Assembly (NCBI RefSeq): GCF_028290625.1
Contig: NZ_JAQGJM010000022.1
Coordinates: 1 to 64,000 of the forward strand
Length of the DNA: 64,000 bases
Direction: 5' to 3'
DNA from: Devosia sp.
GTDB taxonomy: Bacteria; Pseudomonadota; Alphaproteobacteria; Rhizobiales; Devosiaceae
How positions within the stretch are numbered: the stretch's first letter is position 1; the number at the start of each line of letters is the position of its first letter. Both the position numbers and the translations under genes were made by a program. Of this stretch, positions 1 to 64,000 are shown in pieces. The notes under the pieces are model-generated. The model saw nothing but the letters and a program-made list of their open reading frames with translations. It made no database searches and was not told the origin of the DNA.

Positions 1-291
1 GAACGGCCGTGGGGAGTTTGGTGGGAGGGGAATGCGGTCGCGCGATCCCTGGGCCAGCGCGACGTTCGTCTCCTGAAACAATGGAGGCCACGTTCGAGCG
101 GCCAGAAACCCCATCGCATGCGGCGAGACGTTGTCTCGCTTACTAATATAACCCATGAGGCACGTCTCGCCGCATGCCGCAGTCTTCTGCAAACCCGGAG
201 GTCATCCCGTCCGGCGCTCCGACACGCCCACTTCCATACTAGTCAAGTCCGCCTCGCCCCGCTAAGCCTGATGCAGCTTGAGGAGGTATCC
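1..291. other. Non-coding leader region at window start
   Basis: I see no convincing gene here. An open frame continues upstream of the oxidoreductase start from 118, but it has no ribosome binding site or recognisable homology. The stretch is probably the promoter and leader of the downstream gene. It contains a nested inverted-repeat structure (116-177) and a TAATAT-like box at 144-149 between the repeats. The left edge of the window may cut an upstream unit. Confidence 0.5.
116..177 (+). promoter_or_regulatory. Nested inverted repeats around a putative promoter
   Basis: A perfect 16-bp inverted repeat lies at 116-131 and 162-177 (arm GCATGCGGCGAGACGT). A second, mutually exclusive hairpin, GCGAGAC-GTT-GTCTCGC, occupies 123-139. 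The unit GCGAGAC/GTCTCGC therefore occurs three times around an AT-rich box (TAATAT, 144-149). This fits either operators flanking a promoter or an RNA leader with two alternative folds. Function is inferred; the repeats are directly visible. Confidence 0.45.
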
Positions 292-1299
292 ATGACCACG
301 ACCAAAAAAATCCGCTGGGGCATTCTGTCCACCGCCAATATCGGCATGGCCAAGGTGACGCCCGCCATCCAGAAATCGGCCCATTCCGAAGTCGTGGCCA
401 TCGCCTCGCGTGATCTTGGCAAAGCCCAGGCCGCCGCCGCCGAGCTCGGCATCGCCAAGGCCTACGGCTCCTACGAAGAACTCTTCGCCGATCCCGATAT
501 CGACGCCATCTACAATCCCCTGCCCAATCACCTGCATGTGCCGATGACCCTCGCCGCCGCCAAGGCCGGCAAGCACGTGCTGTGCGAAAAGCCCATCGCC
601 CTCAATGCCCAGGACGCCGAGGCGCTGCGGGGCATCCCGCCCGGCATCATCGTGCTCGAAGCCTTCATGATCCGCTTCCACCCGCAATGGCTGCGCGCCC
701 GCGACATCGTGCGCTCAGGCGAACTGGGCGACGTGCGCGCCATCAACGCGGTCTTCTCCTACTTCAACAACGATCCCTCAAACGTCCGCAACCAGGCCGA
801 TATCGGCGGCGGCGGCATCATGGATATCGGCTGCTACCCGATCACCGCCGCGCGCTTCATCTTTGGCGCCGAGCCCAAGCGCGTTGTTTCCCTCGTGGAA
901 CGAGATCCAAATTTCGGCACCGATCGCCTCGCTAGCGTGCTGGCCGATTTCGGCAATGGCCGCCAGCTCAGCTTCATCTGCTCCACCCAGGCGGCCGCGC
1001 ATCAGCGCGTGCAGGTGCTCGGCACCAAGGCCAAGCTCGAAATCACCATCCCGTTCAACGCCCCTGCCGATGAATTTACCGCCATCACGGTGGACAACAG
1101 CGGCGGCCTTGATGGCTCGCTCGCCCGCCGCGAAATCCTGCCCTCCGTCGATCAATATACCGAACAGGCCGAAGCCTTCGCCCTGGCCGTGCTCGGCGAA
1201 CAGCCCCTGCCCTGGGGCGTGGACGACGCCATTGCCAGCATGCGCGTCCTCGATGCCGTCGTTGCCAGCGAAAAGTCCGGGGGCTGGGCGACTGTCTAG
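292..1299 (+). CDS. Gfo/Idh/MocA family NAD(P)-dependent oxidoreductase
   Basis: A 335-residue cytoplasmic dehydrogenase. The N-terminal Rossmann motif GILSTANIG is at residues 10-18 and the family EKP motif (CEKPIAL) is near residue 98, followed by the C-terminal Gfo/Idh/MocA alpha/beta domain. The family oxidises or reduces sugars, inositols and related polyols with NAD(P); the substrate is not predictable here. ATG 292 is chosen because GAGGAGGT sits 6-13 bases upstream; earlier in-frame ATGs at 118 and 271 lack this. The 3' end overlaps the convergent TetR gene by three to four bases. Confidence 0.9.
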   Translation: MTTTKKIRWGILSTANIGMAKVTPAIQKSAHSEVVAIASRDLGKAQAAAAELGIAKAYGSYEELFADPDIDAIYNPLPNHLHVPMTLAAAKAGKHVLCEKPIALNAQDAEALRGIPPGIIVLEAFMIRFHPQWLRARDIVRSGELGDVRAINAVFSYFNNDPSNVRNQADIGGGGIMDIGCYPITAARFIFGAEPKRVVSLVERDPNFGTDRLASVLADFGNGRQLSFICSTQAAAHQRVQVLGTKAKLEITIPFNAPADEFTAITVDNSGGLDGSLARREILPSVDQYTEQAEAFALAVLGEQPLPWGVDDAIASMRVLDAVVASEKSGGWATV

Positions 1300-1859
1300 T
1301 GCAGTTCCGGCTCGATCAGTCGCCGGCACAGCAATTTGATGCCGGCGACCATTTGGGCCTCATCGGTGATTTTCAACGCAACGCCATAGGCTGCCGCGCA
1401 GATCACCCTGGTCAACAGCTCGGGCTCGCCGACCCCGGCGGCCCGGAGCGCCGCGGCGATCTCGGCCTCGGCCCGCAGATCCTTCTCGCGGAACCTTACG
1501 CCGACCCGCTTGTGTTCGCTCATCAACTCGCCAGCATGTGGCGATCCCGCCAGCGTCCGGGCCAGTATCGCATATTGGCCCGCCAGCGCCGCGCCGACAC
1601 GCTCCGAGATATCCCCGCCGCCCGCCATGCCGCTATCATAGGCGGCAAGCAGATCGTCCATCATGGCATCGACAATGCCGACAAAGATCGCATCCTTGTC
1701 GGCAAACTGGGCATAAAGCGTCGGCTTGGCGATCCCAGCTTCCCGGGCGATCGCCTCCATGGTGGTGCCGCGCAAACCATTGCGCAGCACCAGAAAACGC
1801 GCCGCTTCAAGGATGCGCCGCCGTTTTTCCTGGGTTTTGCCGTCGGCCAATTCGTTCAA
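1296..1859 (-). CDS. TetR/AcrR family transcriptional regulator
   Basis: A 187-residue one-component repressor. The N-terminal helix-turn-helix is at about residues 14-60 (RRRILEAARFLVLRNG, then IAREAGIAKPTLYAQFADKD) and the C-terminal ligand-binding helical domain follows. The start codon is TTG at 1859, because no ATG lies ahead of the HTH and the next in-frame frame upstream is closed; a poor site and TTG would keep expression low. The gene is divergent from an SDR reductase, and an inverted repeat lies in the 71-bp gap, so it probably represses that gene and itself. Confidence 0.9.
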   Translation of the reverse strand: MNELADGKTQEKRRRILEAARFLVLRNGLRGTTMEAIAREAGIAKPTLYAQFADKDAIFVGIVDAMMDDLLAAYDSGMAGGGDISERVGAALAGQYAILARTLAGSPHAGELMSEHKRVGVRFREKDLRAEAEIAAALRAAGVGEPELLTRVICAAAYGVALKITDEAQMVAGIKLLCRRLIEPELH

Positions 1860-1885
1860 ATCTAAAAACTCACTCTTGAACTAAC

Positions 1886-1911
1886 TGAACGAAGATAGTA
1901 TCTATCGTTCA
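1886..1911. promoter_or_regulatory. Candidate TetR operator
   Basis: The inverted repeat TGAACGA-N12-TCGTTCA has an inner palindrome AGATA-G-TATCT. It is centred in the 71-bp gap between the divergent TetR and SDR genes. Size, symmetry and position fit a TetR-family operator covering both promoters. The link to this TetR protein is inferred from position. Confidence 0.6.
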
Positions 1912-1930
1912 ATTCGTAAAGGAGACCTTC

Positions 1931-2944
1931 ATGTCCGACCGTGTCCTGCTCACCGGCATTTCCGGCTTCCTCGGCGGCCACGTCGCCCTCCAATTGCTCA
2001 ACGCTGGCTACACCGTTCGCGGCAGTGTGCGCAATCTCGACAAGGCCGACAAGGTCCGCGCTACCTTGGCCAAGGCCGGCGCCGATGTCTCCGGGCTCGA
2101 ATTCGTCGCCCTCGACCTGCTGAGCGACGCCGGCTGGACCGACGCCGTTAAGGATTGCCGCTACCTGCAGCACACCGCCTCCCCTTTCATCCTTGAAACG
2201 CCCAAGGACCCCGACGAGCTGATCCGCCCGGCCGTCGAGGGCACCCGCCGGGCCATCACCGCAGCGCTGGCCGGCAAGGTCGAGCGCATCGTGCTGACCT
2301 CCTCCATCGCCGCCATCCAGTATGGCCACGCCGACTATTCGCGCCCCCTGACCGAGGCCGACTGGACCAATGCCGATAGCCCGACCACCGGCCCCTACCC
2401 CAAGTCCAAGACACTGGCCGAACGCGCGGCCTGGGCGCTGATGGATGCGGCCGGCCGGCACGACGATCTCGCGGTCATCAATCCGGCCGGCATTTTCGGC
2501 CCCCTGCTCGATGAAGACCCCGGCACCTCGTCCCTGCTGGTGCGCCGCCTGCTCGATGGCAAATTGCCCGCCGTGCCAAAGCTCGCCATGTCGGTAATCG
2601 ACGTGCGTGACGTCGCGGCCTTGCAGGTCGATGCCATGACCAATCCCGCCGCCGCCGGCCAGCGCTGCATCGCCTCCGAAGGCACCTATTGGATGTCCGA
2701 TATGGGAAAAATGCTTAAGCCAGCCTTCCCGGATCGCCGCGTGCCCACCGCCGAACTGCCCAATTGGGTGGTGCGCCTGGTCGCGCTGTTCGACCGCGAC
2801 GTGCGCGACAACATGCACGAAATGGGCATCCAGAAACGCGTCGACGGCCATCTCGGCAGCGTTCGCCTCGGCCGCCCGCTGATCCCCGCCGCCGAGGCAT
2901 CCGTCGCCACCGGCAACAGCCTGGTCCAGTTCGGCTTGGTCTGA
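1931..2944 (+). CDS. Extended SDR / NAD-dependent epimerase-dehydratase (dihydroflavonol-4-reductase-like)
   Basis: A 337-residue extended short-chain dehydrogenase. The nucleotide-binding motif TGISGFLGG is at residues 8-16, the catalytic Ser region VLTSSIAA near 120, and the YPKSK (YxxxK) motif near 156-160. Relatives reduce aldehydes and ketones or epimerise sugar nucleotides with NAD(P)H; the closest style is the dihydroflavonol reductase/aldehyde reductase group. AAGGAGA lies upstream of ATG 1931. It is divergent from the TetR gene, which probably controls it, suggesting an inducible detoxification enzyme. Confidence 0.88.
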   Translation: MSDRVLLTGISGFLGGHVALQLLNAGYTVRGSVRNLDKADKVRATLAKAGADVSGLEFVALDLLSDAGWTDAVKDCRYLQHTASPFILETPKDPDELIRPAVEGTRRAITAALAGKVERIVLTSSIAAIQYGHADYSRPLTEADWTNADSPTTGPYPKSKTLAERAAWALMDAAGRHDDLAVINPAGIFGPLLDEDPGTSSLLVRRLLDGKLPAVPKLAMSVIDVRDVAALQVDAMTNPAAAGQRCIASEGTYWMSDMGKMLKPAFPDRRVPTAELPNWVVRLVALFDRDVRDNMHEMGIQKRVDGHLGSVRLGRPLIPAAEASVATGNSLVQFGLV

Positions 2945-2951
2945 TCACAGT

Positions 2952-2981
2952 GGGCAAGCGGGCGCAATATCCCCCTTGCCC
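2952..2981 (+). terminator. Probable terminator after the SDR gene
   Basis: GGGCAAG (2952-2958) and CTTGCCC (2975-2981) form a 7-bp stem, and a T-rich run (TTTTTCTT) follows after a short spacer at 2991-2998. It lies just after the SDR stop and before the tRNA. Confidence 0.45.
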
Positions 2982-3019
2982 TCCTCACGATTTTTCTTCA
3001 TACCACGCGCTGTCGGAAC

Positions 3020-3095
<76 letters not shown>

Positions 3096-3222
3096 TTCCG
3101 GCATAGGCCCGTATTGCCCATAAATTCAGTGGGTTACCGGAGGCCGATCCTCATCCCACATTATTTCGCGTCGGTCGACGTCGACCTTGATGCTTGGCGC
3201 CCCCCGCACCTCAAGCTACCTG

Positions 3223-3237
3223 TGTGTCTGAGACACA
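3223..3237. promoter_or_regulatory. 15-bp palindrome upstream of pccB
   Basis: TGTGTCT-G-AGACACA is a perfect palindrome 67 bp before the pccB start. It is a candidate operator or start-site element for the propionate operon. It does not resemble the TTTGCAAA repeats described for the alphaproteobacterial regulator PccR. Function is inferred from position only. Confidence 0.35.
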
Positions 3238-3303
3238 AACGCACTTTGATGTCTTGGGCAAGGCGGCGCGACGCGGTAGCTTGCCTCGACCACGGGGACC
3301 CTC

Positions 3304-4836
3304 ATGCAGAAGATCATCGCCGAACTCGAAGACAAACGCGCCCAGGCCCGGCTCGGCGGCGGACAGCGGCGCATCGATATCCAGCACGGCAAGGGCAAGC
3401 TGACCGCGCATGAGCGGCTCGACGTGCTGCTCGATCCGGGCAGCTTTGAGGAATACGACATGTTCGTCACCCATCGGGCGACGGATTTCGGCATGGGCGA
3501 GACCATCATTCCTGGCGATGGCGTGGTCACCGGCTGGGGCACCATCGAGGGCCGCTTGGTCTATGTGTTCAGCCAGGATTTCACCGTGTTCGGCGGCTCG
3601 CTGAGCGAAACCCACGCCGAGAAGATCTGCAAGATCATGGACCTGGCGCTGCAGAACGGCGCGCCGGTGATCGGCCTCAACGACAGCGGCGGCGCCCGCA
3701 TCCAGGAGGGTGTCGCCTCCCTGGGCGGCTATGCCGACGTATTCTGGCGCAACGTGCAGGCATCGGGCGCCGTGCCGCAGATTTCGGTCATCATGGGCCC
3801 CTGCGCCGGTGGCGCGGTCTATTCGCCGGCGATGACCGACTTTATCTACATGGTCAAGGATACGAGCTACATGTTCGTGACCGGCCCCGACGTGGTCAAG
3901 ACCGTCACCAATGAGAGCATGACGCAGGAAGAGCTTGGCGGCGCCTCCACCCATACCAAGATATCGTCAGTGGCCGATGCCGCTTTCGACAACGACATCG
4001 AGACGCTGCTCGAAGTACGGCGCCTGTTTGCCTTCCTGCCGCTCAAGGCCGGCGAGAAGCCGCCTGTGATCTCGACCGCCGACCCGCTCGATCGCCGCGA
4101 CGATAGCCTGGACACCATCATCCCCGATGGCGCCAACAAACCCTACGACATGCGCGAGGTGATCCAGAAAGTCGCCGACGAGGGCGACTTCCTCGAGCTG
4201 CAGAAAGACCATGCGGGCAATATCCTCACCGGTTTCATCCGGCTCGGCGGCAGCACCGTCGGCGTGGTAGCCAACCAGCCGCTGGTGCTGGCCGGTTGCC
4301 TCGACATCAACGCCTCCAAGAAGGCCGCCCGCTTCATCCGTTTCTGCGACAGCTTTGAAATCCCCATCCTCACCCTGGTCGACGTCCCCGGCTTCCTGCC
4401 CGGCGTCGCCCAGGAATATGGCGGCATCATCAAACACGGCGCCAAGCTGCTCTTCGCCTATGCGGAGGCCACGGTGCCGCTGGTCACCGTCATCACCCGC
4501 AAGGCCTATGGGGGCGCCTATGACGTGATGGCGTCCAAGCACATCAAGGCCGACGTAAACTACGCCTGGCCGTCGGCCGAAATCGCCGTGATGGGCGCAA
4601 GGGGCGCGACCGAAATCCTTTACCGCTCCGAACTGGGCGACAAGGACAAGATCGCCAAGCGCACCGCCGACTACGAGGCCCGTTTCGCCAACCCCTTCGT
4701 CGCCGCCGAACGCGGTTTCATCGACGATGTCATCATGCCGCACGGGACCAGACGGCGAGTCATCCGGGCGTTCTCGACGCTGCGCAACAAGACAGTCACG
4801 ATGCCGAAAAAGAAGCACGACAACATTCCCCTTTGA
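3304..4836 (+). CDS. pccB: Propionyl-CoA carboxylase beta subunit
   Basis: A 510-residue carboxyltransferase subunit of the normal family length. With PccA it makes (S)-methylmalonyl-CoA from propionyl-CoA, ATP and bicarbonate in the cytoplasm. It begins with the family-typical N-terminus ([19 protein letters not shown]), carries the glycine-rich acyl-CoA sites [15 protein letters not shown] and [12 protein letters not shown], and has the C-terminal VDVPGFLPG and [12 protein letters not shown] motifs of acyl-CoA carboxylase beta chains. First gene of a four-gene operon; pccA begins 12 bases after its stop. Acetyl-CoA carboxylase or methylcrotonyl-CoA carboxylase are less likely given the mutase and epimerase that follow. 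Confidence 0.95.
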
Positions 4837-4847
4837 GGAGCCGGGCC

Positions 4848-6863
4848 ATGATCACCAAACTCCTCATCGCCAATCGCGGCGAGATCGCCTGCCGGGTCAT
4901 CAAGACCGCCAAGAAAATGGGGATCGCCACGGTCGCGGTCTATTCCAATGCCGACCGCGAGGCGCTGCATGTCCGCATGGCGGACGAGGCTGTGCATATC
5001 GGGCCGTCGCCGGCCAAGGACTCGTACCTCCAGATCGACAAGATCATCGCCGCCTGCAGGCAGACCGGCGCGCAAGCGGTGCATCCGGGCTATGGCTTCC
5101 TCTCGGAAAACCCCAAATTCGCGGCGGCGCTCGAGGCCGCAGGCATCATCTTCGTCGGGCCGCCGGTCGGGGCCATCGAAGCCATGGGCGACAAGATCGC
5201 CTCCAAGAAGCTGGCGGCCGCGGCGGGCGTATCGACTGTGCCGGGCCATATGGGGCTGATCGCCGATGCCGAAGAGGCCGTGACGATCTCCAATTCCATC
5301 GGCTATCCGGTGATGATCAAGGCCTCGGCCGGTGGCGGCGGCAAGGGCATGCGCATTGCCTGGAACGACGCCGAAGCCCGTGAGGGTTTTGCACGCTCCA
5401 AGTCCGAGGCCGCCTCGTCCTTTGGCGACGATCGCATCTTCATCGAAAAATTCGTCACCGAGCCGCGCCATATCGAAATCCAGCTGATCGGCGACGCTCA
5501 TGGCAACGTGCTCTATCTGAACGAGCGCGAATGCTCGATCCAGCGGCGCAACCAGAAGGTCATCGAGGAAGCGCCTTCGCCATTCCTCGATGAAGCCACC
5601 CGCAAGGCCATGGGCGAGCAGTCGGTCGCTCTCGCCAAGGCGGTCGGCTATACCAGCGCCGGCACGGTGGAATTCATCGTCGACAAGGATCGCAATTTCT
5701 ACTTCCTCGAGATGAACACCCGCCTGCAGGTGGAGCACCCGGTAACCGAGTTGATCACCGGGCTCGATCTTGTCGAACTCATGCTGCGCGTCGCCAATAG
5801 CGAAAAACTGCCGCTGACCCAAGACCAGGTCCAGCGCAATGGCTGGGCCATTGAGAGCCGGCTTTATGCCGAGGATCCATACCGCAACTTCCTGCCCTCG
5901 ACCGGTCGGCTGGTGCGCTACCGTCCGCCAGTAGAAAGCGTCCACGCCGACCGCGTGGTGCGCAACGATACCGGTGTGTTCGAGGGTGGCGAAATCTCCA
6001 CCTTCTATGATCCGATGATCGCCAAGCTGTGTACCTGGGCGCCGACGCGGCTGGAAGCTATCGACGCCATGGCGTTGGCCCTCGACACGTTCGAGGTCGA
6101 GGGCGTCGGCAATAATCTGCCGTTCCTCTCCACCGTGATGGACCAGGAACGCTTTCGCGAGGGCCGCCTCACCACCGGCTACATCGCCGAGGAATTCCCC
6201 GAGGGCTTTTCCGGCGCCGAGCTGCCGCGCGGCCGCCTGTTCGAGGTTGCTGCCGCCGCAGCCATGATGCGGCACCTGCAGGAGGACCGCAAAGGCCAGG
6301 TAGTGCATGCCGCCATGGGCACCGCCACCGAAAGCTATGGCGAATGGGTCGTGGTGCTGGCCGGCGAACCGGTGCCCACCCGCCTGCATCGCCTCGACCC
6401 CGGAGGCACCTGGGAGCTGAACCTGTTCGACCAGACCGCGACCGCCACGCGCTTCGACTGGGCGCCCGGCCAGTCCATCGCCCGCGTCGATTGGGCCAGC
6501 GGGGAGGTCAGCGTGCTCAAGGTCACGCCGACCACGTCCGGCTTCCGCATCGGCTATCGCGGCGCCGATCTCAAGGTCATCGTGGTTCGGCCGCACATCG
6601 CCGCGCTGCTGCCCCTGATGCCGGCCAAAGTGCCCGCCGATATGAGCCGTTTCCTGCTTTGCCCGATGCCGGGGCAAGTCGTGCGTATCGACGTGGTCGA
6701 GGGCGACATCGTCGAGGACGGGCAGACCCTCGCGATCGTCGAAGCGATGAAGATGGAAAACGTGCTCAAGGCGGAAAAGCGAGCGCGGGTGAGCAAGGTA
6801 CACGCGATGCCAGGCGCCGTGCTGGCGGTGGATCAGGTGATTTTGGAATTCGAGGCGTTGTGA
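4848..6863 (+). CDS. pccA: Propionyl-CoA carboxylase alpha subunit (biotin carboxylase/biotin carrier)
   Basis: A 671-residue protein. Biotin carboxylase is at about 1-450 ([12 protein letters not shown] at the N-terminus, ATP-grasp loop [22 protein letters not shown]), a central linker domain links to PccB, and a C-terminal biotinyl domain holds the lysine in EAMKMEN. It carboxylates its biotin with ATP and bicarbonate and passes CO2 to PccB. ATG 4848 is chosen because GAGGAG lies just upstream and the biotin carboxylase fold begins at once. Its TGA overlaps the mutase ATG (6861-6865), so the two are translationally coupled. Confidence 0.95.
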
Positions 6864-8983
6864 TGAGCGATAAGCCCAACTTCGCCCACTGGGCCACACT
6901 CGCCCAAAAGGAACTCCGCGACATCCCGCTGTCCTCGCTCGACCGCGACTATGGCGGTGTTGCAGTCAAACCCGTCTATTTCGGCCCCGACTCCGAGAGC
7001 CCCGGCGTCGAGCCCTTCACCCGCGGCGTGCGGGCCACCATGTATGCCAACCGGCCCTGGACCATCCGCCAATATGCCGGCTTCTCCACGGCCCGCGAGA
7101 GCAACGCCTTTTACCGGCAGGCGCTAGAAAAGGGTCAGAAAGGGCTCTCGGTCGCCTTCGATCTGGCCACCCATCGCGGCTATGATAGCGACCATCCGCG
7201 TGTCATCGGCGATGTTGGCAAGGCCGGCGTGGCCATCGACAGCGTCGAGGACATGAAGGTGCTGTTCGACGGCATCCCGCTCGATCAGATGAGCGTCAGC
7301 ATGACCATGAACGGCGCCGTCATCCCGGTGCTGGCCATGTTCATCGTTGCCGCCGAAGAGCAGGGTGTGCCGCAGGCCAAGCTCGACGGCACTATCCAGA
7401 ACGACATCCTCAAGGAGTTCATGGTCCGCAATACCTATATCTACCCGCCAGAGCCCTCGATGCGGATCGTCGGCGACATCATCACCCATACGGCCCGCCA
7501 TATGCCAAAATTCAATTCGATTTCGATCTCGGGCTACCACATGCACGAGGCCGGCGCGACGGCTGTCCAGGAGCTTGCCTATACGCTGGCGGACGGCATG
7601 GAATATGTCCGCGCCGCCCAGGCCAAGGGGCTCGATATCGACGCCTTCGCCGGTCGCCTGAGTTTCTTTTTCGGCATCGGAATGAACTTCTTCCTCGAGA
7701 TTTCCAAGCTCCGCGCGGCCCGCCAGTTGTGGAGCGAAATCATGACCGGCCTGGGCGCCAAGGATGCCCGCAGCAAGATGCTGCGCACCCATTGCCAGAC
7801 CTCCGGCGTGTCCCTGACCGAGCAGGACCCGCACAACAACGTCATCCGCACCACCATCGAGGCCCTGGCATCGACGCTGGGCGGCACGCAGAGCCTGCAC
7901 ACCAATTCCTTCGACGAGGCCATCGCCCTGCCCACGGAATTTTCCAGCCGGCTGGCCCGCAATACCCAACTCATCCTGCAGCACGAGTCGCGCATCACCG
8001 ACGTCGTCGATCCGCTCGGCGGCTCCTACTATGTGGAGGCGCTGACGGCACAACTGGTCGTGGGCGCGCGGGCACTGATCGGCGACGCCGAGGCGCAGGG
8101 CGGGATGACGCAGGCCGTGCAGTCGGGCGGCCCCAAGCTCGAGATCGAAAAGGCAGCTGCGCTCCGCCAGGCCCGCGTTGATCGCGGCGAGGATGTGATC
8201 GTGGGCGTCAACCGCTACCGGCTCGATGTCGAGGACGCTATCGAGGTCCGCGACATCGACAATGCCAAGGTCCGGGCCGAACAGATCGCGCAGCTCCAGC
8301 GCATTCGCGCCACGCGTGACGAAGCCCGGTGCCAATCCATGCTGTCGGCCCTACGCGAATTCGCCGCCAAGGACGAGGGCAACCTGCTGGAAGCCGCCAT
8401 CGAAGCGGCGCGGGCTCGAGCCACGTTGGGTGAGATCAGCCTGGCGATGGAGGACGTGTTTGGGCGCCATTCGGCAGTGACGCGGGTGATTTCCGGTGTC
8501 TATGCGGAAGGCTATGGGGACGATCCGGAATTCTCGGCGATTGCTGGCCGTATTGATGCCTTCAAGGCGGCACGCGGTCGGGCTCCCTCCATCTTCATCG
8601 CCAAAATGGGACAGGATGGCCATGATCGCGGCGCCAAGATCATCGCCAGCGCCTTCGCCGACCTCGGCTTTGCCGTCCACATGGGCGACCTGTTCGAAAC
8701 CGCCCCCGAGGTTGCCGCCCATGTCGATGAGTTCGAGGTGGACGCCGTTGGCGTGTCCTCACTAGCGGCCGGTCACAAGACCCTCGTGCCCGAACTGATT
8801 GCCGCATTGCGGGATCGCGAACTCGGTGAAGTAACTGTCATCGTCGGCGGCGTGATCCCCGAACAGGACTATGGCTTCCTGCTCGATGCCGGGGTCGCGG
8901 CGATCTTCGGGCCGGGTACCAACGTGCTCAGCGCGGCGTTTTCGGTCCTCAGCCAGATCGAGGGAAGGCTGTCCAACCGATGA
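6863..8983 (+). CDS. scpA: Methylmalonyl-CoA mutase, large chain
   Basis: A 706-residue adenosylcobalamin-dependent mutase converting (R)-methylmalonyl-CoA to succinyl-CoA. The substrate-binding TIM barrel fills about residues 1-560 ([31 protein letters not shown]). The C-terminal B12 domain carries the DxHxxG motif in [16 protein letters not shown] near residue 587 and a later GGVIPEQDY segment. The length fits a self-sufficient MCM homodimer or large subunit; no small chain is nearby. The start overlaps pccA and the stop overlaps the epimerase (ATGA at 8980-8983). Confidence 0.95.
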
Positions 8984-9387
8984 TCGGGCGCCTCAACCAC
9001 ATCGCCATCGCGGTGCCCGACCTGGCGACGGCGTCGGCAAAATATCGCGACCTGCTTGGCGCCCAGGTCGGCCAGCCGATCGCCTTGCCGGAGCACGGCG
9101 TCACGGTAATCTTCATCGATACCGGCAACACCAAGGTGGAATTGCTCGAGCCCCTGGGCGAAGGATCGCCGATCGCGGGCTTCCTGGCCAAGACGCCTGG
9201 TGGCGGCATGCATCACATCTGTTTCGAAGTCGCCGACATCACCGCCGCGGCCAGGGCGCTGGTCGCCGGCGGCGCTCGTGTGCTGGGCGACGGGGAGCCC
9301 AAGACCGGTGCCCACGGCCTACCCGTGCTGTTCCTGCATCCCAAGGATTTCGACGGCACGCTGATCGAGCTCGAACAGCACCGATAG
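8980..9387 (+). CDS. mce: Methylmalonyl-CoA epimerase
   Basis: A 135-residue VOC-fold metalloenzyme that interconverts (S)- and (R)-methylmalonyl-CoA, joining PccAB to the mutase. The N-terminal [15 protein letters not shown] supplies the first metal histidine, MHHICFEV another metal ligand, and the final VELLEP / LIELEQH segments the acidic ligands. The order and length are standard for Mce. It is the last gene of the operon, overlaps the mutase by four bases, and is followed by a strong hairpin. Confidence 0.94.
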
Positions 9388-9402
9388 CGCACCCATCGAC
9401 AA

Positions 9403-9449
9403 GTAAGCTGGGCGCGCACCAAAAGTGCGTGCCGGACCGACCAGCTTAC
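9403..9449. terminator. Bidirectional hairpin between convergent mce and isomerase genes
   Basis: GTAAGCTGG (9403-9411) pairs with CCAGCTTAC (9441-9449), and the inside holds GGCGCGCAC-CAAAA-GTGCGTGCC with one G-U pair. The right arm overlaps the stop codon of the minus-strand gene (9446-9448). Its position between convergent operons fits a shared terminator. Confidence 0.65.
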
Positions 9450-10333
9450 CGAGCTGTCATCAGCGCCTTGGCGCGTTCCAGGCTTTCGGGTTGCTCGCTG
9501 CGATAGCGACTGCCGATTTCCATCATCAGGATGGTATCGGGCAGGAAGTCGAGTTCGGCGAAAATCTCTTCCCAGGCGATGTCGCCCCAGCCCAGCGGCA
9601 TGTGCAGATCGCCAATGCCCATCGCGGTGTTTTCCTGCGGGAAGAACGGCTTGTAGAAGGCCTGCGGACGGCCGAAATTGTCGTGCACATGCAGGTGGCC
9701 GGTGACCGGCGCCATGGCGGCGATCTGCTCGCGGAAGTTGAGGCCCTTATACGTGCTCTCGAGATAGGCGTGGCCGAAGTCGATCAGCGCGACGACGTTC
9801 GGGTGGTTCACCGCCTTGACGGTCTCGGCGAGTTCGGCCGGGGTCTGGCGATACTGGCCGGGCTCGGTGCTGAAGATGTTCTCGAAGGCAATGCGCACGC
9901 CGTGCGGGCTGGCGAAATTGCCGAGTTCGACCAGGGCCTCGCGTTCGCGCATGTCGGCGTTGGGGCGATCCTGCCACTGGTCGGCGCGCAGGCACCCGCC
10001 ATGCTGGACGATGATGCCCGAACCGATGTCGTTGCACACTTCGATCAGCGCCTTGGCGGCGGCGATCTGATAGGGCGCGGTCACCGGGTCCATGAAGTTA
10101 GACGAAACCAGGCCGTGCACGGTGTAGCGGAAATCGAACTGGCTGGTGAGCACCTTGAGGCGACGGGCGCGTTCGGGGATGATGCGGCCGCCGGCGACCA
10201 GGTCGAGGCTGGTGACGGCGAGTTCGACCGTGTCGACGCCCATATCGGCCAGCGCGCGCAGGTCAGCCTCGAGGCTGGGCAGCTCGCCATCGTCGGAGCC
10301 GGCGTTGAAGCCGGTGGCGGTAATATTGCTCAT
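9446..10333 (-). CDS. Sugar phosphate isomerase/epimerase family TIM-barrel protein
   Basis: A 295-residue xylose-isomerase-like TIM barrel. Visible motifs are VDTVELAVTSLDLVAGG near the N-terminus, the metal-site glutamate in RIAFENIFSTE, the VALIDFGHAYL strand, and the HLHVHDNFGRPQ strand with metal-ligand histidines. It is the last gene of the ugp operon, in the place where other bacteria carry the phosphodiesterase ugpQ, so it may process the imported polyol phosphate or its product. AAGGAC precedes ATG 10333. The exact reaction is unknown. Confidence 0.85.
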   Translation of the reverse strand: MSNITATGFNAGSDDGELPSLEADLRALADMGVDTVELAVTSLDLVAGGRIIPERARRLKVLTSQFDFRYTVHGLVSSNFMDPVTAPYQIAAAKALIEVCNDIGSGIIVQHGGCLRADQWQDRPNADMREREALVELGNFASPHGVRIAFENIFSTEPGQYRQTPAELAETVKAVNHPNVVALIDFGHAYLESTYKGLNFREQIAAMAPVTGHLHVHDNFGRPQAFYKPFFPQENTAMGIGDLHMPLGWGDIAWEEIFAELDFLPDTILMMEIGSRYRSEQPESLERAKALMTAR

Positions 10334-10350
10334 GAGAAAAGTCCTTGCGA

Positions 10351-11469
<1,119 letters not shown>

Positions 11470-11481
11470 CGATCGATCCGA

Positions 11482-12399
11482 TCACTTGTCGCTGGAGATA
11501 AGGCCGCGCACGAACCAGCGCTGCATGAGGGCCACCACCAACAATGGTGGCAGCATGATGATGAGGGCGCCCGCCATGGTGACGTTCCAGTCCTGCGTGC
11601 CGTTCAGCGCGGGGATCAGGGACTTGAGCTGCATCACGGCGGTGCCGAAATGCTGCCGATCGGTGGTGATCAGGAGGGGCCACAGGTACTGGTTCCAGGT
11701 GGAGACGAAGAGGATGGTGGCAAGGGCGACCATGTTGGTGCGGCTCAGCGGCAACAGCACGTCCCAGAAGAAGCGCAGTGGGCCGGAGCCATCCATCTTG
11801 GAGGCTTCCACCAGCTCGTCGGGGATGGTCATGAAGAACTGGCGATAGAGGAAGGTGCCGGTCGCGGTCGCCACCAGCGGCAGGATCAGCCCCGGATAGG
11901 AATTGAGCAGGTTCCATTCCATGTCGATCCGCAGGCCGGACAGGGTCTCGACTAGCCCGGTGATCCCCAGCGTATCCAGGATAACCTGGAACGGCATCAG
12001 CGCATTGGCGGCGATCGAATAGGTCGGCACGATGCGCACTTCGAGCGGCAGCATGAGGGTCGCGAAGATCAGCCAGAAGCAGATCATACGGCCGCGAAAA
12101 TTGAAGAACACGATGGAGAAGGCCGAGATCGAGGCGAGGCTGATCTTGGCCACGGTGACGCCGACGGCCATGATCATGCTGTTGAGCAACTTAGGGCCGA
12201 GGTCCGCGCGGGTCCAGGCCTCCGCCAGGTTGTCCCACAGGTGGCTCGACGGCCAGAGCACGATCGGCACCCGGCTGACTTCGGCCAGTGACTGTGACCC
12301 TGCCACGATGGTGATCCAGAACGGCAGGACCACCACGATCACGCCAAGAGCCATCACCATATAGGTGACGATGTCGAAAATTCGCGAGCGTTCGATCAT
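11482..12399 (-). CDS. ugpE: sn-Glycerol-3-phosphate type ABC importer, permease
   Basis: A 305-residue inner-membrane permease of the MalG/UgpE class with about six membrane segments, starting with IVTYMVMALGVIVVVLPFWITIV. The EAA loop that docks on the ATPase is EASKMDGSGPLRFFWDVLLPLSR. Ten bases separate it from ugpA and twelve from ugpC. Together with UgpA it forms the channel for the cargo delivered by UgpB. Confidence 0.92.
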   Translation of the reverse strand: MIERSRIFDIVTYMVMALGVIVVVLPFWITIVAGSQSLAEVSRVPIVLWPSSHLWDNLAEAWTRADLGPKLLNSMIMAVGVTVAKISLASISAFSIVFFNFRGRMICFWLIFATLMLPLEVRIVPTYSIAANALMPFQVILDTLGITGLVETLSGLRIDMEWNLLNSYPGLILPLVATATGTFLYRQFFMTIPDELVEASKMDGSGPLRFFWDVLLPLSRTNMVALATILFVSTWNQYLWPLLITTDRQHFGTAVMQLKSLIPALNGTQDWNVTMAGALIIMLPPLLVVALMQRWFVRGLISSDK

Positions 12400-12408
12400 G
12401 ACCGGCCC

Positions 12409-13293
12409 TCAGTTATAATGGACGCGCTTTTCGACCCATTTGAACTGGACGAAAGTGAGCGCAACGACGAGCAGCATGAGGATGATCGACTGGGCGGCGG
12501 CGCCCGAATAATCGAGCCCCTTAAAACCGTCGAAATAGATTTTGTAGACCATCACCTCGGTGGAGCCGAAGGGGCCACCCTCGGTCATGGTGTCGATGAG
12601 CCCAAAACTGTCGGTGAAGCTGGAGATCAAGTTGATGATCAACAGGAAGAACACCGTGGGGGCGATCAGCGGCAGCTGCAGGTCGAGCATGCGGCGCACC
12701 GGGCGGGCGCCGTCCATGGCCCCGGCTTCGGAAATCGAGCGCGGGATCATCTGCAGGGCGGCGAGGAAGAAGATGAAATTGTAGCCGATGCCGAGCCAGG
12801 AGTGGCAGACGATGATCATGCCGAGCGCCTGGTAGCCATTGATGGCGGGGTTCCAGATGCCGGGCCAGATATCGTTGATGGCGCCGATCAGGCCGGCCTC
12901 GGGCGCGAACATGAAGCGGAAGGCCACGCCGGCCGCCGGAGCCGCGATGGCATAGGGCCAGACATAGACGGACTGGAAGGCTCGGGTACCCTTAAGCGAG
13001 CGATCGACAAACACCGCCAGGGTCAGCGCCATGAACATGGAGAGCGCCGTGGTGCAGCAAGCGTAGAACGCGCTGCGCACGACCGTGCCCCAATATTCCT
13101 TATCGTGGAAAATGCTGAGGAAATTGTCCCAGCCGACCCATGTATTGCCGCCGCCCCAGGGCTGCTCGAGCGTGAAGGCCCAGTAGAGCGCCTGCGAGGT
13201 TGGCCAATAGAAGAATACCAGCACGAGCAGGAGCTGGGGCGCGATAAGCAGCCAGGGCAGTCCCTTATTGCGGTAGTAAGCGCGCCGTTCCAT
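12409..13293 (-). CDS. ugpA: sn-Glycerol-3-phosphate type ABC importer, permease
   Basis: A 294-residue inner-membrane permease of the MalF/UgpA class. The first membrane segment is LLIAPQLLLVLVFFYWPTS, five more follow, and the EAA loop reads SISEAGAMDGARPVRRMLDLQLPLIA. It pairs with UgpE. It lies downstream of ugpB and is separated from it by a 28-bp GC-rich stem-loop, which probably lowers its expression relative to the binding protein. Confidence 0.92.
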   Translation of the reverse strand: MERRAYYRNKGLPWLLIAPQLLLVLVFFYWPTSQALYWAFTLEQPWGGGNTWVGWDNFLSIFHDKEYWGTVVRSAFYACCTTALSMFMALTLAVFVDRSLKGTRAFQSVYVWPYAIAAPAAGVAFRFMFAPEAGLIGAINDIWPGIWNPAINGYQALGMIIVCHSWLGIGYNFIFFLAALQMIPRSISEAGAMDGARPVRRMLDLQLPLIAPTVFFLLIINLISSFTDSFGLIDTMTEGGPFGSTEVMVYKIYFDGFKGLDYSGAAAQSIILMLLVVALTFVQFKWVEKRVHYN

Positions 13294-13322
13294 GCAGATA
13301 CCCGCCTCGTCAAAATGAAAGA

Positions 13323-13350
13323 GCGCGGGCGGCCTGATGGCCGCCCGCGC
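13323..13350 (-). terminator. Intercistronic stem-loop between ugpB and ugpA
   Basis: A perfect 12-bp stem with loop TGAT (arms GCGCGGGCGGCC / GGCCGCCCGCGC) lies 15 bases after the ugpB stop. No T-run follows, so RNA stabilisation or partial termination is more likely than full termination. This would raise the binding protein over the permeases. Confidence 0.65.
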
Positions 13351-13364
13351 AGTTAGTCAACCGA

Positions 13365-14708
13365 TCAGGGGAGAACGGCGTCCTTGTAGGTGGCCTGGAA
13401 GCGACGCAGGATGTCGTTGCCCTTGGCGTCGAATTCGTCCAGCGCCTGCTGGACGGGGACGTTGTTGAACAGAACGTTCTGGATGGTCTTGACCATTTCG
13501 GCGCGGATCGAGGCGTAGTTGCCAAGACGGATACCGCGGGTGTTTTCGGTCGGAGGGGTGGCGGTCAGGCTTTCGATGGCGCGCTGGCGACCGGCGTAGG
13601 GGGCCTTGTCGTAGAAGCCGTTGGCCTTCATGGCCTCAAAGCCGGTATTGGTCACCGGGATGTAACCGGTCACGGTCGACCACCATTCGGCCTGCTTGGG
13701 AGTGGCGAGGAAGTTGTAGAACGCAGCGGCGCCCTTGTACTCTTCCGGGGTCTTGCCCTTAAGGGTCCACAGCGATGCACCACCCACGAGGCTATTGGTG
13801 CGGGTGACGCCGTCAAGCGTCGGCAGCATGGCAACGTCCCAATGCAGATCCGGGATTGCCTTGGCGGTCACGCTGCCGTGGCCGGCGATCGAACCCGAGA
13901 AGATCTGGCATTTGCCGGCAGCGAAAGCGTCCTGGTCGACTTCGCCGGTGTCCTTGGACTTCAGGACGAGCAGGCCTTCGTCGTACATGGCCTTGAGCCA
14001 GGTGAGCTGCTGGACGAACTTGCCCTTGCCAACGACCATTTCGGCATCGAGGCCGTCAAAGCCATTGCCGTGGGTGGCGATGGGCTGGTTGTGGACGGCT
14101 TCGAACTGCTCGAACCACTGCCAGGCACCGGCCGGATCGAAACCGATCGGGCAATCGTAGCCAGCAGCCTTCATCTTGCGGGCGACGTCTTCAACCTGCG
14201 ACCAGGTGGTCGGCAGGCCTTCGAAGCCGACCTTGGTCAGAGCGTCGGTGTTGTAATAGATCATCGCGGTCGAGGAATTGAACGGCATCGAGAGCAGTTC
14301 GCCCTTCGAGGTCGAGTAGTACGACGCGATACCGGAAAAGTAGTTGCTCCAGTCGATGTCGTAGCCGTTCTCGGTCATCAGCTGGCCGATCGGCAGATAG
14401 GCCTGGCTCAGCATCAGGTCGAGCGTGCCGGCGTCGAAAATCTGGCTGATCGTCGGCTGCTTGTTTGCACGATAAGCAGCAATTGTGTTCTGCAGGTTGG
14501 TGTCGTAGTCGTTCTGGCTGGTGCAGACGATTTCGTAATCGGCCTGGGACGCGTTGAAGTCCTTGCACATGTCCTGGATGCGCTCGGACAGATCGCCCGA
14601 CAGGCCATACCAGAAATCGAACTTGGTCGGAGCCGCGAGGGCGGGCGCAGTGGCGAGCGCAAGCGCGCCTACCGTAAATGCTGCATTGAGCAGCCAATTG
14701 CGTGTCAT
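13365..14708 (-). CDS. ugpB: sn-Glycerol-3-phosphate type binding protein
   Basis: A 447-residue periplasmic binding protein with a signal peptide (MTRNWLLNAAFTVGALALATA, cleavage near ALAAPT at about 25). It resembles UgpB along its length: FWYGLSGDLSERI, NGFDGLDA, VGGASLWTLKGKTPEEY, TGYIPVTNTGFE, IRLGNYASIR and ILRRFQ. It captures glycerol-3-phosphate or its diesters for UgpAE. The start at 14708 is chosen because the signal peptide begins there and GGAGAGA precedes it. A Pho-box-like array lies about 65 bp upstream. Other sugar phosphates remain possible. Confidence 0.9.
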   Translation of the reverse strand: MTRNWLLNAAFTVGALALATAPALAAPTKFDFWYGLSGDLSERIQDMCKDFNASQADYEIVCTSQNDYDTNLQNTIAAYRANKQPTISQIFDAGTLDLMLSQAYLPIGQLMTENGYDIDWSNYFSGIASYYSTSKGELLSMPFNSSTAMIYYNTDALTKVGFEGLPTTWSQVEDVARKMKAAGYDCPIGFDPAGAWQWFEQFEAVHNQPIATHGNGFDGLDAEMVVGKGKFVQQLTWLKAMYDEGLLVLKSKDTGEVDQDAFAAGKCQIFSGSIAGHGSVTAKAIPDLHWDVAMLPTLDGVTRTNSLVGGASLWTLKGKTPEEYKGAAAFYNFLATPKQAEWWSTVTGYIPVTNTGFEAMKANGFYDKAPYAGRQRAIESLTATPPTENTRGIRLGNYASIRAEMVKTIQNVLFNNVPVQQALDEFDAKGNDILRRFQATYKDAVLP

Positions 14709-15122
14709 TGGGGTCTCTCCAAATGGGGTGCCGAGCGCTCTTGCCAGCGGCGGCAGTCCTATTCGGCCTGTTTGACAGTCGCGTTTCATGGGCGTGACTG
14801 TGATGTGACCCTTGTACGACGGTTGAGCGACACGCCGCAGGCCCGGCCCATCAGCTATTGGCACGGACCAGCACAGTGGCGACGCGGCTGAAACCCAGCA
14901 CGGCATGGCTATTGAATGGGCGCAGCATCCGCGTTGCTACCACCGCCAGCGAAAGAAACACCGTGGTGCAGAACGAGTTAAACTAACTCGGATCGGCGAA
15001 CGGCTTGGTATATCGCTTGGTCATTGCGAACCTATGGTTCACATGAACATTATCGCTGTACTGAAGGACTGTGGGACCATTCCCCGTCCGGCCGGAGGCT
15101 CCAATATCCAAAGCGACCCTGC
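14709..15122. other. Intergenic region between divergent ugpB and the NUDIX gene
   Basis: A 414-bp gap. Next to ugpB it holds the Pho-box-like array (14772-14811). Towards the NUDIX gene it holds a perfect palindrome, CGAGTTA-AAC-TAACTCG, at 14974-14990 and a shorter one, GAACC-TAT-GGTTC, at 15028-15040. I see no supported gene; a frame open from 14905 has no ribosome binding site or recognisable content. Confidence 0.5.
14772..14811 (-). promoter_or_regulatory. Pho-box-like direct-repeat array upstream of ugpB
   Basis: Read on the minus strand, four 7-mers begin exactly 11 bp apart: GGGTCAC, CAGTCAC, ATGAAAC and CTGTCAA (starts 14811, 14800, 14789, 14778). PhoB boxes are CTGTCAT repeats with 11-bp spacing. 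Three of four units keep the GTCA core and one matches six of seven positions. ugp operons belong to the Pho regulon in enterobacteria and rhizobia. The array ends about 64 bp before the ugpB start, a suitable place for activation. Confidence 0.65.
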
Positions 15123-15644
15123 ATGACTGAAGTGGCGGCATCTTCGAAACGCCTCAAGCAAGTGGCGGCGCTGCCGTGGCGATTAAGCGTGGACGGCGAG
15201 CTGGAAATTCTGCTCGTCACCTCGCGCATCAGCCGGCACTGGCTACTGCCCAAGGGCTGGCCGATGGACGGCAAGAGCAACGCGCAGGCGGCGCGCCAGG
15301 AGGCGTTCGAGGAGGCCGGCGTCACCGGACGGATCAGCAAGTCACGGCTCGCCAAATTCGCCTATCGTCGCATCGAACTCGATGGCTCGACCTCGCCGTG
15401 CGTCGTGTCGGTATTTGCCTTCCGGGTCAGCCACGAATTGCCCGAATGGCCCGAACAGCATCAGCGCGACCGGCAATGGTTCACGCCCGAGGCCGCCGCC
15501 GCCGTGGTGTTCGTCCCCAGCCTCGCCGCCCTGCTGTCGCTGCTGGCGGTCAAGAACGACGCTCTCGTGCTCCACCGCGCCTGGCGCTCCAAAGGTGGCC
15601 GCATCGGCAGCTTCACCTTTGGCAGTGACCGCAGCGACGAATAG
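15123..15644 (+). CDS. NUDIX hydrolase
   Basis: A 173-residue cytoplasmic NUDIX-fold protein. The 23-residue Nudix box runs from Gly45 to Val67 and keeps the metal-binding Glu60, Glu63 and Glu64, but has Lys51 where the box usually has Glu and Gln59 where it usually has Arg. The LLPKGW segment before the box resembles the diphosphoinositol-polyphosphate/Ap4A-type subgroup. Substrate unknown. ATG 15123 is chosen because the fold begins soon after (ALPWRL); frames open further upstream look non-coding. Confidence 0.85.
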   Translation: MTEVAASSKRLKQVAALPWRLSVDGELEILLVTSRISRHWLLPKGWPMDGKSNAQAARQEAFEEAGVTGRISKSRLAKFAYRRIELDGSTSPCVVSVFAFRVSHELPEWPEQHQRDRQWFTPEAAAAVVFVPSLAALLSLLAVKNDALVLHRAWRSKGGRIGSFTFGSDRSDE

Positions 15645-15711
15645 TGCCTGCTTTTAGCGCTCGGCCATCGTCGCAACGGCTTGGAAACCGTGTTTTGACT
15701 TAGCCCGAAGG

Positions 15712-15728
15712 CGCCCGCCGGGCGGGCG
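15712..15728 (+). terminator. GC-rich hairpin after the NUDIX gene
   Basis: CGCCCGCC-G-GGCGGGCG is followed by AAAATTAA. It lies 68 bases after the NUDIX stop and 64 before the HD-GYP gene. It is a possible terminator, but the T-run is missing on the plus strand. Confidence 0.35.
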
Positions 15729-15791
15729 AAAATTAAGCATCGAATAAGAGCTTGGCCTTATGTTTCGGGTGGGGAATTCCAGAGGCGTCAG

Positions 15792-16841
15792 ATGCGGGTG
15801 CTCATAGTCGACGATAGCCGGTCGAGCCTTGCGATGATCGCCTCGATCGTCCACGAGGCCGTCACCGCGCAGATCGATACCTGCCAGCATCCGCTCGAGG
15901 CGATCAAGCGCGCGCAAAGCCAGCAGTACGACCTGGTGCTGGTCGATCACATCATGCCCGAAAAGGATGGCGTCGAGGTCACCACAGCCTTGCGCGCCAT
16001 GGACAGCTACCGCCTGGTGCCCATCATCATGGTCACCTCCGACATGGACAAGAAAATCCGGCTCGAGGCCTTTGGGGCCGGGGTGACGGACTTCGTCAAC
16101 AAGCCCTTCGACCCCACCGAATTGCAGGCGCGCGTCGTCAACCTGCTGGCGCTGCGCCAGGCCCAGGTCGAACTGGCCGATCGCGCCACCTGGCTCTCGC
16201 GCGAGGTCGATCAGGCCACGAGGCACCTGCTGGAGCGCGAGGAAGAAGTCATCTGGCGGTTGGCCCGGGCCATCGAATATCGCGACGGCGATACCGGCGA
16301 GCATGTCTCGCGCGTCGCCCTGATCAGCCAGTTGATCGCCGCCGGCATCGGGCTCAGCCCGCAGCGCTGCCGCACCATCTATCTGGCCGCCCCGCTGCAC
16401 GACATCGGCAAGATCGCCATCGCCGACGCCATTCTGTCCAAGCCCGGCAAGCTGACGCCCGAGGAAATGGCCGTCATGCGCGAGCATGTCACCATCGGCG
16501 CCCGCATTCTGGAAAACGGTTCGTCCGACCTGATCAAGACCGCCGAGCTGATCGCCCAGAGCCACCACGAACGCTGGGACGGCGCCGGCTATCCCGACAA
16601 ACTCTCGGGCACCGACATTCCGATCGAAGCCCGCGTCGTCGCCATTGCGGACGTCTTCGACGCCCTCTGCTCGCAGCGCCCCTATAAGAAGGCCTGGCCC
16701 ATCGAAAAGGCCTATGCGGAGATCATTACCTGCAGCGGCACTCATTTCGATCCGACCTGCGTCGCCGCCTTCCGCGACAAGTGGAGCGAGATCCAGATGA
16801 TCATGCAGGGCGAACTGCCCCGCAGCGCCGTCGGCTTCTAG
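15792..16841 (+). CDS. Response regulator with HD-GYP c-di-GMP phosphodiesterase domain (RpfG-like)
   Basis: A 349-residue protein. An N-terminal receiver domain occupies about residues 1-120 (acid pocket VDD at 6-8, phospho-acceptor Asp52 in LVDHIMPEKDG, Lys in NKPFDP), then a helical linker, then an HD-GYP domain at about 150-345 with HDIGKIAI and the GYP loop HHERWDGAGYPDKLSG. HD-GYP proteins hydrolyse c-di-GMP; the receiver makes this phosphorylation-controlled. No partner kinase is adjacent; the chemotaxis operon 560 bp downstream carries a CheA that could be one source of phosphate. Confidence 0.93.
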   Translation: MRVLIVDDSRSSLAMIASIVHEAVTAQIDTCQHPLEAIKRAQSQQYDLVLVDHIMPEKDGVEVTTALRAMDSYRLVPIIMVTSDMDKKIRLEAFGAGVTDFVNKPFDPTELQARVVNLLALRQAQVELADRATWLSREVDQATRHLLEREEEVIWRLARAIEYRDGDTGEHVSRVALISQLIAAGIGLSPQRCRTIYLAAPLHDIGKIAIADAILSKPGKLTPEEMAVMREHVTIGARILENGSSDLIKTAELIAQSHHERWDGAGYPDKLSGTDIPIEARVVAIADVFDALCSQRPYKKAWPIEKAYAEIITCSGTHFDPTCVAAFRDKWSEIQMIMQGELPRSAVGF

Positions 16842-17402
16842 TCCGGCCCAGTCGCGCGCCGTTCTACCCCTCAAATCACTAACCTACGGTCGCGCAAGAA
16901 AATTATGATTGGCGCTCGGCCGAGCTCACGTCGTCGATTTGCGGCAAATTTGTGGCAGAGACCCTTCCGCCGAAAGTGTAGATACGTCTAAATCTACAAT
17001 ACCCGCAGAAACTTCCAGTTTAACTTCAGTATATCTATGCCTCTTTTGTCGGTCTGACTCGTCGCACTGAATCGATGACTCACCACCCCGGCATACGGAT
17101 TCATGGTCAGCCGGAAGATTCCAGGATTGATTCATGGCAAGCCGATAAATATTGCTTTGATTCCAACCTGCAGAGACAAGTGTAACTTTCGAAATCCAGT
17201 AACTCTCAATTAAGCACCTTCGTATACCTTAAGTCATGTGCTCGATGGGAATAGGGCGCACACAGAAGAAGCTCCGTGATGCAAATCGAAAGCAATTTAA
17301 TAGACTAGTAATATTTCGAAAAGCGCCTGCGCTTCCCAACCTCTTAGTGCGGTAGAGTAATATAATGCCCAGCCATATCAGTCTTGCCTTCCGGTCATTC
17401 AA
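16842..17402. other. Unusually AT-rich gene-free stretch before the che operon
   Basis: 561 bp with visibly lower GC than its neighbours and no supported gene on either strand. It contains the palindromes GCTCGGCCGAGC (16914-16925) and ATTTGC-G-GCAAAT (16937-16949), a 7-bp hairpin TGTAGAT/ATCTACA (16977-16998), a 16-bp near-perfect direct repeat GATTCATGG..AGCCG at 17098-17113 and 17129-17144 (31 bp apart), and a TATAAT box at 17361-17366. It probably holds the regulatory region of the che operon; an sRNA gene is possible. Confidence 0.5.
17361..17366 (+). promoter_or_regulatory. Candidate -10 box for the chemotaxis operon
   Basis: A perfect TATAAT inside TAATATAATG lies 37 bp before the first che-operon start. 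No clear -35 lies 16-18 bp upstream (AACCTC or CAACCT), so an activator may be needed, or this may be a chance match in AT-rich DNA. Confidence 0.35.
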
Positions 17403-17744
17403 ATGACCGGAGATAGCGCCCACATGCTCTCCATCAGCGGCGACGCCGGCCTGCGCAATGTGCAGGACATAGCCGGTTTGCTGCGCCAGGCCCTGGATAA
17501 CCACAGCTCCATTACTGTGGTCACCGATGGCCTGACCAGTATCGACGTCACCATTCTCCAATTACTCGTCGCCGCCAGGAAATCTGCCCTGGCGTCCGGC
17601 AAGCTATTGACCCTGCGCGCCCCCCCGGACGGCGTGCTGCATCGTCTCCTGGTCCAAACCGGATTTATCGGCACCGACGGCAAGTCGCGCACGCCGGAAG
17701 GCGAGTTCTGGACCAAGACCTCACCAACGGAACACGCAGCATGA
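17403..17744 (+). CDS. STAS-domain protein, first gene of the chemotaxis operon
   Basis: A 113-residue cytoplasmic protein with the STAS (anti-sigma antagonist-like) fold: the strand LSISGDAGLRNVQDIAGLL, the helix-leading DGLTSIDVTILQLLVAARK with Ser/Thr near the usual phosphorylation position, and the LRAPPDGVLHRLLVQTGF end. STAS proteins bind partners in a phosphorylation-dependent way. Its ATGA overlap with cheY ties it to this chemotaxis pathway. ATG 17403 has no good binding site; ATG 17424, with GGAG 11-15 bases upstream, is an equally good alternative start. Confidence 0.75.
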   Translation: MTGDSAHMLSISGDAGLRNVQDIAGLLRQALDNHSSITVVTDGLTSIDVTILQLLVAARKSALASGKLLTLRAPPDGVLHRLLVQTGFIGTDGKSRTPEGEFWTKTSPTEHAA

Positions 17745-18109
17745 GCAAAACGATCCTGACCATCGATGACAGCGCCTCCATCCGGCAGATGGTGGTCATG
17801 ACCCTTGCATCCGCGGGCCACGAGGTCATCGAGGCCATCAACGGCGCCGATGGCTACACCAAGGCCACGACCAACACGGTCCATGCCGTCATCACCGATC
17901 TGAACATGCCGGTGCTCAACGGCATCGAGTTCATTCGCAAATATCGCCAGCACCCCTCCAGCAAGGGCGTGCCGATCATTTTGCTGACCACCGAATCCGA
18001 TGATGAGCTCAAGCGCCAGGCCAAGGAAGCCGGCGCCACGGGATGGATCGTCAAGCCCTTCAAACAAGACCAACTGCTGGCCGTCATCAAAAAGGTAACC
18101 GGCGAATGA
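17741..18109 (+). CDS. cheY: Chemotaxis response regulator CheY
   Basis: A 122-residue single receiver domain with the acid pocket IDDS (residues 8-11), phospho-acceptor Asp53 in ITDLNMPVLNG, a Thr in LLTTES and Lys in WIVKPFK. It would accept phosphate from CheA and act on the motor or another output. Its start overlaps the STAS gene and its stop overlaps cheA (ATGA both times), showing tight coupling. It has no DNA-binding domain. Confidence 0.94.
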   Translation: MSKTILTIDDSASIRQMVVMTLASAGHEVIEAINGADGYTKATTNTVHAVITDLNMPVLNGIEFIRKYRQHPSSKGVPIILLTTESDDELKRQAKEAGATGWIVKPFKQDQLLAVIKKVTGE

Positions 18110-20226
18110 GCTTTCCCGATCCCACCGAGACCTTCCGCCAGGAAGCGCGCGAACTGCTCGAGCAGCTTGAGCAGGGCCTGCTCGATCTGGAGCAGAACCC
18201 CGCCAATGACGATCTGATCAACTCCACCTTCCGCGCCCTGCATACCATCAAGGGCTCGGGCGCCATGTTCGGCTTCACTGCCGTCGCCAATTTCGTGCAC
18301 GAATTCGAAACCGCCTTCGACCAGGTCCGCAAGGGCCAGACCATTGCGACCCCGGCGCTGATCGGAGTGGCGCTCGACGCCAAGGATCACATCCACAAGC
18401 TGGTCGAGCAGCCCGATACCAAGCTGGCCGGCGGCGACGCCATCCTCGAGGCGCTGCGCGCCGTCATCGACGGCACCAATGCGCCTGCCGAAGCCGAAGC
18501 CGCACCCGTAGCGGCACCGGTTGCCCAGGGCGCTGTCATCGCGTTGGATATGCCCGAGCCGGCGGCAGTCATCGCCAAAGCCGCTCCCGCCGCGACCACC
18601 ACCTGGCGCATCCGCTTCCGCCTGCCCAGCGATGCGCTGGTCTATGGCACCAATCCGCTGCTGCTGCTCAAGGAAATCACCGACCTTGGCCCGTGTGTCG
18701 TCACGGCGCTGACCGATACCATTCCCACGCTCGACGTGATCGATCCCGAAGTGCCCTATCTGGGCTGGCAGATCGATCTCACCATGGCCGAGGACCCGCA
18801 CGCCGCCATCGAAGACGTCTTCATGTTCCTGCGCGATGGCATGGAGCTGTCCATCGAGCCGCTGACCGGCACCGAGCCCGCTGTCCAGCCTGTCGCCGCG
18901 CCGGTTGTCGAAGCCGCGCCGGCCCCCGTGGCCGCGGCGCCTGTCGCCACACCCAAGCCTGCCGCCGCGCCCAAAGCCACCAAGGCCAAGCCGGCGCCCG
19001 CAACCGAAGCTCCTGCCGCCCCCACCGATACCAAGGCTCCGGCCGCCTCCTCAATGCGCGTCGATGCCGAACGGCTCGATGAGCTGATGGACCGCGTCGG
19101 CGAACTGGTGATTGCCCAGGCTCGCCTGACCCAGATCGCCGCCTCCAGCAGCGACGGCAATCTCAAGACCATCGCCGAGGAACTCGAACGCCTGTCCTCG
19201 GGCCTGCGCGATACCACGATGGGCATCCGCATGGTGCCGATCGGCACCCTGTTCAGCCGCTTCCGCCGCCTGATCCATGATCTCAGCCGCGACCTGGACA
19301 AGGACATCGAGTTCATCACCACAGGCGAGGATACCGAACTCGACAAGACCATGATCGAGCGCCTGGCCGATCCCCTGGTCCACCTGATCCGCAACTCGGT
19401 CGACCATGGCCTCGAAAGCGTCGAAAAGCGCCTTGCCGCCGGCAAGACGCCCAAGGGCACGGTTCGGCTGTCGGCTGTTTACGCCGGCGCCGAAGTGGCC
19501 ATCTCGGTTTCCGACGACGGGGCCGGCCTCAATGCCGAACGCATCCGCGCCAAGGCCGAGGAAAACGGCATCATCACCGCCGATACCAAGCTGACCGAGC
19601 AGGAGCTCAACCAGCTGATTTTCGCGCCGGGCTTTTCCACCGCCAGCGCAGTCACGTCGCTTTCCGGCCGCGGCGTCGGCATGGACGTGGTCAAGCGGAC
19701 CATCGATGGCCTGCGCGGCAGCATCGATGTCACCACCAAGGCCGGCGTCGGCTCGACCATGACCCTGCGCCTGCCGCTGACCCTGGCCATCATCGATGGC
19801 ATGCTGGTGCGGGTCGGCAATGGCCGCTTCACCATCCCGCTCTCGGCGGTCGAAGAGTGCGTCGAACTGCCCGATGGCATCGAAGGCAATGCCAAGGGCC
19901 GCAACTTCCTCGATATCCGTGGTGCCCTGGTCCCCTTCCTGCGGCTGCGCGAAGTGTTCAACACCGCAGCGCCCGCCGAACCGCACCAGAAGGTGGTCAT
20001 CGTCTCCTCCGGTGAAGGCCGGGTCGGGCTCGTGGTCGATCAGATCATCGGCAACAACCAGACCGTGATCAAGCAGCTCAGCAAGCTCCACTCGCCCATC
20101 AAGTCCTTCTCCGGCGCCACCATTCTGGGCGACGGCACCGTCGCTCTCATCCTCGACACCGCTCACCTGGTCGGCTTCGGCCAGAGCTATGTCGACCGCA
20201 ATAAGTCCGAAGGGAAAGCCGCATGA
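18106..20226 (+). CDS. cheA: Chemotaxis histidine kinase CheA
   Basis: A 706-residue kinase. The P1 Hpt domain has phospho-His46 in ALHTIKGSGAMFGF, a P2-like domain lies at about 165-265, and an Ala/Pro/Lys-rich linker at about 265-315. P3 dimerisation is RLDELMDRVGELVIAQARL, the P4 ATPase has the N box HLIRNSVDHGLES and G boxes DDGAGL and GRGVGMDVVK, and P5 is a CheW-like domain at the C-terminus. It phosphorylates CheY and CheB under receptor control at the polar membrane array. ATG 18106 is set by the ATGA overlap with cheY. Confidence 0.95.
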   Translation: MSFPDPTETFRQEARELLEQLEQGLLDLEQNPANDDLINSTFRALHTIKGSGAMFGFTAVANFVHEFETAFDQVRKGQTIATPALIGVALDAKDHIHKLVEQPDTKLAGGDAILEALRAVIDGTNAPAEAEAAPVAAPVAQGAVIALDMPEPAAVIAKAAPAATTTWRIRFRLPSDALVYGTNPLLLLKEITDLGPCVVTALTDTIPTLDVIDPEVPYLGWQIDLTMAEDPHAAIEDVFMFLRDGMELSIEPLTGTEPAVQPVAAPVVEAAPAPVAAAPVATPKPAAAPKATKAKPAPATEAPAAPTDTKAPAASSMRVDAERLDELMDRVGELVIAQARLTQIAASSSDGNLKTIAEELERLSSGLRDTTMGIRMVPIGTLFSRFRRLIHDLSRDLDKDIEFITTGEDTELDKTMIERLADPLVHLIRNSVDHGLESVEKRLAAGKTPKGTVRLSAVYAGAEVAISVSDDGAGLNAERIRAKAEENGIITADTKLTEQELNQLIFAPGFSTASAVTSLSGRGVGMDVVKRTIDGLRGSIDVTTKAGVGSTMTLRLPLTLAIIDGMLVRVGNGRFTIPLSAVEECVELPDGIEGNAKGRNFLDIRGALVPFLRLREVFNTAAPAEPHQKVVIVSSGEGRVGLVVDQIIGNNQTVIKQLSKLHSPIKSFSGATILGDGTVALILDTAHLVGFGQSYVDRNKSEGKAA

Positions 20227-20723
20227 AAGCGTTCAAAGCCGGGCCGATGAAAGCCCTGACGCTGCGCCTGCAGGATGAACTGTTCGCCGTCGAAGCGGAA
20301 AGCGTGCGCGAGATCCTCGATCTCGTGCCGATCACCGAGGTGCCCAACGCCCCCGCTTTTGTCGGCGGATTGATCAATGTGCGCGGCCGCGTCGTGCCGC
20401 TCGCCGATCTGCGGGTCATGTTCGGCATGGATCGGCCGCCACCGGACAAGGATACCCGCATCGTCGTCATCGAGATCGACATCGATGGCGAACCCACCAT
20501 TGCCGGTATCCTCGCCGACAAGGTTCACGACGTCACCGACATCGAGGCCGCTTCCATCGAAGAGGCCCCCCGTGTCGGCATGCGCTGGCGTGCTGATTTC
20601 GTTCGCGGCATCGGCAAGCGCAATGGCGGCTTCATCATCATCCCCGATCTGGGGCGTATTTTCGAAACTCAGGGCGCCAGAAACGCGCCTGTAGCAGCAT
20701 CAGAAGAAAGGCTTGCATCGTGA
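20223..20723 (+). CDS. cheW: Chemotaxis coupling protein CheW (first copy)
   Basis: A 166-residue CheW. The SH3-like double barrel begins at about residue 10 ([22 protein letters not shown]) and has the characteristic [16 protein letters not shown] segment. It links receptor tips to CheA in the array. It overlaps cheA by four bases (ATGA) and the MCP gene by four (GTGA). A second CheW follows the MCP; they are clearly different in sequence, so they may favour different receptors. Confidence 0.93.
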
Positions 20724-22822
20724 GACTAACTCTAAAAGTAAAGCTGGCGACTGCGTTTGCAGTCGTGGTGGCTTTATCGGCCGGCAGCATGTTCATTGCC
20801 GTCCAGAGCCTTGGCACGCTCAACGACTCGATGGCCCAGACCATCAATGTCGACGCAGCCGGCGTCCGCATCGCCACCGAGTTGCAGGGTAGCCTCTACA
20901 AGATGGCCCGCGACCAGCGCGCCATGGTGATGTCGAGCGATCCCGAGGCCATGGAAGCCTCCTCCGTCAAGGTCACCACCGAAGCCGACACCGTGCTCGG
21001 CAAGATGGATGGCCTGATCGCCGCTGAAGACGATCCGGCCGCGCTGGCCGAGCTCAACAACGTCAAGACCCTGTTCACCACTTTTGTCGGCTTCCACAGC
21101 CAGCTCGCCGATTTCTCCAAGATGAATTCGACGTACGAAGCCCGCACCCTGTTTCAGGGCGATGCCTCGGCTGCCTTCAAGACCGTCGATACCGCTCTGA
21201 CCGGCCTGCTGAACCGCCTCGGCGCCGCCGTTCCCGCCGGTCACGAAGTCGAATTCCGCCGCTACCAGGCGGCCGTTACCGCCAGCGTGGCAGCCCGTGA
21301 ACTGCGCATTGGCGCACTCAACGTGCTGATCTCCGCCGACGATATGGCTGCACAGGCCGAGTACGCTGCCACCTCCGCCGAAAAGCGTGCCACGTTCGAC
21401 GCCGCCATCACCAATCTCGGCCGCCAATTGTCGGGTTCCGATGAAGCCAATGCTTTCGACAGCCTGAACCAGGCTCTCGGCATCTGGCTACCGATCGTCG
21501 ACAAATACCAGGCGATCTCAATCGAAAACGGCGACGCCAAGGCCGCCACCCTGATGGCCACTGAGTCCGAAACCGCCCGCAGTGCCGTGGCAACCGCTCT
21601 GAGCGCCGTCGTGCTGACCAATGCCAATGCCCTCGACAAGGCCAAGGCCGATGCCGTCGGCCTCTACGAGTTCAACCGCGTGCTGCTGCTGAGCCTGCTT
21701 GCCGGCTCGGTGCTGATCGCCCTGATCGCCGCCACCTGGATCGTTGTCGGCATCACCCGCTCGATGACCGCAGCCCTCAACCTGGCCAACGCCGTCGCCG
21801 GTGGCGACCTCAACGCCACCGCCAAGGTCAAGAGCAATGACGAAATCAAGGATCTCGTCGATGCGCTGAACGCCATGACCCGCAAGCTGCGCGAAGTGGT
21901 CAGCGAAGTCACCACCGCCACCCGCAACGTCGCGGCCGGCAGCCAGGAACTATCGGCCACCGCCGAGCAGATGAGCCAGGGCGCTACCGAACAGGCCTCC
22001 TCGACCGAAGAGGCTTCCGCCTCGATGGAAGAAATGACCGCCACCATCAAGCAGAGCTCGGAAAACGCCACCCAGACCGAAAAGATCGCCCGCCAGTCCG
22101 CGGCCGATGCCATCGCCTCCGGCGAAGCGGTCAACAAGGCAGTCGACGCCATGCAGACGATCGCCGAAAAGATCATGGTGGTGCAGGAAATCGCCCGCCA
22201 GACCGATCTGCTCGCCCTCAACGCCGCGGTGGAAGCCGCCCGTGCCGGCGAACATGGCCGCGGCTTCGCGGTGGTTGCCTCCGAAGTGCGTAAGCTCGCC
22301 GAACGCAGCCAGGCTGCCGCCGCCGAAATCTCGACCCTCTCCGGCACCACTGTCAAGGCGGCCCAGTCGGCTGGTGAAATGCTCTCCAAGCTGGTCCCCG
22401 ATATCCAGCGCACGGCTGAACTAGTGGAAGAAATCTCCGCCGGTAGCCGTGAACAGAATGCCGGTGCGGCCCAGATCAACACTGCCATCCAGCAGCTCGA
22501 CAAGGTGACCCAGCAGAACACCAGCGCCGCCGAAGAAATGTCGGCGACCTCCGAAGAGCTGGCCACCCAGGCCGAGCAATTGCAGAACGCGATCAGCTAC
22601 TTCCGCATCGAGGGCAACCAGGTCAACCGTGCCAAGGCCCCGGCACCCGCCGCACGCAAGCCCGCCAAAGCCAGCATGCGCGATGCCGTCATGGCCGGCG
22701 CCCCCCACATGAGCCCACGCAAGGCGGCGGGTGCCGATCATGAGGGCGGCGGCTTCAGCCTCTCGCTCGATGACGGCCAGGACGAACTCGACGGCGCCTT
22801 CTCGCGCCGCGGCGCAGCGTAA
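20720..22822 (+). CDS. Methyl-accepting chemotaxis protein
   Basis: A 700-residue transmembrane receptor. TM1 is at about 8-30 ([20 protein letters not shown]), an extracytoplasmic helical ligand domain runs to about 318, TM2 is at about 319-342 ([20 protein letters not shown]), and HAMP follows ([11 protein letters not shown]). The long signalling coiled coil has its hairpin tip [20 protein letters not shown] near residue 495. The start is GTG 20720, overlapping the cheW stop. No C-terminal CheR-docking pentapeptide is visible; the tail is a charged low-complexity stretch ending in SRRGAA. The ligand is unknown. Confidence 0.94.
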
Positions 22823-22834
22823 GACGAGGACAAG

Positions 22835-23299
22835 ATGGCAGAAAACCAGCAATACGTAACTCTCGGGGTCGCGGACGAAATCTTCGCCGCACCCGTCGAA
22901 AAGGTGCAGGAAATCCTGGACATGCGCCCGATCGCGCGCCTGCCCCAGGCTCCCGCCAACCTGCTCGGCATGATCGATGTCCGCGGCCAGGGCATTCCGG
23001 TGCTCGACCTGCGCCTGACGCTCGATATGGAGCCCAGGGAGGACACCGAGAACACCCGCATCGTGGTGCTGTCGATCGACGGCGCTGATGGCGAGCGTCG
23101 GCTTGGCCTCCGAACCGACCGGGTGTTCGAGGTCACCATCCTCGACGAGAACGAGCTCGATCCACCGCCCTCGATCAGCGGCGCCTGGAACGGGCGCTGC
23201 ATCGCCGGCATCGGTCGCCGTAACGGCAAGTTCGTTACCGTGCTCGATCTCGACACCCTGCTGGGCGCTTCTGCGGCGCCCGTGACGCAGGCTGCCTGA
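22835..23299 (+). CDS. cheW: Chemotaxis coupling protein CheW (second copy)
   Basis: A 154-residue CheW-domain protein: YVTLGVADEIFAAPVEKVQEIL at the start, NLLGMIDVRGQGIPVLDLRLTL in the middle and the usual C-terminal barrel strands. It carries an acidic patch (DENELDPPPS) where the first CheW differs. It lies 12 bases after the MCP gene and is followed by an internal stem-loop. Confidence 0.92.
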   Translation: MAENQQYVTLGVADEIFAAPVEKVQEILDMRPIARLPQAPANLLGMIDVRGQGIPVLDLRLTLDMEPREDTENTRIVVLSIDGADGERRLGLRTDRVFEVTILDENELDPPPSISGAWNGRCIAGIGRRNGKFVTVLDLDTLLGASAAPVTQAA

Positions 23300-23306
23300 A
23301 CCCTTT

Positions 23307-23344
23307 CGGCACGTCGTCCCGCAGCAGCGGGTTCCGACGTGCCG
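23307..23344 (+). other. Strong stem-loop inside the che operon, between cheW and cheR
   Basis: A perfect 10-bp outer stem (CGGCACGTCG / CGACGTGCCG) encloses a second stem, CCCGC-AGCA-GCGGG. It lies 8 bases after the cheW stop and ends 19 bases before the GTG of cheR. No T-run follows, so it is more likely an RNA processing, stability or translation-control element than a full terminator. Confidence 0.6.
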
Positions 23345-23363
23345 CCATCGGCCGGAGTTTATT

Positions 23364-24248
23364 GTGCCCCTTCCCGCTCGTACCGCCGCCGCTATCCGCA
23401 TCGACGACGAAGACGATCACCTCACCGCGCTGGACTACAAGCGCATCGCCACTCTGATTGGCGACGAGGTTGGCATCAAGCTGCCGCCCGCCAAGCGCCT
23501 GATGGTGGAGGGCCGCCTGCGCAAGCGTATCCGTACCTTGGGTCTGGACAGCTTCGACGCCTATTGTGCCTACCTGTTCAAGAAGGACGGCCTGGTCGCC
23601 GAGCGCCCCTTCCTGATCAATGCGGTCACCACCAACAAGACCGATTTCTTCCGCGAGCCCGAGCATTTCGATTGTCTCGAGCAGCGCATGGTGCCCGCAC
23701 TGCTGGAACTGCGCCGCGGCGAGCGCCAGCCCGTGCTCAAGGTCTGGAGCGCCGCCAGCTCCACCGGCGCCGAGGCCTATACGCTGGCCATGGTACTGGC
23801 CGATCTGGCCGGCCAGCGCGGTGATTTCCGCTTCTCAATCCTGGGCACCGACATCTCGACCGCCGTGCTCGCCCAGGGCCAGCGCGCGGTCTATCCGGCC
23901 GAAATGATCACCCCGGTGCCCCAGCTCAAGCAGTCGCGCTACCTGATGTTCGCTCGCAAGGCGGGTATCCGCTCCGAAGTGCGCATCGTGCCCGAACTGC
24001 GCCGCCTGGTGCGCTTCGCTCGCCTCAACCTGATGGACAAGACCTATCCCTTTGATAGCGACGTCGACATCATTTTCCTGCGCAATGTGCTGATCTATTT
24101 CGAGAAGGCCGATCAGGAAGCCGTGATCCTCAAGTTGATCAAACATTTACGTCCGGGGGGGTATCTGGTCCTCGGCCATTCCGAATCCATGATCGGAACC
24201 AACATCACCATGCGCCAGGTCGCGCCCGCCGTTTTCCAGAAGCCGTGA
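23364..24248 (+). CDS. cheR: Chemotaxis methyltransferase CheR
   Basis: A 294-residue enzyme that methylates receptor glutamates with S-adenosylmethionine. The N-terminal helical domain is about residues 15-80 ([30 protein letters not shown]), and the SAM-binding Rossmann domain follows, with the FFREPEHF segment, [17 protein letters not shown] near 124 and [14 protein letters not shown]. The start is GTG 23364 behind GGCCGGAG. Its stop overlaps cheB (GTGA). No TPR domain is present. Confidence 0.93.
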
Positions 24249-25393
24249 GCGCGCCCATGCCTGAAGCCGCCCAGCCCGGTCCCCATCGCAAGATCCGCGT
24301 CCTCATCGTTGATGACAGCGCCTCCGTACGCATGACCCTGAGCGAGATCATCGGCAGTGACCCCGAACTCGAAGTCATGGCCACCGCCGCCGATCCCTAC
24401 GTCGCCGTCGAGCGCATCCGCCAGGAAGTGCCCGACGTGATGTTCCTCGATATCGAACTGCCGCGCATGGACGGCCTGACCTTCCTGCGCAAGATCATGA
24501 GCCAGCGGCCAATTCCCGTCGTCATCTGCTCGTCGCTGGCCGAAGCCGGCTCCGACACGCTGATGCAGGCGCTCGAAGCCGGGGCCGTCGACGTGGTCAC
24601 CAAGCCGCGCGTCGACACCGCCGAATTCCTCAAGGAATCCCGGATGCGCATCTGCGACGCCGCCAAGGCCGCCGCCCATGCCAAATTCCGCGGCGTGCAC
24701 AAGCCGGCCCCGCGCCTCACCGTCGAGGCCAAGCTCAACGCCGACGCGATCATCCCGCCCCATTCCGAAGCCCGCGCCGCCTCCCAGCGCGCCAAGATGC
24801 CGGTGACCGAACCGATCATCTGCATCGGCGCTTCGACCGGCGGCACCGAAGCGCTGCGCGAAGTGCTCGAGGCCCTGCCCGCTACCACGCCGGGCATCAT
24901 CATCGTCCAGCACATGCCAGAAAAATTCACCAACGCCTTCGCGCGCCGCCTCAACGGCATCTGCGCCATGGAGATCAAGGAAGCCGAGGATGGCGATGTG
25001 GTCCAGGCCGGCCGTGTCCTCATCGCACCGGGCAACCTGCACATGGCGCTGCATCGCGCCGGCAGCCGCTACACCGTCAACGTCATCGAAGGCCCCCACG
25101 TCTCGCGCCACCGTCCTTCGGTGGACGTGATGTTCCGCTCCGCCTCCCAGGCCGCCGGCAAGAACGCCATGGGCATCATCCTGACCGGCATGGGCGATGA
25201 CGGCGCGCGCGGCCTGCTCGAAATGCGCCAGGCCGGCAGCTACACGGTCGCCCAGGACGAGGAAAGCTCCGTCGTCTTCGGCATGCCCAAGGAAGCCATC
25301 CAGCGCGGCGCCGCCACCAAGGTGGTGGCGCTCAACCGCGTCGCCAACGAAATCAACACCTATGTCCGCACCGCCTTAGGGGCAATCAAATGA
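24245..25393 (+). CDS. cheB: Chemotaxis methylesterase/glutamine deamidase CheB
   Basis: A 382-residue response regulator. The receiver domain (about 15-140) has phospho-acceptor Asp69 in [12 protein letters not shown], and the CheB esterase domain (about 190-380) has the catalytic triad regions [11 protein letters not shown] (Ser), VQHMPEKFT (His) and [11 protein letters not shown] (Asp). It demethylates receptors when phosphorylated by CheA, giving adaptation. GTG 24245 overlaps cheR; ATG 24257 is an alternative that shortens the protein by four residues. Confidence 0.94.
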
Positions 25394-27153
25394 CGGCTCT
25401 CGCCCGCCAGACCCAAGCTGCCCTGCCCACCGCCAGCGACCTGCGGGCCCTCGTGCCCGGCATTGTCGAGCCGCGCGAACGCATCGAAACCACCTTCGTG
25501 GCGGTCGGCGATCGCCTGACCAAGGGCGCGGCCATGCTCAACCGCATCACCCGCATTTTCGAGGCCCTGCCACAGAGTCTGGAAAGCCCCGAACTGCATG
25601 AGGCCTCGGCCCGCCTGGCCGCCATCGGCACCGAGTCCCAGGCCATTGCCGCCGTCTTCGCCACCGAACAGGCCGATCTTGCGCGCCTCGTCAGCGTCGT
25701 TGCCGCCGCCGATCACCCGATTTCCGATCTGCGCCGCACCGTCAAGATGATGGGCATCGTCGCCATCAATGCCCGCGTCGTCGCTGCCGGCATTGTGGGC
25801 GACGGCGATGATTTCGAGGTTTTCACCACCGATATCGCCAAGCTGTCGGAAAGCGCCAGCCGCACCATCCAGGAATTCTCCACCGTCTATCGGCAATTGA
25901 CCGACGAAGTGCGCCGCGCCGCCGAACAGCGCGCCCATTTCGAGGCCGCCCATGCCGACACTTTGAGCGGCCTCGCCGCCAGCATGGATGGCAGCCTTGA
26001 GGCCGTCACCCGCCAGCGCCAGGCCTCGGTCGACGGCAGCGCCGAAACCGGCCGCGTCGCGCGCCAGATCGGCGGCCGTATCGCCAGCGCCGTCATGGCC
26101 CTGCAGGTCGGCGACGCCACCCGCCAGCGCCTCGAACATGTCGAAACCGCGCTCGAAACCCTGGCCGACCTGATAGACGGCAACAGCGTCGCCGGTGCCA
26201 GCCTGCCCACCGACGAACACGACCTCGCCCTCGCCGCCATTGCCAGCTTGCAGGCCGCCCAATTGGCCAGCGCCGCCGAGGCCTTTACCGCCGACGTTGC
26301 CGATGCCGCCAATGCGCTGGGCGATCTGGCGACCGACGCCCGCACCATCATGGTGCGCAGCCGCGACATCTACGGCCATGGCAAGGCCGGCGCGCAATCC
26401 CCGCTCGCCGCCCTCAGCGACCAGCTCCGCCACGCCGCAGAGGTGCTGCGCGACTGCGAGACCGAGCGAAGCAAGCTCGAAATCGTCGCCGGCGCCGTGC
26501 AGGCCACCGTGCAGTCCCTCCTCGGTCACGTCGAAGCCGTGCAGGAAATCGAGGCCAATATGCGCCTTGTCAGCCTCAATGCCGCTGTCAAATGCGCCCA
26601 GCTCGGACCGCGCGGCACCGCCCTCAACGTCATCGCCAGCCAGTTGCGTGAACTGACGGGCGAAACCGTCGCCGCCGCCGAAACCGCCATGAGTGGCCTG
26701 CACGAAGCCGCCGGCCTCGCCCAGTCCTTCGGCGCCGCTGCCTCTGGCGATGCTGCCGGCCAGGTCGGCCAGCTTGAACAGGAAGCCACTGCCGCGCTCG
26801 GCCTGCTCGAAACCGTCGACCAGACGCTGGCCGAAGCCCTTGGCGTGCTCAACCTCGATGGCCCCAAAGTCGTCAACCTGTTGGGCGAAGCCGCCTCCAG
26901 CTTTGCCGACCAGACGGCCATTTCCGAGGCCATGGCGGACATGCACGTCCTCATCGCCCAATATTCCAGTGACCACATCGACCCGCCCTCCGGGCCCTTG
27001 GCCGCCGTGCTGTCAATCCTGCGCTCCAAATACACCATGGACGCCGAACGCCGCATCCACGAACAGCTCTTCGGCAAGGACCTCACCGCACCCCCACCGG
27101 CTCCCGCCGCCGAAGCCTCGGCCGAAGCGGACCTGGACGATCTGTTCTTTTAG
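25390..27153 (+). CDS. Soluble MCP-like coiled-coil protein with two degenerate receptor-tip motifs
   Basis: 587 residues, almost entirely heptad-like helix, with no signal peptide or membrane segment and no ligand domain I recognise. Two segments look like the MCP hairpin tip: [20 protein letters not shown] near residue 120 and [19 protein letters not shown] near 390, each followed by the helix that usually carries the tip return (second: IASQLRELT). It closes the che operon with an ATGA overlap on cheB, so it probably acts in the same array. It could be a cytoplasmic receptor, an array scaffold or a CheA/CheW decoy. Adenine-rich acidic end: DLDDLFF. Confidence 0.6.
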
Positions 27154-27163
27154 CACCGACGAT

Positions 27164-27198
27164 ACGATTGCCGGCGCGCCCTAGCCGCCGGCAATCGT
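27164..27198. terminator. Bidirectional hairpin between the che operon and the ligase gene
   Basis: A perfect 12-bp stem (ACGATTGCCGGC / GCCGGCAATCGT) with an 11-base loop. The stop codon of the minus-strand ligase (27181-27183) lies in the loop, and the right arm encodes the last residues of the ligase. The convergent position suits a shared terminator, but there is no T-run. Confidence 0.6.
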
Positions 27199-28218
27199 GT
27201 TCGCCACGACGCCTTCGGGCTTCCGCGCCGGCTCCAATTGCTCGAACGTGCACTGGCGCGGCGCCTTGTCCGGCCGCCAGCGATGCAGCTTGGTGCCATG
27301 GCGGAACCTGTTGCCCGTCACATGGTCATACAGCACCTCCACCACCAGTTCGTGGCGCAGGCTCTCCCACTGGCTCGAACGCTCCGTCGACCATCGGCTC
27401 GACCCGCCCGGCGCGTCTCCGGTAAAGCCCGGTGGTCCCTTGAGGGCCTCCAACCGCTGGGTGATGTCCGGCTTCTCCGCCGCCGAAAATCCCGAGGTGA
27501 ACCCGACATGGTCGAGCAGGCCCTTATCGTTGAACAGACCCAGCAGCAGCGAGCCAACCAGTTCGCTATCGGTGCCGTAGCGAAACCCACCCACCACGCA
27601 ATCGGCCGAGCGAATGCGCTTAACTTTGAGCATGGCCCGTTCGCCACTGAGATACGGCCCATCCAGTCGCTTGGCGATGACGCCATCCAGCGCCCCGCCC
27701 ACCTTTTCCAGCCATTTGACCGCCTGCTTGCGATCGCGCGTGAACGGCGACAGCCGCAGTCCCGTCGCCTTGGCCGCACCCACAAACGCTTCCAGCGCCG
27801 CACGGCGCAAATCCAGGCTTGATGCAGTCAGGTCGCCGGCCGCATTGGCCAACATATCGAAGGCAATGAACAGCGCCGGCGCGTCCGCCGCGAGCTTGCG
27901 CACCCGGCTCTCAGCAGGATGCAGCCGCATCTGCAACGCATCGAACGACAGTTCACCGCCCGTCGCGATCACCAATTCACCATCCAGCACGAAGTGGTCG
28001 CCGGGCAGTCCGGCAATCATCGCCACCACTTCGGGGAAATACCGCCCCAGTGGCTTGCCCGATTTGGCGAACAGCGCCACCCCGTCGCCACTCCGCACGG
28101 CGATGCAGCGAAAGCCGTCCCATTTCGGCTCGAACTGCCAGCTCTCATCCGCGGGCAATTCATCCACGCTCCTGGCTTCCATCGGCTCGATCGGCTGCAG
28201 CGTCACTGTCTTGGTCAT
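27181..28218 (-). CDS. ATP-dependent DNA ligase (LigC/LigD ligase-domain type)
   Basis: A 345-residue stand-alone ligase. The adenylated Lys32 is in EPKWDGFRC (motif I); later motifs are DGELVIA (III), DGVIAKRLD (IV) and LKVKRIR (V), and an OB-fold follows. There is no polymerase or nuclease domain and no Ku gene nearby. Such ligases act in NHEJ-like or base-excision repair, complementing the NAD-dependent replicative ligase. The start at 28218 has a GGAG site and family-like beginning; an upstream in-frame ATG at 28311 lies beyond the neighbouring unit's terminator and is unlikely. Confidence 0.9.
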   Translation of the reverse strand: MTKTVTLQPIEPMEARSVDELPADESWQFEPKWDGFRCIAVRSGDGVALFAKSGKPLGRYFPEVVAMIAGLPGDHFVLDGELVIATGGELSFDALQMRLHPAESRVRKLAADAPALFIAFDMLANAAGDLTASSLDLRRAALEAFVGAAKATGLRLSPFTRDRKQAVKWLEKVGGALDGVIAKRLDGPYLSGERAMLKVKRIRSADCVVGGFRYGTDSELVGSLLLGLFNDKGLLDHVGFTSGFSAAEKPDITQRLEALKGPPGFTGDAPGGSSRWSTERSSQWESLRHELVVEVLYDHVTGNRFRHGTKLHRWRPDKAPRQCTFEQLEPARKPEGVVANTIAGG

Positions 28219-28268
28219 GAGCGGTCTCCGCTCGCTCAACGGTTCAGCGGGTGGAGTCGGTTCCCGCC

Positions 28269-28297
28269 AAAAAAAAGCCCCGGCGTGATGCCGAGGC
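28269..28297 (-). terminator. Intrinsic terminator of the small secreted-protein gene
   Basis: On the minus strand, GCCTCGGC-ATCAC-GCCGGGGC (one T-G pair) is followed directly by a run of eight T. It lies 47 bp after the stop of the small gene at 28345-28527 and before the ligase start, so the small gene is a separate transcription unit. Confidence 0.85.
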
Positions 28298-28344
28298 CTG
28301 AAGTTGTGCATGGAAAGGAGGAGGTCAGGCGATAAACTGTAATG

Positions 28345-28527
28345 TCACGCCGCCATCGCCTGCCTGACACTGCCGTCGCCGGCCTTGCCCTGCAGGAATT
28401 GCGGTGTCGATATCGGCGTCACCGCGGATGGGGTGCGGCCGACTGTGGATGCGGGCGCGGCCTCGGTCAGGCTGCCCACGCCGGCAGCAAGCAGCAAGGC
28501 CGTAATGGCTGAGGCTGAAAGGTGCAT
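28345..28527 (-). CDS. Small putative exported protein
   Basis: 60 residues. The first ~24 look like a signal peptide (ITALLLAAGVGSLTEAAPA), leaving a mature peptide of about 36 residues rich in Ser, Thr, Ala and Gln. AAAGGAG sits 6-7 bases before the ATG. It has its own intrinsic terminator, which supports real expression. I recognise no family. It could be a periplasmic or secreted peptide; it is monocistronic and its promoter would lie between 28528 and 28640, where the palindrome AACCAT-AG-ATGGTT (28572-28585) is a candidate operator. Confidence 0.6.
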   Translation of the reverse strand: MHLSASAITALLLAAGVGSLTEAAPASTVGRTPSAVTPISTPQFLQGKAGDGSVRQAMAA

Positions 28528-28699
28528 GGGAAACTCCTTTGGTTCGCGTCCAGAACATCCGAACTTGCGTTAACCATAGATGGTTCCATCTGAGCCCCGT
28601 TTGAGCGCACCGTTCATATTCGATTCATCATAAATCGGGCTGGACAGGCTTCCTCGCCCCGCGCCATGGTCACGCCAAATCAAATCGGAAGTTCTACCC

Positions 28700-30094
28700 A
28701 TGACCATCGCCCCCGCCATGCTCGACGCTGTCCTTGCCCGCGTCGATGCCGATCTCGCTAACGCATTGAGCCGGCTCAAGGATTTGCTGCGCATCAAGTC
28801 GATCTCGACCGATCCGGCCTATGCGGCCGAATGCCAGCGCGCCGCGCAGTTCCTGGTCGATGATCTGGCGGGCCAGGGCTTTACCGCTGCGGCCCGACCC
28901 ACGCCCGGCCATCCTGTTGTTGTGGCTCACGATTCCGTCGGCACGGGTCCGCATGTGCTGTTCTACGGCCACTATGACGTGCAGCCGGTCGATCCGCTGA
29001 ACCTGTGGCACACCGATCCGTTCGAGCCGGTGATCAAGGACGACGCCAATGGTCGCAAGATCATCGTCGCGCGCGGCTCGTCCGACGACAAAGGGCAGCT
29101 GATGACCTTTGTGGAAGCGTGCCGGGCGTGGAAAAATGTTAACGGATCGTTACCCGTTCGTGTCTCATTAATGCTCGAAGGCGAAGAAGAGAGCGGCGGC
29201 AAGAATCTGCCCCCGTTCATGGCCGCCAATGCCGATGAATTGCGCGCCGATATCGCGCTCGTCTGCGACACCGACATGTGGGACCGCAAGACCCCTTCGA
29301 TCACCACCATGCTGCGCGGCCTCGTCGGCGAGGAGATCGAGATCACCTGCGCCAGCAAGGATCTGCATTCGGGCATGTTCGGCAATGCCGCGCGCAATCC
29401 CAATCAGGTGCTGGCCGAAATCATCGCCAGCCTGCGCGCGCCCGATGGCAGCGTCACCCTGCCGGGCTTTTACGACGACGTCGCCGAAGTGCCCGACGCC
29501 ATCAAGGCGCAGTGGAAAGGCTTGGGCTTCGATGAAAAAGCCTTCCTCGCCGAGGCAGGCCTGTCCATTCCGGCCGGCGAAAGCGCCCGATCGGTGCTCG
29601 AAATGATCTGGGCCCGTCCGACCTGCGAGATCAACGGCATGATCGGCGGCTATACGGGCGACGGCTTCAAGACCGTCATCCCCGCCAAGGCCAGCGCCAA
29701 GATTTCATTCCGCCTCGTGTCGGGCATGGTGCCGGACAAAATCCGCGCCGCCTTCCGCAAGCATGTGCAGGATCGCATCCCTGCCGACTGCTCGGTGACC
29801 TTTAGGGAACATGGCGGCTCCCCCGCCATCACCGTCCCCTCGGACGGCGTCTATCTCAAGCAGGCTCTGGCCGGCCTCACGGGCGAATGGAACAAGGAAG
29901 CGGTCATCACCGGCTCGGGCGGCTCCATTCCCGTGGCCGGCGATTTCAAGAAAATCCTCGGCATGGACACGCTGCTCATCGGCTTCGCCCATGTGGACGA
30001 CAGCATCCACAGCCCCAACGAGAAATACGACCTCGAAAGCTTCCACCGCGGCATCCGCTCCTGGGTGCGGGTGCTGGCGGCATTCGCTGCCTAA
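28700..30094 (+). CDS. M20 family metallopeptidase/dipeptidase
   Basis: A 464-residue cytoplasmic zinc hydrolase of the ArgE/DapE/carnosinase-like group. The metal-site segments are YGHYDVQPVDP (His and Asp), the catalytic and bridging acids in ARGSSDDKGQ and LEGEEESGGKN, VCDTDMWD, and the C-terminal His in SPNEKYDLESFHRG. The dimerisation (lid) domain is in the middle (about 200-350). Length fits dipeptidases of the CNDP type. The 3' end overlaps the convergent DUF1304 gene by four bases. Confidence 0.92.
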   Translation: MTIAPAMLDAVLARVDADLANALSRLKDLLRIKSISTDPAYAAECQRAAQFLVDDLAGQGFTAAARPTPGHPVVVAHDSVGTGPHVLFYGHYDVQPVDPLNLWHTDPFEPVIKDDANGRKIIVARGSSDDKGQLMTFVEACRAWKNVNGSLPVRVSLMLEGEEESGGKNLPPFMAANADELRADIALVCDTDMWDRKTPSITTMLRGLVGEEIEITCASKDLHSGMFGNAARNPNQVLAEIIASLRAPDGSVTLPGFYDDVAEVPDAIKAQWKGLGFDEKAFLAEAGLSIPAGESARSVLEMIWARPTCEINGMIGGYTGDGFKTVIPAKASAKISFRLVSGMVPDKIRAAFRKHVQDRIPADCSVTFREHGGSPAITVPSDGVYLKQALAGLTGEWNKEAVITGSGGSIPVAGDFKKILGMDTLLIGFAHVDDSIHSPNEKYDLESFHRGIRSWVRVLAAFAA

Positions 30095-30483
30095 GCGACC
30101 GGCGGATCAGTCTGCAGGTAAATCGCCATGGTCACCACGATCATGGCGATCACTGCCGGCACGGTCTGGATGAACAGGATCGACCGCTTGGCGGTGATCG
30201 CCCCATAGATGCCCGCAATCGCCACGCAGGCGAGGAAGAACATCTGCAATTCCCAAGCAACCTGGCGATCCGGGTGCAGCAATCCCCAGACCAGCCCGAC
30301 CGCCAGGAAGCCGTTATAAAGCCCCTGATTGGCCGCCAGTGTCCTGGTTGCCTGCGCGGATTCCGGCGTCTGCCCGAACGCCTTGAGCCCGCGCGGCGTG
30401 GTCCACAGGAACATCTCCAGCACCAATATATAAAAGTGCAACAGCGCGATCAGCCCAACCAGGACCTGTCCGATAAAGCTCAT
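30091..30483 (-). CDS. DUF1304 family membrane protein
   Basis: 130 residues with four predicted membrane segments (VLVGLIALLHFYILVLEMFLW, then NGFLAVGLVWGLL, MFFLACVAIAGIYGAI, VPAVIAMIVVTMAIYL). The LEMFLWTTPRGLKAFG and NQGLYNGFLA motifs mark the DUF1304 family, whose function is unknown. It overlaps the upstream secreted-protein gene by four bases (TCAT region 30480-30483), so it belongs to a three-gene minus-strand operon. Confidence 0.85.
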   Translation of the reverse strand: MSFIGQVLVGLIALLHFYILVLEMFLWTTPRGLKAFGQTPESAQATRTLAANQGLYNGFLAVGLVWGLLHPDRQVAWELQMFFLACVAIAGIYGAITAKRSILFIQTVPAVIAMIVVTMAIYLQTDPPVA

Positions 30484-30968
30484 TTGGTCTTGGTCTTTCC
30501 GACTGGCGCAGCGTCAGCCGCATCCCATTCATCCTGCATCTTGCGCCAATCCTCATAGGCGGCGTCCTGGTCCGGCAGCGGCTCGCGCGAGCCGCCCAAG
30601 GCGACCAACTGATCGAGTATCGGCTGCACGGTCGGCCCATAGGTCTCGCAAGCGCTTTTGTCCTCCAGCACGGCGAAAGCGGGGCCGAAATACTGCTGAT
30701 CATAGGCCTCGGCATTGAGGTGAAACTGCCCCCTGCCGATGAGATCGGCCGAGTCGGTCAGCAGCGACCATTCCGGCTCGGTCACCGCAAAATCCGGACA
30801 ATTGGACGAAATCACATTGGCGAGGATCAAGCCGCGCAAAAAGTCCTTTTGCCCCTCGCCATGCAGCGACGACAGGTCCGGCAATTGCACATAGACCTTG
30901 CCGTCCGCCAGCGCCGGGGACACCAGCATCAGCCCGGCCAAACTCGCGCCTATCAGTTTCCGCATCAT
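30480..30968 (-). CDS. Exported protein of unknown function, paralog of the next gene
   Basis: 162 residues with a signal peptide (MMRKLIGASLAGLMLVSPAL, cleaved near ALADG). The mature part opens with DGKVYVQLPDLSSL, has two Cys in a region ANVISSNCPDF and DKSACETYGP, and ends in a Lys-rich tail. The same framework, including both cysteines, occurs in the upstream gene, so this is a tandem duplicate pair with a probable disulfide. No family is recognised. GGGAGAG precedes the start. Confidence 0.7.
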   Translation of the reverse strand: MMRKLIGASLAGLMLVSPALADGKVYVQLPDLSSLHGEGQKDFLRGLILANVISSNCPDFAVTEPEWSLLTDSADLIGRGQFHLNAEAYDQQYFGPAFAVLEDKSACETYGPTVQPILDQLVALGGSREPLPDQDAAYEDWRKMQDEWDAADAAPVGKTKTK

Positions 30969-31056
30969 CGTTCTCTCCCTCAGCTTTGCAACTCTCTAGC
31001 CTGCCGATTTAGACCGAACCATGTCGCCCGGGCCGGCGGCATCTGCACGACAAGTG

Positions 31057-31521
31057 TCATTCGGTCTTTTCCCAGGCGGGAAAGTCGGAGAATTCATTGG
31101 GCTCGAAGGCCGCGGCCGCAGCCTTTTGGTCGGGCAGGGGCTGGCGCGAGCCGCCATGGGCCACCAGTTCGCGCAGGGTAAGTTCGACCTTGGGGCCCTC
31201 GAGCGGGCAGGTTTCTTCCTCGACCAGCGCATTGTAGGCAGGACGAGAATAATCGCCGCCATAGAGATCGGTATCGAGGCCCAATTGCACGGCAACGATG
31301 TCGGCTGTGTCCAGCAGTAGCCACAATTCCGCGTCGCTGATCGCGAAGCCTGCGCAGTGCGACGACACCACATTGGCCATCACCAATCGGTGCAGCAGTG
31401 CCTCCGCCGCCGCGTCCTGGTAGCCCGAGAGATCCGGCAATTGCACATAGACCTTCCCGTCCGCCAGCGCCGGTTGCACCAGGGCAGCACAGCCCAAGAG
31501 CCCGAGTAGGATTTTCCGCAT
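31057..31521 (-). CDS. Exported protein of unknown function, paralog of the previous gene
   Basis: 154 residues: signal peptide MRKILLGLLGCAALVQPALA, then DGKVYVQLPDLSGYQ, MANVVSSHCAGFAISD and EEETCPLEGPKVE, matching its neighbour in order and spacing, including GGSRQPLPDQ near the C-terminus (GGSREPLPDQ in the neighbour). The start at 31521 is supported by GGAGGCATTG before ATG and by the signal peptide; the open frame upstream to 31713 runs into the repeat element at 31594-31712. Confidence 0.7.
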   Translation of the reverse strand: MRKILLGLLGCAALVQPALADGKVYVQLPDLSGYQDAAAEALLHRLVMANVVSSHCAGFAISDAELWLLLDTADIVAVQLGLDTDLYGGDYSRPAYNALVEEETCPLEGPKVELTLRELVAHGGSRQPLPDQKAAAAAFEPNEFSDFPAWEKTE

Positions 31522-31593
31522 CAATGCCTCCAAGCCCCGCCCCTTCGTGCCACGCCCTATTCGGCAAGTCGAGCGCGCTCGGTGTAGTAAGAT

Positions 31594-31712
31594 TGAGCCT
31601 GGCCGAGTCGAGATGGCGGTCTTCGAGAAACCGGAGCGGAGCGTACGTTCCATACATGAGCACCGGAAGCGCGGAGGACTGCGATTTGCAGGGCCGGCCT
31701 CGCCCAAGCTCA
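31594..31712. repeat. Structured palindromic repeat, family 1, copy A
   Basis: Imperfect outer arms at 31594-31607 and 31699-31712 (12 of 14 pair), an inner stem GCGGTCTTC / GGAGGACTGC with G-U pairs, and a conserved core with CCGGAGCG, CGTAC, GAGCACCGGAAGCGC and TTTGCAG. The right arm ends exactly at the psuK stop codon (31710-31712). Copies B (53359-53501) and C (62551-62698) share the core but not the arm sequences. The element lies in the 3' untranslated part of psuK. Confidence 0.75.
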
Positions 31713-32603
31713 CCCCATCGACGGAGGCTGCCCGCCGATCGAGCGCACCGCCTTGGCCCCCGCCTCGATCGCCCGCGCCAGCGCTACCTCGGGGCTAGCG
31801 CCATCCACATGCGCCGCCAGGAACCCGGCCGCGAACGCATCGCCCGCCCCAGTGGAATCCACCACAGTCACCACCGGCGCCTCCATGGTCAGCTTGATCC
31901 CATGCAACCCGCCCAGTGCTGCGCCAAAGCGGCCACGCTTGATCACCACATTGGCGAAATGACTGCCCAGAAGCCGCATCTGCACATCGAGCTCGATGGC
32001 GCCGCACAGCGTTTCCGCCTCGTCCTGGTTGGCGAAAATCCAGTCCGCGCCCGCGGTCCATTCCACGAACTTGTCCGGCCCCACCTCGCGCAAGAATCCC
32101 TCGGAGGCCGGATCGACAGCCACCGCTACCCCGCTTGCCTTGGCGAGGGATAAAAAGTCGCGCACTGCCGCCCGCGGCTCCGGCGCGAACAGGCTATAGC
32201 CCGACACCACCACCATGCCGAGATTATCGAGCAAGCTCTTGGGCAGGTCAGCCGCGCTCAAATGCAGGTTGGCGCCGCGATCGGTGAGGAAGCTGCGCTC
32301 TCCGTCGGGATCGACGATGGTCACCAGCACGCCCGAGGGCAATTCCTTGTCGCCCCCGAGGAACGGCACCACGCCCAGCCCGCGGAAATAGTTCTCGTAC
32401 ATATGCAGTTCTTCGGTGCCGACCCGCGCCACCAGCGCAACTTCGGCCCCCATCGCACCCAGCCACACCGCCTGGTTGGCGCCCGACCCGCCCGGCCGGC
32501 TGCGCACTTTGGCCCGCCGGTCGCTGCCTTTGACCAGCGGCCCCTCGGGCATGACGATGACATCGGTCATCACATCGCCAATGACCAGGACCTGGCGGCT
32601 CAT
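31710..32603 (-). CDS. psuK: Pseudouridine kinase (PfkB family)
   Basis: A 297-residue ribokinase/PfkB-fold kinase. The N-terminal signature VRSRPGGSGANQAVWLGAMGA and the C-terminal signature VDSTGAGDAFAAGFLA, with catalytic Asp near residue 256, are both present. It would phosphorylate pseudouridine to pseudouridine 5'-phosphate for PsuG. The assignment rests on coupling to psuG (ATGA overlap 32600-32603); sequence alone says only carbohydrate or nucleoside kinase. Start 32603 is set by that overlap. Confidence 0.85.
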   Translation of the reverse strand: MSRQVLVIGDVMTDVIVMPEGPLVKGSDRRAKVRSRPGGSGANQAVWLGAMGAEVALVARVGTEELHMYENYFRGLGVVPFLGGDKELPSGVLVTIVDPDGERSFLTDRGANLHLSAADLPKSLLDNLGMVVVSGYSLFAPEPRAAVRDFLSLAKASGVAVAVDPASEGFLREVGPDKFVEWTAGADWIFANQDEAETLCGAIELDVQMRLLGSHFANVVIKRGRFGAALGGLHGIKLTMEAPVVTVVDSTGAGDAFAAGFLAAHVDGASPEVALARAIEAGAKAVRSIGGQPPSMG

Positions 32604-33547
32604 GCGCGGCGGATCGCTGGCTTGGGCTGGGCCCGCGCCGCCAGCGCCACCGCGATCTGCGCCGCCACCTTGGCGTTGTTTTCCACCAATGCAATATTGG
32701 ACTTGAGCGACTTGCCTTCGGTCAATTCGAAGATGCGGTTGAGCAGGAACGGCGTCAGCGCCTTGCGCGATACCCCCTCGGTTTCGGCACCACGAATGGC
32801 CTCGGCGATCCGCGCCTCGATGCTGGCCGCATCCAGCGCATCGGCTTCGGGGATCGGATTGGCGATCAGCACGCCACCCATGCCCAGCTCGATCTGCAGC
32901 GCCACCACCTTGGCGAGATCGGCGACATCGTCGAACCGGTGATCCACCTTGTGCCCGCTGACCCGCGTCCAGAAGGCAGGGAAATCGTCGGTGCCATAAC
33001 CCAGCACCGGTACCCCATTGGTCTCCAGCACTTCCAGCGTCTTGCCGATATCGAGGATCGACTTGGCGCCAGCGCAAATCACCGCCACCGGCGTGCGGCT
33101 CAGCTCTTCCAGGTCCGCCGAAATATCGAATGTGTCTTCGGCCCCGCGATGCACCCCGCCAATACCGCCGGTGGCGAAAATCGAAATCCCCGCCAGCGCC
33201 GCGATCTGCATCGTCGTTGCCACGGTCGTGCCCGCCATGCCGCCCTGCACCAGCAGCGCCGCCACATCGCGCCGCGACGCCTTGGCGGCCTTGCCGCCTT
33301 CCAGCGCCAGCCGCTCCAGGTCGTCGCCCGAAACGCCCACCGCGAAGCGCCCGTCCATGATGGCGATCGTCGCCGGCACCGCGCCATGCTGACGCACCAC
33401 GGCCTCGACATTCTTGGCCATTTCGAGGTTCTGCGGATAGGGCATGCCATGGGTGATGATGGTGGATTCAAGAGCCACCACCGGCTTGCCGGCCGCCAGC
33501 GCGGACTTCACTTCATTGCTGATCGACAAATAGGCCTTGGCGCTCAT
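32600..33547 (-). CDS. psuG: Pseudouridine-5'-phosphate glycosidase
   Basis: A 315-residue enzyme that splits pseudouridine 5'-phosphate to uracil and ribose 5-phosphate, feeding nucleobase salvage and the pentose pathway. Family motifs are VALESTIITHGMPYPQNLEMA, TIAIMDGRFAVGV, the catalytic-lysine region ASRRDVA, GTTVATTMQIAALAGI and FATGGIGGVHRG, then CAGAKSILDIGKTLE. The length is standard. With psuK it forms a complete two-gene pathway for modified nucleosides from RNA turnover. No dedicated transporter is adjacent, although the neighbouring ABC operon is divergent. Confidence 0.93.
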   Translation of the reverse strand: MSAKAYLSISNEVKSALAAGKPVVALESTIITHGMPYPQNLEMAKNVEAVVRQHGAVPATIAIMDGRFAVGVSGDDLERLALEGGKAAKASRRDVAALLVQGGMAGTTVATTMQIAALAGISIFATGGIGGVHRGAEDTFDISADLEELSRTPVAVICAGAKSILDIGKTLEVLETNGVPVLGYGTDDFPAFWTRVSGHKVDHRFDDVADLAKVVALQIELGMGGVLIANPIPEADALDAASIEARIAEAIRGAETEGVSRKALTPFLLNRIFELTEGKSLKSNIALVENNAKVAAQIAVALAARAQPKPAIRRA

Positions 33548-33951
33548 TTTTGCGCTCCGTCACTAGGGTCAGATGGCCGCCTGCTGCGGCCCTGTTGTGC
33601 CGGTTTTGCGCTTGCGGCGCGCTGCGCGTCAACCCCTGCAAAATCTTGCCACGCAATCTCTTGTCGCCCCGCAATTTTGGCTCTAGCTTGCCCCCATATT
33701 CCTCGTGCCAAGGGTTACTTCGCTGAAGACGATCATCATTGATTGCGCCCCATTGGCGGATCGATACGCGCCCGGCCCCGGGCCCATGACCAGCGACTGT
33801 CCCGATGCCCGCCGGCATCCCCTTGGTGCAACCCTCTCCATTTTTTCAGTCCTTCCCGGCCCGCAAAGATAAGCGCGTCCGGCTTCGCCAATTGCCGCGC
33901 GCCAGAACGCGGCGCCGCCAAAAACCGACCCTCACAGGAGCTCAACCCCAG
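33548..33951. other. Divergent intergenic region between psuG and potF
   Basis: 404 bp with no supported gene. It must hold both promoters. Visible features are a short hairpin GATGCC-CGCC-GGCATC at 33804-33819 followed 20 bases later by a T-run (33840-33846), which could be a leader terminator for the polyamine operon, and a GGCCCCGGGCC block near 33774-33784. The potF ribosome binding site ACAGGAG lies at about 33934-33940. Nothing else stands out. Confidence 0.4.
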
Positions 33952-35043
33952 ATGAACAAATCGCTCGTCCTCGCCCTTGGCGCCCTGATGGTCGCGGCCC
34001 CCGCCGTGGCCCAGGAAGAAGCCGTGCTCAACGTCTACAACTGGTCCGACTATATCGCCGAGGACACCATCGCCAACTTCGAGGCGGAGACCGGCATCAA
34101 GGTCAACTACGACGTCTACGACAATAACGAGATCGTCGATGCCAAGCTCCTGGCCGGCTCGTCGGGCTATGACATCGTGGTGCCCTCGGGCAATTTCCTC
34201 GAACGCCAGATCAAGGCCGACCTGATCCTGCCGCTCGACAAGTCCAAGCTCCCCAACCTGGTCAATCTCGACCCGGCCGTGATGGCGACGGCGTCCAAGC
34301 AGGACCCGGACAATGCCCATGCCGTGCCCTACATGATCAACACTATCGGCTATGGCTACAATGTCGCCAAGGTCAAGGAAGCGCTGGGCGACGCTGCCCC
34401 GGTCGATAGCTGGGACCTGATCTTCAAGCCCGAAAACGCCGAAAAACTGGCCTCGTGCGGCATCAGCCTGCTCGACAGCCCGTCCGAAGTAGTCGGTATC
34501 GCGCTCAACTATCTGGGGCTCGACCCCAATTCGGAGAGCGAGGACGATCTCGCCAAGGCCGAGGCGCTGCTGACCTCGATCAAGCCCTATATCCGCTACT
34601 ACAGCTCGTCGCAGTATATCGACGACCTGGGCAATGGCGAAACCTGCGTGGCCCTTGGCTATTCGGGTGACGTGTTCCAGGCGGTCGACGCCGCCGCCAA
34701 GGCCGCAACGCCCACCGAAGTCAAATACGTCATCCCCAAGGAAGGCGCCGCGACCCTGTTCGACTTCCTCGCCATTCCGGCCGATGCGCCGCACCCGGAC
34801 AATGCGATGAAGTTCATCAACTACATCCTCGAGCCCAAGGTCGTCGCCGCGATCACCAATTACGTGTTTTACGCCAACCCGAATTTGAAGGCGACCGAGT
34901 TCGTGGACGACGCCGTCAAGACCAATCCCGGCATCTATCCGCCCGCCGAAACCATCGCCAAGGCCTTCGTGCTGGGTGCTCACAGCCCCGATTTCGAGGA
35001 AGTGTTGACCCGCACCTGGACCCGCATCAAGACCGGCCAGTAA
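33952..35043 (+). CDS. potF: Polyamine (putrescine-type) binding protein
   Basis: A 363-residue periplasmic binding protein with signal peptide MNKSLVLALGALMVAAPAVA. The mature start EEAVLNVYNWSDYIAEDTIANFE is typical of PotD/PotF, as are YDNNEIVDAKLLAGSSGYDIVVPS, VGIALNYLGLDPNS and the polyamine-site strand ALGYSGDVFQA. It delivers putrescine or a related polyamine to PotHI. The closest style is PotF; spermidine binding is possible. ATG 33952 is chosen because the signal peptide begins there; frames upstream look random. Confidence 0.92.
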   Translation: MNKSLVLALGALMVAAPAVAQEEAVLNVYNWSDYIAEDTIANFEAETGIKVNYDVYDNNEIVDAKLLAGSSGYDIVVPSGNFLERQIKADLILPLDKSKLPNLVNLDPAVMATASKQDPDNAHAVPYMINTIGYGYNVAKVKEALGDAAPVDSWDLIFKPENAEKLASCGISLLDSPSEVVGIALNYLGLDPNSESEDDLAKAEALLTSIKPYIRYYSSSQYIDDLGNGETCVALGYSGDVFQAVDAAAKAATPTEVKYVIPKEGAATLFDFLAIPADAPHPDNAMKFINYILEPKVVAAITNYVFYANPNLKATEFVDDAVKTNPGIYPPAETIAKAFVLGAHSPDFEEVLTRTWTRIKTGQ

Positions 35044-35051
35044 CACCCATC

Positions 35052-35073
35052 GGGCGGAGCTTCGGCTCCGCCC
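35052..35073 (+). terminator. Stem-loop with TTCG tetraloop after potF
   Basis: GGGCGGAGC-TTCG-GCTCCGCCC, a perfect 9-bp stem with the very stable UUCG loop, followed by CTTCTTC. It lies 8 bases after the potF stop, inside the pot operon. It fits partial termination or 3'-end protection that favours the binding-protein mRNA. Confidence 0.75.
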
Positions 35074-35151
35074 CTTCTTCGTCGTCCAGCATCGGATGGC
35101 GCGATTGGAAAATTGCGGCAGTCGCCGCCCGAATAGAGTTCGCACCGCGCC

Positions 35152-36294
35152 ATGGCCAAGAAACCGCAAATTGCTGCAGACACTCGGCCCTGGCGCGATC
35201 CATCGGCAAAACCGTTTGTTCGGATCAGCAACGTCACCAAGAAATTCGGTGACGTTTATGCCGTCGCCGACGTGTCGCTGGATATCTACAAGGGCGAGCT
35301 GTTCTGCCTGCTCGGCGGCTCGGGCTCCGGCAAATCCACGCTGCTGCGCATGTTGGCGGGTTTTGAGGAACCCACCTCCGGCAAGATCGAGATCGATGGC
35401 CAGGACATGACCGGCGTGGCGCCCTATAACCGCCCCGTCAACATGATGTTCCAGTCCTACGCGCTGTTCCCGCACATGAATGTGGAACAGAACATCGCCT
35501 ACGGCCTCAAGCGCGATCACCTGCCCAAGGCCGAAATCGCCGACCGCGTCGCCGAACTGCTGTCGCTGGTGAAACTCCAGGATTACGGCAAGCGCCGCCC
35601 CGACCAGCTTTCGGGCGGCCAGCGCCAGCGTGTTGCCCTGGCCCGTTCCCTCGCCAAGCGGCCAAAGCTGCTGCTGCTCGACGAACCGCTCGGCGCGCTC
35701 GACAAGAAGCTGCGCGAGGAAACCCAGTTCGAGCTGGTCAAGATTCAGGAAACCCTGGGCGTCACCTTCATCGTCGTCACCCACGATCAAGAAGAGGCCA
35801 TGTCGCTGGCCACCCGCATCGGGGTGATGAACTACGGCGAAATCGCCATGATCGGCGAGCCGACCGACATCTACGAATTCCCCAATTCCAAGTTCGTCGC
35901 CGGCTTCATCGGCTCGGTCAACATGGTGGAAGGCGTCGTCACCGAGGACGAAGCCGACCATGTCCGCATCCGCTCGGCAGAACTGGGCTGCGATATCTTC
36001 GTCGGCCACGGCGTCGATTGCGCACCGGACCAGATCCTGTGGTGGGCCATCCGCCCCGAAAAGATCGCCCTGTCGCGCGAACGCCCTGAAGGCGACGCCA
36101 ATATCACCAAGGGCGTGGTCGAGGACATCGGCTATCTGGGGGACATGAGCGTCTACCAAATCCGCCTCGACAGCGGCAAACACCTGCGCGTCACCCAGAC
36201 CAACACCATCCGCGGCAATCCCGACGCCATCACCTGGGACGAACCCGTCTACTGCACCTGGCACGACAACGCCGGCTCGGTGCTGACCGTATGA
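35152..36294 (+). CDS. potG: Polyamine ABC importer, ATPase
   Basis: A 380-residue ATPase of the PotA/PotG class. An N-terminal extension of about 20 residues is followed by Walker [10 protein letters not shown] at 55-63, signature LSGGQRQR near 155, Walker [13 protein letters not shown] near 175 and H-loop [11 protein letters not shown]-terminal TOBE domain (about 290-380) is present. It drives PotH and PotI at the inner membrane. A 187-bp gap before potH contains a 133-bp palindromic repeat. Confidence 0.93.
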
Positions 36295-36317
36295 GCCCGA
36301 ACGCCGCTACACCCTTT

Positions 36318-36450
36318 CTTCACCTCTCCCTGGGGGGAGAGGTCGGCGCACCGCGCCGGGTGAGGGGGTCTTCCCTAGGCACATCACCCAGTAAAGGCCC
36401 CCTCACCCGACCCAAGAGGGTCGACCTCTCCCCCAAAGGGAGAGGTGAAG
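36318..36450. repeat. ~133-bp palindromic repeat, family 2, copy 1
   Basis: A long imperfect inverted repeat. The ends are CTTCACCTCTCCC at the left and its reverse complement at the right (GGGAGAGGTGAAG), enclosing GGGGGAGAGGTCG blocks and a GGGTGAGGGGG / CCCCCTCACCC pair around a central AAAGGCCCC. It sits inside the pot operon between potG and potH. Copies 2 and 3 are at 47858-47990 and 60991-61124. Confidence 0.85.
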
Positions 36451-36481
36451 GCAGCGCCCGTGTCATCGAAGGAGCCCATCC

Positions 36482-37504
36482 ATGAGCTCCTTCGACATCG
36501 ACAATCCCGCGCCACGCCGCCACCGTCCCTGGACCGCGGTCGAACGCGCCTTCGCGGCCGTGGGCCTGTCTGGCCGCGCGCTCGTCATTGCCGCCCCCGC
36601 CGCCTGGTTGACGCTGTTGTTCCTGATCCCGCTCGCCGTGGTGTTCGGCATTTCGCTGGCCACCAAGCAGTTCGGCAAGCCACCCTATTCCGACCTGCTG
36701 ACCACCGGGGACGGCACCGTGCAGCTCACTCTGCACCTGTCCAACTATGTCCGCCTGTTCACCGACAGTCTCTATGTCGCGGCCTATTTGAACTCGATCA
36801 AGATCGCCTTCATCTCGACCATTTTCGCGCTGCTGATCGGCTATCCGATGGCCTATTTCATCGCCCGCTCGTCCGATCGCTGGCGCAATATCCTGCTGAT
36901 GCTGGTCATCCTGCCGTTCTGGACCTCGTTCCTGCTGCGCGTCTACGCGCTGACCGGCTTCATGCGCGGCAATGGCGTCATCAACCAGTTCCTGGAATTC
37001 ATCGGCTTCCAGCACGTCATCAATGGCTACAATGCCGTCCTAGGCTGGGCCGGCTGGCAGATGCCGTCGCTGCCTTTCGTGATGATGCAGACCGATTTCG
37101 CCGTCTATGTGGGCATCGTTTACACCTACCTGCCCTTCATGATCCTGCCGCTGTTCACCAATCTGGTGAAGCTGGATGGCGCCCTGCTTGAGGCCTCCGC
37201 CGATCTGGGCGGCAGGCCCATGCGGACCTTCTTTTCCATCACCCTGCCGCTTTCCATGCCCGGCGTCGTCGCCGGTTCCATGCTGGTCTTCATCCCCGCC
37301 ATCGGCGAATTCGTCATTCCGTCGCTGCTCGGCGGGCCCGAAACCCTGATGATCGGTCGCGTGCTCTGGGACGAGTTCTTCACCAATACCAACTGGCCCC
37401 GCGCCGCCGCGGTGGCTATCGCCATGCTGGTCGTGGTCGTGGTGCCCATCATGCTGCTGCAAAAGGCGCAGGACGCCGTGCAAGACACCGCGAGGACCAA
37501 ATAA
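36482..37504 (+). CDS. potH: Polyamine ABC importer, permease
   Basis: A 340-residue inner-membrane permease of the PotB/PotH class with about six membrane segments and an N-terminal cytoplasmic stretch of about 35 residues. Landmarks are LIGYPMAYFIARSSDRWRN, the membrane segment ILLMLVILPFWTSFLLRVYA, and the EAA loop LLEASADLGGRPMRTFFSITLPLS. GAAGGAG precedes the ATG. Its TAA shares one base with the potI ATG. Confidence 0.93.
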   Translation: MSSFDIDNPAPRRHRPWTAVERAFAAVGLSGRALVIAAPAAWLTLLFLIPLAVVFGISLATKQFGKPPYSDLLTTGDGTVQLTLHLSNYVRLFTDSLYVAAYLNSIKIAFISTIFALLIGYPMAYFIARSSDRWRNILLMLVILPFWTSFLLRVYALTGFMRGNGVINQFLEFIGFQHVINGYNAVLGWAGWQMPSLPFVMMQTDFAVYVGIVYTYLPFMILPLFTNLVKLDGALLEASADLGGRPMRTFFSITLPLSMPGVVAGSMLVFIPAIGEFVIPSLLGGPETLMIGRVLWDEFFTNTNWPRAAAVAIAMLVVVVVPIMLLQKAQDAVQDTARTK

Positions 37505-38313
37505 TGCGCCGCGGCTGGTTCCTGCCCACAATGGCGATCCTGGGCTTCGTCTTCCTCTACGCGCCGATCATTTCGCTGGTCGTGTTCTCGTTCAATGAAA
37601 GCAAGCTGGTCACTGTCTGGTCCGGCTTCTCCACCAAATGGTATGGCGAATTGTTCGCCGACCCACAAATGCTCGGCGCCGCCTGGCTCAGCCTGCGCAT
37701 TGCGGCCGTCAGCGCCACCATCGCTTTGGTGCTGGGCACGCTTTGCGCCATATCGCTGGTCCGCTTCCGCCGCTTCCGCGGCCGCACCATCCTGTCGGGC
37801 ATGGTCTCGGCGCCATTGGTCATGCCCGACGTGATCACCGGCCTGTCGCTGCTGCTGCTGTTCGTCGGCATGGAAAGCATTCTGGGCTGGCCCGCCGGCC
37901 GCGGCATGCTGACCATCATCCTCGCCCATTCGACCTTCTGCATGGCCTATGTGTGCGTCGTGGTGCAGTCGCGCCTCGCCGATTTCGACATGAGCCTCGA
38001 GGAAGCCGCCATGGACCTCGGCGCCACCCCGGCCCGCGTCTTCTTCGACATCACCCTGCCCATCATCGCCCCGGCGCTGGTCTCGGGCTGGCTGCTGGGC
38101 TTCACCCTCTCGCTCGACGACCTGGTGATTGCCAGCTTCGTCAGCGGCCCCGGCTCGTCCACCCTGCCCATGGTGATCTTCTCAAAAGTCCGCCTCGGCG
38201 TCTCCCCCGACGTTAATGCGCTCGCCTCCATCATCATCGGCATCGTCGCCCTCGGCGTCTTCGCCGCCACCATCTTCCAGCTCCGCTCCCGCCCCAAAAA
38301 GGCGCGCGCCTGA
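37504..38313 (+). CDS. potI: Polyamine ABC importer, permease
   Basis: A 269-residue permease of the PotC/PotI class. Six membrane segments begin with WFLPTMAILGFVFLYAPIIS; the VVFSFNESKLVTVWSGFSTKWYGELF region is typical of PotC/PotI, and the EAA loop is LEEAAMDLGATPARVFFDITLPI. It is the last gene of the pot operon, coupled to potH by TAATG. The following 150 bases lead into an apparently separate SOS-boxed unit. Confidence 0.93.
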   Translation: MRRGWFLPTMAILGFVFLYAPIISLVVFSFNESKLVTVWSGFSTKWYGELFADPQMLGAAWLSLRIAAVSATIALVLGTLCAISLVRFRRFRGRTILSGMVSAPLVMPDVITGLSLLLLFVGMESILGWPAGRGMLTIILAHSTFCMAYVCVVVQSRLADFDMSLEEAAMDLGATPARVFFDITLPIIAPALVSGWLLGFTLSLDDLVIASFVSGPGSSTLPMVIFSKVRLGVSPDVNALASIIIGIVALGVFAATIFQLRSRPKKARA

Positions 38314-38363
38314 CTGAGTCTTTCCGATCACATCGTCACACACACGAAATCTAATCAGTGTTT

Positions 38364-38389
38364 GTTCACATTTAGTTCGCTTTTCGTTC
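38364..38389 (+). promoter_or_regulatory. Two overlapping LexA (SOS) boxes, GTTC-N7-GTTC-N7-GTTC
   Basis: GTTC occurs at 38364-38367, 38375-38378 and 38386-38389, each exactly 11 bp apart. The alphaproteobacterial LexA operator is GTTC-N7-GTTC, so three in register form two overlapping operators. A CTATTT -10-like box follows at 38400-38405, so LexA bound here would cover the -35 region. No other gene start lies close downstream except the 24-residue frame at 38468. Confidence 0.65.
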
Positions 38390-38453
38390 ATAAACCGCCC
38401 TATTTACAGGTCGGAAAAACGGGCGCATGCTTTTGTCATGTTCAACCAACGTG

Positions 38454-38466
38454 AAGGAGGTGATCC
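38454..38466 (+). promoter_or_regulatory. Full-length Shine-Dalgarno of the 24-residue frame
   Basis: AAGGAGGTGATCC is complementary over 13 bases to the 3' tail of 16S rRNA; the GGAGG core ends 7 bases before ATG 38468. Such a complete match is far stronger than any other site in the window and argues that the tiny frame is translated. Confidence 0.8.
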
Positions 38467-38467
38467 A

Positions 38468-38542
38468 ATGGCTTATGAGATTACGGCGCTCGAAGAGGGT
38501 CTTGGATATAATGTGTTCGTGTCGGGGGTAAGCCTCGGCTAG
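38468..38542 (+). CDS. 24-residue microprotein behind SOS boxes
   Basis: A 24-residue frame that begins MAYEITALEEGLGYN, ends FVSGVSLG and stops at TAG 38540-38542. It is acidic in the first half and hydrophobic in the second, with no signal peptide and no clear membrane helix. It has a perfect Shine-Dalgarno, tandem LexA-type boxes about 80-100 bp upstream and an intrinsic terminator 56 bp downstream, so it forms a complete short transcription unit of roughly 200 nt. I recognise no family. It could be a DNA-damage-induced peptide, or a dual-function sRNA with a peptide. Nothing ties it to the neighbouring pot, rrf2 or antiporter genes. Confidence 0.6.
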   Translation: MAYEITALEEGLGYNVFVSGVSLG

Positions 38543-38597
38543 AACACACTTCCTTCAGACGAGAAATCGTCAGGCACTTGAGGCCGAATACTCATGG

Positions 38598-38628
38598 AAG
38601 GGCCGCAGCAATGCGGCCCTTTTCTTTT
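38598..38628 (+). terminator. Intrinsic terminator of the microprotein unit
   Basis: AAGGGCCGC-AGCAAT-GCGGCCCTT followed by TTCTTTT. A 9-bp stem with a six-base loop and a U-rich tail on the plus strand only. It ends three bases before the stop of the convergent Rrf2 gene. Confidence 0.88.
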
Positions 38629-38630
38629 GG

Positions 38631-39059
38631 CTAGACGGGAAGGTCTTCCAGACGCAGCGAATCCGCTAGCGTTGTACTGTCGAGCACTGCGCGCGTCGCC
38701 AACGTCACCCGCTCGAACACATGCCGGATTTCGCAGGAGCTTTCCTCCCGGCAATCCTCGCATTTGCGATAGGCGATCTTGGACAGGCAGGGTAGCGGCG
38801 CGATCGGCCCGTCGATCAGCCGCAGCACTTCGCCGAAGCGGATTTCCTCCGGCGCCTTGAGCAATTCATAGCCCCCGGTACGCCCGCGCCGGCTCGCCAC
38901 GAACCCGGCCCGCTTCAGTTCCAACAGAATCTGTTCGAGGAATTTCTTGGGGATCGCCTGCTCGCGCGCAATGTCGCCGATCATCATCGTTTCGCCACGC
39001 TGCGCCCGCGCCAGTGACACTAGCGCGCGCAAAGCATATTTGGCCTTTTGCGAAATCAT
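38631..39059 (-). CDS. Rrf2 family transcriptional regulator with four cysteines
   Basis: 142 residues. The Rrf2 winged helix starts MISQKAKYALRALVSLA, with recognition part AREQAIPKKFLEQILLELKRAGFV and wing RRGRTGGYELLKAP. Cys91, Cys100, Cys103 and Cys109 lie in the loop where IscR, NsrR and RirA bind an Fe-S cluster, so it may sense iron, sulfur or oxidants; the CysR/CymR-type non-cluster regulators are the alternative. It lies 16 bases downstream of the antiporter gene on the same strand and may be cotranscribed with it. Confidence 0.88.
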   Translation of the reverse strand: MISQKAKYALRALVSLARAQRGETMMIGDIAREQAIPKKFLEQILLELKRAGFVASRRGRTGGYELLKAPEEIRFGEVLRLIDGPIAPLPCLSKIAYRKCEDCREESSCEIRHVFERVTLATRAVLDSTTLADSLRLEDLPV

Positions 39060-39075
39060 CGAAGTTCAGTGACTT

Positions 39076-41550
39076 TCAAATCTTGGGTTCAGGCACCACG
39101 GGCGGCACTGCGCGTTCTTCCGGTTGCTGTTCGGCGTCAGGCTCCGTCGGCTCCGGCACAGCCACCGGGCCACCCTCCGACACTTCATCCTCAGCCGCGA
39201 CCTCGTCAGCCGCAGGCTCGGCGGGCGTCGCTTCGTCGTCAGCGACGACCGGCGCCTCCGGCTCGATCACCGGACTACCCTCATAAATTTCGTCTTCCGT
39301 GGCGAGTTCCTCAGGCGTTTCATCGGCCACAGGCGTCGCTTCAACCAAGGCCTCCGGCGTCTCCGCCACGGCCGGGGTTGTCTGCACGCTCTCCAGCGTC
39401 GCCGCGTCGACAACAGCGGGCTCGCCGACAACAACCTCTTCCGGCACGGCCTCGACGGCCTCGACGGCCTCAATCACCGCAACATCCTCGACCGGCGCCA
39501 CGGCCGTCTCGAGAGCCGGCAATTCGATCACGCTCTCGCTGGCGACAATGTCCGCCGCCTCCGCCATGGCCGCAGGCTGCACGACTTGCGGTTCCGCAGC
39601 CACAGCCGGCTCGACCGTCGCCACCAACTCCACGGGGACGGGCGGCTCAGCAACAACCAGCGGCTCTGCCGCCGCCACGATGGCGGCCTTTTCCAGAATG
39701 TTCTCCACCGGCGCCAGCTTGGGTTCAATCGGCGGCACCGGGGCGGTATCGACGATATCCTCAACCCGCTCGCCGCGCAGCCAGGCCAGCATGCCTAGGC
39801 CGATCTCGCGCTCGCCCATGATCACCTGATCGGCCCCGAAATGGCGCAGATGGGTCTCTTCGTCTTCGGAATGCGCCCGCGCCAAAATGCGAATGCCCGG
39901 ATTGATCTTGCGGCCGACCTCGACCACGGTCCCGGCCTCAAAACCGTTGGGAATGGCGATCATCAACACCTTGGCTTGCGCCAGGTTGGCCAGCTTGAGC
40001 ACCTCGGCGCTGGCCGCGTTGCCGCTGACCACTTCGATGCCCTTAGAGCGCGCATAGGCGATGCTGTGATCGGAATCCTCGATCACCACGAGGGACGCAC
40101 CCGCATCCTTGAGCCCCTGCCCGACCACGCGGCCCACCCGGCCAAAACCCACGAGGATCGTATGATCCTTCTGCCGCGTCGGCTGGGCTTCGTCCTCATT
40201 GTCCCCAACCGGAGCCTCTGCGGCAGGCGCTTCGGGCGCAACCGCGCCTTCCACCGAAACGGTCGTCTCGCCCGGCTCGACCCGCACCTCAGGTTCGCCC
40301 CGACGGCTGGCCACCCGCTGCTCGAGCCGCGGCTTGACCAGATCGACCGCCCAGAACACCACGGGATTGAGCACGATGGAGATCAGAGCGCCGGCCAGGA
40401 TCAGGTCCTGCCCTTCCTTGGGCAGGATCGCCAGGGAGACACCCATGCTGGCCAGGATGAACGAGAACTCGCCGATCTGCGCCAGGCTGGCCGAAATCGT
40501 CAGCGCCGTGCCGATCGGCCGGCGGAATAGCAGCACGATAGCAAAGGCCGCCACCGACTTGCCGATGACGATGATGAACACCGTCGCCAGCACCTGCAGC
40601 GGCTGGCTGACCAGGATGGAGGGATCGAACAGCATGCCGATGGACACGAAGAACAGCACCGCGAAAGCGTCGCGCAGCGGCAGGGTTTCCTGCGCGGCGC
40701 GCTGGCTGAGTTCGCTTTCCGCCAGCATCATGCCGGCAAAGAACGCACCCAGTGCCAGCGAAACGCCAAACAGCACCGAGGAGCCCAACGCCACGCCCAG
40801 CGCAATCGCCAGCACCGCCAGACGGAACAATTCGCGTGAGCCAGTATGGGCCGTGGCATGCAGGGCCCAGGGAATTGCCCGCCGCCCGACGATCAGCATG
40901 AAGCCGATAAACGCCGCGACCTTGACCAGGGTCAGCCCCAGCACGCCCCAGATGCCAATTTCCATGCGCAGCATGCGCTCGACGAACGACACGAACGGAT
41001 CGTGCATCACCGTCTCGGGATTACCCGACAGGCTCGCAAAGGCTGGGATCAGCACCAAAGCCAGCACCATGGCCAAATCTTCGACGATCAGCCAGCCGAC
41101 GGCGATGCGCCCCCGTTCGGTCTCGATCAATCGCTTGTCCTGCAAGGCCTTGAGCAGCACCACGGTGGAGGCCACCGACAACGCCAGCCCGAACAGGATG
41201 CCGGCGCCCAGGCCCCAGCCCAGCAGCGTCGCCAGCCCCAGTCCGAGCAGCGTCGCAAAGGCGATCTGCACCAATGCGCCGGGGATAGCCAGCGCCCGCA
41301 CGCTCAACAGGTCCTTGAGCGAAAAATGCAGGCCGACGCCGAACATCAGGAGGATCACGCCCAGTTCGGCCAGTTCGGCGCTCAGCGCCTGATCGGCAAC
41401 GAAGCCCGGCGTATAGGGTCCCGCCAGCATGCCGGCGAACAGATACCCCACCAATGGGGGCATCTTGAACCGATTGGCGATCATCCCGAATATATATGCC
41501 AGCACAAGACCCGCGACGATCATGGTGATCAGGGGGGTTTCATGCTGCAT
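39076..41550 (-). CDS. CPA2-type K+/H+ antiporter with RCK domain and long acidic tail
   Basis: 824 residues. The membrane domain of about 12 segments (1-400) has the CPA2 start PPLVGYLFAGMLAGPYTPGF and LIVEDLAMVLALVLIP. The RCK/TrkA-N domain (about 460-595) has the nucleotide motif ILVGFGRVGRVVGQGL. The last ~225 residues are low-complexity Ala/Val/Glu/Pro, absent from typical KefB/YbaL proteins of 560-620 residues. It would exchange K+ (or Na+) for H+ at the inner membrane, gated by nucleotide or thiol ligands. No KefF/KefG partner is nearby. Confidence 0.9.
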   Translation of the reverse strand: MQHETPLITMIVAGLVLAYIFGMIANRFKMPPLVGYLFAGMLAGPYTPGFVADQALSAELAELGVILLMFGVGLHFSLKDLLSVRALAIPGALVQIAFATLLGLGLATLLGWGLGAGILFGLALSVASTVVLLKALQDKRLIETERGRIAVGWLIVEDLAMVLALVLIPAFASLSGNPETVMHDPFVSFVERMLRMEIGIWGVLGLTLVKVAAFIGFMLIVGRRAIPWALHATAHTGSRELFRLAVLAIALGVALGSSVLFGVSLALGAFFAGMMLAESELSQRAAQETLPLRDAFAVLFFVSIGMLFDPSILVSQPLQVLATVFIIVIGKSVAAFAIVLLFRRPIGTALTISASLAQIGEFSFILASMGVSLAILPKEGQDLILAGALISIVLNPVVFWAVDLVKPRLEQRVASRRGEPEVRVEPGETTVSVEGAVAPEAPAAEAPVGDNEDEAQPTRQKDHTILVGFGRVGRVVGQGLKDAGASLVVIEDSDHSIAYARSKGIEVVSGNAASAEVLKLANLAQAKVLMIAIPNGFEAGTVVEVGRKINPGIRILARAHSEDEETHLRHFGADQVIMGEREIGLGMLAWLRGERVEDIVDTAPVPPIEPKLAPVENILEKAAIVAAAEPLVVAEPPVPVELVATVEPAVAAEPQVVQPAAMAEAADIVASESVIELPALETAVAPVEDVAVIEAVEAVEAVPEEVVVGEPAVVDAATLESVQTTPAVAETPEALVEATPVADETPEELATEDEIYEGSPVIEPEAPVVADDEATPAEPAADEVAAEDEVSEGGPVAVPEPTEPDAEQQPEERAVPPVVPEPKI

Positions 41551-41749
41551 GGGGCGCCTCCGGAGCGGGGTATGGACCTGTCAAACTAAACTCTACGGAC
41601 AAGATGGGGTATCGGCCTCCCGCATGCAAGCGCATGGCGTCGGAAAATCGAGCAATCCCGCATGTTTGGCCGCAAGCCTTCACATTAGGCAATACATCAG
41701 GATAAGTTCGGCTTTGTCATGGCGTAACCACAACGCCGGGGGATCAGCA

Positions 41750-42082
41750 ATGGCGCACGAGAGCCTTCCACCCATCCTCATCGCGTTTCGTGACGCCATC
41801 AATGCGGGCGACACCGAGTCATTCCTGAGCTTCTTTCCCCCCACCGGCATCGTCGAGGACTGGGGCCGCCGCTTTTCCGGCCTCACCGCCATCCGCGGCT
41901 GGAGCGACAAGGAACTGATCGGCGCCAAGGGCACCATGACCTTCGGCTCTGTCATCGAAGAGACGCCGGAGCGCATTAGCCTGAACGTCGACTGGACCAG
42001 CAGCTTCTATACCGGGCCGGGCGTTTTCACCTTCGTCTTCGCGGATGGCAAAATCCGCGAAATGAAGATTTCCGGCGCCTGA
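41750..42082 (+). CDS. NTF2-like / SnoaL-fold small protein
   Basis: 110 residues. The NTF2-like pattern is clear: helix PILIAFRDAINAGDTESFLSFF, then EDWGRRFSGLTAIRGWSDKELIGAKGTMTFGS and the final strands VDWTSSFYTGPGVFTFVFADGKI. Such proteins bind or isomerise small ligands, often as accessory enzymes; function unknown here. The start is ATG 41750, which has only a weak GGGGGATC site. It is divergent from the antiporter and 56 bases ahead of a transglutaminase-like gene. Confidence 0.75.
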   Translation: MAHESLPPILIAFRDAINAGDTESFLSFFPPTGIVEDWGRRFSGLTAIRGWSDKELIGAKGTMTFGSVIEETPERISLNVDWTSSFYTGPGVFTFVFADGKIREMKISGA

Positions 42083-42138
42083 TCGCCGGAACTTCGGCGT
42101 GCCGCTCGTGTTAACGCCGATATCGCAGAGGAACGCCC

Positions 42139-42975
42139 GTGAGATTCAATGTTGGCTGTGAAATCGGCTACGAGGTCAACGACGCGGCAACGCTGATCTT
42201 CAACATCGAGGCCATGCGCGGCGGGCGGCAGTCCATCCTGCAGGAAAGCCTGACCATCACGCCGCAGTACGAGGCCGACGAGAACACCGCCACCGATACC
42301 GGCAACCGCTATCTCCGCCTCACCGCGCCGCAGGGCCCGGTGCAATTGCGCTACGAGGCCGTGGTCGAGCTCGATCCGGTGCATCGGCAGCCCGATTTCA
42401 TCGGCGAGGTGCCGGTGGCGAAGCTGCCGCTCGACACCATGGCGTACATCAATCCGTCGCGCTATTGCCCGTCCGACCAGCTCGCCCGCTTCGCCGGCCG
42501 CCAGTTCGGCAATATCCAGCCCGGCTTCCAGCGCGTCACCGAAATCTGCAACTGGATCAATGGCGAAGTCGACTACATGTTCGGCTCCAGCGACACCAGC
42601 ACCACCGCCGCCGACACCTTCTCCACCCGCGCCGGCGTCTGCCGCGACTTTGCCCATCTGGGCATCACCTTCTGCCGCGCGCTGGGCATCCCGGCCCGCT
42701 TCGTCTCCTGCTACGCCTGGCAATTGCAGCCGCAGGATTTCCACGCCGTGTTCGAAGCCTATCTGGGGGACCGCTGGTATCTGTTCGACGCCACCCGCAT
42801 GGCCGCGCTGGATGGCATGGTGCGCATCGGCTGCGGCCGCGACGCTGCCGATACGGCGTTCGCGACGATCTATGGCAACGTGCATTCGCTGCCCATCAGG
42901 GTCTGGAGCGAAGCAGTCGACGGCGACAAGAACGAGGAATGGACCACCGACGCCGTGAGCGTGGCGCGGGTCTAG
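42139..42975 (+). CDS. Transglutaminase-like cysteine peptidase family protein
   Basis: A 278-residue protein of the bacterial transglutaminase-like superfamily. An N-terminal beta domain (CEIGYEVNDAATLIFNIEAMRGGRQ) is followed by the catalytic core: Cys in TRAGVCRDFAHLGITF near residue 168, His in QDFHAVFEAYLGDRWYLFD near 201, and Asp in FDATRMA near 217. Likely an amide-bond hydrolase or cross-linker, not a eukaryote-type enzyme. It converges with a second member of the family on the other strand; their 3' ends overlap by four bases. Confidence 0.88.
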   Translation: MRFNVGCEIGYEVNDAATLIFNIEAMRGGRQSILQESLTITPQYEADENTATDTGNRYLRLTAPQGPVQLRYEAVVELDPVHRQPDFIGEVPVAKLPLDTMAYINPSRYCPSDQLARFAGRQFGNIQPGFQRVTEICNWINGEVDYMFGSSDTSTTAADTFSTRAGVCRDFAHLGITFCRALGIPARFVSCYAWQLQPQDFHAVFEAYLGDRWYLFDATRMAALDGMVRIGCGRDAADTAFATIYGNVHSLPIRVWSEAVDGDKNEEWTTDAVSVARV

Positions 42976-43862
42976 CCCATCGAGTCCTGGGGCGAGGTGA
43001 CGCGCTCAACCTTCACCTCGACCTCCATGCCGATATAGTCGCTCTTGGCCCCGATAAACGTCCCCGCAATCGGGATCGCCTGCCGCGGCTCGCGTGCCAC
43101 GCCCACCCGGATCAAATCCCGCGTGCCGATGATCCCATTGGTCGGATCAAACTCCACCCAGCCGGCGCCCGGCAGATACACCTGGCACCAGGCATGCGTC
43201 GCCCCGCCGCCACGATGATAGCCGTCCCGGGCCGGTGAATAGAGATAGCCCGTCACGAACCGCGCCGAGAATCCCAGCGACCGGCACGCCTCCATCATCA
43301 GCCAGGCGAAATCGCGACACGTCCCCTGCCGGCTCGACAGTGTCACCGCCGGCGTCTGCGTCCCCGGATCGGGGCGGCGCAGATATTTGAAGCCTTCCTT
43401 GATGGCATAGGTCATCGTCATCAATAGGTTGCCGGTATTGGTCGTCCCGCTCGCATTGAGGAACCGCCGCGCCCATGCGTCGACCTCGCTCTGCTCGGGA
43501 AATTGCCGCAGCGTCGTCGACGCCAGGTCGATCGCGTCGGCGGCCGCGTATTCGAACGGATAGCTCCGCGCCCGCGTGTCGATCTCGAAATTGGGCGTCA
43601 GTTCCGGCGTGTGATCGAGCACCATGTGCGCCTCGATCCGCAGCTCCCTGGCCTCGCCAGCAAACTCCGCGATGGCGATACCATTGCCGAACACGTCATG
43701 GATCCAGCGCACAGTCTTCGGCTCCGGCCAGATGCGGAGGCTAAAACTCTCCAGCGTCTGCTCCATGCTGTCGCGCGGCCGCACCAGTATGCGGTGCTCG
43801 CCAAACCGCACCGGCGTGGCATAGCTGTAGACCGTCTTGTGGCTGACCTGCAGCAGGGTCAC
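42972..43862 (-). CDS. Transglutaminase-like protein, second family member
   Basis: 296 residues. The N-terminal domain starts LLQVSHKTVYSYATPVRFGEHRI, the usual bacterial transglutaminase N-terminal fold, followed by the catalytic Cys in SSRQGTCRDFAWLMMEACR near 180, His in GGGATHAWCQVYLPGAGW near 221 and Asp in FDPTNGI near 237. GTG 43862 overlaps the helicase stop by four bases. Paired peptidase-fold genes of this type are common in alphaproteobacteria near ATP-grasp/alpha-E genes, which are absent here. Confidence 0.88.
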   Translation of the reverse strand: MTLLQVSHKTVYSYATPVRFGEHRILVRPRDSMEQTLESFSLRIWPEPKTVRWIHDVFGNGIAIAEFAGEARELRIEAHMVLDHTPELTPNFEIDTRARSYPFEYAAADAIDLASTTLRQFPEQSEVDAWARRFLNASGTTNTGNLLMTMTYAIKEGFKYLRRPDPGTQTPAVTLSSRQGTCRDFAWLMMEACRSLGFSARFVTGYLYSPARDGYHRGGGATHAWCQVYLPGAGWVEFDPTNGIIGTRDLIRVGVAREPRQAIPIAGTFIGAKSDYIGMEVEVKVERVTSPQDSMG

Positions 43863-44947
43863 GAAACGACCGTGATCTTTTCGGCAGCCCGCGTGATGCC
43901 GGTATAAAGCCAGCGCGCCCGTTCCTCGCGGAACACAAAGCTCTCGTCGAACAGATAGACATTATCCCACTGGCTGCCCTGTGCCTTATGCACGGTCAGG
44001 CAATAGCCGAAGGTGAATTCGTCGAACTGCCGCCGTTCGGGCCAGCTCATGGCGTCTTCCTCGCCGGAAAAGAATGCCTTGTGCGTCAGCACGCGCGTCT
44101 CGCCCTTGCCCTCGTCATCGGCCATCAGCAGCGACCATTTGCCATTGGTGCGGCGCGTCACCTCGGTGCAGATCCAGATCTGTCCGTTGAGCAGCTTCTT
44201 GCGCGGATTGTTGCGCAGGCAGACCATGCGGTCGCCCTCGACCGGCTCGTGGAAGGGCAGCCCCTTCAGCTCGCGCAGTCGGTCATTGTATTGCAGGCGC
44301 GTCTTGTTGCGCCCCACCAGTACCTGGTCGGCCAGCAGCACCGCGCCGCGATCCACATCCTCGCGACCGACCACGACGGACTCGCCATAACTGCCCCGCT
44401 CGAGGAAGCCGCCCTCGCGCACCTGCATCGACAGGTGAATGATCGGATTGTCCGCCGCCTGCCGGTGGATTTCGGTCAGCATGATGTCGGGCTCTTCGGC
44501 CGTGAAGAAGCCCGCCCCCTGCACCGGCGGCAGCTGGAACGGATCGCCCAGCACGAGGACTTTAACCCCGAACGAAAGCAGGTCGCGCCCAAGCTGTTCG
44601 TCCACCATCGACACCTCGTCGATGACGATCAGGCCGGCATCGGCGGCCGGCGATTCCGGATCGAGCACGAAGCGCGGCTCGCCCTCTTTTTCGGAGACCA
44701 GCGTATAGATGAGGCTATGGATAGTCTGCGCGCCCTTGCAGCCGCGCTTGCGCATCACCAGCGCCGCCTTGCCGGTGAAGGCGGCATATTTGACGCTCTT
44801 GACGTCCTGCGCCAGATGCACCGCCAGCGTCGATTTGCCCGTGCCGGCCCAACCGAACAGGCGGAACACCTGCGGCCCGTTCTTGTCCTTGAGCCATTCG
44901 GCGACGGCAACCAGCGCCGCGTCCTGCTGGGGCGACCATTCAACCAT
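43859..44947 (-). CDS. RecD/Dda-like superfamily 1 DNA helicase
   Basis: A 362-residue helicase. Walker A is GWAGTGKST at residues 32-40, then AFTGKAALVMRKRGC, Walker B VIDEVSMVDEQLG, motif III LVLGDPFQLPPV, and the C-terminal UvrD_C2-like motif FTFGYCLTVHKAQGSQWDNV with the arginine motif YTGITRAAEKI. Short, with no nuclease or RecBC partner, it resembles phage Dda and free-standing RecD2-like helicases, probably aiding replication or repair. It overlaps the FAH-family gene by one base (TGATG). Confidence 0.88.
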   Translation of the reverse strand: MVEWSPQQDAALVAVAEWLKDKNGPQVFRLFGWAGTGKSTLAVHLAQDVKSVKYAAFTGKAALVMRKRGCKGAQTIHSLIYTLVSEKEGEPRFVLDPESPAADAGLIVIDEVSMVDEQLGRDLLSFGVKVLVLGDPFQLPPVQGAGFFTAEEPDIMLTEIHRQAADNPIIHLSMQVREGGFLERGSYGESVVVGREDVDRGAVLLADQVLVGRNKTRLQYNDRLRELKGLPFHEPVEGDRMVCLRNNPRKKLLNGQIWICTEVTRRTNGKWSLLMADDEGKGETRVLTHKAFFSGEEDAMSWPERRQFDEFTFGYCLTVHKAQGSQWDNVYLFDESFVFREERARWLYTGITRAAEKITVVS

Positions 44948-45630
44948 CAGATGATCTTGGTCCTGACCGTGCCGACGCCTTCGATCTTGCCTTCCAGCAC
45001 ATCGCCGCGCACCACCGCGCTGACGCCCGAGGGCGTGCCGGTCATGATCAGGTCGCCCGCCTTGAGCATGACGAACTGGCTCAGATAGGCGATGGACTCC
45101 GCCACGCTCCAGATCTGGTCGCCCAGATCACCGCGCTGCCGTTCGGTCCCATTCACATTGAGGGTGATCGCACCCTTGTCCGGATGCCCGATATTGCTCG
45201 CTGGCTCAATCGAACCAACCGGCGCGGAATGATCAAACCCCTTGGCCATTTCCCACGGCCGACCGGCCTTCTTGGCCGCCGCCTGCAAGTCGCGCCGGGT
45301 CATGTCGAGCCCCACCGCATAGCCATAAACATGCTCCAGCGCGTCCGCGACGGCAATGTTTTCGCCATCCTTGCCGATGGCGACGACCAGTTCGATTTCG
45401 TGGTGAAAATCGGCCGTCTGGCTCGGATAGGGCGTATCCGCCCCACCGATAACCAGCGCATCGGCCGGCTTGGCGAAAAAGAACGGCGCATCGCGCTCGT
45501 CATTGCCCATCTCGCGGATGTGCTCGGCATAGTTGCGCCCGACGCAATAGATACGGCGGACGGCGAACAGCCCGCCGCGTGCGATCGGCACGCTGGCAGG
45601 TGCGTAGGGTTCAAACAGGAAATCAGCCAC
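44947..45630 (-). CDS. Fumarylacetoacetate hydrolase family protein
   Basis: 227 residues of the FAH fold. Motifs are VRRIYCVGRNYAEHIREMGN, PFFFAKPADALV, FHHEIELVVAIGK (metal-binding Glu pair), YAVGLDMTRRDLQ and the C-terminal MTGTPSGVSAVVRGD. Members are hydrolases or decarboxylases of beta-keto and aromatic ring-cleavage acids, for example fumarylpyruvate or 2-hydroxyhepta-dienedioate. GTG 45630 is preferred because the family N-terminus (ADFLFEPYAP) begins there and GGAAGAAGA lies upstream; a TTG at 45657 would add nine untypical residues. Confidence 0.88.
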   Translation of the reverse strand: MADFLFEPYAPASVPIARGGLFAVRRIYCVGRNYAEHIREMGNDERDAPFFFAKPADALVIGGADTPYPSQTADFHHEIELVVAIGKDGENIAVADALEHVYGYAVGLDMTRRDLQAAAKKAGRPWEMAKGFDHSAPVGSIEPASNIGHPDKGAITLNVNGTERQRGDLGDQIWSVAESIAYLSQFVMLKAGDLIMTGTPSGVSAVVRGDVLEGKIEGVGTVRTKII

Positions 45631-46684
45631 GGCGGTCTTCTTCCACAAAGGGGGCAAGGAGGGTCATGTCGATCGGGCCCGCGCGATCGGCCGCCGTAAA
45701 CGTCTGGTGCCAATAGGGATAGAGCATTGGCGGCTGGCTGACCTTGTCGAGCCTTGCGCGCTCTTCATCGGTCAGCTTCAATTCCGCCGCCGCCAGGTTG
45801 TCCTGGAACTGCGCTTCGCTGCGCCCGCCGATGATGACGGAAGTCACCCCCGGGCGACCCAGTTCCCAGGCCAGCGCCACCTGCGCGCCCGACACGCCAC
45901 GGGCGTCCGCGATCTCCACGACCACGTCGACGATGTCATAGAGGCGATCCCAATTCGGCACCGGCGGTTCCTTCGAGCCGCCCACATGCCGCCCCGAATC
46001 CGGCCCCCCATTGCGGCGATACTTGCCACTCAACAACCCGCCGGCGAGCGGCGACCAGATCAGGATACCGAGGCCCTGATCTAGCGTGATCGGCACCAGC
46101 TCATACTCGGCTTCGCGCGAATGCAGCGTGTAATGGATTTGCTGGGAGACGAACCGCTGCCCATGCCGCACATCGGCGGCGGCCAGCGCCTTCATGATGT
46201 GCCAGCCCGAATAGTTCGAGCAGCCAATGTAGCGAACCTTGCCCTGCTTCACGAGCGTATCGAGCGCTTCCATGGTCTCTTCGATGGGCGTCAGCCCGTC
46301 CCACTCATGCACCTGATAGAGGTCGATCGCATCGGTCTTGAGGCGTTTCAAACTGGCTTCCGCCTGCGCCACGATATGGTGACGGCTGAGCCCGATCTCG
46401 TTGGGGCCATTGCCCATCTTGAAGCGCACTTTCGTGGCCACCAGCGCCTTTTGCCGGCGCCCGCCTTCGCTCAGCGCCACTCCGATCATCTCCTCGGAGA
46501 CGCCCGCATTGTACACATTGGCGGTATCGAGCAGGTTGATGCCATGGTCGAGACAAAGGTCGATCTGCCGATTGGCATTGGCCTGGTCGGTATGGCCGAC
46601 CTTTTCGCTGCCACCAAACGTCATCGTGCCCATAGTCAGCACCGAAACCTTAAGGCCCGAACGGCCCAGCAACCGATATTCCAT
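45623..46684 (-). CDS. Aldo/keto reductase
   Basis: A 353-residue NADPH-dependent reductase of the AKR superfamily (YajO/YakC-like). The catalytic tetrad regions are LLDTANVYNAGVSEEMIG (Asp, Tyr), ALVATKVRFK (Lys) and LYQVHEWDG (His); SNYSGW and the nucleotide pocket IIGGRSEAQFQDNL are present. ATG 46684 is used because GAGGAGG ends 6 bases upstream; a TTG two codons earlier is too close to that site. It is the first gene of a coupled four-gene operon with the FAH, helicase and transglutaminase genes. Confidence 0.9.
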   Translation of the reverse strand: MEYRLLGRSGLKVSVLTMGTMTFGGSEKVGHTDQANANRQIDLCLDHGINLLDTANVYNAGVSEEMIGVALSEGGRRQKALVATKVRFKMGNGPNEIGLSRHHIVAQAEASLKRLKTDAIDLYQVHEWDGLTPIEETMEALDTLVKQGKVRYIGCSNYSGWHIMKALAAADVRHGQRFVSQQIHYTLHSREAEYELVPITLDQGLGILIWSPLAGGLLSGKYRRNGGPDSGRHVGGSKEPPVPNWDRLYDIVDVVVEIADARGVSGAQVALAWELGRPGVTSVIIGGRSEAQFQDNLAAAELKLTDEERARLDKVSQPPMLYPYWHQTFTAADRAGPIDMTLLAPFVEEDRRG

Positions 46685-46761
46685 AATCAACCTCCTCTTG
46701 CCCGAAGCTGCGGCGAGGCAGACTCACGGAACGTATCGCACCTACATAAAGCACGCGGCTA

Positions 46762-46783
46762 TTCCCGCGAAGGCAGGAAACCA
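46762..46783. repeat. Degenerate half copy of the TTCCCGC repeat
   Basis: ATTCCCGCGAAGGCAGGAAACC resembles one arm of the inverted repeat at 46822-46903 with several mismatches. It lies 60 bp away in the same intergenic space, probably a relic of the same element. Confidence 0.5.
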
Positions 46784-46821
46784 CTCTTATTCGATCGCCA
46801 CCATACCGCATCACCCCACCG

Positions 46822-46903
46822 GGTCATTCCCGCGCAGGCGGGAACCCCTGTTGACCGATGCCCGACTAAGCAAACGGAGGTTCCCGCCTGCGCGGGAATG
46901 ACC
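46822..46903. repeat. 25-bp perfect inverted repeat of the TTCCCGCGCAGGCGGGAA type
   Basis: The arms at 46822-46846 and 46879-46903 are perfect reverse complements; each arm is itself a partial palindrome (TTCCCGC..GCGGGAA). The 32-base interior is unlike the arms. Such repeats are widespread in proteobacteria, spread in intergenic DNA and form stem-loops. This one lies between the aldo/keto reductase and EamA genes. Confidence 0.8.
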
Positions 46904-46983
46904 TTGTGAAAATCCATTACGATGACGCAGTGGGAAATATTGCAGAAGCCTGCTAGGCAACGCCCGTCAAAGAAAGCCTCTCC

Positions 46984-47850
46984 GTGCGCCCGTCCTCCAT
47001 CATCCTGCCTGTCGCCCTCGTCACCCTCGGCATGGTGGCGACCCAAACCGGCGCATCCTTCGCCAAGGGCCTGTTCCCGCTGGTCGGCGCTTCGGGCGCC
47101 ACCGCGCTCCGCCTCACCCTCGCGGCCCTCGTACTCATCGCCATCTTCCGCCCCTGGCGGCACAAGCTCGACGCCAGCCAGTGGCGCGCCGTGCTGCTCT
47201 ACGGCGCCGCCATGGGCGCCATGAACCTGTTGTTCTACGCCGCCATCGCCCGCATTCCCCTGGGCATCGGCGTCGCCCTCGAATTCACCGGCCCGCTCGC
47301 CGTGGCCCTGGCCGGCTCCCGCAAGCCGCTCGATTTCCTCTGGATCGGCCTGGCTCTGCTCGGCTTCTTCACCCTCCTGCCGTTCGGCAAGATGAGCGGC
47401 ACGATCGACCCCGTGGGCATAGCCCTGGCGCTTGGTGCCGGCATCTGCTGGGCCGGCTACATCGTCTTCGGCCAACGCGCCGGCACCGGCGGCGGTCCGC
47501 ACACCGCCGCGCTCGGCGTCGGCCTCGCCGCCCTCATCGCCCTGCCCTTCGGCATCGCCTCGGCCGGCGCGACCTTGATCGATCCCGCCATCCTGCCCGT
47601 CGCGCTTGGCGTCGCCCTCCTGTCCAGCGCCATTCCCTATACGCTCGACATGATCGCCCTGCCCCACATCCCGACGCGGCTCTTCTCCATCCTCGCCAGC
47701 GCTCACCCGGCGCTCGCCGCGCTGTCTGGCTTCGTCATCCTGTCCGAACGCCTCACCCCCTGGCAGGTCGCCGGCATCGTCTGCATCGTGCTGGCCTCCA
47801 TCGGCGGCACCGCGACCATCGCCCGCAGCAACTCCCCGCCCGTAGCGTAG
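46984..47850 (+). CDS. EamA family (RhtA-like) exporter
   Basis: A 288-residue inner-membrane protein with ten membrane segments in two EamA halves: ILPVALVTLGMVATQTGASFAKGLFP opens the first, and GIALALGAGICWAGYIVFGQRAG opens the second. Members export amino acids such as threonine and homoserine, or other small metabolites; the gene itself does not say which. The start is GTG 46984 with only a weak AAAGAAAG site. A 133-bp palindromic repeat starts 8 bases after its stop. Confidence 0.85.
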   Translation: MRPSSIILPVALVTLGMVATQTGASFAKGLFPLVGASGATALRLTLAALVLIAIFRPWRHKLDASQWRAVLLYGAAMGAMNLLFYAAIARIPLGIGVALEFTGPLAVALAGSRKPLDFLWIGLALLGFFTLLPFGKMSGTIDPVGIALALGAGICWAGYIVFGQRAGTGGGPHTAALGVGLAALIALPFGIASAGATLIDPAILPVALGVALLSSAIPYTLDMIALPHIPTRLFSILASAHPALAALSGFVILSERLTPWQVAGIVCIVLASIGGTATIARSNSPPVA

Positions 47851-47857
47851 AGCCGTC

Positions 47858-47990
47858 CTTCACCTCTCCCTTTTGGGGGAGAGGTCGACCTTCTCAGGTC
47901 GGGTGAGGGGGCCTCCCCCACTCCGAACTTAGTAAAGGCCCCGTCACCCGTCGCTGCGCGCCGACCTCTCCCCCAAAGGGAGAGGTGAAG
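47858..47990. repeat. ~133-bp palindromic repeat, family 2, copy 2
   Basis: Begins CTTCACCTCTCCC, ends GGGAGAGGTGAAG, with GGGGGAGAGGTCG near both ends and CGGGTGAGGGGGCC / CCCCGTCACCCG inside. The same length as copy 1 (133 bp). Located between eamA and the YCII gene, 8 bases after the stop. Confidence 0.85.
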
Positions 47991-48086
47991 TAGCGCTCGA
48001 CCCCACCTTCATCGATCAAAAATAGCTGCAAGCCGTGTCTGTCTTGGGCATAGTCGTGCGTCATAACCTCATGACAGGGACACGCC

Positions 48087-48476
48087 ATGCAATACGCCAT
48101 CCTCTGCTATAACGATGAAAACGCTGTCGCTTCCTGGACCAAGGAGGAAGACGATGCCTGCATGGCGCGCCTCGCCAAGGTCCAGGGCGATATGGCCGCC
48201 AAGGGCAAGATGGGTCCCGTCGCGCGCCTGCTGCCCACCACCTCGGCCACCACTTTGCGCAAATCGGCCACCGGCTCGATGGTCATCGACGGCCCCTTCG
48301 CCGAAACCAAGGAGCAGTTCCTCGGCTTCTACGTCGTCGAGGCCGACACGCTCGACGAGGCCATCGCCTTTGCCAAGGACCTGGCTGTGGCCAATCCCGG
48401 CATCGGCGCCTATGAACTGCGTCCCGTCTCCCTGTTTTTCCCCCACACCATCACGGCGGGAAGCGGGGCCACATGA
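48087..48476 (+). CDS. YCII-related (DGPF domain) protein
   Basis: 129 residues with the ferredoxin-like YCII fold. The start is MQYAILCYNDENAV and the hallmark IDGPFAETKEQFLGFYVVE is near residue 70. DGPF proteins are the usual partners of ECF42-type sigma factors, and here the sigma gene overlaps it by four bases (ATGA 48473-48476). They are thought to take part in ligand or stress sensing; the mechanism is not known. It is the first gene of the cluster. Confidence 0.9.
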   Translation: MQYAILCYNDENAVASWTKEEDDACMARLAKVQGDMAAKGKMGPVARLLPTTSATTLRKSATGSMVIDGPFAETKEQFLGFYVVEADTLDEAIAFAKDLAVANPGIGAYELRPVSLFFPHTITAGSGAT

Positions 48477-49741
48477 CCGACAATGCCTGGATCGGCGCTG
48501 CACTCGCCGCCGCCCGTCCACAGGCGGTCAGCGCCCTGCTGCGTTATTTCCGCCAGCTCGATACTGCCGAGGAAGCCTTTCAGGAGGCATGCCTGCGCGC
48601 CATCCGCACCTGGCCCGACAAGGGCCCGCCGCGCGATCCCATCGCCTGGCTGATCTTTGTCGGCCGCAATTCGGGCGTCGACGCCATTCGCAAGAGCCGC
48701 CGCAACGTCGCGCTGCCGCCCGAGGACCTGCTGTCGGACCTCGATGACGCCGAAGCCGATATGGCCGAGCGCCTCGACGGCGAGCATTACCGCGACGATA
48801 TCCTGCGCCTGCTGTTCATCTGCTGCCATCCCGACCTGCCCGCCAACCAGCAGATCGCTCTGGCGCTGCGCATCGTCGCCGGCGTCCCCACCGCGCAGAT
48901 CGCCCGCGCCTTCCTCGTCCGCGAGACCGCGATGGAGCAGCGCATCACTCGCGCCAAGGCCCGCATCGCCGCCAACGACACGCCGTTCGATCCGCCCGAT
49001 GCCGTGGCCCGGCAGGAACGGCTCGGCACCGTCGCGCTCATGCTTTATCTGGTGTTCAACGAAGGCTATTCGCGCGGCCATGCCGATCCGGCCGCCGCCC
49101 AGCTCTGCGACGAGGCCATCCGCCTCACCCGCCTGCTCCTGCAGCTGTTCCCTGCCGAGCCCGAAATCATGGGCCTCTGCGCGCTGATGCTGCTGCAACA
49201 TTCGCGCTCGCCCGCCCGCACCGACGCGAACGGCCAGATCGTGCTGCTCGACGCGCAGGACCGCACAATGTGGAGCCGCCCCATGATCGCCGAAGGCCTG
49301 GCTCTGGTCGACAAGGCCCTGCGCCATGGCACGCCCGGCGCCTATCAGGTGCAAGCCGCCATCGCCGCCCAGCACGCCCGGGCCCTGCGCGCCGAGGGCA
49401 CCGATTGGGCCGCCATCGATCACCTCTATCAAATCCTCGAAGTGATCCAGCCATCCCCGGTCATCACCCTCAACCGCGCCGTGGCGGTCTCCAAGTCCCG
49501 CGGCCCGGCCGCTGCCCTCGCTTTGATCGCCCCGCTCGCCGACCAGCTCGACAACTACTTCCATTTTCACGGCGTCCGGGGTGGCCTGTTGCGACAGCTC
49601 GGCAATGCGGCTGCCGCCCGCATTGCCTTCAACCGCGCCATCGCCCTGGCCAATTCACCCGCCGAGGCCGCCCATATCCGCACCCATCTCGATGCGCTGA
49701 GCGCACCCGCGCTTCCCGATCCGACGGCGGCTGCGAAATAA
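48473..49741 (+). CDS. ECF sigma factor with long C-terminal extension (ECF42 type)
   Basis: 422 residues. Sigma region 2 is at about 20-85 (ALLRYFRQLDTAEEAFQEACLRAIRTWP), and region 4 at about 110-170 (ALALRIVAGVPTAQIARAFLVRETAMEQRITRAKARI). The remaining ~240 residues form a helical TPR-like domain (VALMLYLVFNEGYSRGH...). There is no anti-sigma factor, which is normal for ECF42; the C-terminal domain is needed for activity. It probably directs transcription of its own cluster (YCII, VOC, DoxX genes). Confidence 0.9.
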   Translation: MTDNAWIGAALAAARPQAVSALLRYFRQLDTAEEAFQEACLRAIRTWPDKGPPRDPIAWLIFVGRNSGVDAIRKSRRNVALPPEDLLSDLDDAEADMAERLDGEHYRDDILRLLFICCHPDLPANQQIALALRIVAGVPTAQIARAFLVRETAMEQRITRAKARIAANDTPFDPPDAVARQERLGTVALMLYLVFNEGYSRGHADPAAAQLCDEAIRLTRLLLQLFPAEPEIMGLCALMLLQHSRSPARTDANGQIVLLDAQDRTMWSRPMIAEGLALVDKALRHGTPGAYQVQAAIAAQHARALRAEGTDWAAIDHLYQILEVIQPSPVITLNRAVAVSKSRGPAAALALIAPLADQLDNYFHFHGVRGGLLRQLGNAAAARIAFNRAIALANSPAEAAHIRTHLDALSAPALPDPTAAAK

Positions 49742-49812
49742 TTCACGGGCTGTGTCTGACTAGCGCCCCGCCACTCGTCGTGATTGCAGAAACCAACGGA
49801 GGGACTTCCACC

Positions 49813-50214
49813 ATGACCGATACCCCAGCCACCAGCGGCCTGACCCCCTATATCAGCATTGACGGCACCCGCGCCGCCCTCGCCTTCTACGAAAAAGCCT
49901 TTGCCGGAGCGATCATCGACGTGCGCGACGCCGATGGCTCAAGCGGCCGCGTCATCCACAGCCATATCCAGATCAACGGCGCGCCGCTGTTCATCTCCGA
50001 CTTCTTCCCCGATTACGGCTATCCCGCAGTTGCCCCCGCCGCCTTCATGCTGCATTTGCAGGTCGAGGACGCCCAGGCCTGGTGGGATCGCGCCGTTGCC
50101 GCCGGCTGCACCATCAAGTCGCCCATCAAGGTTGAATTCTGGGGCGATATCTATGGCCAGCTCACCGACCCCTATGGGGTGACCTGGACCATCGGCCAGA
50201 CGGTCAAGAAGTAA
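49813..50214 (+). CDS. VOC (PhnB-like) family protein
   Basis: 133 residues of the vicinal-oxygen-chelate fold, with the PhnB-like pattern LTPYISIDGTRAALAFYEKAFAG, SHIQINGAPLFISDFFPD and the C-terminal GDIYGQLTDPYGVTWTIGQ. The family includes glyoxalases and resistance proteins, and PhnB-like members are common targets or companions of ECF42 sigma factors. ATG 49813 follows GGAGGGAC. A possible small-molecule or stress response function is inferred from the cluster. Confidence 0.85.
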   Translation: MTDTPATSGLTPYISIDGTRAALAFYEKAFAGAIIDVRDADGSSGRVIHSHIQINGAPLFISDFFPDYGYPAVAPAAFMLHLQVEDAQAWWDRAVAAGCTIKSPIKVEFWGDIYGQLTDPYGVTWTIGQTVKK

Positions 50215-50235
50215 CGCGCAACGAGGAGACCCATC

Positions 50236-50655
50236 ATGACCACCATCGATACCTCGGCCTCGCTCGCCCCATCCCGCAACTGGACCTTCTGGCTCGGCTG
50301 GGTGCTTTCGGGCCTGTTCATCGCTTTCATGATCTTTGACGGCAGCATCAAGCTGGTGCCAATCCAGCCGGTGATCGATACCATGACCGAGCTGGGCTAC
50401 CCGGTCGAACATGCCCGCCTGCTCGGCGTGCTGAGCCTGGTTTGCACGCTGCTGTACGCCATCCCGCGCACCTCGGTGCTGGGGGCCGTGCTGCTCACCG
50501 CCTATCTGGGCGGCGCCGTCTCGGCTCATGTGCGCATCGGCTCACCGCTGTTCAGCCATGACCTGTTCGGCGTCTATATGGGCCTCTTCGCCTGGGGCGG
50601 CATCTGGCTACGCAACGCCAAACTGCGCGCCATCTTCCCAATCATCCGCGCCTAG
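50236..50655 (+). CDS. DoxX family membrane protein
   Basis: 139 residues with four membrane segments: FWLGWVLSGLFIAFMIFDGS, LLGVLSLVCTLLYAIP, SVLGAVLLTAYLGGAVSAH and LFGVYMGLFAWGGIWL. The SGLFIAFMIFDGSIKL and GYPVEHARLLGVL motifs are typical of the DoxX-like group found in ECF41/ECF42 clusters. The family is linked to thiosulfate or redox membrane chemistry, but the role of this subgroup is unknown. AACGAGGAG precedes the start. Confidence 0.87.
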   Translation: MTTIDTSASLAPSRNWTFWLGWVLSGLFIAFMIFDGSIKLVPIQPVIDTMTELGYPVEHARLLGVLSLVCTLLYAIPRTSVLGAVLLTAYLGGAVSAHVRIGSPLFSHDLFGVYMGLFAWGGIWLRNAKLRAIFPIIRA

Positions 50656-50721
50656 CCAAACTTGCCCTCACATCGGGAGCCTGCCAAGCTGCAGGCTTTC
50701 GATGCGACTGGGAATTTGCTC

Positions 50722-51525
50722 ATGACCATTTTTCTCTGCGCCACCTGCGGCACCTCCTACCCGGACGCGCCCCAGCCGCCCGCCCATTGCCCGATTTGCG
50801 ACGACGAGCGCCAATATGTCCCCGCCGCCGGCCAGTCCTGGACCACGCGGGAGGCGCTGGCCAAGACCTATCGCAATGCCTGGCAGCACCACGAGCCCAA
50901 CCTGTTCAGCATCCAGCCGGTGCCGGCCCTGGGCATCAACCAGCGCGCTTTCCTGCTGCGCACGCCAGCCGGCAACGTGCTGTGGGACTGCGTTGCCCTG
51001 CTCGATGACGCCACCGAAGCGCTCGTCGATAGCCTGGGCGGCATCAGCGCCATCGCCATCTCGCACCCGCACTACTACACGGTGATGCAGGACTGGGCGG
51101 CCGCCTTTGGCGCCACCATCCACCTGCACGCAGCCGACGCAGCCCATATCGTGCGCCCCGACGCCAATGTGCATCTGTGGCACGAGGAAACCCGCCAACT
51201 GCTGCCCGGCGTCACCCTGATCCGCGCCGGCGGCCATTTCGATGGCGGCACTGTGCTGCATTGGGCCGACACCGCCGACAATGCCGGCGCCCTGCTGGTC
51301 GGCGATATCCTGCAAGTCACACCCGGCGGCCACCGCGTCTCCTTCATGTGGAGCTATCCCAACATGATGCCGCTGCCCGCCGCCAAAATCCGTCACATCG
51401 CCGATGCGCTCACGCCCTGGCGCTATGATCGCATTTACGGCGCCTTCGCCGGCCAGAATATTCCCAAGGATGCGCCGGCCATCGTCGCCAATTCGGCGGC
51501 CCGCTACATCGAATTGCTCGCCTAG
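50722..51525 (+). CDS. Metallo-beta-lactamase-fold hydrolase with N-terminal zinc ribbon
   Basis: 267 residues. A rubredoxin/zinc-ribbon N-terminus has Cys6, Cys9, Cys23 and Cys26 (CATC and CPIC), followed by an MBL fold. The metal motif reads SHPHYYTVM, so the usual DH of HxHxDH is replaced by YT; GGHFDGG and VGDILQV supply later ligands. It may bind one metal or act on an unusual substrate. The ATG 50722 start keeps the zinc ribbon; no strong site is visible. Confidence 0.82.
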   Translation: MTIFLCATCGTSYPDAPQPPAHCPICDDERQYVPAAGQSWTTREALAKTYRNAWQHHEPNLFSIQPVPALGINQRAFLLRTPAGNVLWDCVALLDDATEALVDSLGGISAIAISHPHYYTVMQDWAAAFGATIHLHAADAAHIVRPDANVHLWHEETRQLLPGVTLIRAGGHFDGGTVLHWADTADNAGALLVGDILQVTPGGHRVSFMWSYPNMMPLPAAKIRHIADALTPWRYDRIYGAFAGQNIPKDAPAIVANSAARYIELLA

Positions 51526-51534
51526 GAGTTTCCC

Positions 51535-51801
51535 ATGTGCCGCAACATCAAAACCCTATTCAATTTCGAGCCGCCCGCCACCGGCGATGAAATACACGCT
51601 TCCGCCCTGCAATATGTGCGCAAGCTGAGCGGCTTCACCCACCCCTCGCAGAAGAACCAGGCCGCCTTTGAACACGCCGTCGAGGAAGTCGCCGCCACCA
51701 CCCGCCGCCTGCTCGCTGCCCTCGAAACCACTGCGCCCCCGCATGATCGCGACGTCGAAGCCGCCAAGGCCCGCGAGCGCGCCAAGGTGCGTTTCGCCTG
51801 A
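51535..51801 (+). CDS. DUF2277 family protein
   Basis: 88 residues. The start MCRNIKTLFNFEPPATGDEI and the segment ALQYVRKLSGFTHPSQKNQ are typical of DUF2277, a small helical family of unknown function. It follows the MBL gene by 9 bases, with TAGGAG overlapping the MBL stop as its binding site, so the two are coupled. The N-terminal Cys2 is conserved in the family. Confidence 0.87.
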   Translation: MCRNIKTLFNFEPPATGDEIHASALQYVRKLSGFTHPSQKNQAAFEHAVEEVAATTRRLLAALETTAPPHDRDVEAAKARERAKVRFA

Positions 51802-51928
51802 TCGCTTCGCCCGAACGGCAACTGCGCACTATGTCTTGATGCTCTCTCACAAGATGAACAGAAATTCTTAATCGGCCCTGCGCTAGGGTTCACCAATTGT
51901 CCACCCCGCACGTCAACCGAGTTCAGCG

Positions 51929-53323
51929 ATGCCCGCCGCCGCTTCGGCCCAGATGGCTCCCGCACCGTTCCAAAACCCGTCTCGGGTCGGCCGGACCGCT
52001 GGCGGCCTGGCGTCCCTGCTCGAAAGCATCCGCCAACGGCTCGATGTCGATTTCGCCACGCTGCGCCTGATCCAGGGCGATCAACTGGTCCTTGCCGGTT
52101 CGGCCGGCGCACCATCCCCGGCGCTCGAAAACGAATCCCGTTTCTCTAGTCGTGCCCTGATCGCGCCCCTGGTCGTGCCGGATACGGCCCTCGATGCGCG
52201 GTTCCGCGACCGTACCACAATCCGGTTTTATGCCGGCATTCCGCTGGTGACCGCGTCCGGCCGCACCGTTGGCCTGCTCAGCCTGTTCGACCGCTCCCCG
52301 CGTCCCCTGCAATTGGCCGCTCGCCTCGCCGTTCTGGCCGCCAATGCCATGCGGTCGGTCGAGGAAGCCCCGAGCCAGGAGCGGCTCATTGCCACCCTCA
52401 AGGGTCAACTGGCCGACCAGGCCCGCCTGATTCACGAGCAGGCCGCTGCGCTGGACCATAGCCGATTGATCTTCGAACGCGCCGCGGCCACCGCGCGGAT
52501 CGGCGTTTGGGAATGCGATCTTGCGACCGAGGAATTGACCTGGACCGACGGCGTCTACGACCTGTTCGAGCTGCCCCGCGGCAGTTCCATCGACCGCGCC
52601 ACGACGCTGCTTTGTTACGCCCCGACCTCTCGCGCGCTGCTGGAAAAACTGCGCACCCAGGCCGTAACACAGGGGATCGGCTTTACGCTCGACGCCGAAA
52701 TCACCACCGCAAAGGGCAACCGGCGCTGGATGCGGCTAACCACCAGCGTTGAGACCGAAAACGGGGTCGCCACCCGCCTGTTCGGCATGAAGCAGGATAT
52801 CACCGAGGAAAAGATCCTCGCCGATCGCACCCGCTATCTGGCCGAGTTCGATGTCATGACCGGACTAGCCAACCGCAGCCGGTTCCAGTCCCGGCTTGCC
52901 GACCAGACCCAGGCGATCGGCGCACTGCTGCTGGTCGACCTGGATGGCTTCAAGTCGATCAACGACACCTTCGGTCATGCCCTGGGCGATGAGTGCCTCA
53001 AGGAAACCGCTTTGCGCCTCGAAGCCGTCGGCATCGAGGCCGAACTTGTCGCCCGCATCGGCGGCGACGAATTCGCGGTCCTGCTCGGCCCCCAAACCGA
53101 TTACACGGCCGCCGAACATCTCGCCGGCCAGATCGTCGAAATCCTCGGCCGCCCGGTCACGCGCGGCGATCAGGTCCTGCAGCTCGGCGCCTCCGTGGGC
53201 ATTGCCCTCGCCATGCCCGAAGCCTCCCCGGACCAGTTGTTCAAGCAAGCCGACACCGCTCTCTACGCCGCCAAAGCCGCCGGCCGAAAAACTTTTCGCC
53301 TGTTCAGTCCTGCCGAGCGCTAG
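51929..53323 (+). CDS. GAF-PAS-GGDEF diguanylate cyclase
   Basis: 464 residues, soluble. A GAF domain is at about 25-150 (LDVDFATLRLIQGDQLVLAG, FYAGIPLVTASGRTVGLLSLFD), a PAS domain at about 185-295 (IGVWECDLATEELTWTDGVYDLFELP, and PAC-like GMKQDITEEK), and GGDEF at about 305-460 with intact RIGGDEFAVLL near 377 and metal Asp in LLLVDLDGFKSIN. It makes c-di-GMP in response to an unknown cytoplasmic signal, opposing the HD-GYP protein at 15.8 kb. No RxxD I-site is obvious. The start is set by the frame; the ribosome site is weak. Confidence 0.92.
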   Translation: MPAAASAQMAPAPFQNPSRVGRTAGGLASLLESIRQRLDVDFATLRLIQGDQLVLAGSAGAPSPALENESRFSSRALIAPLVVPDTALDARFRDRTTIRFYAGIPLVTASGRTVGLLSLFDRSPRPLQLAARLAVLAANAMRSVEEAPSQERLIATLKGQLADQARLIHEQAAALDHSRLIFERAAATARIGVWECDLATEELTWTDGVYDLFELPRGSSIDRATTLLCYAPTSRALLEKLRTQAVTQGIGFTLDAEITTAKGNRRWMRLTTSVETENGVATRLFGMKQDITEEKILADRTRYLAEFDVMTGLANRSRFQSRLADQTQAIGALLLVDLDGFKSINDTFGHALGDECLKETALRLEAVGIEAELVARIGGDEFAVLLGPQTDYTAAEHLAGQIVEILGRPVTRGDQVLQLGASVGIALAMPEASPDQLFKQADTALYAAKAAGRKTFRLFSPAER

Positions 53324-53358
53324 AGCCGCCAGCTCTTCACCTTTGGCCGCTTGCGCCA

Positions 53359-53501
53359 AGGTGCGTCGAGATTCAGGTCAGGCCGAGACGAAAACTGTGC
53401 TCTTCGAGAACCGGAGCGCAGCGTACCTTTGGGTACGTGAGCACCGGAAGCGCAGAAGAGCGCAGTTTGCAGACCGGCATCACCTGAATATCGACGCACC
53501 T
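53359..53501. repeat. Structured palindromic repeat, family 1, copy B
   Basis: Outer arms 53359-53378 and 53482-53501 pair at 19 of 20 positions (left arm starts AGGTGCGTCGA). The inner stem is ACTGTGCTCTTC / GAAGAGCGCAGT. The core is GAACCGGAGCGCAGCGTACC...GGTACGTGAGCACCGGAAGCGC. The right arm ends within the stop codon of the LacI gene (53500-53502), and the element fills the gap between two convergent genes. Confidence 0.85.
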
Positions 53502-54513
53502 AGCCGTTGGTGCTGTCGCGGATGACCAGATCCGGCTCGATCATGGTCACGCGCGGCTCGGGCAGCACGTCGCCGGCTCCGATCAGGCCGATCAACCGCT
53601 CCACGGCCTGCTCGGTCACCATCTGCACCGCATAATTGACGCTCGATATCGGGGTCGCCGCGTGCTCGGCGAATTCGATATTATCGAAGCCCATGATGGC
53701 GACGTCCTGCGGCACCCGATAGCCATTCTTCTGGGTCCAGCGCAACGCGCCCATCGCCAGGCTATCGCAGGCGGCGAGCAGCGCTGTGGGGGGCTTCGCA
53801 AGGTTCATCAGCCGGTCCATGGCCCAATAGCCGCGGATGACCGCATTGCCCTGCGGATCGGCGACGAGGCACTCGTCGGTGCTCAAGCCCGCTTCGGTCA
53901 GCGCTCGGGCATAGCCTTCACGCTTTTCGAAGTTACCGCTTGGCTTGGCGCCATCGATGATGCCGATGCGCTGGTGGCCGATATCGATCAGGTGTCGCGT
54001 GGCTTGATAGGCGCCCCGCCTTTCGTCCATGCAGACGGCGTCGATGCCGGCATCCAAGTCGGCGACCAGCAGCACGACGGGATAATTGTCCTGGCGCAGG
54101 CGCTTGATGTGATCGAGGTCGCGATGGTTGCGCGGATAGATCAGCATGCCGTCCACCTGGCGCGAGCGGAACATCTCGATGACCTTTTTCTCGGTCGCCA
54201 AGTCGTTATTCGAGGTCGCAAAAAGCGTGGAATAGCCGCGTTCGGCCAGTGCCAGTTCGATCGCCTGCGCCACATGGGTCAGCATTGGATTGGTGATTTC
54301 GGTCAGCACCAGCCCCACGGTCATGGTCTGCCGGCTGACCAGCGATTTGGCCACGTGATTGGGCGCGTAGTTCAGCGCTTCGGCCGCCTGCTGGATGACC
54401 ACGCGGGTGTCTTCGGGAATGCGCGCGCTTTGGCGCAAGGCCAGCGACACGGTGTTTACGGAAAACCCGGTGCGCTCGGCGATGTCCTTCAGGCGAACGA
54501 TGGATCTACCCAT
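53500..54513 (-). CDS. LacI family transcriptional regulator
   Basis: A 337-residue repressor. The N-terminal HTH and hinge are VRLKDIAERTGFSVNTVSLALRQSARIPEDTR and AEALNYAPNHVAKSLVSR; the C-terminal periplasmic-binding-like domain binds a sugar or sugar phosphate (LVLTEITNPMLTHVAQAIE, IGIIDGAKPSGNFEKREGY). It probably controls the sugar ABC operon and companion enzymes at 54.6-62 kb, and its own gene. No clear 16-18 bp LacI palindrome was found in the gap at 56025-56217. Confidence 0.92.
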   Translation of the reverse strand: MGRSIVRLKDIAERTGFSVNTVSLALRQSARIPEDTRVVIQQAAEALNYAPNHVAKSLVSRQTMTVGLVLTEITNPMLTHVAQAIELALAERGYSTLFATSNNDLATEKKVIEMFRSRQVDGMLIYPRNHRDLDHIKRLRQDNYPVVLLVADLDAGIDAVCMDERRGAYQATRHLIDIGHQRIGIIDGAKPSGNFEKREGYARALTEAGLSTDECLVADPQGNAVIRGYWAMDRLMNLAKPPTALLAACDSLAMGALRWTQKNGYRVPQDVAIMGFDNIEFAEHAATPISSVNYAVQMVTEQAVERLIGLIGAGDVLPEPRVTMIEPDLVIRDSTNG

Positions 54514-54608
54514 GACTTACTGTCTATCCCGCTTCAGCCGCTCGATTGTGGCTCGTAGCACGCTTAAATGCGGCGGCGAGTGGTAATCGGCGCACTGGCG
54601 TTATCCAA

Positions 54609-55052
54609 TCAAATGCCGTGTTGGCGCAACCGTGCGATCGCCTGCAATTGCTGGCTATTGGCGTGCATCTGCATCAGCTCGATCTTGTTGCCATCGGGAT
54701 CGAGCAGCCAGGCCTGACTATTGCCGTCGGCGCCCGATTTCGGCTCGATCAGCATGGTAACGCCCTTGCCCTTGAGCTCCGCCACCACCGCGTCCAGATC
54801 GTCCACCATCAGGCACAGATGCCCAAAGCCATTGGCATGCCAGCTTTCCGACGCCCGTTCCGTCTCGGCACCGGGAAAGATTTCGATGAACTGATCGTCG
54901 GTGACGCGCAGATAGACCAGCCATGGCGTGCCGTTGTCATGATCGATCCGCATCATCTCGGCAAAGCCGAGCGTGCCGATGTAAAAGTCCAGCGACTTGG
55001 CCAGATCGGCGACATTGATCGCCACGTGACCAATGCTCGTTATACCCTTCAT
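54609..55052 (-). CDS. VOC family (glyoxalase-like) protein
   Basis: 147 residues of the glyoxalase fold: SIGHVAINVADLAKSLDFYIGTLGFAEMMRID with the first metal His, GFGHLCLMVDDLDAVVAELKGKGV with the next, and QAWLLDPDGNKIELMQMHA with the acidic ligand. Similar to lactoylglutathione lyase, but with the pattern of a general VOC dioxygenase/isomerase. GGAGGAATTTCG precedes ATG 55052. A second VOC gene lies at 60504-60980 in the same sugar locus. Confidence 0.87.
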   Translation of the reverse strand: MKGITSIGHVAINVADLAKSLDFYIGTLGFAEMMRIDHDNGTPWLVYLRVTDDQFIEIFPGAETERASESWHANGFGHLCLMVDDLDAVVAELKGKGVTMLIEPKSGADGNSQAWLLDPDGNKIELMQMHANSQQLQAIARLRQHGI

Positions 55053-55211
55053 CGAAATTCCTCCCGGCCGTCATTGCGGCCAAAGTAGTCCATCCCCGCC
55101 GACAGCACCGCCGGCGGGCTCCAATGGGTCGGCATTCGCGACCTGTAGGAACGTTAATACGACAAACCATACGCCCCGCTATCGGCTTGTCAACCGCCCA
55201 CCGAGAGGCCG

Positions 55212-56024
55212 TCAGTCCCAGGCGGGTCCCCAGCCTGGATTGATCTCGCGCTGGCCACGGTCCACGCCCTCAATGGCCACGATATCCTCACTGCTCAGGC
55301 GCAATTTCGTCGCCTCGAAGTTCGAGCGGATGCGCTCGGCCTTCCCCGAAGTCGGGATGGCGATGTAGCCCTTGGCAAATTCGAAGGCCAGCGCCACCTG
55401 CTCCGGCGTCGCTCCATGCCGGTCGGCAATCTGGCTTATCACCGGCTCCCCACCCAGCACCCCCCGCGCGATCGGCAGATAACAGGTCACCGAAATTCCG
55501 CTGCTTAAACAATAGTTTGCCAGCTTACGATTCTGCAGCAGCGGATTGAGTTCGAACTGGTTATTGGAGATCGGCACCTCGCCCAAAACCGTTTTTGCCT
55601 GTTCTATCAAGGCGATGGTGAAGTTGGAAACTCCGACCAGCCGCGTCAGGCCCAGCGCATGCGCCTCGGCCAATTGCTCGATATAAACCTCCAGTGGAAT
55701 CTCTTCATTGGGTGATGGCCAATGGATCAGCGTCAGGTCGAGCTGGTCCACCTGCAGATTATCGCAACTCTGCCGCAGCGACGGCACCAGCATGCCCTTG
55801 CCGAAATTGCCGGTCTTGATCTTGGTGGTCACAAACACTTCGGAGCGCCGGAGCCCCGAGCGCTTTACCGTCTCGCCGACTTCCGTCTCGGTGCCATAGT
55901 CCTGCGCCGTGTCCAAATGTCGATAACCCACCTCCAGCGCCACCAGCATGGCGGCGATTCCGGCCTCCCCGGTGCGCCCATATGTGCCGAACCCCATTGC
56001 GGGGATATCGTATTGATTTGTCAT
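55212..56024 (-). CDS. Aldo/keto reductase (2,5-didehydrogluconate reductase type)
   Basis: 270 residues with the AKR5-like pattern. The catalytic Asp and Tyr lie in YRHLDTAQDYGTETEVGE, Lys in VFVTTKIKTGNFG, and His in LTLIHWPSPN. VGVSNFTIALIEQAK, the Asn/Gln pair NNQFELNPLLQN and the nucleotide pocket IPTSGKAERIRSNFEATK follow. Likely NADPH-dependent reduction of a sugar-derived ketone or aldehyde. Divergent from the ABC permease gene at 56218, so it probably belongs to the same sugar-controlled locus. Confidence 0.9.
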   Translation of the reverse strand: MTNQYDIPAMGFGTYGRTGEAGIAAMLVALEVGYRHLDTAQDYGTETEVGETVKRSGLRRSEVFVTTKIKTGNFGKGMLVPSLRQSCDNLQVDQLDLTLIHWPSPNEEIPLEVYIEQLAEAHALGLTRLVGVSNFTIALIEQAKTVLGEVPISNNQFELNPLLQNRKLANYCLSSGISVTCYLPIARGVLGGEPVISQIADRHGATPEQVALAFEFAKGYIAIPTSGKAERIRSNFEATKLRLSSEDIVAIEGVDRGQREINPGWGPAWD

Positions 56025-56109
56025 CGCTTTTAACCTCCACAGACCCCCTCGGGCCGCTTCCTATTGTCCACAGCCTCGATGCTACCGCTAACACAGGCCG
56101 ATTTTTTTA

Positions 56110-56115
56110 TTGACG
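56110..56115 (+). promoter_or_regulatory. Candidate -35 box for the sugar ABC operon
   Basis: TTGACG lies in AT-rich DNA between the divergent reductase and permease genes. A matching -10 is weak (TTAGTT or TAGTTT 17-18 bp downstream); the neat TAATAT box at 56145-56150 is too far away (29 bp). I regard the exact promoter as unresolved. Confidence 0.3.
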
Positions 56116-56217
56116 GATTGTTTCGGATGACCTTAGTTTAACGATAATATGGCTCGCAAGGGCAGACATGCCAACGAGCAGAACAATCTGACATGGCATG
56201 CTGGAAAGGGAGAGATC

Positions 56218-57114
56218 ATGGCCTTTCGGTGGAGCCGATGGTCGCCGCAACTGGCTTTGCTGCCGGCGGTCACCGTCACAGCCGTCGCCTTTGTGGGCGC
56301 GATCATCTGGACCATTTACCTGTCGCTCACGCGCAGCCGGCGCCTGCCGGAATATGGGATCGACTGGTCCGAACCGCTGCGGCAGTACACGCGCCTGTTC
56401 GCCGACGACGCCTGGGCGATTTCACTGAAAAACCTGATCATCCTTGGCCTCGGCAGCGCCCTGGCCATCGTCTTCGGCTTCATCCTCGCCGCCATGATCG
56501 ACAAGGAAAAGCGCGGCGAGAGCCTGTTCCGCACCGTTTTCCTCTACCCGCTCGCCGTGTCGCTGATCGTCACCGGCACGGCCTGGCGCTGGCTGTTCAA
56601 TCCTGAATTCGGCGTCGAGCACGCGCTTCATTCCATCGGCCTGACCTGGATCAACTTCTCCTGGCTGTCCACCGGCGAAACTGCCATGTACGGCGTCATT
56701 CTGGCCGCGGTCTGGCAAAGCTCGGGCTTCTACATGGCCCTGATGCTGGCCGGCCTGAAGTCGATCAACTCCGAGATCTGGAGCGCTGCCCGCCTCGATG
56801 GCGTCAACCTCTTCCGCCTCTATACCGAGATCATCATTCCGATGATGAAGTTCACCTTCGTCACCTGCGCCATCCTGCTCTCGCTGGGCGTGATCAAGGC
56901 CTATGACGTGATCGTCGCCATGACCAATGGTGGCCCCGGCCAGTCCACTTACGTGCCGGCCTATTTCACCATCCAGGCGCTGTCGGCCAAGGGCAATCTG
57001 GGCTTCGCCTCCGCCGCCGCTGTCATGATGCTGGTCATCACCGCCGTCATCTTCCTGCCGCTGGTTATGCTCACCGCCTGGCAGCAACGCCGCACCGGGA
57101 GGGCTGCACATTGA
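56218..57114 (+). CDS. Sugar (glucose-type) ABC importer, permease 1
   Basis: A 298-residue inner-membrane permease of the MalF class with six segments, beginning LALLPAVTVTAVAFVGAIIWTIYLSL. The FYMALMLAGLKSINSEIWSAARLDGVNLFRLYTEIIIPMM region contains the EAA loop. AAAGGGAGAGATC precedes ATG 56218. First gene of a permease-permease-ATPase-binding protein operon; the TTG start of permease 2 overlaps its TGA. Confidence 0.92.
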   Translation: MAFRWSRWSPQLALLPAVTVTAVAFVGAIIWTIYLSLTRSRRLPEYGIDWSEPLRQYTRLFADDAWAISLKNLIILGLGSALAIVFGFILAAMIDKEKRGESLFRTVFLYPLAVSLIVTGTAWRWLFNPEFGVEHALHSIGLTWINFSWLSTGETAMYGVILAAVWQSSGFYMALMLAGLKSINSEIWSAARLDGVNLFRLYTEIIIPMMKFTFVTCAILLSLGVIKAYDVIVAMTNGGPGQSTYVPAYFTIQALSAKGNLGFASAAAVMMLVITAVIFLPLVMLTAWQQRRTGRAAH

Positions 57115-58043
57115 GCGATCTCACCATAGCCCAGAAGATGCTCGGCGGCGAAGTCGCCGTCCGCAGCGCGCCCTACTTCCCGCGCAAGAAGAAGCGCATC
57201 ACCGGGCGCTCCATCGCCATCATCATCTTCCTGTCGATCTGCGCCATTTTCTTCTGCGTACCGCTCTACGTGGTGATCATCACCTCATTCAAGACCATGG
57301 AGCAGATTCGCGAAGGCGCCATGTTCTCGCTGCCCAATGTGTGGACGCTGGAAGCCTGGGATCACGCCTGGAACAGCGCCTGCTCGGGCATCAATTGTAA
57401 CGGCCTCAAGGTCGGCTTCTGGAATTCGGTGCAAATCCTGTTCCCCTCGCTGATCCTGTCGATCGGCATTTCCATGATCACCGGCTATGCGCTGGCTCTG
57501 TGGAATGTGCGCTGGGCTGGCGGCTTCCTGTTCCTGCTGTTCATCTGCGCCTTCGTGCCGTTCCAGATCATCATGTTCCCGCTGATCTCGATGACCGCCG
57601 CGATCAAGGTCTATGGCAATGTCTGGGGCGTCGCGATCGTGCATGCCGTGCTGGCCATGCCGGTGCTGACCCTGATTTTCCGCAATTACTACAAGGATAT
57701 CCCGCAGGAAATCATGAGCGCCGCGGTGATGGACTCCGGCTCGTTCTGGAAGATCTTCGTCGAGATCATCCTGCCCATGAGCGGCAATATCCTGATCGTC
57801 GTGCTGATCCTGCAGATCACCTCGATCTGGAACGATTACCTGATCGGCGTGACCTTCGGCGGCATGGGCAGCCAGCCGATGACGGTGAACCTGGCCAACC
57901 TGATCACCATCTCGACGGGCACCACCCGCTACAACGACAACATGGCGGCAGCTCTGCAGACCGCCATTCCGCCGCTCGTCATCTATTTCTTCGTCGGGAA
58001 GCTCTTCGTCCAGGGCATTACCGCCGGCGCCATCAAGGGTTGA
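57111..58043 (+). CDS. Sugar (glucose-type) ABC importer, permease 2
   Basis: A 310-residue permease of the MalG class. It starts at TTG 57111, overlapping the previous stop (TTGA). A cytoplasmic N-terminus of about 35 residues is followed by SIAIIIFLSICAIFFCVPLY, and the periplasmic loop CSGINCNGLKVGFWNSV resembles permeases of glucose/mannose importers (GtsC-like). The EAA loop is EIMSAAVMDSGSFWKIFVEIILPMS. It has two Cys in the loop, as is usual for that subgroup. Confidence 0.9.
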   Translation: MSDLTIAQKMLGGEVAVRSAPYFPRKKKRITGRSIAIIIFLSICAIFFCVPLYVVIITSFKTMEQIREGAMFSLPNVWTLEAWDHAWNSACSGINCNGLKVGFWNSVQILFPSLILSIGISMITGYALALWNVRWAGGFLFLLFICAFVPFQIIMFPLISMTAAIKVYGNVWGVAIVHAVLAMPVLTLIFRNYYKDIPQEIMSAAVMDSGSFWKIFVEIILPMSGNILIVVLILQITSIWNDYLIGVTFGGMGSQPMTVNLANLITISTGTTRYNDNMAAALQTAIPPLVIYFFVGKLFVQGITAGAIKG

Positions 58044-58047
58044 GTTA

Positions 58048-59148
<1,101 letters not shown>

Positions 59149-59174
59149 TTTCGACATCACAGGGAGAGAGACAG

Positions 59175-60428
59175 ATGTCTAAGAGAACTCTAGCCGCCGT
59201 TATAACCGGGCTCATGCTGAGCACGGCCTCGTTCAGCGCCATGGCCACCGATCTGGTGATCTATCACACCTGGTCGGCAGGCCCCGAAGTCGCCGCCCTC
59301 AACGTGCTCAAGAGCGCGCTCGAGGCCAAGGGCCATTCCTGGACCGATATCGCCATTCCGCACGATACCGGCTCCAACGTGAACCTGATGAGCATGGTCA
59401 CCGGCGGTTCCCCGCCGAACCTGTTCGTTGAATCCAATCCCGGCGTCTATCGCGATCTCGCGGGCCTCGGTTACGAATTCGACCTGACCCAGTGGTATGC
59501 CGACAACCACATCCTCGAGAACCTGCCCAAGGCCGTTGCCGACTCGCTCTCGGTCGATGGCAAGATCGTCAAGGTGCCGATGGCGCTGCACATCGATGGC
59601 ATGGTCTATTACAACATGGACGTGGCCAAGAAGGCCGGTGTCGATCCCGCGAGCTGGACTTCGCTCGACGCCATGTTCGCCGATTTCCCCAAGATCCGTG
59701 AAGCCGGCTTCGCGCCGCTCGCCGTCGGCAGCCAGCCTTTCCAGGTCGGCTACCTGTTCCACACGCTGGTGGCAGCCGTCGCCGGCCAGGAACTCTACAA
59801 CCGCGTCTATGGCGAGGATGTCGACGAGACCGCGCTGGACGATCCGGCATTTGCCAAGGCTCTCGAAGAGCTGCGCCTGTTCGCCAACGAAGCCGGCCCC
59901 GACTCGCAGAACCGCCCCTGGAACGAGACCACCAACGAGGTCATCACCGGCAAGGCGCTGATGCAGATCCACGGTGACTGGATGAAGGGCGAATGGCTGG
60001 CCGCCGGCAAGAAGGCGGGCACCGATTTCGGTTGCTTGCCGATTCCGGGCGCCCAGGCCGTTTCGGCTTCGGTTGATTCCTGGGGCCTGCTGGGCGGCAG
60101 CGGCGTTGCCGACGACGTCAAGAAGGCCGAACTGGACTTCGCTTCGATCGTCGTCGATCCGGAAATCCAGGCCAAGTTCGCCGCCGCCAAGGGCTCAACC
60201 CCGGTGCGCAGCGATGCGCCTGCCGCCAGCCTCGACGCCTGCTCGACTGAAGTTCTGAGCATCCTGTCGGACCCGACGAAAGGCGTGCAGACGCCCAACG
60301 CCATCACCGATGCCGATTGGCGCAATTCCATCTGGGACGTCGTCTTCAACTACTGGAGCGACCCCTCGATGACCGTCGAACAGGCCATCGCCAAGATGAA
60401 AGAAAACTACGAGACCATCCTCGGCTAA
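59175..60428 (+). CDS. Sugar (glucose/mannose-type) binding protein
   Basis: 417 residues with a signal peptide (MSKRTLAAVITGLMLSTASF, cleaved near AMATD). The mature start DLVIYHTWSAGPEVAALNVLKSALEAKG and the region DWMKGEWLAAGKKAGTDFGC resemble glucose/mannose-binding proteins of the GtsA type. Two Cys (near 287 and 355) may form a disulfide. It follows the ATPase gene, an unusual last place for a binding protein. AGGGAGAGAGAC precedes ATG 59175. The sugar is inferred from similarity. Confidence 0.88.
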   Translation: MSKRTLAAVITGLMLSTASFSAMATDLVIYHTWSAGPEVAALNVLKSALEAKGHSWTDIAIPHDTGSNVNLMSMVTGGSPPNLFVESNPGVYRDLAGLGYEFDLTQWYADNHILENLPKAVADSLSVDGKIVKVPMALHIDGMVYYNMDVAKKAGVDPASWTSLDAMFADFPKIREAGFAPLAVGSQPFQVGYLFHTLVAAVAGQELYNRVYGEDVDETALDDPAFAKALEELRLFANEAGPDSQNRPWNETTNEVITGKALMQIHGDWMKGEWLAAGKKAGTDFGCLPIPGAQAVSASVDSWGLLGGSGVADDVKKAELDFASIVVDPEIQAKFAAAKGSTPVRSDAPAASLDACSTEVLSILSDPTKGVQTPNAITDADWRNSIWDVVFNYWSDPSMTVEQAIAKMKENYETILG

Positions 60429-60445
60429 GTTTCCTCCCAAGGAAA

Positions 60446-60473
60446 GCGGCCCGGTGTTTCCCACCCGGGCCGC
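60446..60473 (+). terminator. Stem-loop after the sugar binding-protein gene
   Basis: GCGGCCCGG-N10-CCGGGCCGC, a perfect 9-bp stem, starts 17 bases after the stop codon. No T-run. It could terminate or stabilise the transporter mRNA before the VOC gene. Confidence 0.65.
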
Positions 60474-60503
60474 GCTACCCCAATCCCATGATGGACGACT
60501 GAT

Positions 60504-60980
60504 ATGGACAAGCGCCTGCTTGATGAAGATGTGGTGATGCAGATCTGCTTCGTCACCGACGACGTGGTGAAATCGGCGCAATGGTTTTCCGACCTGACCG
60601 GCAAGCCGGTTCCCAAGGAAGGCCGCGCCGCGGAACCCGAAGAAGCGCAGGCCATCTACATGGGCAAGCCGGCCGAAGTGGGCTGCCGCATCATGATGTT
60701 CAAGTTCGGCAATATCGACGTCGAATTCCTTGAGCCCGGCCCCGAGAAAAGCGCCTGGCGCGACCTGCTCGAAGAAAAAGGGCCCGGCTGCCACCACATC
60801 GCCTTCAAGACCAAGAACCTGACCAAGCGCGACGCCTATCTCGAATCCAAAGGCCACCAGCTCCTGCAGCGCGGCGAATTCGATGGCAGCCACGGCCGCT
60901 ACGCCTACTACGACACCGTCAAGGCGCTTGGCGTCATGATCGAACTGCTCGAATTCGACAACGACAAAGAGCCACAATAG
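60504..60980 (+). CDS. VOC family protein (methylmalonyl-CoA epimerase-like fold)
   Basis: 158 residues of the vicinal-oxygen-chelate fold: MQICFVTDDVVKSAQWFSDLTG, DVEFLEPGPEKSAWRDLLEEKGPG, CHHIAFKTKNLTKRDAYLES and the closing DTVKALGVMIELLEFD. The layout resembles epimerase/glyoxalase-type VOC enzymes in sugar loci, where some act as 2-keto or sugar-acid isomerases. Substrate unknown. It lies between the transporter and the isomerase and is separated from the latter by a palindromic repeat. Confidence 0.82.
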   Translation: MDKRLLDEDVVMQICFVTDDVVKSAQWFSDLTGKPVPKEGRAAEPEEAQAIYMGKPAEVGCRIMMFKFGNIDVEFLEPGPEKSAWRDLLEEKGPGCHHIAFKTKNLTKRDAYLESKGHQLLQRGEFDGSHGRYAYYDTVKALGVMIELLEFDNDKEPQ

Positions 60981-60990
60981 GGCGACCGCT

Positions 60991-61124
60991 CCTCACCTCT
61001 CCCTTTGGGGGAGAGGTCGGCGCGCAGCGACGGGTGAGGGCGCCTTCCCTAAACACCTCACCCAGCAAAGGCCCCCTCACCCGACCTAAGAAGGTCGACC
61101 TCTCCCCCAAAGGGAGAGGTGAAG
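60991..61124. repeat. ~134-bp palindromic repeat, family 2, copy 3
   Basis: Begins CCTCACCTCTCCC and ends GGGAGAGGTGAAG, with GGGGGAGAGGTCGGCGCG and CCCCCTCACCCG inside. It sits between the VOC and isomerase genes of one operon, 25 bases before the isomerase ATG. Confidence 0.85.
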
Positions 61125-61148
61125 CGGGCTCCCAACCCGGATTCCCCC

Positions 61149-61904
61149 ATGACCTACCCCATTGCCTACCAGCTCTACTCCTCCCGCAATTTTCCCCCGC
61201 TTGCCGATCAACTCCCCATCCTCAAAGCCATGGGCTACGACGCCATTGAGCCCTGGCTTCCCGCCTACGAAGCCGACCCCAAGCTGTTCCGCCGCCAACT
61301 CGATGACGCCGGCCTCGCCTGCTGCGGCTTTCACATGCCGCTGGCCGGCCTTGTCTCCGACCCTAACCGCTTTATCGACATCGCACTGACGCTCGGCGCC
61401 ACCATCCTGATCCCGCCCTACGTCACCATCGAAGAGCGCGAAAATACTCCGGCTTATTGGCAGTTCCTCGGCCAAAAGCTCGCCAAGGGCGCCGACGCCG
61501 CCAAGCCACACGGCCTCAAGGTCGCCTGGCACAACCACGATTTCGAATATTACGCCCTGCCTGACGGCACCCGCCCTATCGAGCACATCTTTGCCGAAAG
61601 CGGCGACGCCTGGTTCGAGATCGACTGCGGCTGGATCGTCCGCGCCGGCGCCGACCCCGCGACCGAGCTCAAGCGCTACGCCTCCCGCATCATCGCCATC
61701 CAGCTCAAGGACACCGCGCCCATCGGCACCAAGCAGGACGATGGCTGGACCGCCACCGGCGACGGCATCATCTCCTGGGGCCACCTCATCCCCCTGTTCC
61801 GCGCCACCACCGCCGACCACCTCGTCGCCGAACACGACAACCCCAGCGACTGGCAAGCCTTCGCCAAACGCTCGATCGACTACATGAAGAAGATCGGGCT
61901 CTAA
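61149..61904 (+). CDS. Sugar phosphate isomerase/epimerase (xylose-isomerase-like TIM barrel)
   Basis: 251 residues. The TIM-barrel metal sites are visible: ILKAMGYDAIEPWLPAY near the N-terminus, KVAWHNHDFEYYAL, WFEIDCGWIVRAGADP, IIAIQLKDTAP and the closing HLVAEHDNPSDW. Members isomerise or epimerise sugars and inositols. ATG 61149 is used; no good Shine-Dalgarno is present because the palindromic repeat ends 25 bases upstream, so initiation may depend on upstream translation. With the ABC importer it suggests import and rearrangement of a sugar. Confidence 0.85.
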   Translation: MTYPIAYQLYSSRNFPPLADQLPILKAMGYDAIEPWLPAYEADPKLFRRQLDDAGLACCGFHMPLAGLVSDPNRFIDIALTLGATILIPPYVTIEERENTPAYWQFLGQKLAKGADAAKPHGLKVAWHNHDFEYYALPDGTRPIEHIFAESGDAWFEIDCGWIVRAGADPATELKRYASRIIAIQLKDTAPIGTKQDDGWTATGDGIISWGHLIPLFRATTADHLVAEHDNPSDWQAFAKRSIDYMKKIGL

Positions 61905-62012
61905 CGCTCGAAGCATTGCGGCGGACCGCTACAGTTCCGCCGCTGCCTATTTTCGCTTTCCTTACCTTGATCCATCGCCATACTGCCTTGGCACTCGCAC
62001 CCAAGGCCGACC

Positions 62013-62555
62013 ATGCGCACCCTCGATATCCGGCGGCACACCATGCGCCGCAAGCCCGGCGTTCACCTATCGCAGGATGGCATCGCACTCGCCCGACTGG
62101 TCGGCGAAAACGCCGGCCCCTATGATCTGGTTCTCACCAGCACCATCCCACGCGCCATCGAAACCGCCATCGCCATGGGCTTCGAAGTCCACCAGACCAT
62201 CGACGAGCTCGGCCACCTGCCCGGGGCCATCGCCAATACCGTTGGGTGGCCCAGTCCTTTTGCCCATGTCGCCAAAGTCGTGGCAACGGACATTCCGGCC
62301 GCGGCCTTCGCCCAGGCACAGGCCCAACTCTGGCGCCAGATCGCCGATCAACTGACCGATGGCCACCGCGCCCTGATCATCACCCACGGCCTGTTCATCG
62401 AACTAGGCACCGCGGCCAGCTTGCCCCAACAAGATCCAGCCAGTTGGGGCGACGCCATCGGCTACTGCGAAGGCATCGGTCTCACCTACGATGGCGACCG
62501 CACCCACGGCGATATCCTACGCGTCCCGCCCCAATATCGACTGGTCAACAACTAG
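62013..62555 (+). CDS. Histidine phosphatase superfamily protein
   Basis: 180 residues. The catalytic RHT/RHG motif is in LDIRRHTMRRKPG near residue 8, with the second His in IITHGLFIELG near residue 130. The RxxT-like TSTIPRAIETA motif is present. The family covers phosphoglycerate mutases, sugar-phosphate phosphatases and SixA-like phosphohistidine phosphatases; short length suggests a phosphatase. Its stop codon lies in the left arm of repeat family 1 copy C. Confidence 0.82.
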   Translation: MRTLDIRRHTMRRKPGVHLSQDGIALARLVGENAGPYDLVLTSTIPRAIETAIAMGFEVHQTIDELGHLPGAIANTVGWPSPFAHVAKVVATDIPAAAFAQAQAQLWRQIADQLTDGHRALIITHGLFIELGTAASLPQQDPASWGDAIGYCEGIGLTYDGDRTHGDILRVPPQYRLVNN

Positions 62556-62698
62556 GTCGTGTGGACAGTTGCGTCAGGCCGGAGCGAGAATGACAGTTTT
62601 CGAGAACCGGAGCGCAACGTACGTTGGTACGTGAGCACCGGAAGCGCAGGAAACTGCCATTTGCAGCCCGGCATCACCAACTGGCCACACGACCTAGT
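62551..62698. repeat. Structured palindromic repeat, family 1, copy C
   Basis: Outer arms 62551-62571 and 62678-62698 pair at 20 of 21 positions (left arm begins ACTAGGTCGTGTGG). The inner stem is ATGACAGTTTTC / GGAAACTGCCAT. The core is GAACCGGAGCGCAACGTAC and GTACGTGAGCACCGG, then GAAGCGC. The left arm covers the TAG stop of the phosphatase and the right arm ends one base before the AraC stop, so the element spans exactly the convergent gap. Confidence 0.85.
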
Positions 62699-62699
62699 C

Positions 62700-63731
62700 T
62701 TACTCCGCCGCCACCATCATCTGCCGCCGTGCATCCACCGGTGAAATCCCGAACCGCTTCTTGAAGCAGGTCGCGAAATACTGGCTCGACGAAAACCCGC
62801 AATCATACGCCACCGCCGTCACCGCCAATCCCGGCTGCTCCACCAAAAGCTTGCGCGCCGCGTCCAGTCGGATCATCTGCAGATACCGCACCGGCGTGAT
62901 ATTTGTCAGGCCCAGGCAATGCTGGGTAAACTGCGTGCGCGACAAGTTGCACTCCGCCGCCATGTTCTCCAGCGTCCAGTCCCCCACCAGAGCATGCCGC
63001 AGCCGTTCGAGGAAAATCTGCACCGTGCGCTTGGAATGCGCCAGCGCCTGATCCAGTACCGGCACCTGCGCCTCGATCTGCTGCATGAAATGCATCAGCA
63101 TCGTGGAAATGGCCAGTCGCAGCCGGATTTCCTCGCCCTCGATATCGTTCGTCGCCACGATATCGGCAATTCTCTCGAAGTCACGCGCCACCTCGCGTGA
63201 CGCCTGGTAAAACGGCTGCTCGTTCTTTGACAAAAACTCGGTCAGCCGCTTCTGGTCCCGCTCCGGCCAGGCCAGCCAATCCGGCCACAGCCAGGGATCG
63301 TGCGGCCGCCGCGTGCCCATGTCGAACAGCACCCAGACAATCTGGCTCGCCACCACGTTGGGATCGCCAAAAGCGTGCAATTGCCATGGCCGCACCACGA
63401 ACATCTGACCTTCCTGGATGTCGTGCTTTCGCCCGTCCAGCGTCAGCGTCAGGCTCCCTCGCGCCAGATAGGCGATCTTGACGCCCTCGTTGCAATGCAC
63501 CTTGAGGCCCCAATCCTGCGGCGCCGTCGCGTCCCAACCGCCCACCGAACACACCTGCGGCAGCGCCTCACCCAGCGGGCGCCCCGGATACCCCCGCCGC
63601 GTCCAGGCACTGAGCGTCACCTTCCCGGCCAGCGAGGCGTCCAGCAAATCCTTGCAATTGCCCGCATAAAGCAGCGCCCCCGGCTCCCGAAACACTGCCG
63701 GCCTTGCCAGCGCCGCCGCTCTCAAATCCAT
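62700..63731 (-). CDS. AraC family transcriptional regulator
   Basis: 343 residues. The N-terminal cupin-like ligand domain has WGLKVHCNEGVKIAYLARGSL and QEGQMFVVRPWQLHAFGDP. The C-terminal double HTH is at about 245-340: DWTLENMAAECNLSRTQFTQHCLGLTNITPVRYLQMIRLDAARKLL and VAYDCGFSSSQYFATCFKKRFGISP. It would activate genes in response to a sugar or aromatic ligand, possibly the neighbouring sugar locus; its promoter lies beyond 63731. A palindrome CCATTT-N7-AAATGG at 63763-63781 may be its own operator. Confidence 0.9.
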   Translation of the reverse strand: MDLRAAALARPAVFREPGALLYAGNCKDLLDASLAGKVTLSAWTRRGYPGRPLGEALPQVCSVGGWDATAPQDWGLKVHCNEGVKIAYLARGSLTLTLDGRKHDIQEGQMFVVRPWQLHAFGDPNVVASQIVWVLFDMGTRRPHDPWLWPDWLAWPERDQKRLTEFLSKNEQPFYQASREVARDFERIADIVATNDIEGEEIRLRLAISTMLMHFMQQIEAQVPVLDQALAHSKRTVQIFLERLRHALVGDWTLENMAAECNLSRTQFTQHCLGLTNITPVRYLQMIRLDAARKLLVEQPGLAVTAVAYDCGFSSSQYFATCFKKRFGISPVDARRQMMVAAE

Positions 63732-63762
63732 CCCGCCCTCATGTTCAAAATTTACCGGCGCG

Positions 63763-63781
63763 CCATTTCGAACGCAAATGG
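63763..63781. promoter_or_regulatory. Short palindrome upstream of the AraC gene
   Basis: CCATTT-CGAACGC-AAATGG, 32 bases before the AraC start. Position fits autoregulation; the short arms make this weak. Confidence 0.25.
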
Positions 63782-64000
63782 TCCTCGGCTGGATAATGAT
63801 CGCTCAACATCAGCCGCGCCGTGATCCTAGGGAGGAGACGCCGGAAAAGTCAACGATCCGGGGACCTTCCCCGCAGCCTTGGAGGAGGCAGCCAGATCGG
63901 ACCACTACATCAAGGTCAGCATTGCTGACGTTCAAAAACCGCCAGGACCGGTTTTGAGGCACGCTCCTCATGCCCATTCGGCTCAACTATCGGACTTTGG

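Follow-up and report, generated by a model that had tools for sequence, protein, structure and literature searches.

A conserved Devosia RNA related to CC2171 that may capture ribosomes at a short, translated-looking frame

Between a PotI-like permease gene (37504–38313, plus strand) and a convergent gene for an Rrf2 regulator (38631–39059, minus strand), the 64-kb stretch of Devosia DNA analysed here (the window) holds a short segment in which three GTTC tetramers precede a Shine–Dalgarno sequence, a 24-codon frame and a terminator. A sequence-only reading had taken this segment for a short transcription unit that is induced by DNA damage, encoding a microprotein or acting as a dual-function RNA. 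What does the segment produce, and is damage control one of its properties? Comparison across related genomes points, with a probability that we put at roughly 45%, to a structured small RNA that stands alone, measures about 190 nt, belongs to the CC2171 lineage and would capture ribosomes. The comparative evidence for this reading consists of homology, promoter, 16S complement, frame length and the covariation of a helix, P1.

Genomes of the genus Devosia conserve the unit, which would run from A38438 to about 38628, as a single-copy gene. Loci of this genus are similar to those in records named D. equisanguinis and D. indica. A 301-bp region matched all 36 other genomes of the genus in a first search (39 of 61 genomes overall), and a strict core pattern was present in 64 of 75 genomes of the genus, with one copy per genome. 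Across the order, the pattern AAGGAGGTGATCCARTG occurs in 131 of 397 genomes, as a single copy in each, and its reverse in none of the 397. It is this conservation that sets the unit apart, and not the number of GTTC-N7-GTTC sites, which are no rarer than chance (1.37 expected in the window, with 34 of 100 shuffles reaching 2). Among 64 distinct Devosia sequences, taken from genomes of the window's genus with the window included, at least one of the permease and Rrf2 neighbours was found in 60 and both in 43, counted within fetched flanks of which some span only about 0.5 kb. A role as a transcription attenuator leader was rejected because no co-directional gene follows the terminator, the Rrf2 gene being on the minus strand. 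That Rrf2 regulator carries a CEDCREESSC cluster and reaches none of the NCBIfam equivalog cut-offs shown (CymR, IscR, RirA and NsrR). At 39076–41550, also on the minus strand, lies a gene for a sodium/hydrogen exchanger with a TrkA-N domain, the C-terminal tail of which (around 245 residues) is rich in Glu, Val, Ala and Pro.

The GTTC tetramers stand in an 11-bp register at 38364, 38375 and 38386, as had been noted from the sequence, and form two overlapping GTTC-N7-GTTC sites, the sole two in the window: site 1 at 38364–38378 and site 2 at 38375–38389, both LexA-like and on the plus strand. As a LexA reference, 20 site regions were fetched, the neighbouring translations were read, and ten putative LexA-type sites were used for a matrix (lexA with two, imuA, dnaE2, ssb, uvrA, radA, dnaE and two before pyrB; the gene names are our reading of the proteins). 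Leave-one-out scores of these ten sites range from 13.2 to 22.8, an interval that includes both site 1 (13.4) and site 2 (17.9), which rank 25th and 14th among the 100 listed of the 125 GTTC-N7-GTTC sites in the genome; the pattern read backwards occurs 90 times. Site 2, the better of the two, has a counterpart at the same place in the nearest relative (L002, score 15.7). A matrix score of at least 12 is reached in 4 of the 64 Devosia upstream regions, against 0.77 in shuffles, and two of these four are the window and its nearest relative. The claim of a LexA operator divides: one box scores like the genome's LexA-type sites, but the operator is not kept in related genomes. Of the 64 Devosia sequences, 2 have the triad (the window and that same relative) and 4 more a single GTTC pair (L017, L040, L282 and L285). 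Among 177 further loci, mostly from outside Devosia, the GTTC pattern occurs in only three, namely L146, which is the window itself, L202 from D. equisanguinis and L232, which is Devosia-type by sequence. Because triad and pattern are restricted to the window and a few Devosia-type loci, SOS control does not stand as a property of the unit; in the window's species it is plausible, as a local addition and not a family trait. Elsewhere in the same genome, a further three-GTTC tandem in the 11-bp register, laid out as in the window, lies upstream of an apparent aspartate carbamoyltransferase gene (L296, contig 35, 147826–147851).

A conserved promoter lies downstream of the triad, with 13 bp between the end of the boxes at 38389 and the start of the −35 element. 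This element (TTTACA, 38403–38408, plus strand) reads TGGACA, TAGACA or TTTACA in 61 of the 64 Devosia sequences. A CAnnnT −10 element (CATGCT, 38426–38431, plus strand) was found in all 64 by a five-position search, at a spacing of 17 nt from the −35 in 52. ATGTTCAA is likewise present in all 64, 6–7 nt past CAnnnT in 58, and characterizes a conserved 5′ leader (ATGTTCAAC..., 38438–38453, plus strand); we infer that transcription starts at A38438. The hexamer CTATTT, earlier proposed as the −10 element, is present at 38400–38405, but the conserved −35/CAnnnT layout of the 64 Devosia sequences lies 3′ of it and rules it out. Also rejected was a frame from the ATG at 38438, which is broken by stop codons or a one-base shift in several relatives. 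Upstream of some Devosia RNAs, a GTGA-N7-GTGA direct repeat lies near the −35 element (for example L016, L021, L024 and L025); GTGA repeats with an 11-bp period occur in 10 of the 64 Devosia upstream regions and form a candidate operator. A binding motif for ChvI is given in a published report (PMC9731502).

The leader is followed by an extended Shine–Dalgarno sequence (AAGGAGGTGATCCA, 38454–38467, plus strand), all 14 nt of which are complementary to the alphaproteobacterial 16S rRNA 3′ tail (tail sequence verified on plasmid records), which confirms and lengthens the 13-base match reported from the sequence. Its 13-nt core has a single match in the 4.96-Mb genome, at this locus, and the 16S tail itself was not found in those 4.96 Mb. 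Extended Shine–Dalgarno motifs are also a subject of work on Staphylococcus (PMC13009471). The 24-codon frame, too, is present as described: it opens at ATG 38468, closes with TAG (38468–38542 with the stop codon, plus strand), encodes MAYEITALEEGLGYNVFVSGVSLG and is conserved in length among relatives. In the 30 loci found with the family model, the window included, the 16S-complementary run measures 11–18 nt (15–17 in 20 loci), the start codon is ATG in 15, GTG in 14 and TTG in 1, and codon 2 is serine in 28; the model contains both Shine–Dalgarno sequence and start, which biases the loci it finds towards both. The TG of the start codon is invariant in all 30 and lies outside the 16S complement, supporting a real start. 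The longest invariant block of a 38-sequence alignment is the 16S complement.

Frame length provides a further comparison. The frame is 18–35 codons long in 30 of the 30 model-found loci, against 23% in shuffles. Across four sets of 29, 26, 44 and 104 loci with repeats removed, frame 0 measures 18–27 codons in 90, 96, 100 and 86%, compared with 0–21% for the other two frames; for a band of 14–35 codons the figures are 95–100% and 0–42%, except for one wrong frame in Devosia at 73%. Such conservation relative to the other frames argues that the frame is selected, and start codon, frame length and other-frame control together give it the look of a translated frame. On this comparative evidence, the dual-function RNA, one of the options in the sequence-only reading, gains support for its translated frame; what survives of the proposed short transcription unit is a conserved unit with a translated-looking frame, without SOS control as its general property.

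Constraint on the amino acids is confined to part of this picture. Over 32 independent Devosia pairs, 54 changes are synonymous against 32.4 expected, an excess carried by codons 2–14 (38 against 20.3); from codon 15 onwards no constraint is seen (16 against 12.6, p 0.15). Indels among the 64 Devosia sequences keep the frame. The 76 VSHC-type peptides gave 35 synonymous changes against 34.1 expected in 28 independent pairs, a test on diverged pairs that weak constraint could escape, and their changes by codon position number 97, 117 and 88. Counts from non-independent pairs are 215 against 216.5 for 19 Rhodobacteraceae-like loci and 8 against 8.6 for ten Bradyrhizobium-type loci. In these ten loci, codons 5–14 are identical at the nucleotide level, which points to constraint on the RNA. 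The same ten loci, from Bradyrhizobium and its kin (L167, L172, L176, L177, L188, L197, L199, L213, L229 and L230), carry a 14-codon version of the frame. The non-Devosia groups encode unrelated peptides, and the peptide of the window has no match in Pfam or NCBIfam. A conserved signalling microprotein, as previously envisaged, is backed inside Devosia but not in the VSHC-type or Rhodobacteraceae-like loci, and the even scatter of substitutions over codon positions that would speak against it is seen outside Devosia and not inside. Because constraint on the amino acids is measurable in Devosia and in none of the other groups tested, the conserved output looks like ribosome binding and translation rather than the peptide; since the amino acids are constrained in Devosia, a role for the peptide there is possible. 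Two peptide classes were considered and rejected: a type I toxin mRNA, because MAYEITALEEGLGYNVFVSGVSLG has by inspection no hydrophobic membrane stretch, and a PqqA-like RiPP precursor, suggested by an ExxxY motif seen by eye, because the neighbouring frames include no evident pqq gene and the motif is absent from the other groups.

The RNA, unlike the peptide, has a catalogued relative. A cmscan match to Rfam family RF01867 (CC2171, a Caulobacter small RNA) at 38444–38620 on the plus strand covers positions 1–159 of 159 with 38 bits and is the sole match in the genome at E ≤ 0.001 (E 3.5e-6 over the whole genome). Four other Devosia loci also miss the gathering cut-off of 75 bits, at 30.9–43.8 bits. 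All 14 same-genus or same-order loci tested match the family, 4 of them above the cut-off (79.5–95.5 bits), as do 39 of 190 genomes of the class (34 of 168 genera; the cut-off is exceeded in 7 genomes) in a genome search whose filters lose some weak matches; of 14 control genomes, only Caulobacter vibrioides has a match. R1, a model built from 16 non-Devosia sequences, has as its top match in the genome a full-length one at 38441–38631 (plus strand, 40.4 bits, genome-wide E 6.9e-9); the next match (E 2.0e-4) spans positions 33–181 and is without the 5′ part, and the next full-length match has an E value of 1.09. The 32 other loci put to R1 are all recovered at E ≤ 3.7e-6, with L147, L167 and L213 matching over a short stretch.

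These matches indicate that the unit is a distant homologue of RF01867, a family found in many alphaproteobacteria; by that homology it is a distant member, and at 38 bits, under the Rfam cut-off, not a listed one. A 20-base pattern was found in at least 119 stretches of named genomes, and among the 80 titles of matches listed, 75 are alphaproteobacterial (including Bradyrhizobium, Methylobacterium, Bosea, Rhodobacteraceae, Azospirillum and Brevundimonas), 3 are gammaproteobacterial and 2 say only "Proteobacteria". A few of the hits, namely L190, L218, L253 and the Azospirillum loci with 57–59 codons, may be non-members. The Rfam 15 paper reports one added covarying pair for RF01867 (PMC11701678), and a predicted RNA matching the family appears in a Mesorhizobium survey (PMC5596092). 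In the portions of the literature searched, neither a frame nor a function is described for CC2171.

The 3′ end of the unit is formed by the good intrinsic terminator that had been recognized from the sequence, AAGGGCCGCA-GCAA-TGCGGCCCTT with a T-rich run (38598–38628, plus strand; stem 38598–38607/38612–38621). A second helix, P1, pairs the first codons with the strand that precedes the terminator; in the window it has five pairs, between ATGAG (38475–38479) and CTCAT (38591–38595), both on the plus strand. The Rfam consensus draws P1 as CAUUGUC/GACAAUG, and its arms change together between groups, from CATTGTC/GACAATG to ATGAGATT/AATCTCAT, GTGAGATT/AATCTCAC and CATGAAT/ATTCATG. RNAalifold on the 38-sequence alignment returned only the terminator and a 3-bp hairpin. 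MAFFT sets the arms of P1 one column out of register between groups, and P1 was for this reason tested by permutation. The helix averages 4.77 over the 73 distinct 5′ arms, compared with 3.66 (sd 0.11) when arms are swapped between groups, and helices of at least 6 occur for 17 of the 73 arms against 3.3 expected and a maximum of 11 in 2000 permutations; the test drew on 149 of 259 loci (41 repeats were removed and 69 loci dropped for having no automatic terminator or being short), some with wrongly picked terminators. A first, wider test gave observed and null values of 0.51 and 0.23 at threshold 14 and 0.34 and 0.12 at threshold 16, with no separation at 18 (0.06 versus 0.05) or 20 (0.02 versus 0.02).

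The start region also has a second potential partner. Just past the stop codon, an internal anti-Shine–Dalgarno segment (CACTTCCTTCA, 38547–38557, plus strand) is complementary to 38452–38462 over 11 bp with one G–U pair. In 31 of 37 Devosia loci a complement lies in almost the same position, right behind the stop codon. Measured against shuffles, the internal complement reaches p ≤ 0.05 for 67% of 12 Rhodobacteraceae-like loci, 41% of 44 loci of the VSHC type and 34% of 32 others, and for 12% of 24 MSS-type (3 loci) and 8% of 37 Devosia loci (3 loci). For each of four RNAs, the fold is more stable than that of shuffles by about 5 sd. P1 is part of the best fold in two of them; the best folds of the window and L262 instead pair the Shine–Dalgarno sequence with the internal complement. 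The two pairings cross by position and would thus either coexist as a pseudoknot or exclude one another as alternative states.

The ribosome-capturing RNA that we favour would work as follows. Its 5′ end would pair with the single-stranded 3′ tail of 16S rRNA, and the ribosome would then initiate on the short frame and cross it, with length mattering more than amino acids. P1 and, in many members, the internal anti-Shine–Dalgarno copy both bear on the start region; a ribosome sitting there would open P1 and thereby release the internal strand. In the window's species, damage control may come on top of this, through a LexA site that precedes the promoter. Several results count against such a ribosome-gated RNA: the window's score below the Rfam cut-off, the constrained amino acids of Devosia and its one wrong frame at 73% in the wider band, the weakness of the internal anti-Shine–Dalgarno in Devosia and MSS-type loci, the absence of P1 from the best folds of the window and one more of the four RNAs, the wider P1 test that failed to separate at thresholds 18 and 20, and the bias of model-found loci towards a Shine–Dalgarno sequence and start. 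A broader proposal, tentative and on balance somewhat doubtful, is that CC2171-type RNAs are widespread ribosome sensors, in which a 5′ end complementary to the entire single-stranded 16S tail captures 30S subunits, a frame under selection for length and not for amino acids times the ribosome's stay, and a closed pseudoknot of P1 and the 16S-tail mimic exchanges with an open form that exposes the mimic to other mRNAs, such that the supply of free ribosomes would be read out as anti-Shine–Dalgarno activity.

Other products could underlie the same conserved features. If the unit is a small mRNA, its extra-strong site would serve to make a 22–24-residue Devosia peptide that binds a target, with the RNA fold only tuning output. 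The synonymous excess in codons 2–14 and the frame-keeping indels of Devosia are what this account predicts, but it fits poorly with the unconstrained remainder of the frame, the unrelated peptides and undetectable constraint of the other groups, the nucleotide identity of the Bradyrhizobium-type codons and the lack of a Pfam or NCBIfam match, and we consider it unlikely. The LexA-controlled, damage-induced microprotein gene of the sequence-only reading is in our view improbable: box 2 resembles the genome's LexA-type sites and persists in the nearest relative, and high-scoring upstream regions exceed the shuffled number, yet the triad is restricted to two Devosia sequences, the further loci add only two Devosia-type cases to the window's own copy, and the boxes end short of the conserved −35.

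There are two further accounts. The accessible 5′ end might act as a decoy, soaking up the 16S tails of 30S subunits or small RNAs with anti-Shine–Dalgarno seeds. That the longest invariant block is the 16S complement suits a decoy, and there is a precedent in Caulobacter, where CrfA is described as soaking up SisA-D, one RNA masking the anti-Shine–Dalgarno motif of four small RNAs (PMC12559287); a pure decoy would, however, need neither the conserved start codon nor the conserved frame length, and a decoy for 30S subunits would require great abundance, leaving this explanation a doubtful one. In a classical trans-acting small RNA, the C/U-rich internal segment would repress other mRNAs and the frame would be incidental. 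The excess of internal complements in the Rhodobacteraceae-like, VSHC-type and other loci is consistent with this, but their scarcity in MSS-type and Devosia loci, a place that differs between groups and the frame-length conservation that is left unexplained make it quite unlikely.

With the ribosome-capturing reading, a catalogued small RNA family that has no assigned function gains an anatomy that can be tested: nearly the whole 16S tail has its complement in the RNA, the frame is selected for length with no detectable selection on its amino acids outside Devosia, and a ribosome must open a covarying helix. If ribosome gating is true, these RNAs would be simple sensors of ribosome supply, in a class of bacteria that includes plant symbionts and model organisms. 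The locus also illustrates how an RNA of this kind may have acquired an SOS operator in a single lineage.

How does the unit compare with known systems? Small proteins induced by SOS, SidA and TisB among them, are membrane peptides. The unit shares their small size and, if its boxes work, their link to LexA, but its peptide has on inspection no hydrophobic membrane stretch. BjrC68 (RF02353) gives a partial match of 24.5 bits against a cut-off of 39, which covers only 38570–38629 and looks like terminator resemblance. CrfA, SisA-D and MmgR (alpha-R8) are alphaproteobacterial RNAs that are said to act through an anti-Shine–Dalgarno motif and its masking; the likeness is one of description, and CrfA differs in pairing through G49–C63 and in that the account consulted mentions no frame (PMC12559287). 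Sinorhizobium small RNAs with frames have been studied by ribosome profiling, and rnTrpL/peTrpL of that genus, also in Rhizobiales, is a short RNA with a frame, in its case of 14 codons (PMC10117765). rnTrpL/peTrpL is an attenuator of trpE, whereas the gene next to the Devosia unit is convergent. For RF01867 itself, which Rfam describes only as a small RNA and which the window matches at about half the cut-off score, the consensus, with a GUG start, is like the Devosia unit in its 16S complement, its long-range helix and its terminator.
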